Source: Desulfoscipio geothermicus DSM 3669 (GTDB taxonomy: Bacteria; Bacillota; Desulfotomaculia; Desulfotomaculales; Desulfallaceae). From it: 35,366 nt of DNA. Under the pieces are notes generated by a model. That model saw only the letters and a program-made list of their open reading frames with translations. It made no database searches and was not told the origin of the DNA. Location: NCBI RefSeq assembly GCF_900115975.1, contig NZ_FOYM01000035.1, positions 1 through 35,366 of the forward strand, given 5' to 3'. Position numbers and translations under genes: made by a program. Shown here piece after piece: positions 1 through 35,366 of this stretch (the stretch's first letter is position 1; every line of letters starts with the position of its first letter).

Positions 1-543
1 CCAGTTTTCACCGAGAGAAGAAACGTAATCCGGGTCGTCGGTCCGGGTGGTGCGCTTCCATTCCTCGTTATACTCCAGGATGGTGAACTTGCCGGTCAGG
101 GCCGCCACCTGGAAGTTGACGCTATCGCCCTGGGTTTCAATGGTTTCCTCGGTCTCGGCAAACTTGCCCTTCATCAGCCACACATAACCGTATGTGCCAT
201 CAGATAGCTTCGTCCGAAAACCAAGGGCAACCTCGGGAGATATGTCACTGCTCTTGAACTTGGTAACCCCACCGGAGCGCTCATGGCCAAGCAGGATAGC
301 CCGTTCCTCCGGCGTCAGGTCGGCCATGTTCAGGCTGACCTCGATTTCGCCGATGGAGTTGGCAGTTACGGCGGGCCCGTTGTCGGCAAACAATGTGGCC
401 ACAGCTCCGTTGGGGTTAACCCCGAGCTCGGTTACCCCGGGCAACGCTACGGCTGCTTGCCAGCTGGCGCCGCTTGAGGTGTCCGATATTAGAAGCGCGT
501 AGTGGACAGAATCGACGCCGATGATAGCTTTTTTCTTGCCCAT
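1..543 (-). CDS. Major tail (tube) protein, phi13 family, partial
   Basis: This is the tail-tube subunit of a long-tailed siphovirus, cut by the left window edge after 181 codons. It opens at ATG 543 behind a strong AGGAGGA site (549-555). The N-terminus MGKKKAIIGVDSVHYALL, the central stretch with ADNGPAVTAN followed by EIEVSLNMADL, and the acidic beta-rich body resemble the phi13-type major tail protein family. It is the last visible gene of the head-to-tail cluster, directly after the tail terminator-like gene, which is the expected order. The C-terminal end is missing. Family recognition is from memory of the motif pattern, not from a search. Confidence 0.82.
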   Translation of the reverse strand, partial: MGKKKAIIGVDSVHYALLISDTSSGASWQAAVALPGVTELGVNPNGAVATLFADNGPAVTANSIGEIEVSLNMADLTPEERAILLGHERSGGVTKFKSSDISPEVALGFRTKLSDGTYGYVWLMKGKFAETEETIETQGDSVNFQVAALTGKFTILEYNEEWKRTTRTDDPDYVSSLGENW

Positions 544-553
544 TTTTATCCTC

Positions 554-877
554 CTAATTTGTTAACTGAATTTCATAAACAACTTGGCGCAGTTTTTCCT
601 CTTCCAACCAGGCCTCGATTTTCCGATACGGCAGGCCCAGCTCCTTGAGCTTGTCCTGGACCAGGGCCTCGCTGGCCAGGTCTTTTGTGGCAGTATAAAG
701 CTCAACCTGAAAGTTGCTGAGTTCCACATAATTTTGGTTGTCGGCCATCAGATCCCCTGAGTAAGAGAACTGGTAGGTAATGAACGGGGGCGCGGTGGGT
801 TCTGTGAATTCGCCGTAAGCCACCGGGAGGCCCAAGGTCTTGAGTGCTGCATATAGTTCGGCTTGGGTCATGGACAT
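554..877 (-). CDS. Putative tail terminator/completion protein
   Basis: A 107-residue protein that probably caps the tail tube at the head-tail joint. I chose ATG 877, which overlaps the TGA of the upstream gene (TGATG) behind a GGGGG site; a TTG one codon earlier is also possible. The sequence begins MSMTQAELYAALKTLGLPVAYG and then has FITYQFSYSGDLMADN. This pattern (short helix, then an 'A-Y-G-F-...-P-P-F-I-T-Y' strand) recurs in small tail proteins between the gp10-like and major tail genes of Firmicute phages. The role is inferred from position and size. Confidence 0.6.
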   Translation of the reverse strand: MSMTQAELYAALKTLGLPVAYGEFTEPTAPPFITYQFSYSGDLMADNQNYVELSNFQVELYTATKDLASEALVQDKLKELGLPYRKIEAWLEEEKLRQVVYEIQLTN

Positions 878-1266
878 CAACCCCCGTTCTGGATAATGCG
901 CTTGATGTTCTCCACCATTTGCGGGACGTGTTTGTCATGCGCCGGCCGCAGGTGTGGGAACTCGGGCGCGCGCCCGCCGTTACGAAGGGCATGGCCGAAC
1001 TCCAGCAAGTGAACGCGGCGATAATGCTTCTTATTCCAGATGACGTACATCCGGCGTCCATGTGCGGCAAGGGATTTATTTGTCCTCACAAAGGTACTGG
1101 CGTACTCACCGGTACGCTTGGGGGACAATGCTTTAACGTCCCGCAATACCTTTTTTGCGGTGTCGTCCACCTCTTTTGCAATAGCCTCCTGCACGTCTTC
1201 GGTATACTCACGGACAGCGTTCACAATCTCATTGGCCAGCTTGTGGATAGGAATAGCTTTAGCCAT
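877..1266 (-). CDS. HK97 gp10-like head-tail/tail component
   Basis: A 129-residue neck or tail-assembly protein of the HK97 gp10 type. Visible features are an N-terminal amphipathic helix (residues 1-45, rich in E/K/A), the family-typical 'SPKRTGEYASTF' stretch near residues 48-59, then a basic strand and 'HLLEFGHALRNGG' near 87-99, which matches the usual 'H-L-L-E-F-G-H' signature. It overlaps the head-closure gene by 8 bases and the tail terminator-like gene by 3, so the set is translationally coupled. Family assignment is fairly secure from these motifs; the exact structural role is inferred. Confidence 0.78.
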   Translation of the reverse strand: MAKAIPIHKLANEIVNAVREYTEDVQEAIAKEVDDTAKKVLRDVKALSPKRTGEYASTFVRTNKSLAAHGRRMYVIWNKKHYRRVHLLEFGHALRNGGRAPEFPHLRPAHDKHVPQMVENIKRIIQNGG

Positions 1267-1561
1267 CGGCGGCCACCCTCTCGCAGGTCAGGCGGGTTTT
1301 TTCGCCCCTGGATTCGGTGCGAATTATGCGGTATGTGATATCGTTATGCTTTAACTTGCCTTCACCCTGGTACTCAAACGAGTAAATCTCAAACATTTTG
1401 GCGGGCCGCAAGCCGGACAATGCAGCATTATAATACTCGTTTGAGCTGACTGAAAACTCATTGGCATATACCTTGCGCTCGGTCTCGACCGGGATCTGGT
1501 TGCCGATTTCGTCTTCCTGAATGGTGGTGGTGATTAAGTATATAACCTGGTTATGCCTCAA
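1259..1561 (-). CDS. Head closure (SPP1 gp16-like) protein
   Basis: About 100 residues; likely closes the connector after DNA packaging and docks the tail. An open frame continues upstream to 1654, but that part overlaps the preceding gene by 100 bases in a tryptophan-rich shadow frame. A TTG at 1561 preceded by GGAGGTGG fits the family length. The protein begins MRHNQVIYLITTTIQEDEIG and ends in a strand pair with 'HNDITYRIIRTES'. This 'L-I-...-D-E-I-G-N-Q-I-P' opening and the ending are typical of SPP1-type head-closure proteins. It sits between the gp6-type connector and gp10-like genes, as expected. Confidence 0.72.
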   Translation of the reverse strand: MRHNQVIYLITTTIQEDEIGNQIPVETERKVYANEFSVSSNEYYNAALSGLRPAKMFEIYSFEYQGEGKLKHNDITYRIIRTESRGEKTRLTCERVAADG

Positions 1562-2060
1562 CCAGCACCACCTCCACGTCCTTGTCGCCGTCCACATATA
1601 CCGTACCTTCGGCGGTTTCATACCCGTCGGCAGCCACGGTATAGTCAACATCAATACCGGATTCGTTCACAGTATGAGTGGCGACACCCAGGGAATTGGT
1701 GGTCAGCTCGTCGTCACCTATGGTAATGGTAGCACCGTCAATCGGCACACCACCACCGGTTACTGTAAATGTGATGGTAAACCAGGCGTAGTCCACGGAT
1801 AACGACAGATGTGTTTTTATCAGGTCGTAAGCCCGCTGGAAGCGCTCCGCCTCCGGGTTGTCGTATCCGAAATTTGCCTTGCAGTAAGTGACAACGGCCC
1901 GCTTTATCAGCGGGTCCGTGTCAATTACCTTTTCGCTCATCACCCCGGACAGGCCCAGGTCGGCCTTAGCGGCGTCAATCAGATCCTGAATTTCACCGTC
2001 AAAATCGGTTGTTGCTTCGCTTATCCTTAGTGCTTTTTTAACATCATCAAGGAGGGCCAT
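1551..2060 (-). CDS. gp6-like head-tail connector with C-terminal Ig-like domain
   Basis: A 169-residue two-domain protein. Residues 1-92 are helical and match gp6-like head-tail connector (DNA packaging) proteins: 'LLDDVKKALRISEATTDFD' at the start, 'IQDLIDAAKADL', and 'IKRAVVTYCKANFGYDNPEA' near 52-71. Residues about 93-169 are an all-beta, Gly/Thr/Val/Asp-rich module with 'GVPIDGATITIGD', 'TNSLGVATHTV' and 'AADGYETAEGTVYV', like carboxypeptidase-regulatory/PEGA-type Ig folds. Most gp6-like connectors are about 90-110 residues, so the C-terminal part is an appended domain that could project from the neck. The connector assignment is strong; the Ig role is inferred. Confidence 0.78.
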   Translation of the reverse strand: MALLDDVKKALRISEATTDFDGEIQDLIDAAKADLGLSGVMSEKVIDTDPLIKRAVVTYCKANFGYDNPEAERFQRAYDLIKTHLSLSVDYAWFTITFTVTGGGVPIDGATITIGDDELTTNSLGVATHTVNESGIDVDYTVAADGYETAEGTVYVDGDKDVEVVLVEA

Positions 2061-2073
2061 GTTAAGCCCTCCC

Positions 2074-2652
2074 TTACACTATCAGATAAACGTCAACCTG
2101 GCTGCCATCAAGGGCGCTGTTCAGGTCAATGGTATTACTCTCCAGATTTGTAGCGCTTGTTGTTACCGTAGGAGCTGTTCCTTCTTTGACTCCGCCTAGA
2201 TAAGCTGCTAGAACCGTATCATGAGAAAGCTTGTAAGGTATACCAAGTACATCTGTGACGCCTACAGATATGGTGTCCCCCGCGCCAACTAATGCCGGCA
2301 GGGTGATTTTTGTCACAGTCCGGAACGCTTTGGTGCCGGATACAGCGTTTGCTCCATTTGCGGCGATGGTTTCGGTAATCGTTTCGCCGGCCATATTTGT
2401 GCCCTCGATTACTACGTTCCCGGCCACTCCAGCTTGATTGCCCTGAATCTGCAGCACCCGGGGATAGTCGGGGTTGGTGATGCCCTCGGTTACCTCAGTA
2501 GTGGCACCATCAGCCAGGGCAGTGGCCGCCAGTACGCTGTCAGCTGCGGCGGCGGCAGGGCTTACAACCATGTGTGCAATAAATCCCCGGTCGATAGTAT
2601 CCAGTCCATCGGTTTTTATCCTGCCGCTTTTTGGATTATATCCTATCCTCAT
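2074..2652 (-). CDS. Head-associated beta-rich protein (possible decoration or fiber protein)
   Basis: 192 residues, between the major capsid gene and the connector. It starts MRIGYNPKSGRIKTDGLD, has an Ala-rich stretch (about residues 32-50), then a long Thr/Val/Gly-rich beta-predicted body with few charged residues and no cysteine. There is no signal peptide or membrane segment. Proteins in this slot in related phages are often capsid decoration or head-fiber proteins. I do not recognise a specific family, so the function is inferred from position and composition only. The start has an AAGGTGATCACGC leader. Confidence 0.5.
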   Translation of the reverse strand: MRIGYNPKSGRIKTDGLDTIDRGFIAHMVVSPAAAAADSVLAATALADGATTEVTEGITNPDYPRVLQIQGNQAGVAGNVVIEGTNMAGETITETIAANGANAVSGTKAFRTVTKITLPALVGAGDTISVGVTDVLGIPYKLSHDTVLAAYLGGVKEGTAPTVTTSATNLESNTIDLNSALDGSQVDVYLIV

Positions 2653-2663
2653 GCGTGATCACC

Positions 2664-3845
2664 TTAACCTTTCTTCACGCGCAGGAAACCGTTCTTGCTG
2701 ACCACGTTGCCGCCCAGGAATACAGATCCACGGTGAGCAATCATGCCCTGCTTGAACTTGTAATCAGTTGACCGCTGTACTTCCATGTCGCTGAAAATGG
2801 TAAGCATGTAGTTTGACAATGGTCCGTAGGCCATGCAGTACTCGCCGGTGGCTGTGGCTGCGTCAGAAATTGCCTTACATGCGCTGTTAATGATAAAGGG
2901 TACGCTGTCAATAGTGCCGGTGTTGCCGTTGCTCTTGATATCGTATACTTTTTGGCCTTCCGCGTCGCGCAGGGTTGCGAATGCTTTCAGGTCTTTTTTG
3001 TTCAAAATCAGCACAGCGGTATCCTCAACATCCTCGTCGCCACCGAAACTGTAAACGATTTCGTCAAGAGTGGTTTCGTCAATTGCTGAAATTGATATGT
3101 CGGTGGAAGCATCAATCGCAGTGGCCGCCGAAGAGAAGATTCCTGCAAGTCGATTAGTTGCCCCAGTACCGACCAGTATTTCGCGGGAAATCTTTTTGCG
3201 AGCCGCAACGGAAATGCCTTTCATTACCTCGGCATCGTAGGCGGCCGCCGGCAGCTTTTGTAGCTCCTCGGTGTCCTCAGCGTATGCGGTCACCTTGGCC
3301 TTATTGATGTCTGCATAACCAAAGGTAGCTTCGGCTTCGGCATAATCCGCGCCCTCAGTGGTATAGTCACCGGTGCCATAACCAGTCAGGTATGGTTGCT
3401 TGAAAGACTCGCCGCCAATAAGGGGTTTGACGTTAACACGGTCAATCAGACTGGATACCTCGTTAAAGGTCGGCCTGATGTCGGTGGCCTGGTGCTGCGG
3501 TAAAATAATATTGGAAGACCCTACGGTTACAGCACGGTTTTCTTTCAGCGCTTGACCGCGCTTTTCTGCCTCCTCCTTAACCTTGGCTTCGCGATCCTCA
3601 ACCTTGCCCGCAGTGTCAACCTTACGGGTTTCTCCGGGATTTGGCTTGTCTCCACCAGCAGCAGGTGCGTCGGCGTCCTTCAAAGATTCGATTACCTGCA
3701 TGCGGGCGCGAAGCTTTTTCTCTTCTTCCTCCAGGTTACGCAGTTCCTCCTGGATTTTCTCCAGGTCGGCATCTTCTCCAGACTCTAAAATGGCCCGGAT
3801 CTCCAGTTTACGTGCCTTAATTTCTTCAAAACGTTTTTCGTACAT
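2664..3845 (-). CDS. Major capsid protein, HK97 family
   Basis: A 393-residue shell protein with the HK97 fold. I start at ATG 3845 behind GGAGGT; an upstream in-frame extension to 3890 lacks a ribosome site and precedes the real leader. Residues 1 to about 100 form a highly charged coiled-coil delta/scaffold domain (K/E-rich, 'EKIQEELRNLEEEEKKLRAR'), normally removed by the prohead protease. A Pro/Gly/Asp linker follows. The shell domain contains 'ISREILVGTGATNRLAGIFS', 'VYSFGGDEDVEDTAVLILNK' and a C-terminal 'HRGSVFLGGNVVSKNGFLRV'. The upstream protease and portal genes complete the HK97 head module. Confidence 0.93.
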   Translation of the reverse strand: MYEKRFEEIKARKLEIRAILESGEDADLEKIQEELRNLEEEEKKLRARMQVIESLKDADAPAAGGDKPNPGETRKVDTAGKVEDREAKVKEEAEKRGQALKENRAVTVGSSNIILPQHQATDIRPTFNEVSSLIDRVNVKPLIGGESFKQPYLTGYGTGDYTTEGADYAEAEATFGYADINKAKVTAYAEDTEELQKLPAAAYDAEVMKGISVAARKKISREILVGTGATNRLAGIFSSAATAIDASTDISISAIDETTLDEIVYSFGGDEDVEDTAVLILNKKDLKAFATLRDAEGQKVYDIKSNGNTGTIDSVPFIINSACKAISDAATATGEYCMAYGPLSNYMLTIFSDMEVQRSTDYKFKQGMIAHRGSVFLGGNVVSKNGFLRVKKG

Positions 3846-3870
3846 GGTTTTGTACCTCCGTGTTAAATTT

Positions 3871-4464
3871 TTAGAGATAAGTTTTCGCAATTAGCAGCTT
3901 CCGCAATTGCGCAGCCTCCGCCGCTTTTTGTTCCCTCTCGGCCTCCGCCTCAAAGAAACTCCTTGCGGAAATTGATGTATCCTGATACGCCGGGGTATCC
4001 ACCGCCGAGACGTCCCAGATCTTTTTGAACTTAAGAATGGTACGGGTGCGCGTATCCTTGTTGTAACTGTGTTCCAACACGGTAAAAGCGAAGCTCATCT
4101 TGTCAATGTCGCCACGCTTAATCAACTCATACAGGTCGCGGCCTGCAGTTGTATTTGCTAATTTTGCCCTTATCAAAAGCCCTTCATTATCGGGCATTAG
4201 CTCTAAAGTCTTGTTCCTGGTCCGAGCCATGACCATTACCGCGTCGCTGTGGTTATACTTAAATGGCACATCTTTCATGTCGGCACCATCCAGGGCACCC
4301 CGAGCGATAACTTCATAGTACTTTACGCCATCCCACTCCCACATAACAGTCGGCTTATCATAAACAATAGCTCGGCCCTCAACTATCATTTCTTGCTGGT
4401 CGCCTGCTGGCTCAAGCGCCCTGAGTTCCGCAATTCTAATTTCCCTCTTGGCTTTTTCCGCCAT
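3871..4464 (-). CDS. Prohead protease, HK97 family
   Basis: A serine protease (about 197 residues) that cleaves the capsid delta domain during maturation. Three consecutive ATGs (4470, 4467, 4464) follow a GGGGAGGG site; 4464 has the best spacing. Visible features are 'IVEGRAIVYDKPTV', the conserved histidine in 'FKYNHSDAVMVMART', and the catalytic serine in 'GDIDKMSFAFTV', followed by 'WDVSAVDTPAYQDTSI', all hallmarks of the family. The C-terminal 35 residues are a charged helix. It overlaps the end of the portal gene by 29 bases and lies directly before the capsid gene. Confidence 0.92.
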   Translation of the reverse strand: MAEKAKREIRIAELRALEPAGDQQEMIVEGRAIVYDKPTVMWEWDGVKYYEVIARGALDGADMKDVPFKYNHSDAVMVMARTRNKTLELMPDNEGLLIRAKLANTTAGRDLYELIKRGDIDKMSFAFTVLEHSYNKDTRTRTILKFKKIWDVSAVDTPAYQDTSISARSFFEAEAEREQKAAEAAQLRKLLIAKTYL

Positions 4465-5656
4465 CATCATCGCCCTCCCCGATTTGGTACAAGTCAGCTT
4501 TATCCGCATTAACGTAGTTTAGCGATACAATACGCCTGTCTCCGCCTTCAACCGGTGCAAGGTTAAATATCTCCCGGGCCTCGTTTATCGTGAGCAACCC
4601 CATAGGAATCATTTTTTCAGCCATCTGTACTTTAGTCTTGGTGCTGGCATACTGCAATCGGTTGGCCTCAAAAATTATCTCATTGCCGTGGCCCAGCTCC
4701 CGGGCAGTGAATAACTTACTAGTAAACTCCAGCGACATTTGTATGGCCAGTGGTTCCAACGTAGATTCATAAAACGCATCCCATTCATCCTCGGTGTACT
4801 TACCCATAACAATGTTTTCATTGACACCAAAGTACCGGTAAACTATGTCGCGCAGTTCCTTCATTTGAGATGCATTTACGATTTTTGGGTCGTTTTTTAA
4901 CTCCTGATACTCTGCCTTTGCATCCAGGGCTGCAACGCCGCCCGAGTTGTTCATGGTCATATACTCTTGCACAAAACGATCTCGGTTGGCCTTGATGTCA
5001 GACTCTTTTAACATACCCTGATACTTGATTAATCCTCGCAGGTTTGCGCTGGTCTTTATAGCTTGAGCAATCCCCTCGTTAGATGTATGGATTGCTTCAA
5101 GGGTGGTATCAAGAGCTTCGTTATCCTCCCCGGCCATGTCTGATTTATAAAAATGACGGCGTAAATGAAAAACCTCGGAATACGGTAAAATCACCTGATG
5201 CCCGGCACCAAAATAAAACTTGACGTATATTGTCCCGCTTTGGTCTTCCATAAACTCAGCCAAGCTGCAGTTAACCGGCCATATGGCTTTAAGAGTCATG
5301 CCGTCCCAGACAGGATATGCAAAAGCGTTATTATCAATCATCAGGGTGGTTATAAGCTTGTATAAAAAGTCATAGGCGCTCATGTTGGGGTTGGGCCTTA
5401 TCTGCAAAATCCTTTCAATTTGGCCGCCCACTGGAATGATCTCATTTCCAACGCGGCGAATATGCTTGGCTTTGAGTTTGGCTGCGTTCCTGGCGATGGC
5501 ATCCACAGCCGACCTTACCACATCAGCTTCATAAGGGTCGCCACCCCAGGGCGAAAATGTTGGCGAGTATCCGTTTAACATTTGCAGGCGGGTGAATCCG
5601 GCCTTGTTTTTTACCCAGCCAAATATCATTTGAAATAAACTGCGTTTTTCTGCCAA
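4436..5656 (-). CDS. Portal protein, HK97 family
   Basis: A 406-residue portal, the ring at the capsid vertex through which DNA is packaged. The start is TTG 5656 behind GGGTGGTGATTAC; no better ATG exists. Typical features are 'YEADVVRSAVDAIARNAAKL' near residue 43, 'RPNPNMSAYDFLYKLITTLM' with a following 'NNAFAYPVWDG', and 'YFGVNENIVMGKYTEDEW' in the stem/clip region, ending with 'NEAREIFNLAPVEGGD'. The Asp/Gly-rich tail overlaps the protease gene. Length and order (TerL, small protein, portal, protease, capsid) match the family. Confidence 0.93.
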   Translation of the reverse strand: MAEKRSLFQMIFGWVKNKAGFTRLQMLNGYSPTFSPWGGDPYEADVVRSAVDAIARNAAKLKAKHIRRVGNEIIPVGGQIERILQIRPNPNMSAYDFLYKLITTLMIDNNAFAYPVWDGMTLKAIWPVNCSLAEFMEDQSGTIYVKFYFGAGHQVILPYSEVFHLRRHFYKSDMAGEDNEALDTTLEAIHTSNEGIAQAIKTSANLRGLIKYQGMLKESDIKANRDRFVQEYMTMNNSGGVAALDAKAEYQELKNDPKIVNASQMKELRDIVYRYFGVNENIVMGKYTEDEWDAFYESTLEPLAIQMSLEFTSKLFTARELGHGNEIIFEANRLQYASTKTKVQMAEKMIPMGLLTINEAREIFNLAPVEGGDRRIVSLNYVNADKADLYQIGEGDDDGGKSQEGN

Positions 5657-5693
5657 GTAATCACCACCCTATCAGGCATACGTCATTAAAGAA

Positions 5694-5942
5694 TTATTCC
5701 ATGCTCTCTTGATGAAGTTGTTCGGCGTTGGCTTTCATAAATTCAGATACTTTTATATAACCTTCGGAATTGATCTTTTCGGAAAAACCGCGATACTTGA
5801 CGCGGGCCGGGTAAACCTCTTTAAGCTTTCCGCTGTCGTCAAAGTCAAAAGTTATTGCCCACCCAAAGGTGTGCAGAATCATGTTTATCCACCATAGAAA
5901 GCCAAGCGTTCTAAACTCTTCCCAAGATTTACGTTCAACCAT
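5694..5942 (-). CDS. Small conserved protein between terminase and portal
   Basis: 82 residues with a GGGGGATAAAT ribosome site. The N-terminal half is aromatic and hydrophobic ('LGFLWWINMILHTFGWAI', residues 13-30) and could be a short membrane-associated helix or a buried core. The C-terminal half has 'YPARVKYRGFSEKINSEGYI' and is charged. Similar short proteins occur in this slot of Firmicute siphoviruses, but I know of no assigned function. The compact spacing shows co-transcription with terL and portal, so a packaging or head-assembly role is a reasonable guess only. Confidence 0.7.
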   Translation of the reverse strand: MVERKSWEEFRTLGFLWWINMILHTFGWAITFDFDDSGKLKEVYPARVKYRGFSEKINSEGYIKVSEFMKANAEQLHQESME

Positions 5943-5946
5943 ATAT

Positions 5947-8829
5947 TTATCCCCCTATCAGGCCTTTGTAGTCTTCCAAATTGTTAGTTAAAACAGTGTA
6001 CGCAATCAAAAGAGCAACAGCTGGATCTATGCGCTGGCGCTGGTTCTTGCCCTTCACCGGCCGGATGTTTTCGTTTTTATCAACCTCGACCGCCACGTTT
6101 GTAAGTGCCCATTTCACCAAGGGATTGTTGTTATAGTTAATGCCATTTGCGGCCAGGTCGGCCTTAAGCTCCTTCATCGGTGCCGAAAGGGTACGGGCAC
6201 CCATGATTACCGGAATGAGGTTCTCCTTATTCGTGTAACCAATTCGGTTCTCCATATCCTCTACCCACGCCGGGGAGTTCCAGCTATCGTAGCCGGACCA
6301 GTAGGCGATTATGCCGTATTCATCACGCATTTTTAGAAACCAGTCAGTGACGTATCGATAGTCGACCTTGTTGCCCGGGCACGGCGTAATCAGTCCTCGC
6401 TCAGCCCACTTATCATAGGGCACCTTATCCTCTTTACTGCGCTGCTCGATGGTGTCAGCCGGCATAAAACCCTGACCAACAAAATATTTTTGCTCGCTTC
6501 CCGGTTTCATTATTAGTATACCGGCAAAGGTCAGGTCGGTGGTGGCTCCCAAGTCAACCCCGCCAATGCCGTAGCAGTCGCGCAGTTCCTCGATGTCGAA
6601 TACTTCCTCGTTATTGGCTTCTTCGAAAGTTAGCCACTTATCTGCCGTTGTTTCACGGATATTAAAATCCTTTGTTAGCACCGTAGGTAAAAAGTTTTTA
6701 TCATGCTTTGCCCGCTCCACATTGGCCGCTAGTTCTTCATAAGACTTGATTGTGCCCAGTCCAGGGTTAGCCTTCTCCCATGCCCGGAAGTCGGTCCACT
6801 CGTTGCGATCATCAAGTTCGTAAATAAAAGCCAGGAATCTTTCGTCCTCGATAACGCCATCCAGGACCTTGCAGGCATAATCGTAAATGTCATCAAAAAT
6901 ACACTCCCGAACAAAGCCGGCTGTGGTTATCATGTCAAGTAGTGGTTGCTCTCTGGCGGCCATAGACTGCTTCATCACGTCATAGAGGTTGCGATCTTTT
7001 ATAGCGTGTAACTCGTCCATAACACAATAATGGGTATTCAAGCCATCTAGGCTGTTGCTGTCGCTGGCCAGGGGTTCAAATTTCGAGAATGTCACCGGGA
7101 AGTACAAGTCAGTCTTACGTTTCTTTATATGTTTTGAAAGCGCTGGCGATTGAGAAATCATATTAACGGCCTCGGTAAATACAATACGGGCCTGGTCCTT
7201 TTTTGTGGCCACCGAATAAACTTCGGCACCACCTTCGCCGTCGCCAATAAGCATATAATTACCGGTTGCTGCCTTCTCTGTGCTGTTATGCGTTACAGTC
7301 ATTCTCTTGCCAGCTAAATATAAATTGTCCGCATTATCCACACCAATGCACTTGGTCGGCACTGTGTCAACTTTTTTAATGTTCACAATGGATTTATTTG
7401 CCATTCTAGAACACAGTTTATCTTTTAGCCGATCAAGCTTTCTCTGAAGCTTAAAACAGGGGTTTGTTTTATCGCAATAAAAAAGGACTGAATAAACAGT
7501 CCCTGCGTCTTTTCCATTGCACTTTGCGGTTTTTTCTCTGATACTGTGCTTTATCCCCAAGCTTAAAAGCAATTCACTGAAGCCATCAATTATTACCTTA
7601 CTCTTTTGGACAAACTCACACTGGCCGCGTTTTTCAACATAACCGTCAGTGTCCATTAATCCCCTTAACAATTCCATCCGCTGGTCAACTGATGACATTA
7701 AATACATCTTAGGGATATGTTTATTGTTTAACAGATTCAATGCCCTTAAGTTGCCTTGAAGCGACAAATTTGTATATGGAGGTATTTCTAAACCATGCCT
7801 TCGGGCATAACCTGTCATTTTCTCACAAGCTAAACACTTATTGGTTTTATAATTAAAGTTCTCAGATTTAAGATGTCCTCTAATACAGTATTTGCTTTTG
7901 TCGTTTGTAATCGTTACGGTGCCTGCTTTTTTGTCGGTTTCTCTTTTTATTAAAACATATCCAGCTTTTTTTATTTCATCAAGTATTTGTGAATCTTGCC
8001 AATTAATTGTTATTCTACCGCTACAACTTGATCCGTCCCCTAACCAAACACCAAGAACATAGGGGTCTATAGGCAAATTAGCGCGCGGAAATTCTATAGC
8101 TTTATTTATTGGCACGCGGTATTTATATTCAATGCCTTTTCCATCTTTTCTCACCCTAGCAAAATCCTTTGCCATTTCCTCAGTAGTTATATTGAAATAG
8201 CCATTGCCTTCTCGGTAATCAGTTCGTTGTAATTTCCTTGTGCCTTTTAATTTGCGTTTAAGCATCCTTCTACTGTTCTTGGTTATTACAGTCCAGACGT
8301 GTTCTGCATCTGCGATTATTTTTTCGCCATCTTCAAATTCTACCTCATAGCATGTATGGTCATTAAAAATTTCAGAAGTAAATTTTATTCGAGCCGGCTT
8401 TCCATCTGCGCCGTAAATATAATCACCAACGTTTAACTCGCCCATAACTTTCCAGCCGTCAGGGGTTATAATTGGCGTATCAACGCTCAGGGCTTTACCA
8501 TTCTTCCGGGCGACACAAGTAAATACTTCCCGGCAACGCCTTACCCCTGTATCCTTATGAACAAATCCATAAACAGCCTGTATTTTAGCTTTCTGGAACA
8601 ATCCCAGTTCGACCGGCTTTCCAATCCACTTGCCCTTTGAGTGTTTGCAGAATTTCTCTATGAATTCAATCGGCTGGTTTGCCTTCTCCAAATCAAAAAC
8701 CCACGGATCACGTGGGTTGTTAAGTTCGTCAACAAGTTTTTGATATTGCTGAACCAGGCGCTTACAGGCGACTATTTCGCCGGACTGAATTTTATTCCAA
8801 TACTCGAGAATATAATTCGGCTGACTCAT
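5947..8829 (-). CDS. terL: Terminase large subunit containing an in-frame intein
   Basis: A 960-codon frame encoding the DNA-packaging ATPase/nuclease. Removing a 403-residue intein (residues 113-515) leaves 557 residues, normal for HK97-type TerL. The N-extein ends 'TCVARKNGK' and the C-extein resumes 'STEKAATGNYM', so the intein splits the Walker A motif between its Lys and Ser. Walker B is 'YCVMDELHAIKD' (D605/E606). The nuclease domain shows 'GGVDLGATTDLTFAG' and a late 'RIDPAVALLIAY' aspartate. ATPase activity therefore depends on splicing. The start ATG overlaps the terS stop (ATGA). The whole frame is open, so the precursor looks intact. Confidence 0.95.
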   Translation of the reverse strand: MSQPNYILEYWNKIQSGEIVACKRLVQQYQKLVDELNNPRDPWVFDLEKANQPIEFIEKFCKHSKGKWIGKPVELGLFQKAKIQAVYGFVHKDTGVRRCREVFTCVARKNGKALSVDTPIITPDGWKVMGELNVGDYIYGADGKPARIKFTSEIFNDHTCYEVEFEDGEKIIADAEHVWTVITKNSRRMLKRKLKGTRKLQRTDYREGNGYFNITTEEMAKDFARVRKDGKGIEYKYRVPINKAIEFPRANLPIDPYVLGVWLGDGSSCSGRITINWQDSQILDEIKKAGYVLIKRETDKKAGTVTITNDKSKYCIRGHLKSENFNYKTNKCLACEKMTGYARRHGLEIPPYTNLSLQGNLRALNLLNNKHIPKMYLMSSVDQRMELLRGLMDTDGYVEKRGQCEFVQKSKVIIDGFSELLLSLGIKHSIREKTAKCNGKDAGTVYSVLFYCDKTNPCFKLQRKLDRLKDKLCSRMANKSIVNIKKVDTVPTKCIGVDNADNLYLAGKRMTVTHNSTEKAATGNYMLIGDGEGGAEVYSVATKKDQARIVFTEAVNMISQSPALSKHIKKRKTDLYFPVTFSKFEPLASDSNSLDGLNTHYCVMDELHAIKDRNLYDVMKQSMAAREQPLLDMITTAGFVRECIFDDIYDYACKVLDGVIEDERFLAFIYELDDRNEWTDFRAWEKANPGLGTIKSYEELAANVERAKHDKNFLPTVLTKDFNIRETTADKWLTFEEANNEEVFDIEELRDCYGIGGVDLGATTDLTFAGILIMKPGSEQKYFVGQGFMPADTIEQRSKEDKVPYDKWAERGLITPCPGNKVDYRYVTDWFLKMRDEYGIIAYWSGYDSWNSPAWVEDMENRIGYTNKENLIPVIMGARTLSAPMKELKADLAANGINYNNNPLVKWALTNVAVEVDKNENIRPVKGKNQRQRIDPAVALLIAYTVLTNNLEDYKGLIGG
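7285..8493 (-). other. Class 3-type intein with LAGLIDADG homing endonuclease inside terL
   Basis: The intein is 403 residues. It begins with Ala ('ALSVDTPIITPDGWKVM'), which cannot do the usual N-terminal Cys/Ser chemistry, and ends 'MTVTHN' before a +1 Ser. Block B has 'ADAEHVW' (H65, W67), block F 'TKCIGVDN' (C382) and block G 'VTHN' (T401), which together form the W-C-T triplet that defines class 3 inteins. The endonuclease has two LAGLIDADG motifs, 'LGVWLGDG' (147-154) and 'RGLMDTDGY' (277-285). Between them lies a C-x3-H-x12-C-x2-C zinc-finger-like insertion (C203, H207, C220, C223). The coding DNA looks visibly more AT-rich than the flanking exteins. Boundaries were set by codon counting. 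Confidence 0.92.
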
Positions 8830-9191
8830 TTCCTCGCCTTCTTCACAAACTCCATCAGTTCATCAGCTTCCGTCTTAGGCTTGTCTTGCGGCAACAGATC
8901 AAGGATCTGTTTGCAGACAGTTGAATACCGTTGAATCATCGTGCTGTATGACTTGACGGCCGGGTGCTCACGGTTGTACTCGTAATCACCCTGGCGAAAT
9001 ATTTCCACCGGCCCCTCTCGGTCGATAATCTCCCGGAGCTCACCCAGGGTTGCACGCATGAAGGCGGCCTCCTGAATGAGACCCTCGGCGGCTCGTTTTT
9101 TATCGTCGGATAAGTTCTTCGTTATTCTTCTAAGTTTTAGCAACTCTTTCTTGATTGCTTTTTGTTTCGCTTCCTGCCTGGAAATCTCCAT
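8826..9191 (-). CDS. terS: Terminase small subunit (P27-like)
   Basis: A 121-residue DNA-recognition subunit of the packaging motor. I start at ATG 9191, six bases after AAGGTGGTG; a GTG at 9203 lies inside that site. It is Lys/Arg-rich and helical at the N-terminus ('SRQEAKQKAIKKELLKLRRI'). A central 'EAAFMRATLGELREIIDREG' and the 'HPAVKSYSTMIQRYSTVCKQI' stretch match the 'N-P-...-Y...-Y...L-L' pattern of P27-type small subunits. Its stop overlaps the terL start by four bases. Downstream terL and the upstream HNH gene support the assignment. Confidence 0.82.
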   Translation of the reverse strand: MEISRQEAKQKAIKKELLKLRRITKNLSDDKKRAAEGLIQEAAFMRATLGELREIIDREGPVEIFRQGDYEYNREHPAVKSYSTMIQRYSTVCKQILDLLPQDKPKTEADELMEFVKKARK

Positions 9192-9203
9192 GCGTTTCAC
9201 CAC

Positions 9204-9321
9204 CTTTTAGGGGGGTCATGTGCGATATTATTCCGAGGTTTTTGAAGGTCCCCAGCTCGGTCCCTTGATGCCTAACCAGATTTTCTGACCGGGGGGGTGG
9301 TAAATTCTAAAATTTTTAAGG
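9204..9321 (-). other. Candidate cos/packaging region
   Basis: A 118-bp non-coding gap between the HNH gene and terS, the place where cos sites lie in HK97-like phages that carry an HNH gene next to the terminase. It contains G-runs ('gggggg' near 9209 and 'cgggggggtgg' near 9290) and no ORF. No cohesive-end sequence can be defined from sequence alone, so this is a positional call. Confidence 0.3.
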
Positions 9322-9609
9322 TTAATCACTGACAACCAAGTCCCCATTCTCATCAAACCTCAATCCCTCTGCCGTACTCGCCCCACCATGTTCACGATTG
9401 TGGCAATTAAGGCAAAGATACTCCAGGTTATCCCAGTTCAGCGTTACGTCCGGGTTGTTGATATTCTCCGGCGTAAGCTTGATCTTGTGGTGCACAATAT
9501 GCCCTGGCCGCGGACACCGCTCACACAACCCGAACACACTGGCGATGTATGCCTCTCTGCATTTCAGCCAGGCCTTGCTTTTATAAAACTTCTTTGCAAA
9601 TGGCTTCAT
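9322..9609 (-). CDS. HNH endonuclease next to terminase
   Basis: 95 residues from ATG 9609. It opens 'MKPFAKKFYKSKAWLKCREA', the usual start of terminase-adjacent HNH proteins. The zinc/ββα core is 'CERCPRPGHIVHHKIKLTPEN' with the HH pair, then 'NWDNLEYLCLNCHNREHGG', giving two C-x2-C pairs and the final N/H. In cos-type phages this HNH protein acts with TerL in cutting cos DNA, so it is probably a packaging factor rather than a homing enzyme. It is the first late gene after the terminator at 9657. Confidence 0.88.
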   Translation of the reverse strand: MKPFAKKFYKSKAWLKCREAYIASVFGLCERCPRPGHIVHHKIKLTPENINNPDVTLNWDNLEYLCLNCHNREHGGASTAEGLRFDENGDLVVSD

Positions 9610-9656
9610 CGAAAAACACACCACCGGTGCGGCCGCTCAACACGACCCCAAATCAA

Positions 9657-9677
9657 AAGCCGCCCCCTGGGCGGCTT
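9657..9677 (-). terminator. Rho-independent terminator before the late genes
   Basis: Perfect 9-bp stem (aagccgccc / gggcggctt) with a 3-base loop. On the - strand it is followed by TTTTGATTT. It lies downstream of the ArpU-like gene and downstream of the candidate late promoter, so it could separate early from late transcription or be a site that late transcription must pass. Confidence 0.65.
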
Positions 9678-9689
9678 CCCTATGATACG

Positions 9690-9733
9690 ATAATACCACA
9701 CTTTCCCGGCAAAACAGTCTCAAAAAAGTCTCA
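9690..9733 (-). promoter_or_regulatory. Candidate late promoter with tandem 11-bp repeats
   Basis: On the - strand a -10 box TATTAT (9695-9690) has only a poor -35 (ACTGTT, 9718-9713). Two copies of TGAGACT (9733-9727 and 9722-9716) are spaced by exactly 11 bp, one helical turn, and overlap the -35 zone. A weak -35 with in-phase repeats is the layout of an activator-dependent promoter. The gene immediately upstream encodes an ArpU/RinA-like late regulator. The activator link is inference. Confidence 0.45.
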
Positions 9734-10216
9734 GCTCGCATTCCTGTGCGGAAACTGGCCCGGCAAACATTCATAAAAAGCCTCTACCACATAAATCCGC
9801 ATCCGGTAAAAAGTTGCCTTACTTACAAATAAATGGTTCTCCCATATCACCCGGTCCGGCTGCACTTTCTCCAGGTACTTCTTCCTTACCAGTTGAGCAT
9901 ACTGCGCATTTTCCTCCCGCAGCAGCTCCATCACCCGCCTAAAACACTGCAATTGTCTGAGCCGATCCTGGATGTCCTGCATAATCTCCGCCCGTCGAAC
10001 CGGGTATTCATCCATAAACTCAACCCACCTGGCCTGGCGGCTGTCCAGATTCCCGCCGGTTACAGGCGCGCCGCTTAGGTTACTCATCCACCGTGGCGGC
10101 GATGCGGCCTTGGTGTCTAGCTTCTCAAGCTCCATTTGTAAATTTTTGATAGCTATTTCAAGCCTGGGTATCGAGTAAAGCCACGCCTCGACCCGGCGGA
10201 AATCTTCAGCCTTCAT
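9731..10216 (-). CDS. ArpU/RinA-like late transcription regulator
   Basis: 161 residues from ATG 10216 (GGGAGGTGTTAAC leader). It is a helical, basic protein. A coiled region (residues 15-40, 'IAIKNLQMELEKLDTKA') leads to 'MQDIQDRLRQLQCFRRVMELL'. A sigma-region-4-like HTH near the C-terminus reads 'VSKATFYRMRIYVVEAFYE', preceded by 'RKKYLEKVQPDRVIWENHLF'. This arrangement and the position just before HNH/terS/terL are typical of ArpU/RinA-type activators of late operons. It probably acts on the promoter at 9690-9733. Family call moderate to high; target inferred. Confidence 0.72.
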   Translation of the reverse strand: MKAEDFRRVEAWLYSIPRLEIAIKNLQMELEKLDTKAASPPRWMSNLSGAPVTGGNLDSRQARWVEFMDEYPVRRAEIMQDIQDRLRQLQCFRRVMELLREENAQYAQLVRKKYLEKVQPDRVIWENHLFVSKATFYRMRIYVVEAFYECLPGQFPHRNAS

Positions 10217-10241
10217 GTTAACACCTCCCAAAGATTACATG

Positions 10242-10376
10242 CTAACCGCCTATCATTACCAGCATCTCATCCAGCCAACCGTACACCTTGAGCAGCATCG
10301 CCACAAAGATAATAGCCGCCACCAAATCGATTATCGCCGCCGTTCGCTCTATGTTTTTGGTTAGTTTATCATTCAA
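10242..10376 (-). CDS. Small single-pass membrane protein
   Basis: 44 residues from TTG 10376, preceded by AGGGGGT with 6-base spacing. It has a short polar N-terminus, then one hydrophobic segment ('AAIIDLVAAIIFVAMLLKVYGW', about residues 12-33) and a second partly hydrophobic end. The same frame stays open upstream to 10505 but looks non-coding there. It could be a holin-like or inner-membrane protein; no family is recognised. Confidence 0.5.
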   Translation of the reverse strand: MNDKLTKNIERTAAIIDLVAAIIFVAMLLKVYGWLDEMLVMIGG

Positions 10377-10470
10377 GTTGCTACCCCCTGTTTCTCTTCC
10401 GCTTGCCCGGGTGATCAGGCCCAGGCAAGCCCGGTGAAAGGTTCTTTCGCATTTTCTTTGGAATGTGACG

Positions 10471-10782
10471 TTACAAATATTCTTTTGGCACCTTTCGATA
10501 GTCAAATCCCAGGCACTCTTGAATTATCTCTACCAGTCCGCCTATATAATATCCTTGCGGGCAAAGGTCCTCACCGATTCGGTGGCAAGGCATGCAGGTA
10601 CGAAAGGTCTCAAGATGCCTGTCCCACTTGCCAACCACCAAGCGGTACCTTTGGCCCGGCTTGATTTCGCCGCCGCATTCAGTACACTTGTGCGCCTTTT
10701 TAGCAGTCAAAAAGTCCTCTCGGTAAAATTCTGGTGCTTCCGCATCGCACAAGTCCACGCTGCAATTGCAGGATATACTCAT
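10471..10782 (-). CDS. Zinc-ribbon hypothetical protein
   Basis: 103 residues. Cysteines cluster at the N-terminus ('SCNCSVDLCDAE'), in 'HKCTECGGEIKPGQRYRLV' (C-x2-C knuckle) and in 'FRTCMPCHRIGEDLC' (second C-x2-C), giving a treble-clef or paired-ribbon layout. Similar proteins are common in the early regions of Clostridia phages. No catalytic motif is seen. It may be a nucleic-acid or protein-binding adaptor; function unknown. Confidence 0.72.
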   Translation of the reverse strand: MSISCNCSVDLCDAEAPEFYREDFLTAKKAHKCTECGGEIKPGQRYRLVVGKWDRHLETFRTCMPCHRIGEDLCPQGYYIGGLVEIIQECLGFDYRKVPKEYL

Positions 10783-10853
10783 TATTTTTACCCCCTTGTC
10801 GCATAATTTAACTAATGCGTAATTCGATATACTGACTTCTCCACGGGGTTAGT

Positions 10854-11171
10854 TTATAACCCGTAATTCTCCCCAAAATCCTCTATGTGGTCATACATAA
10901 AATCAATTAACTCATCAAAGAAAATATCATCATCGTGCATCTTTATTATTGCTTCTTCAATTTCTTTTTGAGTGAATTTAACTAGCCCTCGATCTTGCAA
11001 GTGCTCAAAAACAAACCTTATTGTCTCTTTTACGGCGTTCCGTGTAGTAAGTTGGGGAGGTATTAGAGCTAGGCACACATTGCAACTACACCCGATACAA
11101 TCCATGCCTTTGTTTTGTCTAGCCATTTCTTCACATTTTTGGGCATCCTTTATTTGTTGTTCATTCATCAT
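10854..11171 (-). CDS. Hypothetical Cys-cluster protein
   Basis: 105 residues with a GGAG-type ribosome site. An N-terminal helix carries 'MDCIGCSCNVCLAL' (four cysteines within nine positions). A helical acidic C-terminal half follows ('FTQKEIEEAIIKMHDDDIFFDELIDFM'). Net acidic. The cysteine cluster could bind zinc or an Fe-S centre. No family recognised. Confidence 0.6.
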   Translation of the reverse strand: MMNEQQIKDAQKCEEMARQNKGMDCIGCSCNVCLALIPPQLTTRNAVKETIRFVFEHLQDRGLVKFTQKEIEEAIIKMHDDDIFFDELIDFMYDHIEDFGENYGL

Positions 11172-11230
11172 TTACATTCACTCCTTCACATTTTTTTTAG
11201 CTAGTGCACATTTTAAACAGAGTGTGTGCC

Positions 11231-11845
11231 TTACACCCTCCCCGTACTCCCAAACCCCTGGTTTCCACGCTCACTGCCGGCCAGCTCGTCCACCTCGACC
11301 AACTCCACCTCCGGTATCGGCGTGATGGTCAGCTGCGCGATTCGCTCGTACGGCTGCACCGTGTATGGCTCACCCGACAGGTTTACAAGCACAACACAAA
11401 TCTCCCCGGTATACCCGGCGTCCACCGTTCCGCCCGGGCAAAGTATCCCGGCGACATTCAGGCTGCTGCGCCCCCGAATGTCGCCGTAGTAGCCGGGCGG
11501 GATCGCCATGCATACGCCGGCGCCTATCTTGACCCGGCCGTCGGGTGGTAGTTTAATCGGCGCCGGTATATTCGCCCGTAGGTCAAACCCGGCATCGTGG
11601 ATGTATTTGCGGTACGGCCGGCAGTTGGGGTTTAATAATTTCACCTGAACTTGCATTTTTAACCTCCGCTCCAGCTTATCAATTACCCATAACGTATAGC
11701 GCAAGCCGTCCACCAATTCTTCCGCAAGATGATACAGGCGCTCAGTTATAGCTGCTGTACTCTGCTCCAGCGGATGCCCGTACTTGCTTTGTCCCTTCGC
11801 ATCCTGCTGGTCAAGCAAGGCATTTATCTGATCCCGGTAGTTCAT
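11231..11845 (-). CDS. dut: dUTPase with N-terminal helical (MazG-like) extension
   Basis: 204 residues. Residues 64-204 are a complete trimeric dUTPase, which hydrolyses dUTP to dUMP and keeps uracil out of phage DNA. All five motifs are present: DAGFDLRA (84-91), GRSSL (125-129), GTVDAGYTGEI (139-149), RIAQLTI (168-174) and RGNQGFGSTG (193-202). Residues 1-63 are an extra helical segment ('KYGHPLEQSTAAITERLYHL', then 'AEELVDGLRYTLWVIDKLE'), resembling part of MazG-like all-alpha NTP pyrophosphatases of phages. A strong internal ribosome site allows a separate 141-residue dUTPase from ATG 11656. The long start overlaps the upstream stop (ATGA). Confidence 0.9.
   Translation of the reverse strand: MNYRDQINALLDQQDAKGQSKYGHPLEQSTAAITERLYHLAEELVDGLRYTLWVIDKLERRLKMQVQVKLLNPNCRPYRKYIHDAGFDLRANIPAPIKLPPDGRVKIGAGVCMAIPPGYYGDIRGRSSLNVAGILCPGGTVDAGYTGEICVVLVNLSGEPYTVQPYERIAQLTITPIPEVELVEVDELAGSERGNQGFGSTGRV
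11654..11670 (-). promoter_or_regulatory. Internal ribosome binding site and start for stand-alone dUTPase
   Basis: GGAGCGGAGG precedes ATG 11656 with about 6 bases spacing, in the same frame as the long ORF. Initiation here gives a 141-residue protein, the normal dUTPase length. The gene may therefore make both a fused and a free form, or the upstream 63 codons may be the fused remnant of a formerly separate gene. Confidence 0.65.
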
Positions 11846-12135
11846 CCTACCGCCTCCTTTTCAGCCAACCCACTCCACTCATCAATAAACGTCATGACCA
11901 TCCAGCACGCCCCTTTAAGCCTTACCGCAGCCCATACGCCGGGATAAACCTCCAGCCACCCGGCGCTGGTCTTGTCCAGCCGCATACCCACCGCCAGCTG
12001 GGTGTTTATTTGCGCTTTAAGCCTTCGCAGTAATTTTTTACGGCTGGCCCGAAACTCTGACCGCTGGCAGAAGCGTTGCCAGGCGTGGTCTGATAACTCT
12101 ACCTGATAGGGCTTTGGTCTAAGCACCTTTGGCAT
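11842..12135 (-). CDS. Hypothetical protein (RelE/DUF4258-like fold possible)
   Basis: 97 residues from ATG 12135 behind GGTGGTGAT. It has 'VELSDHAWQRFCQRSEFRA' near the N-terminus, a basic helix ('ASRKKLLRRLKAQINTQL'), then alternating strands ending 'GACWMVMTFIDEW'. The 'S-x-H-A-x-x-R' opening recalls small RelE-superfamily/DUF4258 proteins, but there is no partner antitoxin gene and no clear active-site set, so no toxin role is claimed. It couples to the dUTPase gene by a 4-base overlap. Confidence 0.6.
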   Translation of the reverse strand: MPKVLRPKPYQVELSDHAWQRFCQRSEFRASRKKLLRRLKAQINTQLAVGMRLDKTSAGWLEVYPGVWAAVRLKGACWMVMTFIDEWSGLAEKEAVG

Positions 12136-12148
12136 ATCACCACCCCCG

Positions 12149-12508
12149 CTATTCAATTTTTGCCCCCTTTTTCAGGTTACACTCCGGACAAGATAACTCC
12201 AGGTTGTTTAAGTCCCATTCCGCCCCGCCTTCACTAATCGGCACTATATGATCAACGTGATAGCCGCCTTTTTTATTCGGCACCTCTTTGCCGCACTTCA
12301 TACAAATACCGCCATCACGCTCATAAATAACGCGCCGTACCCGTTGCCAATCCGTAACCATCTTAAAATCTCTCACACATCGCGGGCCACAAAATGTTTG
12401 CTTTGGAGGTGGTACTGGCTTCCCACACCAGCGACATAGGTTGTTGCCGTGTTCGTCCTTGCGGTACGGGAAGCGTTCCCAATTAGGTATTTTCTCTCTA
12501 CCCGACAC
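12149..12508 (-). CDS. HNH endonuclease
   Basis: 119 residues from GTG 12508, 10 bases after AGGAGG. An N-terminal zinc ribbon ('LCRWCGKPVPPPKQTFCGPRC') is followed by a classic HNH core. The core has 'RDGGICMKCGKEVPNKKGGYH', then the VDHIVPISEGG motif and 'LNNLELSCPECNLKKG'. It probably nicks or cuts double-stranded DNA. It may be a free-standing homing-type nuclease or an accessory nuclease. It lies within the early operon without disrupting neighbours. Confidence 0.9.
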   Translation of the reverse strand: MSGREKIPNWERFPYRKDEHGNNLCRWCGKPVPPPKQTFCGPRCVRDFKMVTDWQRVRRVIYERDGGICMKCGKEVPNKKGGYHVDHIVPISEGGAEWDLNNLELSCPECNLKKGAKIE

Positions 12509-12510
12509 GA

Positions 12511-12708
12511 TTAAACTTCCTCCTGATCTATTCGCTTCCTGATTCCCGCCGGCAGATGCGCCCGGGCCCTGGGTATGACCGTTTTACCGGTGCGTAGGCC
12601 GGCGGGTGGAAGCTGGGGCGCCAGGGCGGCCATGTGTTGCTCCCTGGCTTGCGCGGCCATTATTCGGGCTGCAGCGATACTGGCCCAAAACACTTTCCAA
12701 ATATCCAT
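12511..12708 (-). CDS. Small basic hypothetical protein
   Basis: 65 residues, ATG 12708 with an AGGAG site placed across the stop of the upstream gene. Ala-rich helical N-terminus ('DIWKVFWASIAAARIMAAQA') and a basic, proline-containing C-terminus. No family recognised. Tight packing (two bases to the HNH gene) supports it as a real gene. Confidence 0.5.
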   Translation of the reverse strand: MDIWKVFWASIAAARIMAAQAREQHMAALAPQLPPAGLRTGKTVIPRARAHLPAGIRKRIDQEEV

Positions 12709-12720
12709 AGGCTCACGCTC

Positions 12721-12999
12721 CTAACACTCAATCGGTTTAATAAGACTAAAACCGCTTTCGCTATGCCACCAATTTGCAAAGTCAAATCCCACCTGAGTCA
12801 AATCAAAAAGCAGTTGTCCCAATCCTTCAACCGAATTTAGGTTTATATAATTATCATCACAACCCAACTTTTTGAGCACATCCCTTGTCTCATCATCAAG
12901 AGGAACATAAACGTAATAGCAAATCTCGCCATCAGCATCATAGTCAACGACTTTTGGATGTAATGTGTTGATTAGGTCTACCTTTTCTTGGTCTGTCAT
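12721..12999 (-). CDS. Hypothetical acidic protein
   Basis: 92 residues, acidic, with aromatic patches ('GEICYYVYVPLDDETRDVL', then 'VGFDFANWWHSESGFSLI'). No cysteine pair, membrane span or recognisable motif. A ribosome site (GGAGCGG) precedes ATG 12999. An 81-bp non-coding gap with an inverted repeat separates it from the DUF1064 gene. Function unknown. Confidence 0.55.
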   Translation of the reverse strand: MTDQEKVDLINTLHPKVVDYDADGEICYYVYVPLDDETRDVLKKLGCDDNYINLNSVEGLGQLLFDLTQVGFDFANWWHSESGFSLIKPIEC

Positions 13000-13026
13000 T
13001 GTAACCGCTCCTTTCCTGACGGTCCA

Positions 13027-13080
13027 CTTGACAAAACCGCGTTACTTGAACGCATTACTTAACACGCAAGGCTTGTCAAG
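13027..13080. repeat. Inverted repeat in early-region gap
   Basis: cttgacaa (13027-13034) and ttgtcaag (13073-13080) are perfect 8-bp inverted copies flanking a 38-bp segment. That segment itself holds a small gcgtt/aacgc hairpin (13039-13053) and two similar 'ttactt' words. It lies between two genes, directly after the DUF1064 stop, and is one of the few gaps in this packed operon. It has no T-run, so it may be an RNA-processing or protein-binding site. Confidence 0.45.
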
Positions 13081-13467
13081 TTATTCCTCCACAAACTCAA
13101 TTCCCGGGTATCGATACAGCAGCATCTTTCGCTTGATAGCGTACTCTTTGGTCCGGTACCCCTTTGTGTCGATCACCACCACCCGGCCGTTATGGTACCG
13201 GACCAAAAAGTCCGCCCTATATTTGATTGGTCTCACCCAGTTCCCGTCCCGATCCCGGAAGCCGGGCTGAAGTTCAAACTCTGGCTGCAGTTCAAAGTCA
13301 ACAATTTCGCCGGCCCGCTTGAGCAGCTTCAGTTCCTCATACTTGCGGGCCTCTTTTCGACTGTCGAAGGTTATACCATCCACGGTCGCCTTCCGGGACC
13401 GGTACTTGCTTTCCCGTGGCGGAAGCAACCCCAACTCCCGGGCCCGGGCCTGGCTGATCCTGGTCAC
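13081..13467 (-). CDS. DUF1064 family phage nuclease-like protein
   Basis: 128 residues from GTG 13467, whose GTGA overlaps the stop of the preceding zinc-finger gene. The open frame upstream to 13566 is a shadow of that gene. Typical DUF1064 features are 'RKATVDGITFDSRKEARKYE' and 'ELKLLKRAGEIVDFELQPEF', then 'RPIKYRADFLVRYHNGRVVV' with 'IDTKGYRTKEYAIKRKMLL', a PD-(D/E)xK-like core (D and the DxK motif). Members are thought to be phage nucleases or Holliday-junction-like enzymes. Biochemistry is not established to my knowledge. Confidence 0.8.
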   Translation of the reverse strand: MTRISQARARELGLLPPRESKYRSRKATVDGITFDSRKEARKYEELKLLKRAGEIVDFELQPEFELQPGFRDRDGNWVRPIKYRADFLVRYHNGRVVVIDTKGYRTKEYAIKRKMLLYRYPGIEFVEE

Positions 13468-13616
13468 GCCGCCTTCCCTCGCTTCTTCCGCGACTGCTTG
13501 GCCCGCTTCGGCACAATCGCCGCCGGCTTTTGTACCGGTATCAGTTCCTCGGCGCACCGGCGGCACATGGTTATGTGGTCGCCGGTGTCACAGCCGCACA
13601 TGATGCATTTAGCCAT
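13464..13616 (-). CDS. Small zinc-finger protein
   Basis: 50 residues. It begins 'MAKCIMCGCDTGDHITMCRR' followed by C, giving C-x2-C and C-x2-C pairs that can hold one zinc ion; a basic tail follows ('KRAKQSRKKRGKAA'). Its stop overlaps the GTG of the DUF1064 gene (GTGA) and its start overlaps the stop of the upstream KOW-like gene, so it is embedded in a coupled chain. Likely a nucleic-acid-binding accessory protein. Confidence 0.65.
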   Translation of the reverse strand: MAKCIMCGCDTGDHITMCRRCAEELIPVQKPAAIVPKRAKQSRKKRGKAA

Positions 13617-13782
13617 GCGTTTCACCCACCTTTTCCAGGTTCTCCGGCTTTAAGTACGCCCGGTGTGCGTACGACGGACCATACTGGACCACCGCCCTGC
13701 CTCGGTACTCGTACAGGTACATGCCGGTCTTGCCTTTATTTTGGCCGCGCAGGATGCGGACGCGGTCGCCTGGTTTAGGCAT
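13609..13782 (-). CDS. Small KOW-like SH3 barrel protein
   Basis: 57 residues from ATG 13782, which overlaps the upstream stop as TGATG. The sequence 'PGDRVRILRGQNKGKTGMYL' followed by 'YEYRGRAVVQYG' has the G-D-x-V-x-V...G-x-x-G-x-T-G pattern of KOW motifs, found in ribosomal and transcription-elongation (NusG-type) proteins. It may bind RNA or RNA polymerase; that is an inference from the motif only. Confidence 0.65.
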   Translation of the reverse strand: MPKPGDRVRILRGQNKGKTGMYLYEYRGRAVVQYGPSYAHRAYLKPENLEKVGETHG

Positions 13783-14267
13783 CATATCTCGATCACCGTT
13801 TCGCTAAACGCCTTGGTTATCCGCTGCAACTTGGACTTACATTGATCCCGGTAATTTACTGTTATAAGCCTAAAACCAGGTGTTAATTCCGGCGATAAAA
13901 CCTTTTCTATACACTCAACCTCGGCAATTAGTCCTTCTTTAAGCTTTATCGCCTGGAATATGGTCAACGTTTCAGTTCCCTTAGCTTTACCTTCTTTGGT
14001 CTCTTTACCGGCCTTATCTTTGACCGGATACTTTTCAAATCCCATATCCCCACTCTCCTTTCGTTTCCGGGTAAGGTTTAATGCAAATGGCTTTTTCTCG
14101 CTGGCCTGTTTCGCTGGCCCGTACTTGGCCAGTTCCTCCGGGCTCAACTTATACGTCACCACCGGCCCGTTCGCCGCGTAACCGTCGCCTACACTGCTGG
14201 ACTCATGCGGTAGTCGACACCCAAGGCGATGTTTTGCAATACTGGTGTTATGGCCGCTCTGGCTCAT
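13782..14267 (-). CDS. Hypothetical protein
   Basis: 161 residues from ATG 14267, five bases after GGAGGTGG (an in-frame GTG lies inside that site). The N-terminal 70 residues are polar ('MSQSGHNTSIAKHRLGCRLP'), followed by a Lys-rich low-complexity linker with 'KAGKETKEGKAKG', then a helical/strand C-terminal part ('TIFQAIKLKEGLIAEVECIE'). It may have two domains. No family recognised. It is coupled downstream to the KOW-like gene. Confidence 0.55.
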   Translation of the reverse strand: MSQSGHNTSIAKHRLGCRLPHESSSVGDGYAANGPVVTYKLSPEELAKYGPAKQASEKKPFALNLTRKRKESGDMGFEKYPVKDKAGKETKEGKAKGTETLTIFQAIKLKEGLIAEVECIEKVLSPELTPGFRLITVNYRDQCKSKLQRITKAFSETVIEI

Positions 14268-14285
14268 GGATGCCACCTCCGTTTA

Positions 14286-14624
14286 TTAGTTGCCCAATAT
14301 CCCTCCCGGCCGTTCGCTAATCTTCCCTTCCCGCGCCAGGTGCACTAACAGCAGCAGCGTTTCATACTGCGCCCTTCCCCCGGACCCGCGCAGCTGCTCC
14401 GCTATCTCCACCAGGCCGGCGCCCGCGTTCCAGAGTTCCACCGCCCGGGCAATGTCGCTGCGCGTCCAGCTGAAGTCAAGTTCTTCCAGGATGATCACCC
14501 GCTCTTCCCGGGAACGGATGCGGGGCGCTGCCAAGCCGTCATGTGCCGGCACCGCCTGGCCAAAGCAGCGCGTGGCCCGCAGGTGCTGCACCCGGACGCG
14601 GGGGTTCTCGGGTTTAGTGCGCAT
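14286..14624 (-). CDS. Putative HTH DNA-binding protein
   Basis: 112 residues from ATG 14624, overlapping the upstream stop. A basic N-terminus is followed by 'DFSWTRSDIARAVELWNAGA' and 'GLVEIAEQLRGSGGRAQYET', a helix-turn-helix-like stretch similar in layout to GcrA/Myb-like phage proteins. The protein ends 'LVHLAREGKISERPGG'. Probably a regulator or DNA-binding accessory; assignment rests on the HTH-like pattern only. Confidence 0.55.
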   Translation of the reverse strand: MRTKPENPRVRVQHLRATRCFGQAVPAHDGLAAPRIRSREERVIILEELDFSWTRSDIARAVELWNAGAGLVEIAEQLRGSGGRAQYETLLLLVHLAREGKISERPGGILGN

Positions 14625-15036
14625 TGTGTGCCTCCGGTTCGGCGGCGGGGTCGAGAAAGCGGAGAATATCATCATACGCCGCCAACCTGCCGATAAAGTA
14701 CCATGTATTAGTTGGGTCTTGGTTTTTGCTCCATTTTTCCCGCATTTCTGCTACCGCCGCCCGTATTCGCGCACGCTCTTGCCGGGCACCTTTGGTTTGC
14801 TGTACAAATGTAGGCCAGGGACCATTTTCAAGTTGCTCAATCAAGTTTTTGAAGTATTCATCATCAGTGCCCCTATTCTTCCGATCCTTTAATCGTTCTC
14901 TTGCTTGCTTTAGTTGTTTTTTATCTGGTTTGTAAACCATCACTCCCGCCCCTTTCATCCAGGGCGGCAAGGCCAGGGCGGCAAGGGCCTTTATTAATGC
15001 TTTTGTTTCGTCGCTTAATTTATCAGTGTACTTCAT
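14614..15036 (-). CDS. Hypothetical helical protein
   Basis: 140 residues from ATG 15036 (the frame extends three codons further to TTG 15045). Mostly helical, basic in the middle ('KKQLKQARERLKDRKNRG') and with 'NTWYFIGRLAAYDDILRFLD' near the end. No cysteine, membrane span or catalytic motif. Function unknown. Both ends overlap neighbours, consistent with operon coupling. Confidence 0.55.
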   Translation of the reverse strand: MKYTDKLSDETKALIKALAALALPPWMKGAGVMVYKPDKKQLKQARERLKDRKNRGTDDEYFKNLIEQLENGPWPTFVQQTKGARQERARIRAAVAEMREKWSKNQDPTNTWYFIGRLAAYDDILRFLDPAAEPEAHNAH

Positions 15037-15038
15037 AT

Positions 15039-15314
15039 TCAGCAAACCATATTAACGCAATCATTGGCCGCCTCTGCCACCTTCTCCAGCTTCCGCACCC
15101 GTTCCAGCATCTCCCGGCCTGCGTCGGCGGAGAGGGCTTGATCAATCATTTCCGTCCAACTCTTATGCATGATAAACGGGCCATAATATATCTGTTCCAA
15201 CGCTTCCCACATCACCGCGCATTGCGCCTCCAACTGCTCCACCTTCGCCCGCAGCTCCCGGTTCTCGGCTTTCAGTTGAGCGTTTTCGGTCTCCAAAACA
15301 GCTACTGTTCGCAT
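15039..15314 (-). CDS. Coiled-coil hypothetical protein
   Basis: 91 residues from ATG 15314. Residues 5-40 are a clear heptad coiled coil ('LETENAQLKAENRELRAKVE'), and a second helix lies at the C-terminus ('MLERVRKLEKVAEAANDCVN'). The upstream extension of the frame to 15428 has no ribosome site and overlaps a zinc-finger gene. Probably oligomeric; role unknown. Confidence 0.6.
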   Translation of the reverse strand: MRTVAVLETENAQLKAENRELRAKVEQLEAQCAVMWEALEQIYYGPFIMHKSWTEMIDQALSADAGREMLERVRKLEKVAEAANDCVNMVC

Positions 15315-15469
15315 GATTTCGCCTCCCGCTTCTCCCGCCAGGGCTTGCTTGCGCTGATGCATCCTTCCCGGGACCAAACGACCAGCCCGGGGCATAGCTC
15401 CCGGTAATGCCGGATGCAGCGCAAGCACTCGATACAGACCTGGGGCGTTTCGTAATCTGCGCCTGCCAT
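15302..15469 (-). CDS. Small Cys-rich (zinc-finger) protein
   Basis: 55 residues from ATG 15469 behind a perfect GGAGGTGATCCC site. It has 'YETPQVCIECLRCIRHYREL' followed by C, that is a C-x2-C-x2-C cluster with a later Cys and His, and ends 'REKREAKSCEQ'. Its last 13 bases overlap the start of the coiled-coil gene. Likely a small metal-binding protein. Confidence 0.6.
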   Translation of the reverse strand: MAGADYETPQVCIECLRCIRHYRELCPGLVVWSREGCISASKPWREKREAKSCEQ

Positions 15470-15501
15470 GGGATCACCTCCGAAATTCATGGGGTCAATT
15501 T

Positions 15502-15810
15502 CTACCACGGTGGGCTTGTTTCTTTAAAATTTTTAGTTTCACGATCCGCTTTTTTGGCTTCCAATTCTCGTAAATACCCTTCATACATCTCGGTTTGCTC
15601 ATCCAATTTACGGAAATACTTCATTCGGTGAAGTTCAGCATTTCTTGACCAATGGCAGGCACTACATAGTGGACGAGTATTACTAAAAACGTCCTCCCCG
15701 CCATCTTCCAGTGGGATAATATGATCTAGTTCAAAATGCGCTTTTGTTTCGTTCTCATACACCCCACACCAATGGCAGCGCAGCGGACCAAGTTCGCGCC
15801 ATCTTCTCAT
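15502..15810 (-). CDS. HNH endonuclease (downstream part of interrupted gene)
   Basis: 102 residues. The HNH core is intact: 'LRCHWCGVYENETKAHFELD', then the HIIPLEDGGEDVF stretch with 'NTRPLCSACHWSRNAEL', giving two C-x2-C pairs and the D-H motif. The C-terminus is a charged helix. ATG 15810 is the first ATG after a stop codon that splits a longer frame (see the 15502-15969 entry), and it lacks a clear ribosome site. This piece may be poorly translated or expressed only by reinitiation. Confidence 0.7.
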   Translation of the reverse strand: MRRWRELGPLRCHWCGVYENETKAHFELDHIIPLEDGGEDVFSNTRPLCSACHWSRNAELHRMKYFRKLDEQTEMYEGYLRELEAKKADRETKNFKETSPPW

Positions 15811-15969
15811 ATGATCGCTGTTCTTATTACGCCGATTCTTACGCTTGCCTTTACCAGCCCACTTAATAAACCGTCCACATTCATTGCAATACAGTCCGGC
15901 ACCATGTATTTCATGTGGTTATACGCGGTATGATTTGGAATTACAGAAACGGCATTTTATCTCACTCAA
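15502..15969 (-). pseudogene. Zinc-ribbon/HNH gene interrupted by one in-frame TAA
   Basis: Reading from TTG 15969 (AAGGAGAG site, start overlapping the helicase stop), the frame gives MSEIKCRFCNSKSYRV, then TAA at 15921-15919. The same frame continues as 'PHEIHGAGLYCNECGRFIKW' into the HNH domain with no frameshift. The pieces on either side form one zinc ribbon (C-x2-C ... C-x2-C) that is coherent only if the stop is read as a sense codon. So this looks like a 155-residue gene with a single nonsense change, or a sequencing error, or less likely a programmed readthrough. Confidence 0.7.
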
Positions 15970-17878
15970 ACGGCAACTCTCCTTCCTTGAACGGCACTTC
16001 CTCGGCTACGAGTGGCCGCTTGTTTGGATCCTCGATGGTCAGGTATTTTTTGTTAAAATCAAGTCCAATCTGACACAACGGTCCTTTTCTGTTTTTTAGC
16101 ACAGCCACCCGTAGTTCTTCCGATTCGCTTTTCTGTGCCTCAGGCTTATCAATATCCGGCCGCCATAGGCCTAACACAAAGTCCGCTGCTTCTTCCACCA
16201 CCCCGGAATCCCGGGCCATATCCATGGTAATAGGCTCGGCCCCGGTTTTGCCGCTGCGGTTTGTTTGGTGCAGGTACAGTACCGCCACGTCTAGTTCTTT
16301 AGCCAGTCTTTTTAGCTGTTTAGCTAACTCACTGGTAACTTCATACTGTGACCCGCGTTCGCCACGCATTCGCCCCAGATAGTCGATACACACCAGGCGC
16401 ACCGGTTCATGTACCTTTTCTGTTTCGGCCACCTGAATAAACTCGCGCAGGTCCTCGTAAGTAAGAAAATCTTCTTCAACGATGTAAACCTTTTCAAAAT
16501 TCATCCCGACCAGCTTTGCAAGTGACCTGGCGTTTGCGTCGCCAGCCCTAACCGCTTTTTCAATAGCTTGTCCTTCCTGACGCACTGTTATCTGGGCTGC
16601 CCGCTCGTATATCTGGGCCAGCGGCTGCTCCAGAGAAAAGAACAGGGTGGGCGTCTTTTGGTTTAGGGCAACACTCCGGATGACGTTTATTAAAAAAGCT
16701 GTTTTGCCTACTCCAGATCTGGCCAGCACCTCACATACTTCTCCTGGGGCGATGCCCCTTATCGCCCGGTCGATAATCGATATCCCCAGGTTAATTTTGC
16801 GCTTTTCAAGTTCCTGCACGTACTCCTCGTACTTTGCCCGGGCCTCCTCTATGGTGTATATTTTGTCTGCAGTGATCTTGGTCTCTTGCTTTTTCTTAAA
16901 CCGGCATCGGTTATCACAATACTGCTGCAGGATCTGGTCATTACACCCATAGTCATATGGCCTTTCGATAGCCTGGTGGATCGCTTTTTCGATGTCCTTT
17001 TCTTTCAGCGGTGGGCTGTTGCGCTGGTTCCAGGCCCGCATGATACCCATAATCATATCGTCAGCCAGGCCTTGCTTACGCCAGTATACTGCCAGCCTTA
17101 AAGCACAGTTATCACGCATCCCCTGACCAACACCGTCCATGATAGCATAGTAGCACAGCTTAGCGTCTTTAGGTTTGGTCAGGGCCCCCGCCGGCAACCG
17201 ATCATCCTTCTTTTCTTCCCGTATGGACTTCTGGAAAAGTTCGGCCAATTGGCTGTTATAGCTTATTTCATCAACTGGTTCTATGGTCCGGGGTTCTTTA
17301 GCAAGTTCTAAGATATCGGCAGTTTCTTTATGCAGTATCTCCATCGCGTAAAGCGGTATCTTGTATAGCCCAGTCTTACTGTTAATCGTGTTGCTTAGCC
17401 GGAACAGGCGTACCGTGTCATAAATACTACTGTCGTAATTAATCCCCTGGAGCAATGCGGCAGCCATTTTCTTAAATCCGACCGGCAGGCGCGGGCTGGC
17501 ATAGCACCCAAACATCGATGTCGGGATCATAATGTGAAAACCTTTAGCGCCGGAGAAAAAACACTTCACTTGCTGCAGGTCAACGTCATATGCCGCAGCC
17601 AGTCTGTCAAGTACACGCCGGGCATTATCGTGAGCTTGTTCCAAATTCTCATCGTCAATGTCGATAGGAAACAGGTCGGCATAAACCGGGCCCTGATAAC
17701 CGGCCACCGTTTTTTTGTTTTCAAAGTGCTGTTTAAATGCTTCCGGGTATCTGTAAACCGTCCGGTAGCAGTCGGTTTTTCCGATAGGCACCTTAAACTT
17801 GGTAATGTTAACGATGTTATTCCGCTTATTGACGCCGCCTATAGCAACGTCACACCAGCAGTAATCGGGGTTTTTCAT
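15962..17878 (-). CDS. AEP primase / DnaB-family helicase fusion
   Basis: 638 residues combining primer synthesis and fork unwinding. Residues 60-180 are an archaeo-eukaryotic-type primase core: 'DLFPIDIDDE' (D73, D75), 'FSGAKGFHIMIP' (S109, H115) and 'DTVRLFRLSNTINSKTGLYK' (D154 on). A helical PriCT-like region and a Cys cluster (C312, C321, C325) follow. The C-terminal RecA-fold helicase has Walker A 'ARSGVGKTA' (386-394) and Walker B 'RLVCIDYLG', with 'LYLHQTNRSG' further on. This is the phage's own replisome core, next to a DnaD-like gene that could load it. Confidence 0.93.
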   Translation of the reverse strand: MKNPDYCWCDVAIGGVNKRNNIVNITKFKVPIGKTDCYRTVYRYPEAFKQHFENKKTVAGYQGPVYADLFPIDIDDENLEQAHDNARRVLDRLAAAYDVDLQQVKCFFSGAKGFHIMIPTSMFGCYASPRLPVGFKKMAAALLQGINYDSSIYDTVRLFRLSNTINSKTGLYKIPLYAMEILHKETADILELAKEPRTIEPVDEISYNSQLAELFQKSIREEKKDDRLPAGALTKPKDAKLCYYAIMDGVGQGMRDNCALRLAVYWRKQGLADDMIMGIMRAWNQRNSPPLKEKDIEKAIHQAIERPYDYGCNDQILQQYCDNRCRFKKKQETKITADKIYTIEEARAKYEEYVQELEKRKINLGISIIDRAIRGIAPGEVCEVLARSGVGKTAFLINVIRSVALNQKTPTLFFSLEQPLAQIYERAAQITVRQEGQAIEKAVRAGDANARSLAKLVGMNFEKVYIVEEDFLTYEDLREFIQVAETEKVHEPVRLVCIDYLGRMRGERGSQYEVTSELAKQLKRLAKELDVAVLYLHQTNRSGKTGAEPITMDMARDSGVVEEAADFVLGLWRPDIDKPEAQKSESEELRVAVLKNRKGPLCQIGLDFNKKYLTIEDPNKRPLVAEEVPFKEGELPFE

Positions 17879-18609
17879 GCTTCAACATCTCCAAACATCT
17901 CCCTGGCGTCCGGGAGATTGCACACCTTGGCCGACTCCCCCTTAACTTTGGGTTTGAGAATGCCCTTCAAGTACAGCAAAGTGCTCTCTATTTTTTTGGT
18001 CTTTAGCACCCAATTAAGTTTTTCGATTGCTTCAAGGACTTTATCGTACCCTTCTTCGTTATAAAGGCGACCAATGAACGGATAGTCTCCCTTGTTCGGA
18101 GTGACTCCAGGGATCTCTCGGTACTTTTCCACGAGTTCGGCAATGAGTTGCTGGTTGTTCGGAGGACCATCCCCTGATGATGATTTATCATCATCTTTAT
18201 AGTTAGTTTCGTTTTGTTTTAGTTTAAATAATGTGCCCCTCTCGTTGCCCCCGCTGTGTGCCGTTCGTTGCCCCTCCTGTTGTCCCTCTTGTTTCCCCTG
18301 CTGTTGCCCCTCCTGTTGTCCCTTTTGAACAAACGGGATTATTTCATATTTTCCGGCCTGATTTACTCGGTTTGATTTTTTGTAATTGATCCTGCCAGCC
18401 TGGATAAGTAGTTGACGAGCTCGATCGAACTCTTTTCTACTAAGTCCAGCCTTGATCTGTAGCAAACCGTTTGGAACAGTAAATTCCTGCTGCCACCCAG
18501 TCTTATTACAAATGGCCATCAGTTCGTACCATAATGCAATTGCACTGGCAGGAAGCTGGTTTACTTCCTTCCATTCGGTGAATGCTACAATCTCTGACAG
18601 GTAGTTCAT
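17875..18609 (-). CDS. DnaD-like replication initiation protein
   Basis: 244 residues. The N-terminal 90 residues form a winged-helix type domain ('SAIALWYELMAICNKTGWQQ' and 'LLQIKAGLSRKEFDRARQLL', ending in a 'GRINYKKSNR' wing), typical of phage replication initiators and DnaD/DnaB-helper proteins. A Gly/Gln-rich linker comes next (see the repeat at 18267). The C-terminal part ('LVEKYREIPGVTPNKGDYPF', 'YDKVLEAIEKLNWVLKTKKI') is helical. It overlaps the primase-helicase gene by four bases, consistent with origin recognition and helicase loading. No AT-rich iteron origin is obvious inside it. Confidence 0.78.
   Translation of the reverse strand: MNYLSEIVAFTEWKEVNQLPASAIALWYELMAICNKTGWQQEFTVPNGLLQIKAGLSRKEFDRARQLLIQAGRINYKKSNRVNQAGKYEIIPFVQKGQQEGQQQGKQEGQQEGQRTAHSGGNERGTLFKLKQNETNYKDDDKSSSGDGPPNNQQLIAELVEKYREIPGVTPNKGDYPFIGRLYNEEGYDKVLEAIEKLNWVLKTKKIESTLLYLKGILKPKVKGESAKVCNLPDAREMFGDVEA
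18267..18327 (-). repeat. GQ-rich codon repeat in DnaD-like gene
   Basis: A 21-base unit occurs twice (18267-18287 and 18303-18323, 36 bases apart) with partial copies between. It encodes the linker 'GQQEGQQQGKQEGQQEGQ', built from GQQ and GKQ units. Such tandem units expand and contract easily; the linker could bind DNA or act as a spacer. Confidence 0.8.
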
Positions 18610-18639
18610 ATTAACTCTCCTCGCGATTTTGTCTTAAGT

Positions 18640-18753
18640 TTAGCCAACTCGTCTGACGACTTCCCCTTTTAACGCCCTTTGATACTCCACCACCAGCTCG
18701 TCCACACGCTGGCTCTGCCGCAGCAGCGCCGCGAAAGGCTTACGCGGCATCAT
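18640..18753 (-). CDS. Possible small basic ORF
   Basis: 37 codons from ATG 18753 (or 18750): MMPRKPFAALLRQSQRVDEL and a short tail. It fills most of the gap between the helicase-methyltransferase and DnaD-like genes. The ribosome site is weak, so it may be spurious. It is basic and helical, and no family is recognised. Confidence 0.35.
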   Translation of the reverse strand: MMPRKPFAALLRQSQRVDELVVEYQRALKGEVVRRVG

Positions 18754-18764
18754 TTGGTCTCATA

Positions 18765-21269
18765 TTACCCCACCTCTTCCGCTATAAAATCAAACAATGT
18801 CGGCATATTGATTTCTGATTCAGTTGCCTGAAGGTACCCAACACCATCCCGGAAATAGTCAGTGTTAAGTTCAATACCATATCCTTTGCGCCTCATTTCT
18901 ATGGCCACCACGAGCACCGTAAATAATCCTGCAAACGGGTCGAACACAACTTCCCCGGGATTGGAATACCTGTTGATAATCCGTTCAACTATATCAATCT
19001 GCAGCGGGCAAACGTGTAATTGCTCCCGCCGTCTGCTTTGTGACGTGTTTAGTGTTTTTATCCGGTTGATATCATCCCAAACACGGTCAGTCCAGGACCC
19101 CGGCGCAACCACCATGAACGATGCCGGCAAGCGGCCGTCTTTATCCAGTTTTTTAGCCAGTTCCACGTGCTCATGGTAGTCATATACGGTTTCCCGGGAG
19201 AACTTGCGGTAAACAGCCTGTAGGTTTTTAATGGGTATCGTCGCAAGCTCTTCTTTTGATAAAAACCGGTCTCCAGATGAACGCCAAAAAGCGTGTGCGT
19301 CAATTTGCCACTGTGCCCTGGTATATTCCTGCTTGGTCTTTTTAACCGGAGCATCGGCATAAGCTTTACTGGTATCGGTCGGCAGCTTGCGAAATAGCAA
19401 AATATACTCCGGACACCCTACCCCCATCTTGGTACCGTCTTTACATTGCTCCGTCCAGCCCAGCCGATAAGTCTGGTTATTTTCTCTGACAACATCCGTA
19501 ACAACGGTTATTCTGCCCATGTATTGGAAGCCATGTTTTATAAAATGAAACACCGTCATGTCGGAAAACGGGTCTACTGTAGGCATCCCCGTCCCTGTTG
19601 CATTGCCGTAAAGTATCCTGTCTTTAACGTGTATCGCGGCAACGCGCCCCGGTTTCAAAACACGTAAGAGCTCGGGGGTTAAAAAGTCCATCTGTTTAAA
19701 AAACCTGTCGTTATCCTCGTTGTGGCCGAAGTCGTTATAGCTTGGCGTGTACTCATAGTGGTTGGAAAACGGTATTGATGTATGGATAAGGTCAACGCTG
19801 TTTTCCGTCATTCGTGCTGTTTCCAGAACGCAATCGTTATTCACCGCGATAAAATGTTTACCTTTAATCTCCACACGCTTCACCCCTATACTCCGGGTCA
19901 GCTTATCTGTGACAGATGTACTTGAGAGCCCGTATTTTTTAATAATCGTCGTCATTTTCTCCACCAGGTAGTTGTGCTGCTCCCACTTCTTTAGCAGTGC
20001 CTGTAGTATCTGGCGCTCGCTTTCGGTGTAGATAATGTCAATGATGACCTTCTCTGTCTGAAGGAAACGGTAAATCCGATGGATTGCCTGAATAAAATCA
20101 TTGAACTCATAATCGATACCCAGGAAAATCGCCCGGTGACAGTGCCTCTGGAAGTTGCAGCCGCTGCCGGATAGTTCCTTCTTTGTAGCGAACAGCCTGA
20201 TTTTGCCCTCTGAAAAGTCGATGACGCGCTGCTCCCGGGTGTCCAGGTTCTGACTGCCGTAGATGTCCACAACCCCGGGAATAGCCTTCTTAATGGCGTG
20301 CCGCTCCGCTTCAAGGTCATGCCACAGGATAAAATGGTCATCCGGGCTTTGTGCAACAATCTCGGCCATCTTGGCTACCCTGGTACCAATACTGTCCCGC
20401 TTTTCTTTCGCAGCATCCACAAGAGAAGCAGCAGCATCACGGAAAAGTCTTAACTGTCCATCACGGTCAGCGCCGGCAGTCCTATGGTCAACCGGCACTT
20501 CGTGGTACCGGACTTCCAGCGGCGGCAGGTCATAGCCCTCGTCAGAGTATCCCAGGTCAGACGGCTTGGTAATAAACAGCGCCCATGTTGAGAGCCAGAA
20601 CCAAAATTCATCCTCTTTGTGTGGGTATAACGTTAAGTTATTGGCTTTGGTGCTGTCCCGCTGGAAAAACCGCGTCAGTGCCTGGCCAGTATCCATTACC
20701 TCCAGGTACCCGGCGTAATGGATAAGCTCCTTGTACCTATTTGGGCTTGGTGTGGCCGTGGATACCAGCTTATACGGCACGCCCTTGAATTTATTGAGAA
20801 ATGTTTGATATGTCTTGCTACCGAAACTGCGTAGTACCGATGCTTCGTCTAGTGATGTGGCTGTGAAATACTTGGGGTCAATATCGCCGTCCCGTACCCG
20901 TTCATAGTTTGTCAGCAGAATCCGGCCGGAAGCCTGCCGCACCTCTTCCATGTTGCGGACATATAGCGGGGCCTCCATGCCCAAAAGCTGCACCGCATCC
21001 CGGGTAAACTCTTGCTTCACGCCCAGCGGCAGTACCATCAGGGCCCTGCCACTCATGCGCTCGGTTACAATGCGGCAAAACTCCAGCTCCTGCACCGTCT
21101 TGCCCAGGCCGAAGCTCTCGAAAAGTGCCCGCCTTCCACCCTTAACGGCCCAGCGAACGGCGTCTTTTTGGTGGGGTTTCAGGACCGGATTTATATCATC
21201 AAGTGAAATTTCAAAGCCGGTTTCGGGAGCAACTTCTATTTTTGATTTAAGGAACTCTAGGTAATCCAA
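18765..21269 (-). CDS. SNF2-type helicase / DNA methyltransferase fusion
   Basis: 834 residues from TTG 21269 (GGAGGTG site). Residues 25-445 are an SF2/SNF2 ATPase: Walker A 'FGLGKTV' (53-59), motif II 'SLDEAS' (139-144), 'VSTATPSPNRYKEL' and motif VI 'QAIHRIYRFLQ' (394-404). Residues 465-834 are a beta-class amino-methyltransferase. Its motif IV is 'TSIPFSNHYEY' (497-507) instead of SPPY, and its motif I is 'FDPFAGLFTVLVVA' near 776-789. It could methylate phage DNA to evade host restriction or act in replication or repair. Such fusions are known in Firmicute phages; target sequence unknown. Confidence 0.9.
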   Translation of the reverse strand: MDYLEFLKSKIEVAPETGFEISLDDINPVLKPHQKDAVRWAVKGGRRALFESFGLGKTVQELEFCRIVTERMSGRALMVLPLGVKQEFTRDAVQLLGMEAPLYVRNMEEVRQASGRILLTNYERVRDGDIDPKYFTATSLDEASVLRSFGSKTYQTFLNKFKGVPYKLVSTATPSPNRYKELIHYAGYLEVMDTGQALTRFFQRDSTKANNLTLYPHKEDEFWFWLSTWALFITKPSDLGYSDEGYDLPPLEVRYHEVPVDHRTAGADRDGQLRLFRDAAASLVDAAKEKRDSIGTRVAKMAEIVAQSPDDHFILWHDLEAERHAIKKAIPGVVDIYGSQNLDTREQRVIDFSEGKIRLFATKKELSGSGCNFQRHCHRAIFLGIDYEFNDFIQAIHRIYRFLQTEKVIIDIIYTESERQILQALLKKWEQHNYLVEKMTTIIKKYGLSSTSVTDKLTRSIGVKRVEIKGKHFIAVNNDCVLETARMTENSVDLIHTSIPFSNHYEYTPSYNDFGHNEDNDRFFKQMDFLTPELLRVLKPGRVAAIHVKDRILYGNATGTGMPTVDPFSDMTVFHFIKHGFQYMGRITVVTDVVRENNQTYRLGWTEQCKDGTKMGVGCPEYILLFRKLPTDTSKAYADAPVKKTKQEYTRAQWQIDAHAFWRSSGDRFLSKEELATIPIKNLQAVYRKFSRETVYDYHEHVELAKKLDKDGRLPASFMVVAPGSWTDRVWDDINRIKTLNTSQSRRREQLHVCPLQIDIVERIINRYSNPGEVVFDPFAGLFTVLVVAIEMRRKGYGIELNTDYFRDGVGYLQATESEINMPTLFDFIAEEVG

Positions 21270-21333
21270 TTAGCTTCACCTCCGGCCGTACCCATACCGG
21301 CGTTGTACTAAGCTCCAATTCTTGTGGTGTCAT
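21247..21333 (-). CDS. Possible 28-codon leader-like ORF
   Basis: MTPQELELSTTPVWVRPEVK then LIGLPRVP, behind a strong GGAGGTGGCAAA site. Its start overlaps the upstream stop (ATGA), and its last eight codons overlap the start of the helicase-methyltransferase in another frame. It may couple translation of that gene. Real but functionless, or spurious; not decidable here. Confidence 0.42.
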   Translation of the reverse strand: MTPQELELSTTPVWVRPEVKLIGLPRVP

Positions 21334-21446
21334 TTTGCCACCTCCGGCGGCGGAATCTCAGCCCCGCACTTTCCGCAAACCCATACTTCGCTACTATCCG
21401 CGCTATACCAAACAGCACCGCAATTAGGGTATTTGCGTGCTTCCAT
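21330..21446 (-). CDS. Small zinc-ribbon protein
   Basis: 38 residues from ATG 21446, overlapping the Gp37/Gp68 stop as TGATG. It reads 'MEARKYPNCGAVWYSADSSE', then 'VWVCGKCGAEIPPP'. The second knuckle is C-x2-C; the first is N-C-G with the earlier cysteine replaced by proline, so it may be a degraded ribbon. One of several small zinc-binding proteins in this operon. Confidence 0.5.
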   Translation of the reverse strand: MEARKYPNCGAVWYSADSSEVWVCGKCGAEIPPPEVAK

Positions 21447-22438
21447 CACTCCGCCACCTCCGGCATCTCGTCCCATTCGCAACCATCCAAAAGGCGGCCT
21501 GCCGCTTTTTTACCCAGCTTTACAAAGTGTGTCCCATGGGCTTGCGTCGTCTTGTACTTGGCACTATCCCACTGGTCTGGCGGTTCGCACTCCCGCCATT
21601 CTCCGTGCTGTTTAAAGAAGAACGGCACGCCCGCAGCCTGGCACTGGTCCCGCAGGTTCCGCACCCAGTCCGGGTGCATGGGGCGGGCGCCGGGGCCACT
21701 TTCTCCGCCGCAGATCACCCAGTGGATACGGCAAAATTCGTCGTTACGGTGTATCTTTGGCTTTCCTGTTTTTTCGTTATAGCCATGCGCCCATCCCGTA
21801 AGGGCATCAACTTTGAAGTCTAATCCATGTCCGTTCGATCCTAATGCCAGTTCTCTTAAATTCATCGGCCCCAGCAGCGGCTCACAACTCACAAACCGTA
21901 CCGCTGCCGGGGTTTGAAGTAGGATTGGTATGCGCTCGTCGGCCTGCTCCTGGTTTTCAGCGGTGACGCCCAGCCAAACATGCGGATATTCCTTGGGCCA
22001 CGCTCCCTCAAAAGTTCCCAGCCAATTTTCCCGATACCAACTTATAAACCGCGCCATCCGTTCCGGGCGCTTGGTTAGCACTATAAAGGTGTGCTGCTTA
22101 CAGCTATGCATGTGGCCAAACACACGGGCCAAAAATTCAAACGGCACTTCCGGGTGAAACAGATCATTCCACACCGCCCACACGGTCGGCTTCCGGCGTT
22201 TCAGAGGCAGGTCCAGGTTCTCGCACAGTATCCGTATCTGCCCATTCCAGCGGCCTTCCTCTGTGGTCAGCCCCTCATACCGGGCCCGGATCTTGTTGTT
22301 CTGTTGGTGCGACCTCATGTGTGCCTGGGCGGCTGCCCAACAGTTGGTGCAGCCCTTGGAAACATATGAACACCCTTCTACCAGAGACCAGGCCCGATCC
22401 CAGTATAAGCCTTTAGCAATGCGTTTCGGATTAACCAT
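21446..22438 (-). CDS. Phage Gp37/Gp68 family protein (DUF5131)
   Basis: 330 residues from ATG 22438. The opening 'YWDRAWSLVEGCSYVSKGCT' followed by NCWA, with cysteines spaced C-x6-C-x2-C, and later 'VLTKRPERMARFISWYREN', 'PHVWLGVTAENQEQADERIP', 'VRFVSCEPLLGPMNL' and 'VICGGESGPGARPMHPDWVR' are family signatures. The three-cysteine motif and TIM-barrel-like features suggest a radical-SAM-related enzyme. The reaction is not known to me. It is common in actinophages and Firmicute phages. Confidence 0.88.
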   Translation of the reverse strand: MVNPKRIAKGLYWDRAWSLVEGCSYVSKGCTNCWAAAQAHMRSHQQNNKIRARYEGLTTEEGRWNGQIRILCENLDLPLKRRKPTVWAVWNDLFHPEVPFEFLARVFGHMHSCKQHTFIVLTKRPERMARFISWYRENWLGTFEGAWPKEYPHVWLGVTAENQEQADERIPILLQTPAAVRFVSCEPLLGPMNLRELALGSNGHGLDFKVDALTGWAHGYNEKTGKPKIHRNDEFCRIHWVICGGESGPGARPMHPDWVRNLRDQCQAAGVPFFFKQHGEWRECEPPDQWDSAKYKTTQAHGTHFVKLGKKAAGRLLDGCEWDEMPEVAE

Positions 22439-22698
22439 CACCCGACCCGCCTTTCTTGCTTAAGCAAATGAGCTACGCGCTCCATTTCAACAAACCCATA
22501 GGCTACCGCCATTTCAATACACCCCTTGCAGGTCTTGGCGCATTCACGGCATTCATCCGGAGTAATTTTGTGATCATGCACAAGTCCGCCGCGGCAGACA
22601 TGCTTTTGAATAAAGTGCTCACATTCAGGCACTGGCTCATGCCCACTTACGCACATGTTGCCACCAAAACCAAGGAAACAATTTTTGCATTTACTCAT
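22438..22698 (-). CDS. Cys-rich hypothetical protein
   Basis: 86 residues with 10 cysteines: 'CKNCFLGFGGNMC', 'PECEHFIQKHVCRGG', then 'DECRECAKTCKGCIEMA'. This spacing fits two zinc sites, or possibly Fe-S. The start ATG 22698 overlaps the upstream stop, and the stop overlaps the next start (ATGA). No family recognised; likely metal-binding. Confidence 0.65.
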   Translation of the reverse strand: MSKCKNCFLGFGGNMCVSGHEPVPECEHFIQKHVCRGGLVHDHKITPDECRECAKTCKGCIEMAVAYGFVEMERVAHLLKQERRVG

Positions 22699-22719
22699 CA
22701 CCCAGCCCGCCTTCCCAGC
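22695..22719. repeat. 25-bp direct repeat, copy 1 (gene junction)
   Basis: Identical to 23129-23153. It spans the end of one gene and the start of the next: the repeat encodes the '-GRRAG' C-terminus plus the TGATGA stop/start overlap. It therefore duplicates a gene boundary. Confidence 0.9.
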
Positions 22720-23132
22720 AGAAAGTTTTTAACTTTCACATGGTCGTCGGTGATTAAATCAGCAAAACCATACATCACATCAAACTCGCCCTTAGGGAAA
22801 GACATTTGCCATATAACCAGCTTCTTGCCGCACCCCTTGGCGTACCCTGCTTCAAGGTGAGCAGACTTGCCAGCGGGCAGAATAAGCACCACAGCGTCGG
22901 CCCAATCAAGCCATTTCTTGTCCTCCTGGAAGGCCCTCTGTGAGCGTTCATCCTCAAGAAAGTTAATCGCGTCAAGTTCATCAAGATTGCCTAGCTCTGA
23001 GTAGTGGAAAACAAACCTGCCCCTGCTGTCATCGGTAAAGTCGTCAACCTCAAGCCCGGCATCACGGAGCATCTTTGCAAATGCTCTTACTAATTCCTCA
23101 TTCTTCCATGATGAAGCTATGTATATCTTCAT
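22698..23132 (-). CDS. Nucleoside 2-deoxyribosyltransferase-like protein
   Basis: 144 residues from ATG 23132, overlapping the upstream stop. The start 'MKIYIASSWKNEELVRAFA' and the C-terminal 'LPAGKSAHLEAGYAKGCGKK' are characteristic of the deoxyribosyltransferase superfamily. The 'WLDWADAVVLILPAG' stretch carries the family acidic site, and 'S-A-H-L-E-A-G' contains the catalytic-type Glu. It may exchange bases or hydrolyse nucleotides to shift nucleotide pools or make modified nucleotides. The substrate cannot be told from sequence. Confidence 0.82.
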   Translation of the reverse strand: MKIYIASSWKNEELVRAFAKMLRDAGLEVDDFTDDSRGRFVFHYSELGNLDELDAINFLEDERSQRAFQEDKKWLDWADAVVLILPAGKSAHLEAGYAKGCGKKLVIWQMSFPKGEFDVMYGFADLITDDHVKVKNFLLGRRAG

Positions 23133-23153
23133 CACCCAGCCCGCCTTCCCAGC
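23129..23153. repeat. 25-bp direct repeat, copy 2 (gene junction)
   Basis: Second copy of the boundary repeat at 22695-22719, located at the stop of the DUF6906-like gene and the start of the deoxyribosyltransferase-like gene. It encodes the same '-GRRAG' ending. Confidence 0.9.
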
Positions 23154-23296
23154 TTCAGCACCCGCCTCCGACCGGTATGCCGATGCTTCAGATGCAGAGC
23201 ATCCGGCAGATTCTTTACCACTAACCAGTTAGCCGGTTTTAAACGGTGCTGCTCTATGATAGCCATCTGCCTACGCGTTGGGTTTTTGCCTCTCAT
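23132..23296 (-). CDS. DUF6906-like small basic protein
   Basis: 54 residues: 'MRGKNPTRRQMAIIEQHRLK', then 'PANWLVVKNLPDALHLKHRH' and a basic end. The 'GKNPTRRQ...L-x-P-x-N-W-L-V-V-K' pattern is the DUF6906 signature of small phage proteins. It overlaps both neighbours by 4 and 1 bases. The function of the family is unknown; it is basic and could bind nucleic acid. Confidence 0.72.
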   Translation of the reverse strand: MRGKNPTRRQMAIIEQHRLKPANWLVVKNLPDALHLKHRHTGRRRVLKLGRRAG

Positions 23297-23463
23297 AATT
23301 TACGCTCCTTTCCCACCTTAGCTTTTGCTAACTGAATATATTGGGCTGTAAGCTTTTTAAGGTGATCATCCTGATCCCATGCGGTAGGATGAGTTGTTGC
23401 AGTGATTTCATCCATTTTCCGCGCAAGTTTGTTTAGCCTAGATACCCATTCATCAACGGTCAA
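23293..23463 (-). CDS. Small helical hypothetical protein
   Basis: 56 residues from TTG 23463, whose TTGA overlaps the upstream stop, behind GGTGGTG. It begins 'MTVDEWVSRLNKLARKMDEI' and ends 'QYIQLAKAKVGKERKL', so it is helical and charged. No family recognised. It is within the coupled chain leading to the DUF6906-like gene. Confidence 0.55.
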   Translation of the reverse strand: MTVDEWVSRLNKLARKMDEITATTHPTAWDQDDHLKKLTAQYIQLAKAKVGKERKL

Positions 23464-23585
23464 TTCTCACACCACCTCGCCCGGCACACCCCGCAATACC
23501 AAGTAGCCGTACAGGCCATGCACTGGTCATTGTCTGGCCGCAGCCATGGGCAGCGTTTGCCGCAGGTTGAACAATTAGTTGGCAT
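23460..23585 (-). CDS. Small zinc-ribbon protein
   Basis: 41 residues from ATG 23585 (a longer start at 23615 or 23645 is possible). It has 'MPTNCSTCGKRCPWLRPDND', then 'QCMACTATWYCGVCRARWC': four C-x2-C-type pairs, enough for two zinc sites. It overlaps the next gene by TTGA. Part of the zinc-ribbon-rich early region. Confidence 0.6.
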   Translation of the reverse strand: MPTNCSTCGKRCPWLRPDNDQCMACTATWYCGVCRARWCEN

Positions 23586-23637
23586 ATTATCCCGCCCCCT
23601 CGCACTGGCGGACATCGGCTGCCCGCCGGGCTTTGAG

Positions 23638-24339
23638 TTATGCAATGTAAGTAGGTTTGCCAGTTAGTTGTTGTATCTCCGTTTTAAACCGCTGGGCATG
23701 GCTATTTTCTGAAGAAAGGTGGATCAGCCATATCTCCTGCACCCGGCTCAGATCGTTGGCCCTTAAAAACTCCTTCACATTATCCAAACCAAAGTGCGTT
23801 CGGATGATCCGGTTTTTCAAATCCACCGGTACCGTCCCGTTGGCTACGTTTTCCCTCAGAATATCCAGGCTGTGGTTCGCTTCCAGCATCAAATGCGTAA
23901 GCCTCCGGAAACGGTACCGGCAGTATGCCGTGTCAGTCAGATACAGCAGTTTATCTCCTGCCCGGTTGGCCAGCAGAAAGCCCAGCGGCTCGGCGGCATC
24001 GTGGACCGTATCAAAGGGCAGTATGGTCCAGGTGCCCAGCTTGAATTGTTCCTTGGCCTTCACCGGCTTAATTCGGTGCCCGCTGATACCCAGGGCCCCA
24101 ATGGTCCCAAGGCTCATGTAGCAGTCAATCCCGGCCTTAACCATGTCTTTTACGGCCTTGGCATGGTCAGCGTGCCCATGGCTCACAAGGCAACCGGCCA
24201 AGCTTGTCACCTGATAGTTAAGTCCCCGCTGTATCTGTTTGTAGTTGATCCCGGCCTCCAGCAGCAGCGGGGTCTTGCCATCCGTCACCCGGTAGCAATT
24301 CCCCGTGCTGCCGCTGGCCAGTGCGGTTATCTCGATCAT
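23638..24339 (-). CDS. MBL-fold metallo-hydrolase
   Basis: 233 residues with the metallo-beta-lactamase fold. The zinc-binding motif is 'LVSHGHADHAKAVKDMV' (H-x-H-x-D-H), preceded by 'ALASGSTGNCYRVTDGKTPL', and later 'FDTVHDAAEPLGF', 'LLYLTDTAY' (Asp ligand) and 'IHLSSENSHAQR' (His ligand) complete the site. It resembles YycJ/WalJ-type and phage MBL proteins placed after RecT. It probably acts as a nuclease or phosphodiesterase in recombination, completing an SbcC-RecT-MBL module. The start lies one base after the recT stop. Confidence 0.88.
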   Translation of the reverse strand: MIEITALASGSTGNCYRVTDGKTPLLLEAGINYKQIQRGLNYQVTSLAGCLVSHGHADHAKAVKDMVKAGIDCYMSLGTIGALGISGHRIKPVKAKEQFKLGTWTILPFDTVHDAAEPLGFLLANRAGDKLLYLTDTAYCRYRFRRLTHLMLEANHSLDILRENVANGTVPVDLKNRIIRTHFGLDNVKEFLRANDLSRVQEIWLIHLSSENSHAQRFKTEIQQLTGKPTYIA

Positions 24340-25188
24340 CTAAAACCCGGGGCCAGCGGCGGCTACCTGCTGCTCCACCGGCTCCGACTCCTGTCCCATC
24401 TCAGGCGGCGATTCCCCGGTTTCTTCACTGGAAATGTCGTATTCCACGTCAATAGTTTCCTTATTTGCCTCATTTGCGATCTCGTTTGCGACCTCGCTTT
24501 CCACATCCCCATCTCTGTCAGTGGTAAGTACCGAAATCATGTCGGTTGACAGTATGCCGTATTTTGAGAGAAGCAACCTGATCACCGTTTTCATTGCCAT
24601 CTCGTCAAAGTTGGTTTTCCAGGCTGAATTGGACAAGTTGTAAGACTTGCTATAGCGTTTGGCATGTGCAGTTACTTCCTCTTTGGTCATGTATACGGTT
24701 TTAGAAAAGCCGTTTAGAAGTTCCATATAGGCGAAATATCCCTGCGGCTTTTCGCTGGTGGGCTCGCCAGTGAATTCTATTTGACCGGTCAGGATGTTGC
24801 GTTCAACCTTTATGCCTTCGCGAATAATACCAGCATTCAGAAACTTGTATTGGCCGGTCCTCATTGCCAGCTGAATGTAACCCTTATACCCCAGCTGGAA
24901 TTGGGGAATCGACACACCCTTGGACTTGTAAGGTACGATATACGCAAATCCAAGCTGTTTGTTGATAGGGAGTTTCAAGGTCGCGGCCTTCAAGGCTTCC
25001 ATGATAACCGCGTTTGGATCACACTGTTGCAGGTATTTGTCTGATCCGTACAAGTCGATAATTGAGGCGATGAAAGGCCCGGCGTTCTCTTTTAGTGCGT
25101 TCTGAAATTGAGTCTTGACGCTTTCTACATTCAATAACCCCTTGAGTTTTTGCATAGGCGTAGTTTTTGTCGCTGGTTTGTTACTCAT
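24340..25188 (-). CDS. recT: RecT single-strand annealing protein
   Basis: 282 residues. Typical RecT features are 'LNVESVKTQFQNALKENAGP', 'SDKYLQQCDPNAVIMEALKA' and 'TLKLPINKQLGFAYIVPYKS', then 'PQFQLGYKGYIQLAMRTGQY' and 'WKTNFDEMAMKTVIRLLLSK'. The last 60 residues are acidic and low in complexity, probably a flexible tail that could recruit SSB. It promotes strand annealing in phage recombination and replication. It lies directly between the SbcC-like ATPase and MBL-fold genes, with no spacing. Confidence 0.94.
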   Translation of the reverse strand: MSNKPATKTTPMQKLKGLLNVESVKTQFQNALKENAGPFIASIIDLYGSDKYLQQCDPNAVIMEALKAATLKLPINKQLGFAYIVPYKSKGVSIPQFQLGYKGYIQLAMRTGQYKFLNAGIIREGIKVERNILTGQIEFTGEPTSEKPQGYFAYMELLNGFSKTVYMTKEEVTAHAKRYSKSYNLSNSAWKTNFDEMAMKTVIRLLLSKYGILSTDMISVLTTDRDGDVESEVANEIANEANKETIDVEYDISSEETGESPPEMGQESEPVEQQVAAAGPGF

Positions 25189-27177
25189 TTACACAGCCTC
25201 CCTCATATCCAATTTGCTTTCAGTTTCCGGGTACTCCACCCGCAGCTTTTTATCCGCCTCGCTGACAATTAGGCTAATAACCTGGGCCCGGGTCTCGATC
25301 AGCTTAGTGACAGCCTCCCTGTTATCCACAAATATAGGAGCCGTAAAGCCATAATACTCCGACAGGGTATTGATGATATCCAGGCCGACATTGATGCGGG
25401 CCGCATTATTCAGGCCGCTGGAATAAGGTACGCCGTTGTAAATGGTTTCGCAGCACTCCACCACGCCGCCATTTACCTGAACATCGAACAGTTTGAACCT
25501 GGCGAACTTAAAACGGCTGTTGATCTTTTCCTCCAGCAGGTTCACCTTGGTCCGGATAAACTGCTCGGTCAGGTATAACTCACCTTCAAGCTTTTCAAAC
25601 TCAGCCGCCAGCCGGCGTTCCTGTTCTTTTAGTTCCTCGATGCGTTTCTGACCCATGTTGAAGCGTTCAATGTCGGCCAGGGCGCTTTCCGCTTGCCTGA
25701 TTTGCTGTTCCAGGTACGCAATCTCTTCCCGGACTCGCTGAATCTCTTCACGCCGGCCGCCTTTCAGTGCAGCAATGGCCGCCTCTAGTTCTTGCTTCTG
25801 ATTCAGCGCCTGGACATAAGCCGGATCGTCGGCGTAGCCATCCATGGCCTGGCGCAGGGATTCAACTTCTTTTTGCAGGCTATTGACCGCAGCTTCCGCA
25901 TCTACCAGCTTGGCCCGGGCGTCTTTGAGTTTCTTTTCAATTTCTGCATTTTCAGCCACCAGTTCACCGGCCTTCGCTTTCAGTTCCTTGCCCTGGGCGG
26001 AAATAGATTCAAGCCGTTCAGCCTTTTCACGATTAAACCGTGCCAGCGCCTTCTCCCTGGCCTCGGCCAACTTCTCCGCCGGCAACGGCTGGCCGCAGGT
26101 GGGGCAGGTGTCGTCCTGCTCGAAGGTGAACTCCTGGGCGTTTACCCTGTGCCATTCCTGCCGAAGCTCGTCCATCTGCTTTTGATAGCGCTGCGCGGCT
26201 TCCTGGTTGGACGCCAGGGACCTTTCCAGGCTCTTGATGTCGCCCTGCAGGTTATAGAACCGTTCCCGGGCCTCGTTGAGCTGCTTTTGCTGTTCCTGTA
26301 CCCAGGATTCGTACTTGCTCCTGTGTTTGTTTTTAATCTCAAGCAGCTGGCTTTCGACCTCGCGTAAAGCCTTGGTCTTCTCCGCAATCTCGCCGCCGGA
26401 CTCGATGCGTGCAATTTGCAGTTCCTTTTCCTTTACAGCCTCTTTAAGTGTGGAAATTTTTTGCGCAGTTTTTTCCGGGTCAATGTCGGTTATATTAGGC
26501 AGGTACTGTTGGACCTCGTCGATCCGGACCGGGATCCGGTCGAGTTCCTTGTTTATCTCGGCCCGCCTGGCGGCTATGACTTTCCGGTGATCCTCCAGCT
26601 TGCGGCCCTGCAAGATGTCCGGTAGTCTGGAAAGGCTTTTGTCGGAAGCAATGACTTCCTCATCTGAGATGTCGCCACAGACTTGAAGCAGTATTTTGCG
26701 GCGGTCCTGCCAGTGGAGTTGGGTATTGAAATAGAGGGGATTTGTGAGGAGCTTGAAAGCCTCCTCATCAGCGATATCGGCAATGCGGGCGGTATATTCA
26801 TTTTTCTTCACCGGTACGCCGTCGATGTAATAATCAGTTGTATGTCCAGTGAAAGTTTTCTCTGCGCTACCGCGCTTTTTAGTCCACTTTTCGGCGTAGA
26901 CCTTGCGCAGGGCTATTGTGCGGCCGCCGATATCGAACACGCCTTCCACTTCATGTTCCAGTCCATGGAAAGGCTGGCCATTTTGATCGAGGGTTTTGAT
27001 ATCGAAGTCCTTACGGTTCTGGCTGTCCTTATCAAAAAGGAGCCAGATGAAGGCATCAAACAAAGTGGTTTTTCCTGTTGCGTTGTCGCCGTATATGTCA
27101 ATGTTGCCACCCCGAGTGTCCAGGGTGAAGCTCCGAATACCTTTGAAGTTTTTAAGGCTGAGCTTTAAGATTTTCAT
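25189..27177 (-). CDS. SbcC/Rad50-like AAA ATPase
   Basis: 662 residues with the ABC-ATPase split by a coiled coil. The N-terminal lobe has Walker A 'IYGDNATGKTTLFDAFIWLL' (29-48). Long coiled coils flank a zinc hook 'DTCPTCGQPLPAEK' in the middle. The C-terminal lobe has 'SSGLNNAARINVGLDIINTL' as signature and 'APIFVDNREAVT' as Walker B region. It is shorter than cellular SbcC (about 1000 residues), as in phages. No SbcD-type nuclease gene lies beside it, so the MBL-fold protein may serve as the nuclease partner. GGAGG ribosome site at 27188. Confidence 0.92.
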   Translation of the reverse strand: MKILKLSLKNFKGIRSFTLDTRGGNIDIYGDNATGKTTLFDAFIWLLFDKDSQNRKDFDIKTLDQNGQPFHGLEHEVEGVFDIGGRTIALRKVYAEKWTKKRGSAEKTFTGHTTDYYIDGVPVKKNEYTARIADIADEEAFKLLTNPLYFNTQLHWQDRRKILLQVCGDISDEEVIASDKSLSRLPDILQGRKLEDHRKVIAARRAEINKELDRIPVRIDEVQQYLPNITDIDPEKTAQKISTLKEAVKEKELQIARIESGGEIAEKTKALREVESQLLEIKNKHRSKYESWVQEQQKQLNEARERFYNLQGDIKSLERSLASNQEAAQRYQKQMDELRQEWHRVNAQEFTFEQDDTCPTCGQPLPAEKLAEAREKALARFNREKAERLESISAQGKELKAKAGELVAENAEIEKKLKDARAKLVDAEAAVNSLQKEVESLRQAMDGYADDPAYVQALNQKQELEAAIAALKGGRREEIQRVREEIAYLEQQIRQAESALADIERFNMGQKRIEELKEQERRLAAEFEKLEGELYLTEQFIRTKVNLLEEKINSRFKFARFKLFDVQVNGGVVECCETIYNGVPYSSGLNNAARINVGLDIINTLSEYYGFTAPIFVDNREAVTKLIETRAQVISLIVSEADKKLRVEYPETESKLDMREAV

Positions 27178-27201
27178 AATATATGGACCTCCTTTTTAAA
27201 T

Positions 27202-27245
27202 CCCCCCCAGCCCGCCCACCTGTTGAGAACAGGTTGGGCCGGGGG
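27202..27245 (-). promoter_or_regulatory. Hairpin in leader just before the SbcC-like gene
   Basis: A perfect 7-bp stem (acctgtt 27218-27224, aacaggt 27228-27234) with loop gag, extended by C/G runs on both sides with one bulge. It ends about 9 bases upstream of the GGAGG site and has no T-run, so it is more likely a translational or RNA-stability element than a terminator. Confidence 0.5.
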
Positions 27246-27251
27246 TTAAAC

Positions 27252-27410
27252 TTATGCACTCTTCGCAAACTCTTCCTTTGTAGTTACGCAGAAGAAGATT
27301 ACTCCTTTATATTCCTTTTGCGCCCAGACAGGGAATTCGAGTTGGTCTTCATCTTTGAACACTGCTTGTCCCGGGATTTGCTCTAAGTCACGCAAGGTTT
27401 CAACTTGCAC
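27252..27410 (-). CDS. Small hypothetical protein
   Basis: 52 residues from GTG 27410 with GGCAGGA upstream. Reads 'MQVETLRDLEQIPGQAVFKD', then 'EDQLEFPVWAQKEYKGVIFF' and a helical end. Acidic N-terminal half, hydrophobic strand at 36-43. No family recognised. It overlaps the 3' end of the upstream small gene by 11 bases. Confidence 0.55.
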   Translation of the reverse strand: MQVETLRDLEQIPGQAVFKDEDQLEFPVWAQKEYKGVIFFCVTTKEEFAKSA

Positions 27411-27510
27411 TGTAATCCTGCCCTACCGTGATAGCCAGCGGGTGAACTATATCTTTTACCGCGGCCTCTGCGGCCTTAATCGCGTTTACAGCATCCAAAA
27501 CTTTGCTCAC
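27400..27510 (-). CDS. Small hypothetical protein
   Basis: 36 residues from GTG 27510 behind GGAGGTGCATC: 'MSKVLDAVNAIKAAEAAVKD' then 'IVHPLAITVGQDYSAS'. Amphipathic helix followed by a short tail. It is the first gene after the attenuator-like hairpins at 27537-27612. No family recognised. Confidence 0.5.
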   Translation of the reverse strand: MSKVLDAVNAIKAAEAAVKDIVHPLAITVGQDYSAS

Positions 27511-27536
27511 GATGCACCTCCGTTATAAAAAGCACT

Positions 27537-27612
27537 CCCAGCCGGCTCCGGGGGATGCCTCGCTTTCTGTGTATTGCCACCCGGCCACTAAAACCGGCTG
27601 GGCGCCGGGTGG
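27537..27612 (-). promoter_or_regulatory. Mutually exclusive hairpins resembling an attenuator
   Basis: On the - strand, directly after a gene's stop, stem A pairs 27612-27604 with 27585-27577 (9 bp, perfect). Stem B pairs 27602-27594 with 27545-27537 (9 bp, perfect) and is followed by a T-rich tract (GCTTTTTAT). Stem B's 5' arm lies inside stem A's loop and stem A's 3' arm lies inside stem B's loop, so the two cannot form together in a simple fold. This is the arrangement of an antiterminator/terminator switch. Stem B has a long 48-base loop, which weakens the terminator reading. Confidence 0.5.
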
Positions 27613-27613
27613 G

Positions 27614-27889
27614 CTAATCTTTTTGGCACCAGCCTTCATGAATAAGACAAAGATATTCGTCTCTGATCTCGTTTAGCTGGTCATCATCTATGGTTACCTG
27701 CCCGGTGCGAACCATCTCCAGGGCAACTGCATACCAGGCGTGTATGGCACCGGCTGCCATGCCTTTCAGATATCTATCACTATGCCTTGCCCAGTCATGG
27801 GCAAAAATCATGATGTATTTATGCATAATATTCAGCACCGGATTTTCCATCGTGGGGTCCAATTTTATCCCCTTTCCTTGCCACGCCAT
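27614..27889 (-). CDS. Hypothetical helical protein
   Basis: 91 residues. It is helical and amphipathic, with 'LNIMHKYIMIFAHDWARHSD' and 'MAAGAIHAWYAVALEMVRTG', then an acidic end with two cysteines ('LCLIHEGWCQKD'). ATG 27889 lies at the edge of a ccacgcc/ggcgtgg hairpin loop and the ribosome site is poor; ATG at codon 14 is the alternative. No family recognised. Confidence 0.55.
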   Translation of the reverse strand: MAWQGKGIKLDPTMENPVLNIMHKYIMIFAHDWARHSDRYLKGMAAGAIHAWYAVALEMVRTGQVTIDDDQLNEIRDEYLCLIHEGWCQKD

Positions 27890-27931
27890 GGCCCGGCGTG
27901 GTAAAATGGGTTTGGGTATTTATCTGGCCGT

Positions 27932-28441
27932 TTAAAGAACGGCTCTATTTTTTTGCCCGTACACCACCCGCTCTTCGGCCACCATCGCCGGGGCGGGTTT
28001 TCTGTTTCTCTGTGTTTTTAGCTCTGACATTGCCCACCACTTCAGGGTTTCTATGGCCAATTCCAACTCGCCCAGTTCCTGAAGTATCACTTCCAGGTCC
28101 GGCCTTTCGTCTTCGTCTATCACCCCATCAGCAGAGATTTCAATTAGCCGGTCACGGATTTTTTTAACGTCGTTGTATTCCTTGATCAAGCCAAGTACCG
28201 CAGTTGCCAGGTCCTTTTCCGGTACACTATGCGCATATTTCTGCCCGATCGGGCACTGTTCCGCGCAATACTTTGCGGCCAAGCGGGGTTGCTGGTATGT
28301 TTCAGACATATTAAGGACTACATCCGGTGGCGTAAGTGTATGGCCATTTTCATAATTTACCAGTGTCCGGCTGCCTATATTAAGTTGGAATGCTGCACCT
28401 TCTATGCTTAACCCAGCCAGCTTTCGTGCACTTTTAAACAT
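27932..28441 (-). CDS. XRE-family HTH protein
   Basis: 169 residues from ATG 28441 (AAGGGGGTGAAAACA). An N-terminal helix-turn-helix reads 'MFKSARKLAGLSIEGAAFQL' then 'NIGSRTLVNYENGHTLTPPD', typical of Xre/Cro DNA-binding domains. The C-terminal part is helical ('ATAVLGLIKEYNDVKKIRDR') with 'RPDLEVILQELGELELAIET'; a Cys pair lies near the middle ('YCAEQCPIGQK'). Probably an auxiliary transcription regulator of the early region. The upstream frame extension to 28546 is not coding. Confidence 0.72.
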   Translation of the reverse strand: MFKSARKLAGLSIEGAAFQLNIGSRTLVNYENGHTLTPPDVVLNMSETYQQPRLAAKYCAEQCPIGQKYAHSVPEKDLATAVLGLIKEYNDVKKIRDRLIEISADGVIDEDERPDLEVILQELGELELAIETLKWWAMSELKTQRNRKPAPAMVAEERVVYGQKNRAVL

Positions 28442-28538
28442 TGTTTTCACCCCCTTCCGGGTGTTTAATAGTAAGTAGAAACCACCCCTTATTCCCTCCA
28501 CCCCGGCTGCTGGTACCGGTAGCCGGGCATGCTCCCGC

Positions 28539-28721
28539 CTATACATCCCGCATTTTTATGGCAATGTCATGTAGTGCGTCTGCGATGGCCATGAATGCGC
28601 ATTTGCCATTTTTATAACCCCCGTCCCACCACCAGGCGCACGCATCCATGACACACTGCGAATTTTCGCCGTCCATGTCGGATGCAATCAAGATCAGCGG
28701 GCACATCTTTGTTTCCGGCAT
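28539..28721 (-). CDS. Small hypothetical protein
   Basis: 60 residues: 'MPETKMCPLILIASDMDGEN', then 'SQCVMDACAWWWDGGYKNGK' and 'CAFMAIADALHDIAIKM'. Four cysteines with 'CPLI...' and 'C-V-M-D-A-C-A-W-W' suggest a metal-binding fold typical of tiny phage proteins ('CPL-...-E-C-A-W-W' type). Function unknown. Confidence 0.58.
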   Translation of the reverse strand: MPETKMCPLILIASDMDGENSQCVMDACAWWWDGGYKNGKCAFMAIADALHDIAIKMRDV

Positions 28722-28736
28722 CATTTCACCCCGCTT

Positions 28737-28937
28737 TCATATCCGGATAAAAATCTGCTTCTGTTTGGCCCGGTACTCAATGTACCTCGCAGCTTTTTTG
28801 GCCGCGTCGTGGCCGGCATAGGTTCCAATTACAATGCCTCTTCCAGTCCTGGTATCTTCGGCAATAACCGCGTACCCATGTCCCGCCGTAGGCTTGGCGT
28901 ATACCCGCAGGTTTTCGGGTTCGATTGCTTTGGTCAC
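28737..28937 (-). CDS. Small hypothetical protein
   Basis: 66 residues from GTG 28937, whose GTGA overlaps the upstream stop. A longer frame to 29150 exists, but it reads through the membrane-protein gene in another phase. It has 'RVYAKPTAGHGYAVIAEDTR' and a basic helical end ('HDAAKKAARYIEYRAKQKQI'), a compact alpha/beta protein. No family recognised. Confidence 0.5.
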   Translation of the reverse strand: MTKAIEPENLRVYAKPTAGHGYAVIAEDTRTGRGIVIGTYAGHDAAKKAARYIEYRAKQKQIFIRI

Positions 28938-29140
28938 CGCATCCACCACCCTATCAGCCATAGCCACAGCGGCATCATCAGTATCGCCCCCAGGATCCAG
29001 GCCAACACCTGCAGCGGCACGCAGCGCTCGGCCCGCCACCGGCGTTTCACCGGACGGCCCTGCCGACTGCGAAAAACTTGGCCTTGGCCCGGATTTCCCG
29101 GCGTCTCTGTAGCCATCTCCATCTTTTCCAAATGCACCAC
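28934..29140 (-). CDS. Small membrane protein
   Basis: 68 residues from GTG 29140, seven bases after GGAGGTG. The basic N-terminal half ('SRQGRPVKRRWRAERC') is followed by one strong hydrophobic segment 'VLAWILGAILMMPLWLWLIG' (about 45-64). Inner-membrane, N-in topology by the positive-inside rule. No family recognised. Confidence 0.5.
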   Translation of the reverse strand: MVHLEKMEMATETPGNPGQGQVFRSRQGRPVKRRWRAERCVPLQVLAWILGAILMMPLWLWLIGWWMR

Positions 29141-29146
29141 ATGTGG

Positions 29147-29428
29147 TCACCTCCCTTGGATGGCGTTTCTTTTTTGGTATCGCGGCATTGCAACCTTGGC
29201 TTCTTCGATTGTGATGCTGGTCAGCGTAAGCACTCTTAGGGCTTCTTCAACCGTCGATGTTTCATATGCAAGCAGCTCAATGATTTTCCTAACGACATCG
29301 GCGTTTTGGTGGGCTTCGCGCAGGTCAGCGTTGATATATAGCCGGCGTTGCTTTTTGGTCTGGCTGGCTGCCAGTTGGCGCAATCGGTCCAGCTTGTCTT
29401 TTTCGATCGCTACATAAAGCTCTGACAT
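29147..29428 (-). CDS. Hypothetical helical protein
   Basis: 93 residues with a good GGAGGGGGTG site. Helical and basic at the N-terminus ('VAIEKDKLDRLRQLAASQTK'), with 'ADVVRKIIELLAYETSTVEE' and a basic C-terminal end. No HTH or metal site is clear. Its stop is followed after 6 bases by the GTG of the next gene. Confidence 0.55.
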   Translation of the reverse strand: MSELYVAIEKDKLDRLRQLAASQTKKQRRLYINADLREAHQNADVVRKIIELLAYETSTVEEALRVLTLTSITIEEAKVAMPRYQKRNAIQGR

Positions 29429-29457
29429 TTTCGTTTCACCCCCTCCTTGTCCATGCG

Positions 29458-29787
29458 TTATCCAGCAGTGGTTAATGGCCCCTCCACTGTCCCGGCCCAG
29501 TTAAGTAACTCTTTTGCCCGGTAACGGATTGTTTTTTTCTTTTTTCCGGAAATAATAACGTAACAGTTAGGCGGCAACTTTTTTTGGATACGCAGTTCAT
29601 CCAACTTCCAACGGCTTATTTTTAGCAGTCGGGCAGCTTCAACCGGTGATAGCATAGGATCAACTTGTTTTATCTCAAGTTCATCGGCTATGCGTGGCAC
29701 CGGGTTTTGAGGTTTGGGGGCCGGCTTGCCGCAGGCCGGGCAGAATCTGAATTCCTCAGGAAGCTCATTGCCACACTTGCATTGCAT
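29458..29787 (-). CDS. Zinc ribbon plus MerR/excisionase-like HTH protein
   Basis: 109 residues. The N-terminal ribbon is 'CKCGNELPEEFRFCPACGKP' (C-x-C ... C-x2-C). The C-terminal 65 residues hold an excisionase/MerR-type winged helix: 'MLSPVEAARLLKISRWKLDE' then 'LRIQKKLPPNCYVIISGKKK', ending in 'TIRYRAKELLNWAGT'. It could be the prophage excisionase or a small regulator. Its position in the lytic operon, far from int, leans toward regulator. Function inferred. Confidence 0.68.
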   Translation of the reverse strand: MQCKCGNELPEEFRFCPACGKPAPKPQNPVPRIADELEIKQVDPMLSPVEAARLLKISRWKLDELRIQKKLPPNCYVIISGKKKKTIRYRAKELLNWAGTVEGPLTTAG

Positions 29788-29825
29788 GCGATCACCTCCT
29801 TTGGCACCGGTGGTATGCGCGTACC

Positions 29826-30638
29826 TTAGCCGGTGCCGGTAGTATCGCTATCCGCCGCACCGTTAATTGGCACAACTCGCATTTCTCTTTTAATGGCCTC
29901 AAACAGTGCCTGTCGCCCTTTCTCGTTATATACAAATGTCTTAACTTGCTTATCGCTATGTGGAGACTTATCTAGAATCCACTTTCCGAACTCAGAAGTT
30001 TTTAGGTTTAGCTTATTTGCTACCCGCCCAACCTTATTTGCAGATACCCCGATTTCCTCGGCAATCTCGGTGGCTGTAAAGTGAATATCAATCTGCGGCT
30101 TAGGCAGGAGCGCCTTACCCATGATTAATTCGGTAGCCCCAGCAATCAACAATTGAATGGATTCCGGTGATAGTTGGCCCTTAAAATCTTCGGCCATCTG
30201 TTTCATAAGCCGGGCTTGCCGTGTTTTTGCGTTACGCAGCCGGGCTTCGATTTCGGCCTGGCGGAGAGAATTATCTTTAGGAGCCGCTAGGGCTTTACTG
30301 CGAAAGTAGTGGTTAACGAGTTGCCGCTGTACCTGCCAAGCCAGATCGTCGGTGAAGGATTTGACCAGCATCAAATAGCCGGATTCGGTAAGGAGCACTA
30401 ATCCATTGGGAGCTATGATGCCAAACTCAGTTTTAGCTTCGTACGAATTTCGTACGAAGTAATCATCGCCTTTAATAAAGTGATGTTTGTTCTCGTTGAA
30501 GTTCCTCCTTGCCGTTCCTTCTGGCCGCCGGTGTAACTCATCAATGTCCCGAAATGTTACTACCCGTTGGCCGTGGTATTCCTTGACGGCCATTTCGTGA
30601 TGTTGATCGCCAATGGTTAGTTGAACGATTTTAGCCAT
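29826..30638 (-). CDS. ORF6N-domain antirepressor
   Basis: 270 residues. The N-terminal ORF6N domain has 'YHGQRVVTFRDIDELHRRPE' and 'GTARRNFNENKHHFIKGDDY', then 'LVLLTESGYLMLVKSFTDDL' before a helical hinge. The C-terminal part ('TATEIAEEIGVSANKVGRVA', then 'NEKGRQALFEAI') is the KilA/antirepressor-type winged helix. Such proteins bind and inhibit CI-type repressors during induction. It lies near the front of the lytic operon, consistent with that use. Confidence 0.85.
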   Translation of the reverse strand: MAKIVQLTIGDQHHEMAVKEYHGQRVVTFRDIDELHRRPEGTARRNFNENKHHFIKGDDYFVRNSYEAKTEFGIIAPNGLVLLTESGYLMLVKSFTDDLAWQVQRQLVNHYFRSKALAAPKDNSLRQAEIEARLRNAKTRQARLMKQMAEDFKGQLSPESIQLLIAGATELIMGKALLPKPQIDIHFTATEIAEEIGVSANKVGRVANKLNLKTSEFGKWILDKSPHSDKQVKTFVYNEKGRQALFEAIKREMRVVPINGAADSDTTGTG

Positions 30639-30648
30639 GTTACACCTC

Positions 30649-30789
30649 CTAATTTTCTACCCCGGTTGCATCCACCACCACTTGCGGCCCCAGTGGCTTT
30701 CCGCACCCTTCGCAGTAATATGCTGGTAGGTTGCCGCTAAAGCCGCAGTGGGGGCAGGTGTAGGTGTGTTGGGTTGCTATGATGGTCAC
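30649..30789 (-). CDS. Small zinc-ribbon protein
   Basis: 46 residues from GTG 30789, whose GTGA overlaps the stop of the Cro-like gene. It reads 'MTIIATQHTYTCPHCGFSGN', then 'LPAYYCEGCGKPLGPQ', with two C-x2-C knuckles forming one zinc ribbon. Its stop sits ten bases before the antirepressor start. Likely a small regulatory or adaptor protein. Confidence 0.68.
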   Translation of the reverse strand: MTIIATQHTYTCPHCGFSGNLPAYYCEGCGKPLGPQVVVDATGVEN

Positions 30790-31073
30790 CTTCCTTCTGT
30801 GCCGGTAGGCTTGTTTTTATTGCACGCTATCTCTTCTTGGAATCCATGCGACATATTTTCTAAAAAAAATATATCCTCGAATTTAATCTCTGGGAAAACC
30901 GTCAAAAGTTTAGCAATAAACTTTTGACCGGGCTTGCTTCGTCCAGTCTTTATCCTCCATAGCAACGAATAATCTACACCAATTTTGCTTGCCAACTGTG
31001 AATCACTAAGAGATTTATCTGATTGAAGTTTTTCCAGGACATTGATCTTGATACCGATACCCATATGAGCCAT
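30786..31073 (-). CDS. Cro-like XRE repressor
   Basis: 95 residues; the first leftward (lytic) gene. Start ATG 31073 with GGGGGTGAG. The HTH is 'KSLSDSQLASKIGVDYSLLW' followed by 'RIKTGRSKPGQKFIAKLL', and the protein is small and basic. It faces the CI-like repressor across the operator region and would bind it to favour lytic growth, in the usual Cro role. The paired-repressor layout strongly supports the assignment, though direct function is inferred. Confidence 0.82.
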   Translation of the reverse strand: MAHMGIGIKINVLEKLQSDKSLSDSQLASKIGVDYSLLWRIKTGRSKPGQKFIAKLLTVFPEIKFEDIFFLENMSHGFQEEIACNKNKPTGTEGR

Positions 31074-31114
31074 ATATACTCACCCCCTGCTTGGCATGGA
31101 TTCCTTGCAATAAA

Positions 31115-31143
31115 ATAATAACATAGGCTTGGAATCAATGCAA
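31115..31143 (-). promoter_or_regulatory. Lytic promoter for the Cro-like operon
   Basis: On the - strand, -35 TTGCAT (31143-31138), 17-base spacer, -10 TATTAT (31120-31115). The -35 box overlaps the operator half-site at 31139-31145, so repressor binding would block it. Transcription would run into the Cro-like gene at 31073. Confidence 0.75.
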
Positions 31144-31171
31144 TACCAAATAACGATATTTTTCTATTTTA

Positions 31172-31200
31172 TTGCATTGCATACTTGCAATAGTTATAAT
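31172..31200 (+). promoter_or_regulatory. Promoter for the CI-like repressor
   Basis: -35 TTGCAT (31172-31177), exact 17-base spacer, -10 TATAAT (31195-31200, consensus). The -35 box overlaps a half-site (31170-31176) and another half-site (31186-31192) sits in the spacer, which predicts autoregulation. The repressor start codon follows after a GGAGG site at about 31211. Confidence 0.82.
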
Positions 31201-31224
31201 GTTTTTAAGTGGAGGATTTGCCTA

Positions 31225-32217
31225 ATGAATATTAATGGAGATTTTTCAAAAATATTAAAAAAGCTAAGAGAAAGGGCTGGCTTTAAAAGCCAATCTCAGC
31301 TTGCTGAAGCTAGTGGGGTAGATAACTCAACAATTGCAAGATTAGAGCGTGGAGAAACCAAACCAACGCCTGATACACTTAAAAAACTTGCCCCACATCT
31401 TAATGTAAATTACGATTACCTCATGGCTTCCGCTGGCTATTCTTCTCTATCTGGGGATTTTAAAATCTTAGGGGAAACTATAAAGAATACAAATATGCAA
31501 CTAATAGAAATTATTAATAACTTGCCTCTAAATGCTAGCACCGACAAAACCTTGGAAGCCATTTTTAAAGCAAACAAAATGCTTAGAGAGATAAACACTC
31601 AGTCCAGAGAAGTCTATTCTAAGTTACTAGAAAGAAAATTTAACAAGAATGAGCAACAACAAAAAGATGCAACAAAAGTCCCCATCCTCGGCACCATCCA
31701 TGCTGGCCTCCCTCTCCTAGCCGAGCAGAATTGGGAGGGGCAGATCGATGTGCCATCGGACATAAAAGGTGACTTTTGTCTCCGTGTCGAAGGCGACAGC
31801 ATGATATACGCCGGGATTCTCACCGAAGATATTGCTGTTTTTAAACAGGCTGATTACGCTAACCACGGTCAGATTGTGGCAGCTGGCGTTGAGGATGCTT
31901 CATGGGAGGCATATTTGAAATTTTACATAGAGAAAAACGACCGGGTATTTTTGCGTTCTGCCAACCCAAATTATGAGGATATTGAATTTGGACCACAGCA
32001 CCGGATTATTGGTGTTATGGTAGGCCTAATTAGAGAAAGTGCTCCTTCCCTGGGGGACTACCAAAACTTGCTCCAGGTTAAGGAATATGAGGACAGGCAG
32101 TGGATGGAGGTTATTGAAATTGCGTCATCAAACGGTATGGAACCAATATTTGTTAAGCAGATTATTGAAACTCAAATCGCCATGGCTTCGCACTTTGCAA
32201 AAAGTAAGTCACCGTAA
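31225..32217 (+). CDS. CI/LexA-like repressor with S24 peptidase domain
   Basis: 330 residues; keeps the prophage silent. Start ATG 31225 (GGAGG site); the frame upstream to 31129 overlaps the promoter. HTH residues 21-50 include 'SQSQLAEASGVDNSTIARLE'. The S24 domain has the self-cleavage site Ala160-Gly161 ('TIHAGLPLL'), Ser192 ('VEGDSMIYAG') and Lys232 ('EAYLKFYI'), so it should self-cleave on SOS/RecA signalling. A 55-residue C-terminal extension follows the usual S24 end, of unknown use. Confidence 0.93.
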   Translation: MNINGDFSKILKKLRERAGFKSQSQLAEASGVDNSTIARLERGETKPTPDTLKKLAPHLNVNYDYLMASAGYSSLSGDFKILGETIKNTNMQLIEIINNLPLNASTDKTLEAIFKANKMLREINTQSREVYSKLLERKFNKNEQQQKDATKVPILGTIHAGLPLLAEQNWEGQIDVPSDIKGDFCLRVEGDSMIYAGILTEDIAVFKQADYANHGQIVAAGVEDASWEAYLKFYIEKNDRVFLRSANPNYEDIEFGPQHRIIGVMVGLIRESAPSLGDYQNLLQVKEYEDRQWMEVIEIASSNGMEPIFVKQIIETQIAMASHFAKSKSP

Positions 32218-32231
32218 AGGTGGCTTTTTTA
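32206..32231 (+). terminator. Terminator of the repressor gene
   Basis: 8-bp stem aagtcacc / ggtggctt with a 5-base loop and a T6 tract. The repressor's TAA stop lies in the loop. This should isolate repressor transcription from the DUF4041 gene. Confidence 0.78.
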
Positions 32232-32317
32232 TTTCGACAAAGTTCAATAATATTTTTAGAAGGGGGTGTAAAACTGTCAATTTGCTGCTTAATTAATAAT
32301 CAAAGGGGGTTATTAAT

Positions 32318-33679
32318 TTGAAAGGAAAGTGGTATTTGCAAACCTGGTTTATTTGTTTAATGTTTGCGCTATGGTCCTTTTATTTACCGGTTATTATCGG
32401 ATTGGTATTATTATACCTACAACATAAAGAGCAAAGCGCTCTTAGTGCCAAATATGGTGAAATAGATGCATTAGACGAAAAAATAAGCAATAAGATGGAT
32501 GAGATAAGCCTTCATGAGCAGACATTAGCAAAACTTGAAGAGGATAAACAGGAAGCTATAAGGGTAATGGAGAAAGAAAAACAAGAAAAGAACTCCGAAC
32601 TACAACAAGTAATTAATAACTTAAACAAAGAAATAAGTGTGTTACAAAAGGAAATAGATGCATTGAACAAGGAAGCTGTGGTTGCTTCCTATCAATACTC
32701 TATGTATGAAGGTATTTCATCAGAGGAATGCAAGAATAAGCTAAGCTTACTTAAGGTAAAAGAAAAAGAGCTATTAAAAAATAATAATGCAGTTAAGGTT
32801 TCATCATCAGAAACCAAAAAAGAAATAAATAACAATATCAAGCAAATGCTTAGATGTTTTAACGCAGAATGTGACAATATTCTGCTTGGGCTAAGCGCTA
32901 AAAACATTGACTCCCAGCGAGGGAAAATTCAAAAGAGCTTTGAAACTTTAAATAAAATTTTCTCTACCGATGGAATAGCTTTAACGGAAGAGCTATTACA
33001 AATAAAATTAGAGCAACTAAATTTGGTTTATACATTTGAATTAAAAAAAGAACAAGAAAGGGAGCAACAGAAGGCTATTAGGGAGCAAATGATTGAAGAA
33101 GAAAAGGTAAGAAGAGAAATAGAACGTGAAAAACAGAAAATAGAGAAAGAAGAGAAGCAATTTAAGAATGAAATTAATAAGTTGATGGCTTATATGCAAA
33201 AATCGCCTAGCGATGCTGAAAAAGTACTTTATATTGATAAGATTAAAGAATTAGAAAATAAGTTAAAGCAATTAGAAAATGATAAGGAAAATATACTTCA
33301 AAGAGAGCAAAATACCAGAGCTGGTTATGTGTATGTTATATCCAATATTGGCTCTTTTGGTGAAAACGTATATAAAATTGGCATGACAAGAAGATTAGAG
33401 CCAATGGAAAGAATTAAAGAGCTAGGCGATGCTTCAGTGCCATTCCCATTTGATGTGCACGCAATGATTTTTTCTGAGGATGCCCCAGCTTTAGAGGCCA
33501 TCTTACACGAAACCTTTAAAAAATATGAAGTAAATAAGGTCAATAACAGAAAAGAATTTTTCAAAGTTCCGTTATCTGAAATTGAAAGAGTTGTTAAAGA
33601 ACACCATAATGCTACCGTCACATTCACACTAGTTGCCGAAGCAGCAGAATACAGAGAAAGTCTAAAACTAACAGCATAG
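32318..33679 (+). CDS. Membrane-anchored coiled-coil GIY-YIG protein (DUF4041/T5orf172 type)
   Basis: 453 residues from TTG 32318 (AAGGGGG site). Residues 9-34 form a membrane segment ('TWFICLMFALWSFYLPVIIG'). Residues 45-120 and 240-330 are long coiled coils around a DUF4041-like helical middle. The C-terminal GIY-YIG domain has 'AGYVYVISNIGSFGENVYKI' then GMTRR, with the likely catalytic Glu393 in 'ALEAILHETF' and Asn409/410 with 'KEFF'. Expressed in the lysogen beside the repressor, it is probably a lysogenic-conversion gene, perhaps protective against other phages; that is not shown. Confidence 0.85.
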   Translation: MKGKWYLQTWFICLMFALWSFYLPVIIGLVLLYLQHKEQSALSAKYGEIDALDEKISNKMDEISLHEQTLAKLEEDKQEAIRVMEKEKQEKNSELQQVINNLNKEISVLQKEIDALNKEAVVASYQYSMYEGISSEECKNKLSLLKVKEKELLKNNNAVKVSSSETKKEINNNIKQMLRCFNAECDNILLGLSAKNIDSQRGKIQKSFETLNKIFSTDGIALTEELLQIKLEQLNLVYTFELKKEQEREQQKAIREQMIEEEKVRREIEREKQKIEKEEKQFKNEINKLMAYMQKSPSDAEKVLYIDKIKELENKLKQLENDKENILQREQNTRAGYVYVISNIGSFGENVYKIGMTRRLEPMERIKELGDASVPFPFDVHAMIFSEDAPALEAILHETFKKYEVNKVNNRKEFFKVPLSEIERVVKEHHNATVTFTLVAEAAEYRESLKLTA

Positions 33680-33680
33680 C

Positions 33681-33889
33681 GGCATTCATGGCTATCAAGG
33701 TCTTTATGGTGGACTTATGTAGAAGCAAATCCATACCAAAAAGGGTTTTAAAAAGTCCCCGTTCGTCAGACAATTAAAGAGTTGGGTAGTACAATACCAG
33801 AAGATTTACCAATAGTAGAAAGTATTAAAAAGATAGAGCGCAAAGTGAAAAATCAACTTGAAGGAGGAAGTACCAAGAAAAAGAAATAA
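33681..33889 (+). pseudogene. dinD-family remnant
   Basis: In one frame 33681-33719 encodes 'GIHGYQGLYGGLM', matching the 'H-G-Y-x-G-L-Y-G-G' motif of DinD-like proteins. In another frame, 33770 onward encodes 'VRQTIKELGSTIPEDLPIVE' then 'SIKKIERKVKNQ', matching the DinD C-terminal 'V-R-x-T-I-x-E-L-G-G-T-M-P-E-D-L-P'. Stops and a frame change in between and the missing N-terminal half show a decayed copy. The GTT of VRQ is intact, with a GAAGGAGG-like coding stretch near the end that ends in a TAA. Confidence 0.72.
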
Positions 33890-33910
33890 TAATCATGTTT
33901 TTATTTTCCC

Positions 33911-33936
33911 CGGCCCAGGCCGGGAATATTTTTGCT
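33911..33936. terminator. Bidirectional terminator
   Basis: cccggc / gccggg stem (33911-33916, 33921-33926) with loop ccag, followed by aatattttt on the + strand and flanked by A-rich DNA on the other side. It separates the dinD remnant from the integrase. Confidence 0.65.
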
Positions 33937-33970
33937 CAATAAACCAAACATAAGCTTTTGATTCACTACT

Positions 33971-33990
33971 AATTATAATTATAATTATAA
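33971..33990 (+). repeat. AT repeat upstream of integrase
   Basis: Three tandem copies of a 6-bp ATAATT/TTATAA-type unit ending 17 bases before the integrase ATG. This could be a weak -10-like region or an easily melted site. No clear -35 is seen. Confidence 0.5.
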
Positions 33991-34007
33991 AAACCGGAGG
34001 TGATACA

Positions 34008-35168
34008 ATGCCCGGGCACTTGGAAAAGCGCAACAAAGGTTCCTGGACAATCGTAATTGAAACAGGCCGCGACCCGGCCACCGGCAAGCGAAAGAGACTT
34101 TACCAGGCATTTAAGGGCACCAAAAAAGAAGCCGAAAAAGAGATGGCCCGACTCATTACTGAGATCGAAAAAGGCACCTATATAGATCCCTCCGATATGA
34201 CGTTTGGCCAGTTTGCAACGATGTGGCTTGATGATTACGGAAAGCTTAAACTTGCTCCCACCACATACCGGCGCTATAAACAAATAATTGATCTTCGCGT
34301 GGTTCCCTGGCTGGGTCAAATACAGTTGGACAAGCTAAAGCCAATACATCTGCAGCAGTTTTATAAAAAAATAATTGAAGGTGGAAGGCTCGATGGCCGA
34401 GAAGGGCAACTCTCCGCCGGAAGCATTATTTATCACCAGCGCGTAATACACCGCATCTTGGAGGCTGCATATAAACAAGAGTTAATCCACCGCAATGTTG
34501 CCGACCTGGTGGAGCTTCCTCTGCCAGAAGATGATGACGAGAAAGAGCAGGTTGCAATACTTAATAGCGACCAAATAAAAGAGCTTGAAGCCAGTCTTAA
34601 TTCAGGCCAGTATTACACACTTGTTTTTGTCGGTATACGCACAGGTTTACGCCGAGGGGAGCTACTTGGATTACAATGGAGGGATATTGACTTCGACAAA
34701 GGAAAGCTAAGCGTCAGGCGGTCTCTATCATACACCAAAGAAAAAGGGATATTTACAAAGTTACCTAAAAACAAAAAAAGCCGGCGAACCATTGATATTT
34801 CGCCAGAAGTAATAAATGTTCTAAGAAAACATCGTACAAAACAAAAAGAAAAATTTCTTTCCAAAGGAATAATACAATCTGAAAATCATTATATATTTTG
34901 CCAAAATGATGGGCAACCCCTGCACCCAGATACAATTAGCAGTTGGTTTCCGAAATATCTCGAAGATATAGGGTTGCCAAAATTGAAATTCCATTGCCTG
35001 CGCCATACGCATGCCAGCCTATTACTAAGCACAGGTGTAGATATAAAATATATATCTGATCGCCTGGGCCATAGTAGTATTAGAATAACCTATGATATAT
35101 ACTCTCACCTGATTCCAGAAAAAGAAAAAGAAGCTGTTAATAAACTTGAAGAATTACTTAAAAATTAA
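34008..35168 (+). CDS. int: Tyrosine integrase
   Basis: 386 residues from ATG 34008 (GGAGGTGATACA). It catalyses site-specific integration and excision. An N-terminal arm-binding domain ('GSWTIVIETGRDPATGKRKR') and a SAM-like core-binding domain ('TFGQFATMWLDDYGKLKLAP') precede the catalytic domain. Catalytic residues are Arg215 ('GLRRGELLGLQW'), Lys in 'KLPKNKKSRRTI', His329 and Arg332 ('FHCLRHTHAS'), His355 ('LGHSS') and Tyr365 ('IYSHL'). All are present, so it should be active. It reads toward the tRNA-Thr gene, the likely target. Confidence 0.95.
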   Translation: MPGHLEKRNKGSWTIVIETGRDPATGKRKRLYQAFKGTKKEAEKEMARLITEIEKGTYIDPSDMTFGQFATMWLDDYGKLKLAPTTYRRYKQIIDLRVVPWLGQIQLDKLKPIHLQQFYKKIIEGGRLDGREGQLSAGSIIYHQRVIHRILEAAYKQELIHRNVADLVELPLPEDDDEKEQVAILNSDQIKELEASLNSGQYYTLVFVGIRTGLRRGELLGLQWRDIDFDKGKLSVRRSLSYTKEKGIFTKLPKNKKSRRTIDISPEVINVLRKHRTKQKEKFLSKGIIQSENHYIFCQNDGQPLHPDTISSWFPKYLEDIGLPKLKFHCLRHTHASLLLSTGVDIKYISDRLGHSSIRITYDIYSHLIPEKEKEAVNKLEELLKN

Positions 35169-35246
35169 GAACTACCTATCTGGATAAAAGTAAATTTATG
35201 GCAAAACAGACGATGTATTTAAATAGGTTTTTTAGGTGTTTTGAAA

Positions 35247-35268
35247 GTTTGGGCGACGTTTGGGCGAC
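35247..35268 (+). repeat. Tandem 11-bp repeat between int and tRNA
   Basis: gtttgggcgac occurs twice in exact tandem (35247-35257, 35258-35268), one helical turn apart, in the 150-bp gap between the integrase stop and the tRNA. Placement next to the presumed att site suggests integrase arm-type or excisionase sites; not proven. Confidence 0.75.
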
Positions 35269-35280
35269 TTTTAGGAAAAC

Positions 35281-35307
35281 GGCCTCCGGGAATAAACCCC
35301 GGAGGCC
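35281..35307 (-). terminator. Terminator after tRNA-Thr
   Basis: Perfect 10-bp stem (ggcctccggg 35281-35290, cccggaggcc 35298-35307), 7-base loop, then GTTTTCC on the - strand. It lies just downstream of the tRNA 3' end and probably ends its transcript. Confidence 0.65.
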
Positions 35308-35317
35308 TTGCTAATAC

Positions 35318-35366
35318 TGGAGCCGGCGAGGGGATTTGAACCCCTGGCCTGCGCATTACGAGTGCG
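35318..35366 (-). tRNA. tRNA-Thr (CGU anticodon), partial
   Basis: Only the 3' two thirds is in the window. On the - strand it shows the anticodon loop CTCGTAA (anticodon CGU) flanked by CGCA/TGCG, T-stem AGGGG/CCCCT with loop TTCAAAT, the acceptor 3' arm CGCCGGC, discriminator T and encoded CCA (35320-35318). The prophage integrase ends 150 bases away, so this gene's 3' end is the likely attachment site. Confidence 0.85.

Follow-up and report, generated by a model that had tools for sequence, protein, structure and literature searches.

The window, a stretch of 35,366 nucleotides from Desulfoscipio geothermicus DSM 3669, carries a terminase large subunit gene (terL) interrupted between the Lys and Ser of its Walker A motif. 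We read the insert, with a probability of about 0.87, as a class 3 intein, its LAGLIDADG endonuclease complete, which would splice, cut DNA and transfer itself by homing, and which probably touches its target through a predicted zinc finger nested in the endonuclease. A class 3 intein in a TerL P-loop was to be expected; what is useful here is the finger.

The neighboring genes are those of a temperate phage (portal, head protease, major head protein, neck proteins, repressor, integrase and DnaB-like helicase), in line with the prophage suspected in the sequence-only reading. The host genome (3.65 Mb, 83 contigs) holds one match to the intein and one to PF20441. It also encodes Spo0A, matched within the control set only by Bacillus subtilis; a spore-former lineage fits this host. 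The DnaB-like helicase of the same phage (15962-17878) has an intein-free P-loop, GVGKTAF, and a small HNH endonuclease gene (9322-9624; matches to PF01844 and phrog_119) lies beside the terminase genes.

A class 3 intein in the terminase P-loop

The terL gene is a single 960-aa open frame encoding a terminase large subunit precursor (Pfam PF20441, 4.9e-36; PF03354, 4.7e-28). Motifs were placed on an alignment of 167 inteins, comprising that of the window and 166 others, which are the 169 intein loci of our survey less three that have no N-terminal part (L005, L006, L201). The relatives surveyed were the best 80 of 264 and the best 80 of at least 590, which weights the survey towards close relatives. 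The features, all on the minus strand, are as follows.

5947..8829 (-): terL gene; 960-aa precursor, 557 aa after predicted splicing
8494..8829 (-): N-extein, TerL residues 1-112, ending in P-loop VARKNGK
7285..8493 (-): class 3 intein, 403 aa, TerL residues 113-515
5947..7284 (-): C-extein, from Ser+1 (7282-7284) through the stop codon; begins STEKAATG
8293..8301 (-): block B His65-Val66-Trp67, from the alignment of 167 inteins
8032..8058 (-): LAGLIDADG motif 1, VLGVWLGDG, with Asp153, from the same alignment
7756..7917 (-): nested module, intein residues 193-246, modelled separately
7825-7887 (-): zinc-finger core, Cys203-Cys223 (predicted)
7642..7671 (-): LAGLIDADG motif 2, LLRGLMDTDG, with Asp283, from the same alignment
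7348..7350 (-): block F Cys382, predicted first nucleophile
7285..7293 (-): block G Thr401-His402-Asn403

The intein runs from ALSVDTPI to TVTHN, and its boundaries and residue numbers agree exactly with those first proposed from the letters of the sequence. The junction, VARKNGK/STEKAATG, likewise bears out the proposed position between the Lys and Ser of the P-loop, with Ser as the +1 residue. GC content is 0.379 in the intein and 0.435 and 0.484 in the exteins. Several PHROGs families labelled as terminase large subunit (phrog_36964, phrog_15 and phrog_19299) match this frame within the intein; their profiles seem to include inteins, and could mislabel intein-bearing proteins.

The insert is precisely placed, as empty-site relatives show. 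The joined flanks align at the DNA level, with no gap, to five intein-free TerL genes (L071, L007, L008, L009 and L010). Two of these, L007 and L008, are the closest full-length relatives (89% identical) and run continuously across the joint with no insert. Among 79 related loci the site is empty in all 74 that cover it, the other five being fragments that stop short; three of the 74 (L002-L004) have an intein at a different position. TerL of Clostridioides difficile phage CD2301 is 52.8% identical to the computed 557-aa joined product over 551 residues, and aligns with the precursor at 6-113 and 516-958, with only weak scattered matches between them (E 1.5 or worse); a homolog aligning through residues 113-515 would have spoken against an intein, and this one skips that region. 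The intein itself matches the class 3 DnaB inteins 6rix (phmmer E 6.3e-24) and 6bs8 (7.4e-24). Chance resemblance or a mis-read frame is ruled out by these matches, the exact boundaries and the presence of the signature residues in 167/167 inteins.

The signature is that of class 3, as first suggested from Ala1, Trp67, Cys382 and Thr401, and extends to His65 and Asn403. Position 1 is Ala, leaving no Cys, Ser or Thr nucleophile there, and Trp67 (B:12), Cys382 (F:4) and Thr401 (G:5) occupy the block positions of the WCT triplet that defines the class (PMC5050341). Block B reads D62-A-E-H65-V-W67, which includes the DxxH motif of the Mycobacterium smegmatis DnaBi1 intein (PMC6195587), and block G reads T401-H402-N403. 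The M. chimaera DnaB1 class 3 intein has the triad Cys124-His65-Thr143, plus Trp67 (PMC7664689). His65, Trp67, Cys382, Thr401 and Asn403 are each present in all 167 aligned inteins, which, having been fetched as relatives of the query, speak to conservation rather than giving independent proof of class.

Structure prediction agrees. The AlphaFold2 model of the intein (pLDDT 96.6) places its splicing domain over the M. smegmatis DnaB1 intein 6bs8 at 1.1 A (125 residues, 39% identity, Z 23.4) and over the M. chimaera DnaB1 intein 6rix at 1.6 A (41% identity), and over this domain class 3 chains are the nearest solved structures (Z 22.7-23.4). Both mycobacterial inteins share the splicing domain and the His65/Trp67 numbering of the window intein; they differ in residing in DnaB rather than TerL, and M. 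smegmatis DnaBi1 is a mini-intein that has no endonuclease (PMC6195587). It is very improbable that the intein instead belongs to class 1 or 2 and has its W-C-T triplet by chance, in which case splicing would start independently of Cys382. The Hint fold is common to all classes, and class 1 inteins too give good alignments (6qaz, Z 19.2), but Ala1 rules out the class 1 nucleophile, the nearest splicing-domain chains belong to class 3, and every relative keeps W, C and T; we rejected class 1 or 2 identity on the signature and the nearest structures.

A predicted zinc finger nested in the LAGLIDADG endonuclease

The endonuclease is complete, as had been proposed: PF14528 is matched above its cut-off (E 3.2e-11) and PF05204 at E 8.3e-6, and the whole model overlays the yeast VMA intein PI-SceI with Z 25.7 (4.2 A, 343 residues). 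PI-SceI, a class 1 intein, likewise joins a Hint domain to a LAGLIDADG endonuclease. Each of the two LAGLIDADG motifs has its acidic residue; Asp153, which by analogy with PI-SceI we take to be catalytic, is kept in 162/167 inteins and Asp283 in 163/167. The block D residue is Lys258, and the endonuclease frame is unbroken.

Overlooked in the sequence-only reading, which was otherwise right that the domain is full-length, is a predicted zinc finger within it, C203-x2-G-H207-x12-C220-x2-C223, with all four ligands of the pattern C-x2-G-H...C-x2-C. It lies in the spacer between motif 1 Asp153 and block D Lys258, here 104 residues. Across the 167 inteins spacer lengths fall into two groups, 105 at 50-89 residues and 62 at 100 or more, with none at 90-99. 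A finger pattern occurs in 66 spacers, as a CCHC form in 25 (window included), two C4 fingers in 33 and one C4 finger in eight, and is absent from the other 101, including close relatives inserted at the same P-loop position. Outside the spacer the general pattern, which is stricter than the slightly looser CCHC pattern, was found in 0/167. Only one long spacer has no finger (L149), and five of the shorter ones have a single C4 finger. In the spacers of at least 90 residues Cys is kept at window positions 203, 220 and 223 in 58, 61 and 62 of 62. Spacer lengths and the inside and outside counts are a fairer measure than our module alignments (A3, 24 CCHC modules with L210 omitted; A4, 25), which were chosen by motif and so have invariant ligands by construction.

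The CCHC forms come from the window, 17 viral contigs, three Bacillota and one each of Pseudomonadota, Bdellovibrionota, Verrucomicrobiota and Fibrobacterota; the C4 forms are exclusively from Actinomycetota records, the 33 loci with two C4 fingers lying between L126 and L184 (for example L156:3001-4248). Of five typed C4 examples, four have weak matches to the HNH family phrog_1271 (best 7.9e-5) and three have phrog_1333 (unknown function) as their best family; Pfam zinc-ribbon matches of C4 modules all fall under the curated cut-offs.

Several of the relatives' finger modules resemble those of phage HNH endonucleases. Among the 24 CCHC modules, 12 match the HNH endonuclease family phrog_826 at E<=1 (best 1.5e-6) and eight match phrog_1492, also an HNH endonuclease, at the same threshold; six modules run singly hit phrog_826 positions 163-211 in 6/6 cases and phrog_1492 positions 166-216 in 5/6. 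No Pfam family is reached by the 24 at E<=0.01 (best 0.012). For the module of the window itself, PHROGs gave no family at E<=1 and Pfam none at E<=10; the HNH link of the window finger comes through its relatives. The finger stretch alone finds three phage records at E<=1, the best at 5e-3.

In the full model the finger is confidently folded (block means of pLDDT 92-97 over residues 201-240); modelled alone, the module (pLDDT 80.3, pTM 0.56) forms two helices, one short and the other beginning at the second Cys pair. Its top match in the viral structure library is the HNH endonuclease of Gordonia phage Daredevil (probability 0.98, E 0.087, 1.5 A over 37 columns), and its second a 1024-aa terminase (probability 0.90, E 0.16). 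Among PDB structures Foldseek gave nothing better than E 1.6, VIA-align to the 91 PDB chains concerned gave none at Z>=2, and the module profile gave nothing better than E 0.5 against PDB sequences; for so small a module these results say little. The phage HNH endonucleases (phrog_826, phrog_1492, Daredevil) have a CCHC module similar to that in relatives of this intein, and in Daredevil perhaps a predicted fold like that of the window finger, but are built on an HNH rather than a LAGLIDADG core and are not inteins. Most likely the nested finger serves to contact DNA, as a module of the phage HNH type that would give the endonuclease an extra hold on its target.

Spread and history of the intein and its finger

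Class 3 inteins of this kind had been called a minority class, yet they are not rare in phages: tblastn with the intein matched 705 of 50,697 phage records at E<=1e-5, and some of these matches lie outside TerL. Of the other surveyed inteins, 157/166 sit at K/S or K/T, in terminases and other P-loop proteins. P-loop TerL inteins are in print, and the window intein, at K/S of the TerL P-loop, belongs to an already known kind, the TerL1-a site group, whose inteins are inserted between the invariant Lys and Thr (PMC5050341). The same paper reports that five representative terminase inteins splice (sites b, c, e, f and g) and that two cleave DNA; the splicing assays in its available text concern those sites and not a.

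Among eight named-phage loci, four have a K/T intein with Ala1, H-x-W, block F Cys and THN: Synechococcus phage B23, Vibrio phage 489E54-1, Escherichia phage ECD7 and Mycobacterium phage Eureka. The gene is annotated as a terminase in the first three and as 'exonuclease', with the note 'large terminase', in Eureka. Gaia has its intein elsewhere, the CMP1 and Constella junctions are unrefined, and the module of Vibrio phage RYC is unreadable. Eureka gp8, which we take as the TerL1-a example, likewise has its insertion at the P-loop Lys, but its intein is shorter (331 aa), 31.4% identical to that of the window, and has no CCHC pattern.

A second site is also in use in this TerL family, VA/TK, 26 residues further on than the window site, with class 3 inteins at L002:1117-2118, L003:828-1829, L004:2869-3870 and L254:2498-3499; L002 TerL is 78% identical to that of the window. 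These four inteins begin with Pro, as do 7/167 overall, so the first bond to break would be Ala-Pro.

On the tree the sister of the window intein is L102 (SH-aLRT 93, unstarred). Both have the finger, and the inteins are 64% identical where the terminases are 27% identical, which implies horizontal transfer; movement of the intein between unlike terminases fits these sequences. L186, by contrast, has a terminase 78% identical to that of the window with the same insertion site, and an intein 66% identical that has no finger. At the joint, seven relatives (two with the same flanks) agree with the window in 13-17 of 24 upstream bases and 7-13 of 24 downstream, which makes the RKNGK codons the likely shared target.

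These histories bear on whether the intein might still splice but carry a now inactive endonuclease, being passively inherited with the prophage. No recent homing is visible, since no empty-site TerL relative closer than 89% protein identity was found; but both LAGLIDADG Asp residues, Lys258 and the frame are intact, and the histories of intein and TerL conflict, and we regard passive inheritance as unlikely.

The finger has had a restless history. On a tree of the 'quick' kind, built with the module columns left out and with 50/161 inner branches weak, the CCHC label cannot be placed with fewer than 10 changes, five of them forced by starred branches, which rejects a single gain or a single loss; presence against absence of any finger needs 16, of which 10 are forced, and the C4 type by itself six. 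In such counts gain is indistinguishable from loss. It is quite conceivable, at somewhat less than even odds, that the finger is ancestral to this intein family and was lost many times, instead of having entered it again and again from HNH endonucleases: the CCHC modules share a single position in the endonuclease alignment, and the Cys retention in long spacers noted above suggests that the C4 and CCHC forms may be variants of a single module, but ligand patterns are lineage-specific (CCHC, one C4, two C4) and the C4 type alone already demands its six changes.

The same turnover could mean that the Cys/His module serves as a structural brace, or is what remains of a decaying finger, and stays off the DNA in an intein otherwise as described. 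Most of the surveyed inteins do have no finger, near same-site relatives among them, and in L159 and L185, which belong to the group with shorter spacers, the finger appears damaged; L186, L187 and L189, near relatives with no finger, retain everything else in the endonuclease, so that within the family the finger can be dispensed with. The window intein nonetheless retains all four ligands in a confident fold, the modules look like parts of HNH endonucleases, and the accessory region of PI-SceI contacts DNA (PMC8966425). We consider a brace or remnant rather improbable, and continue to prefer a DNA-contact role.

The yeast HO and WHO proteins also join a LAGLIDADG intein-derived endonuclease to a zinc finger, but one that is C-terminal, in proteins that have no exteins and do not splice; a 2020 paper called them the only known intein-zinc finger fusions (PMC7282813). 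The ShiLan element, a homing insert in a phage gene, also encodes an endonuclease with zinc fingers, but its nuclease is of the HNH type and in another reading frame, and the available text does not identify the element as an intein (PMC11855218). Among titles and abstract openings, with subscription journals thinly covered, we found no earlier description of a zinc finger within a splicing intein.

Proposed splicing and homing, and what the finger may add

The likeliest course of splicing and homing is the following. In the precursor the P-loop is broken by the intein, and a protein so split should be unable to drive packaging; splicing efficiency might, as first suggested, bear on the timing of packaging. 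Cys382, helped by His65 and Thr401, would attack the Lys-Ala bond at the N-terminal junction to form a block F branched intermediate, the first step of the class 3 pathway (PMC5222942). The acyl group would then pass to Ser+1, Asn403 would cyclize, and the exteins would be joined into a TerL with a complete P-loop. The freed intein would cut intein-free terL near the P-loop codons, the nested finger (Cys203, His207, Cys220, Cys223) probably adding its hold on the target, and repair would copy the intein in.

Zinc reversibly inhibits M. smegmatis DnaBi1 through its initiating Cys (PMC7360933), and because the window intein has a predicted zinc site built in, a coupling of zinc to splicing is worth asking about, speculative as it is. 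A broader proposal, which we hold to be tentative and on balance doubtful, is that the stretch between motif 1 and block D is a hot spot of class 3 inteins that repeatedly takes up zinc fingers exchanged with phage HNH endonucleases. Such inteins would be the first to combine a zinc finger with continued splicing; in them the finger would aid jumps between unlike P-loop genes, and may tie zinc supply to splicing and homing. If the modules bind zinc and DNA, dozens of natural LAGLIDADG-finger fusions would exist among class 3 inteins, and with finger-less sisters such as L186 beside finger-bearing ones, what the finger does in target choice can be tested directly.
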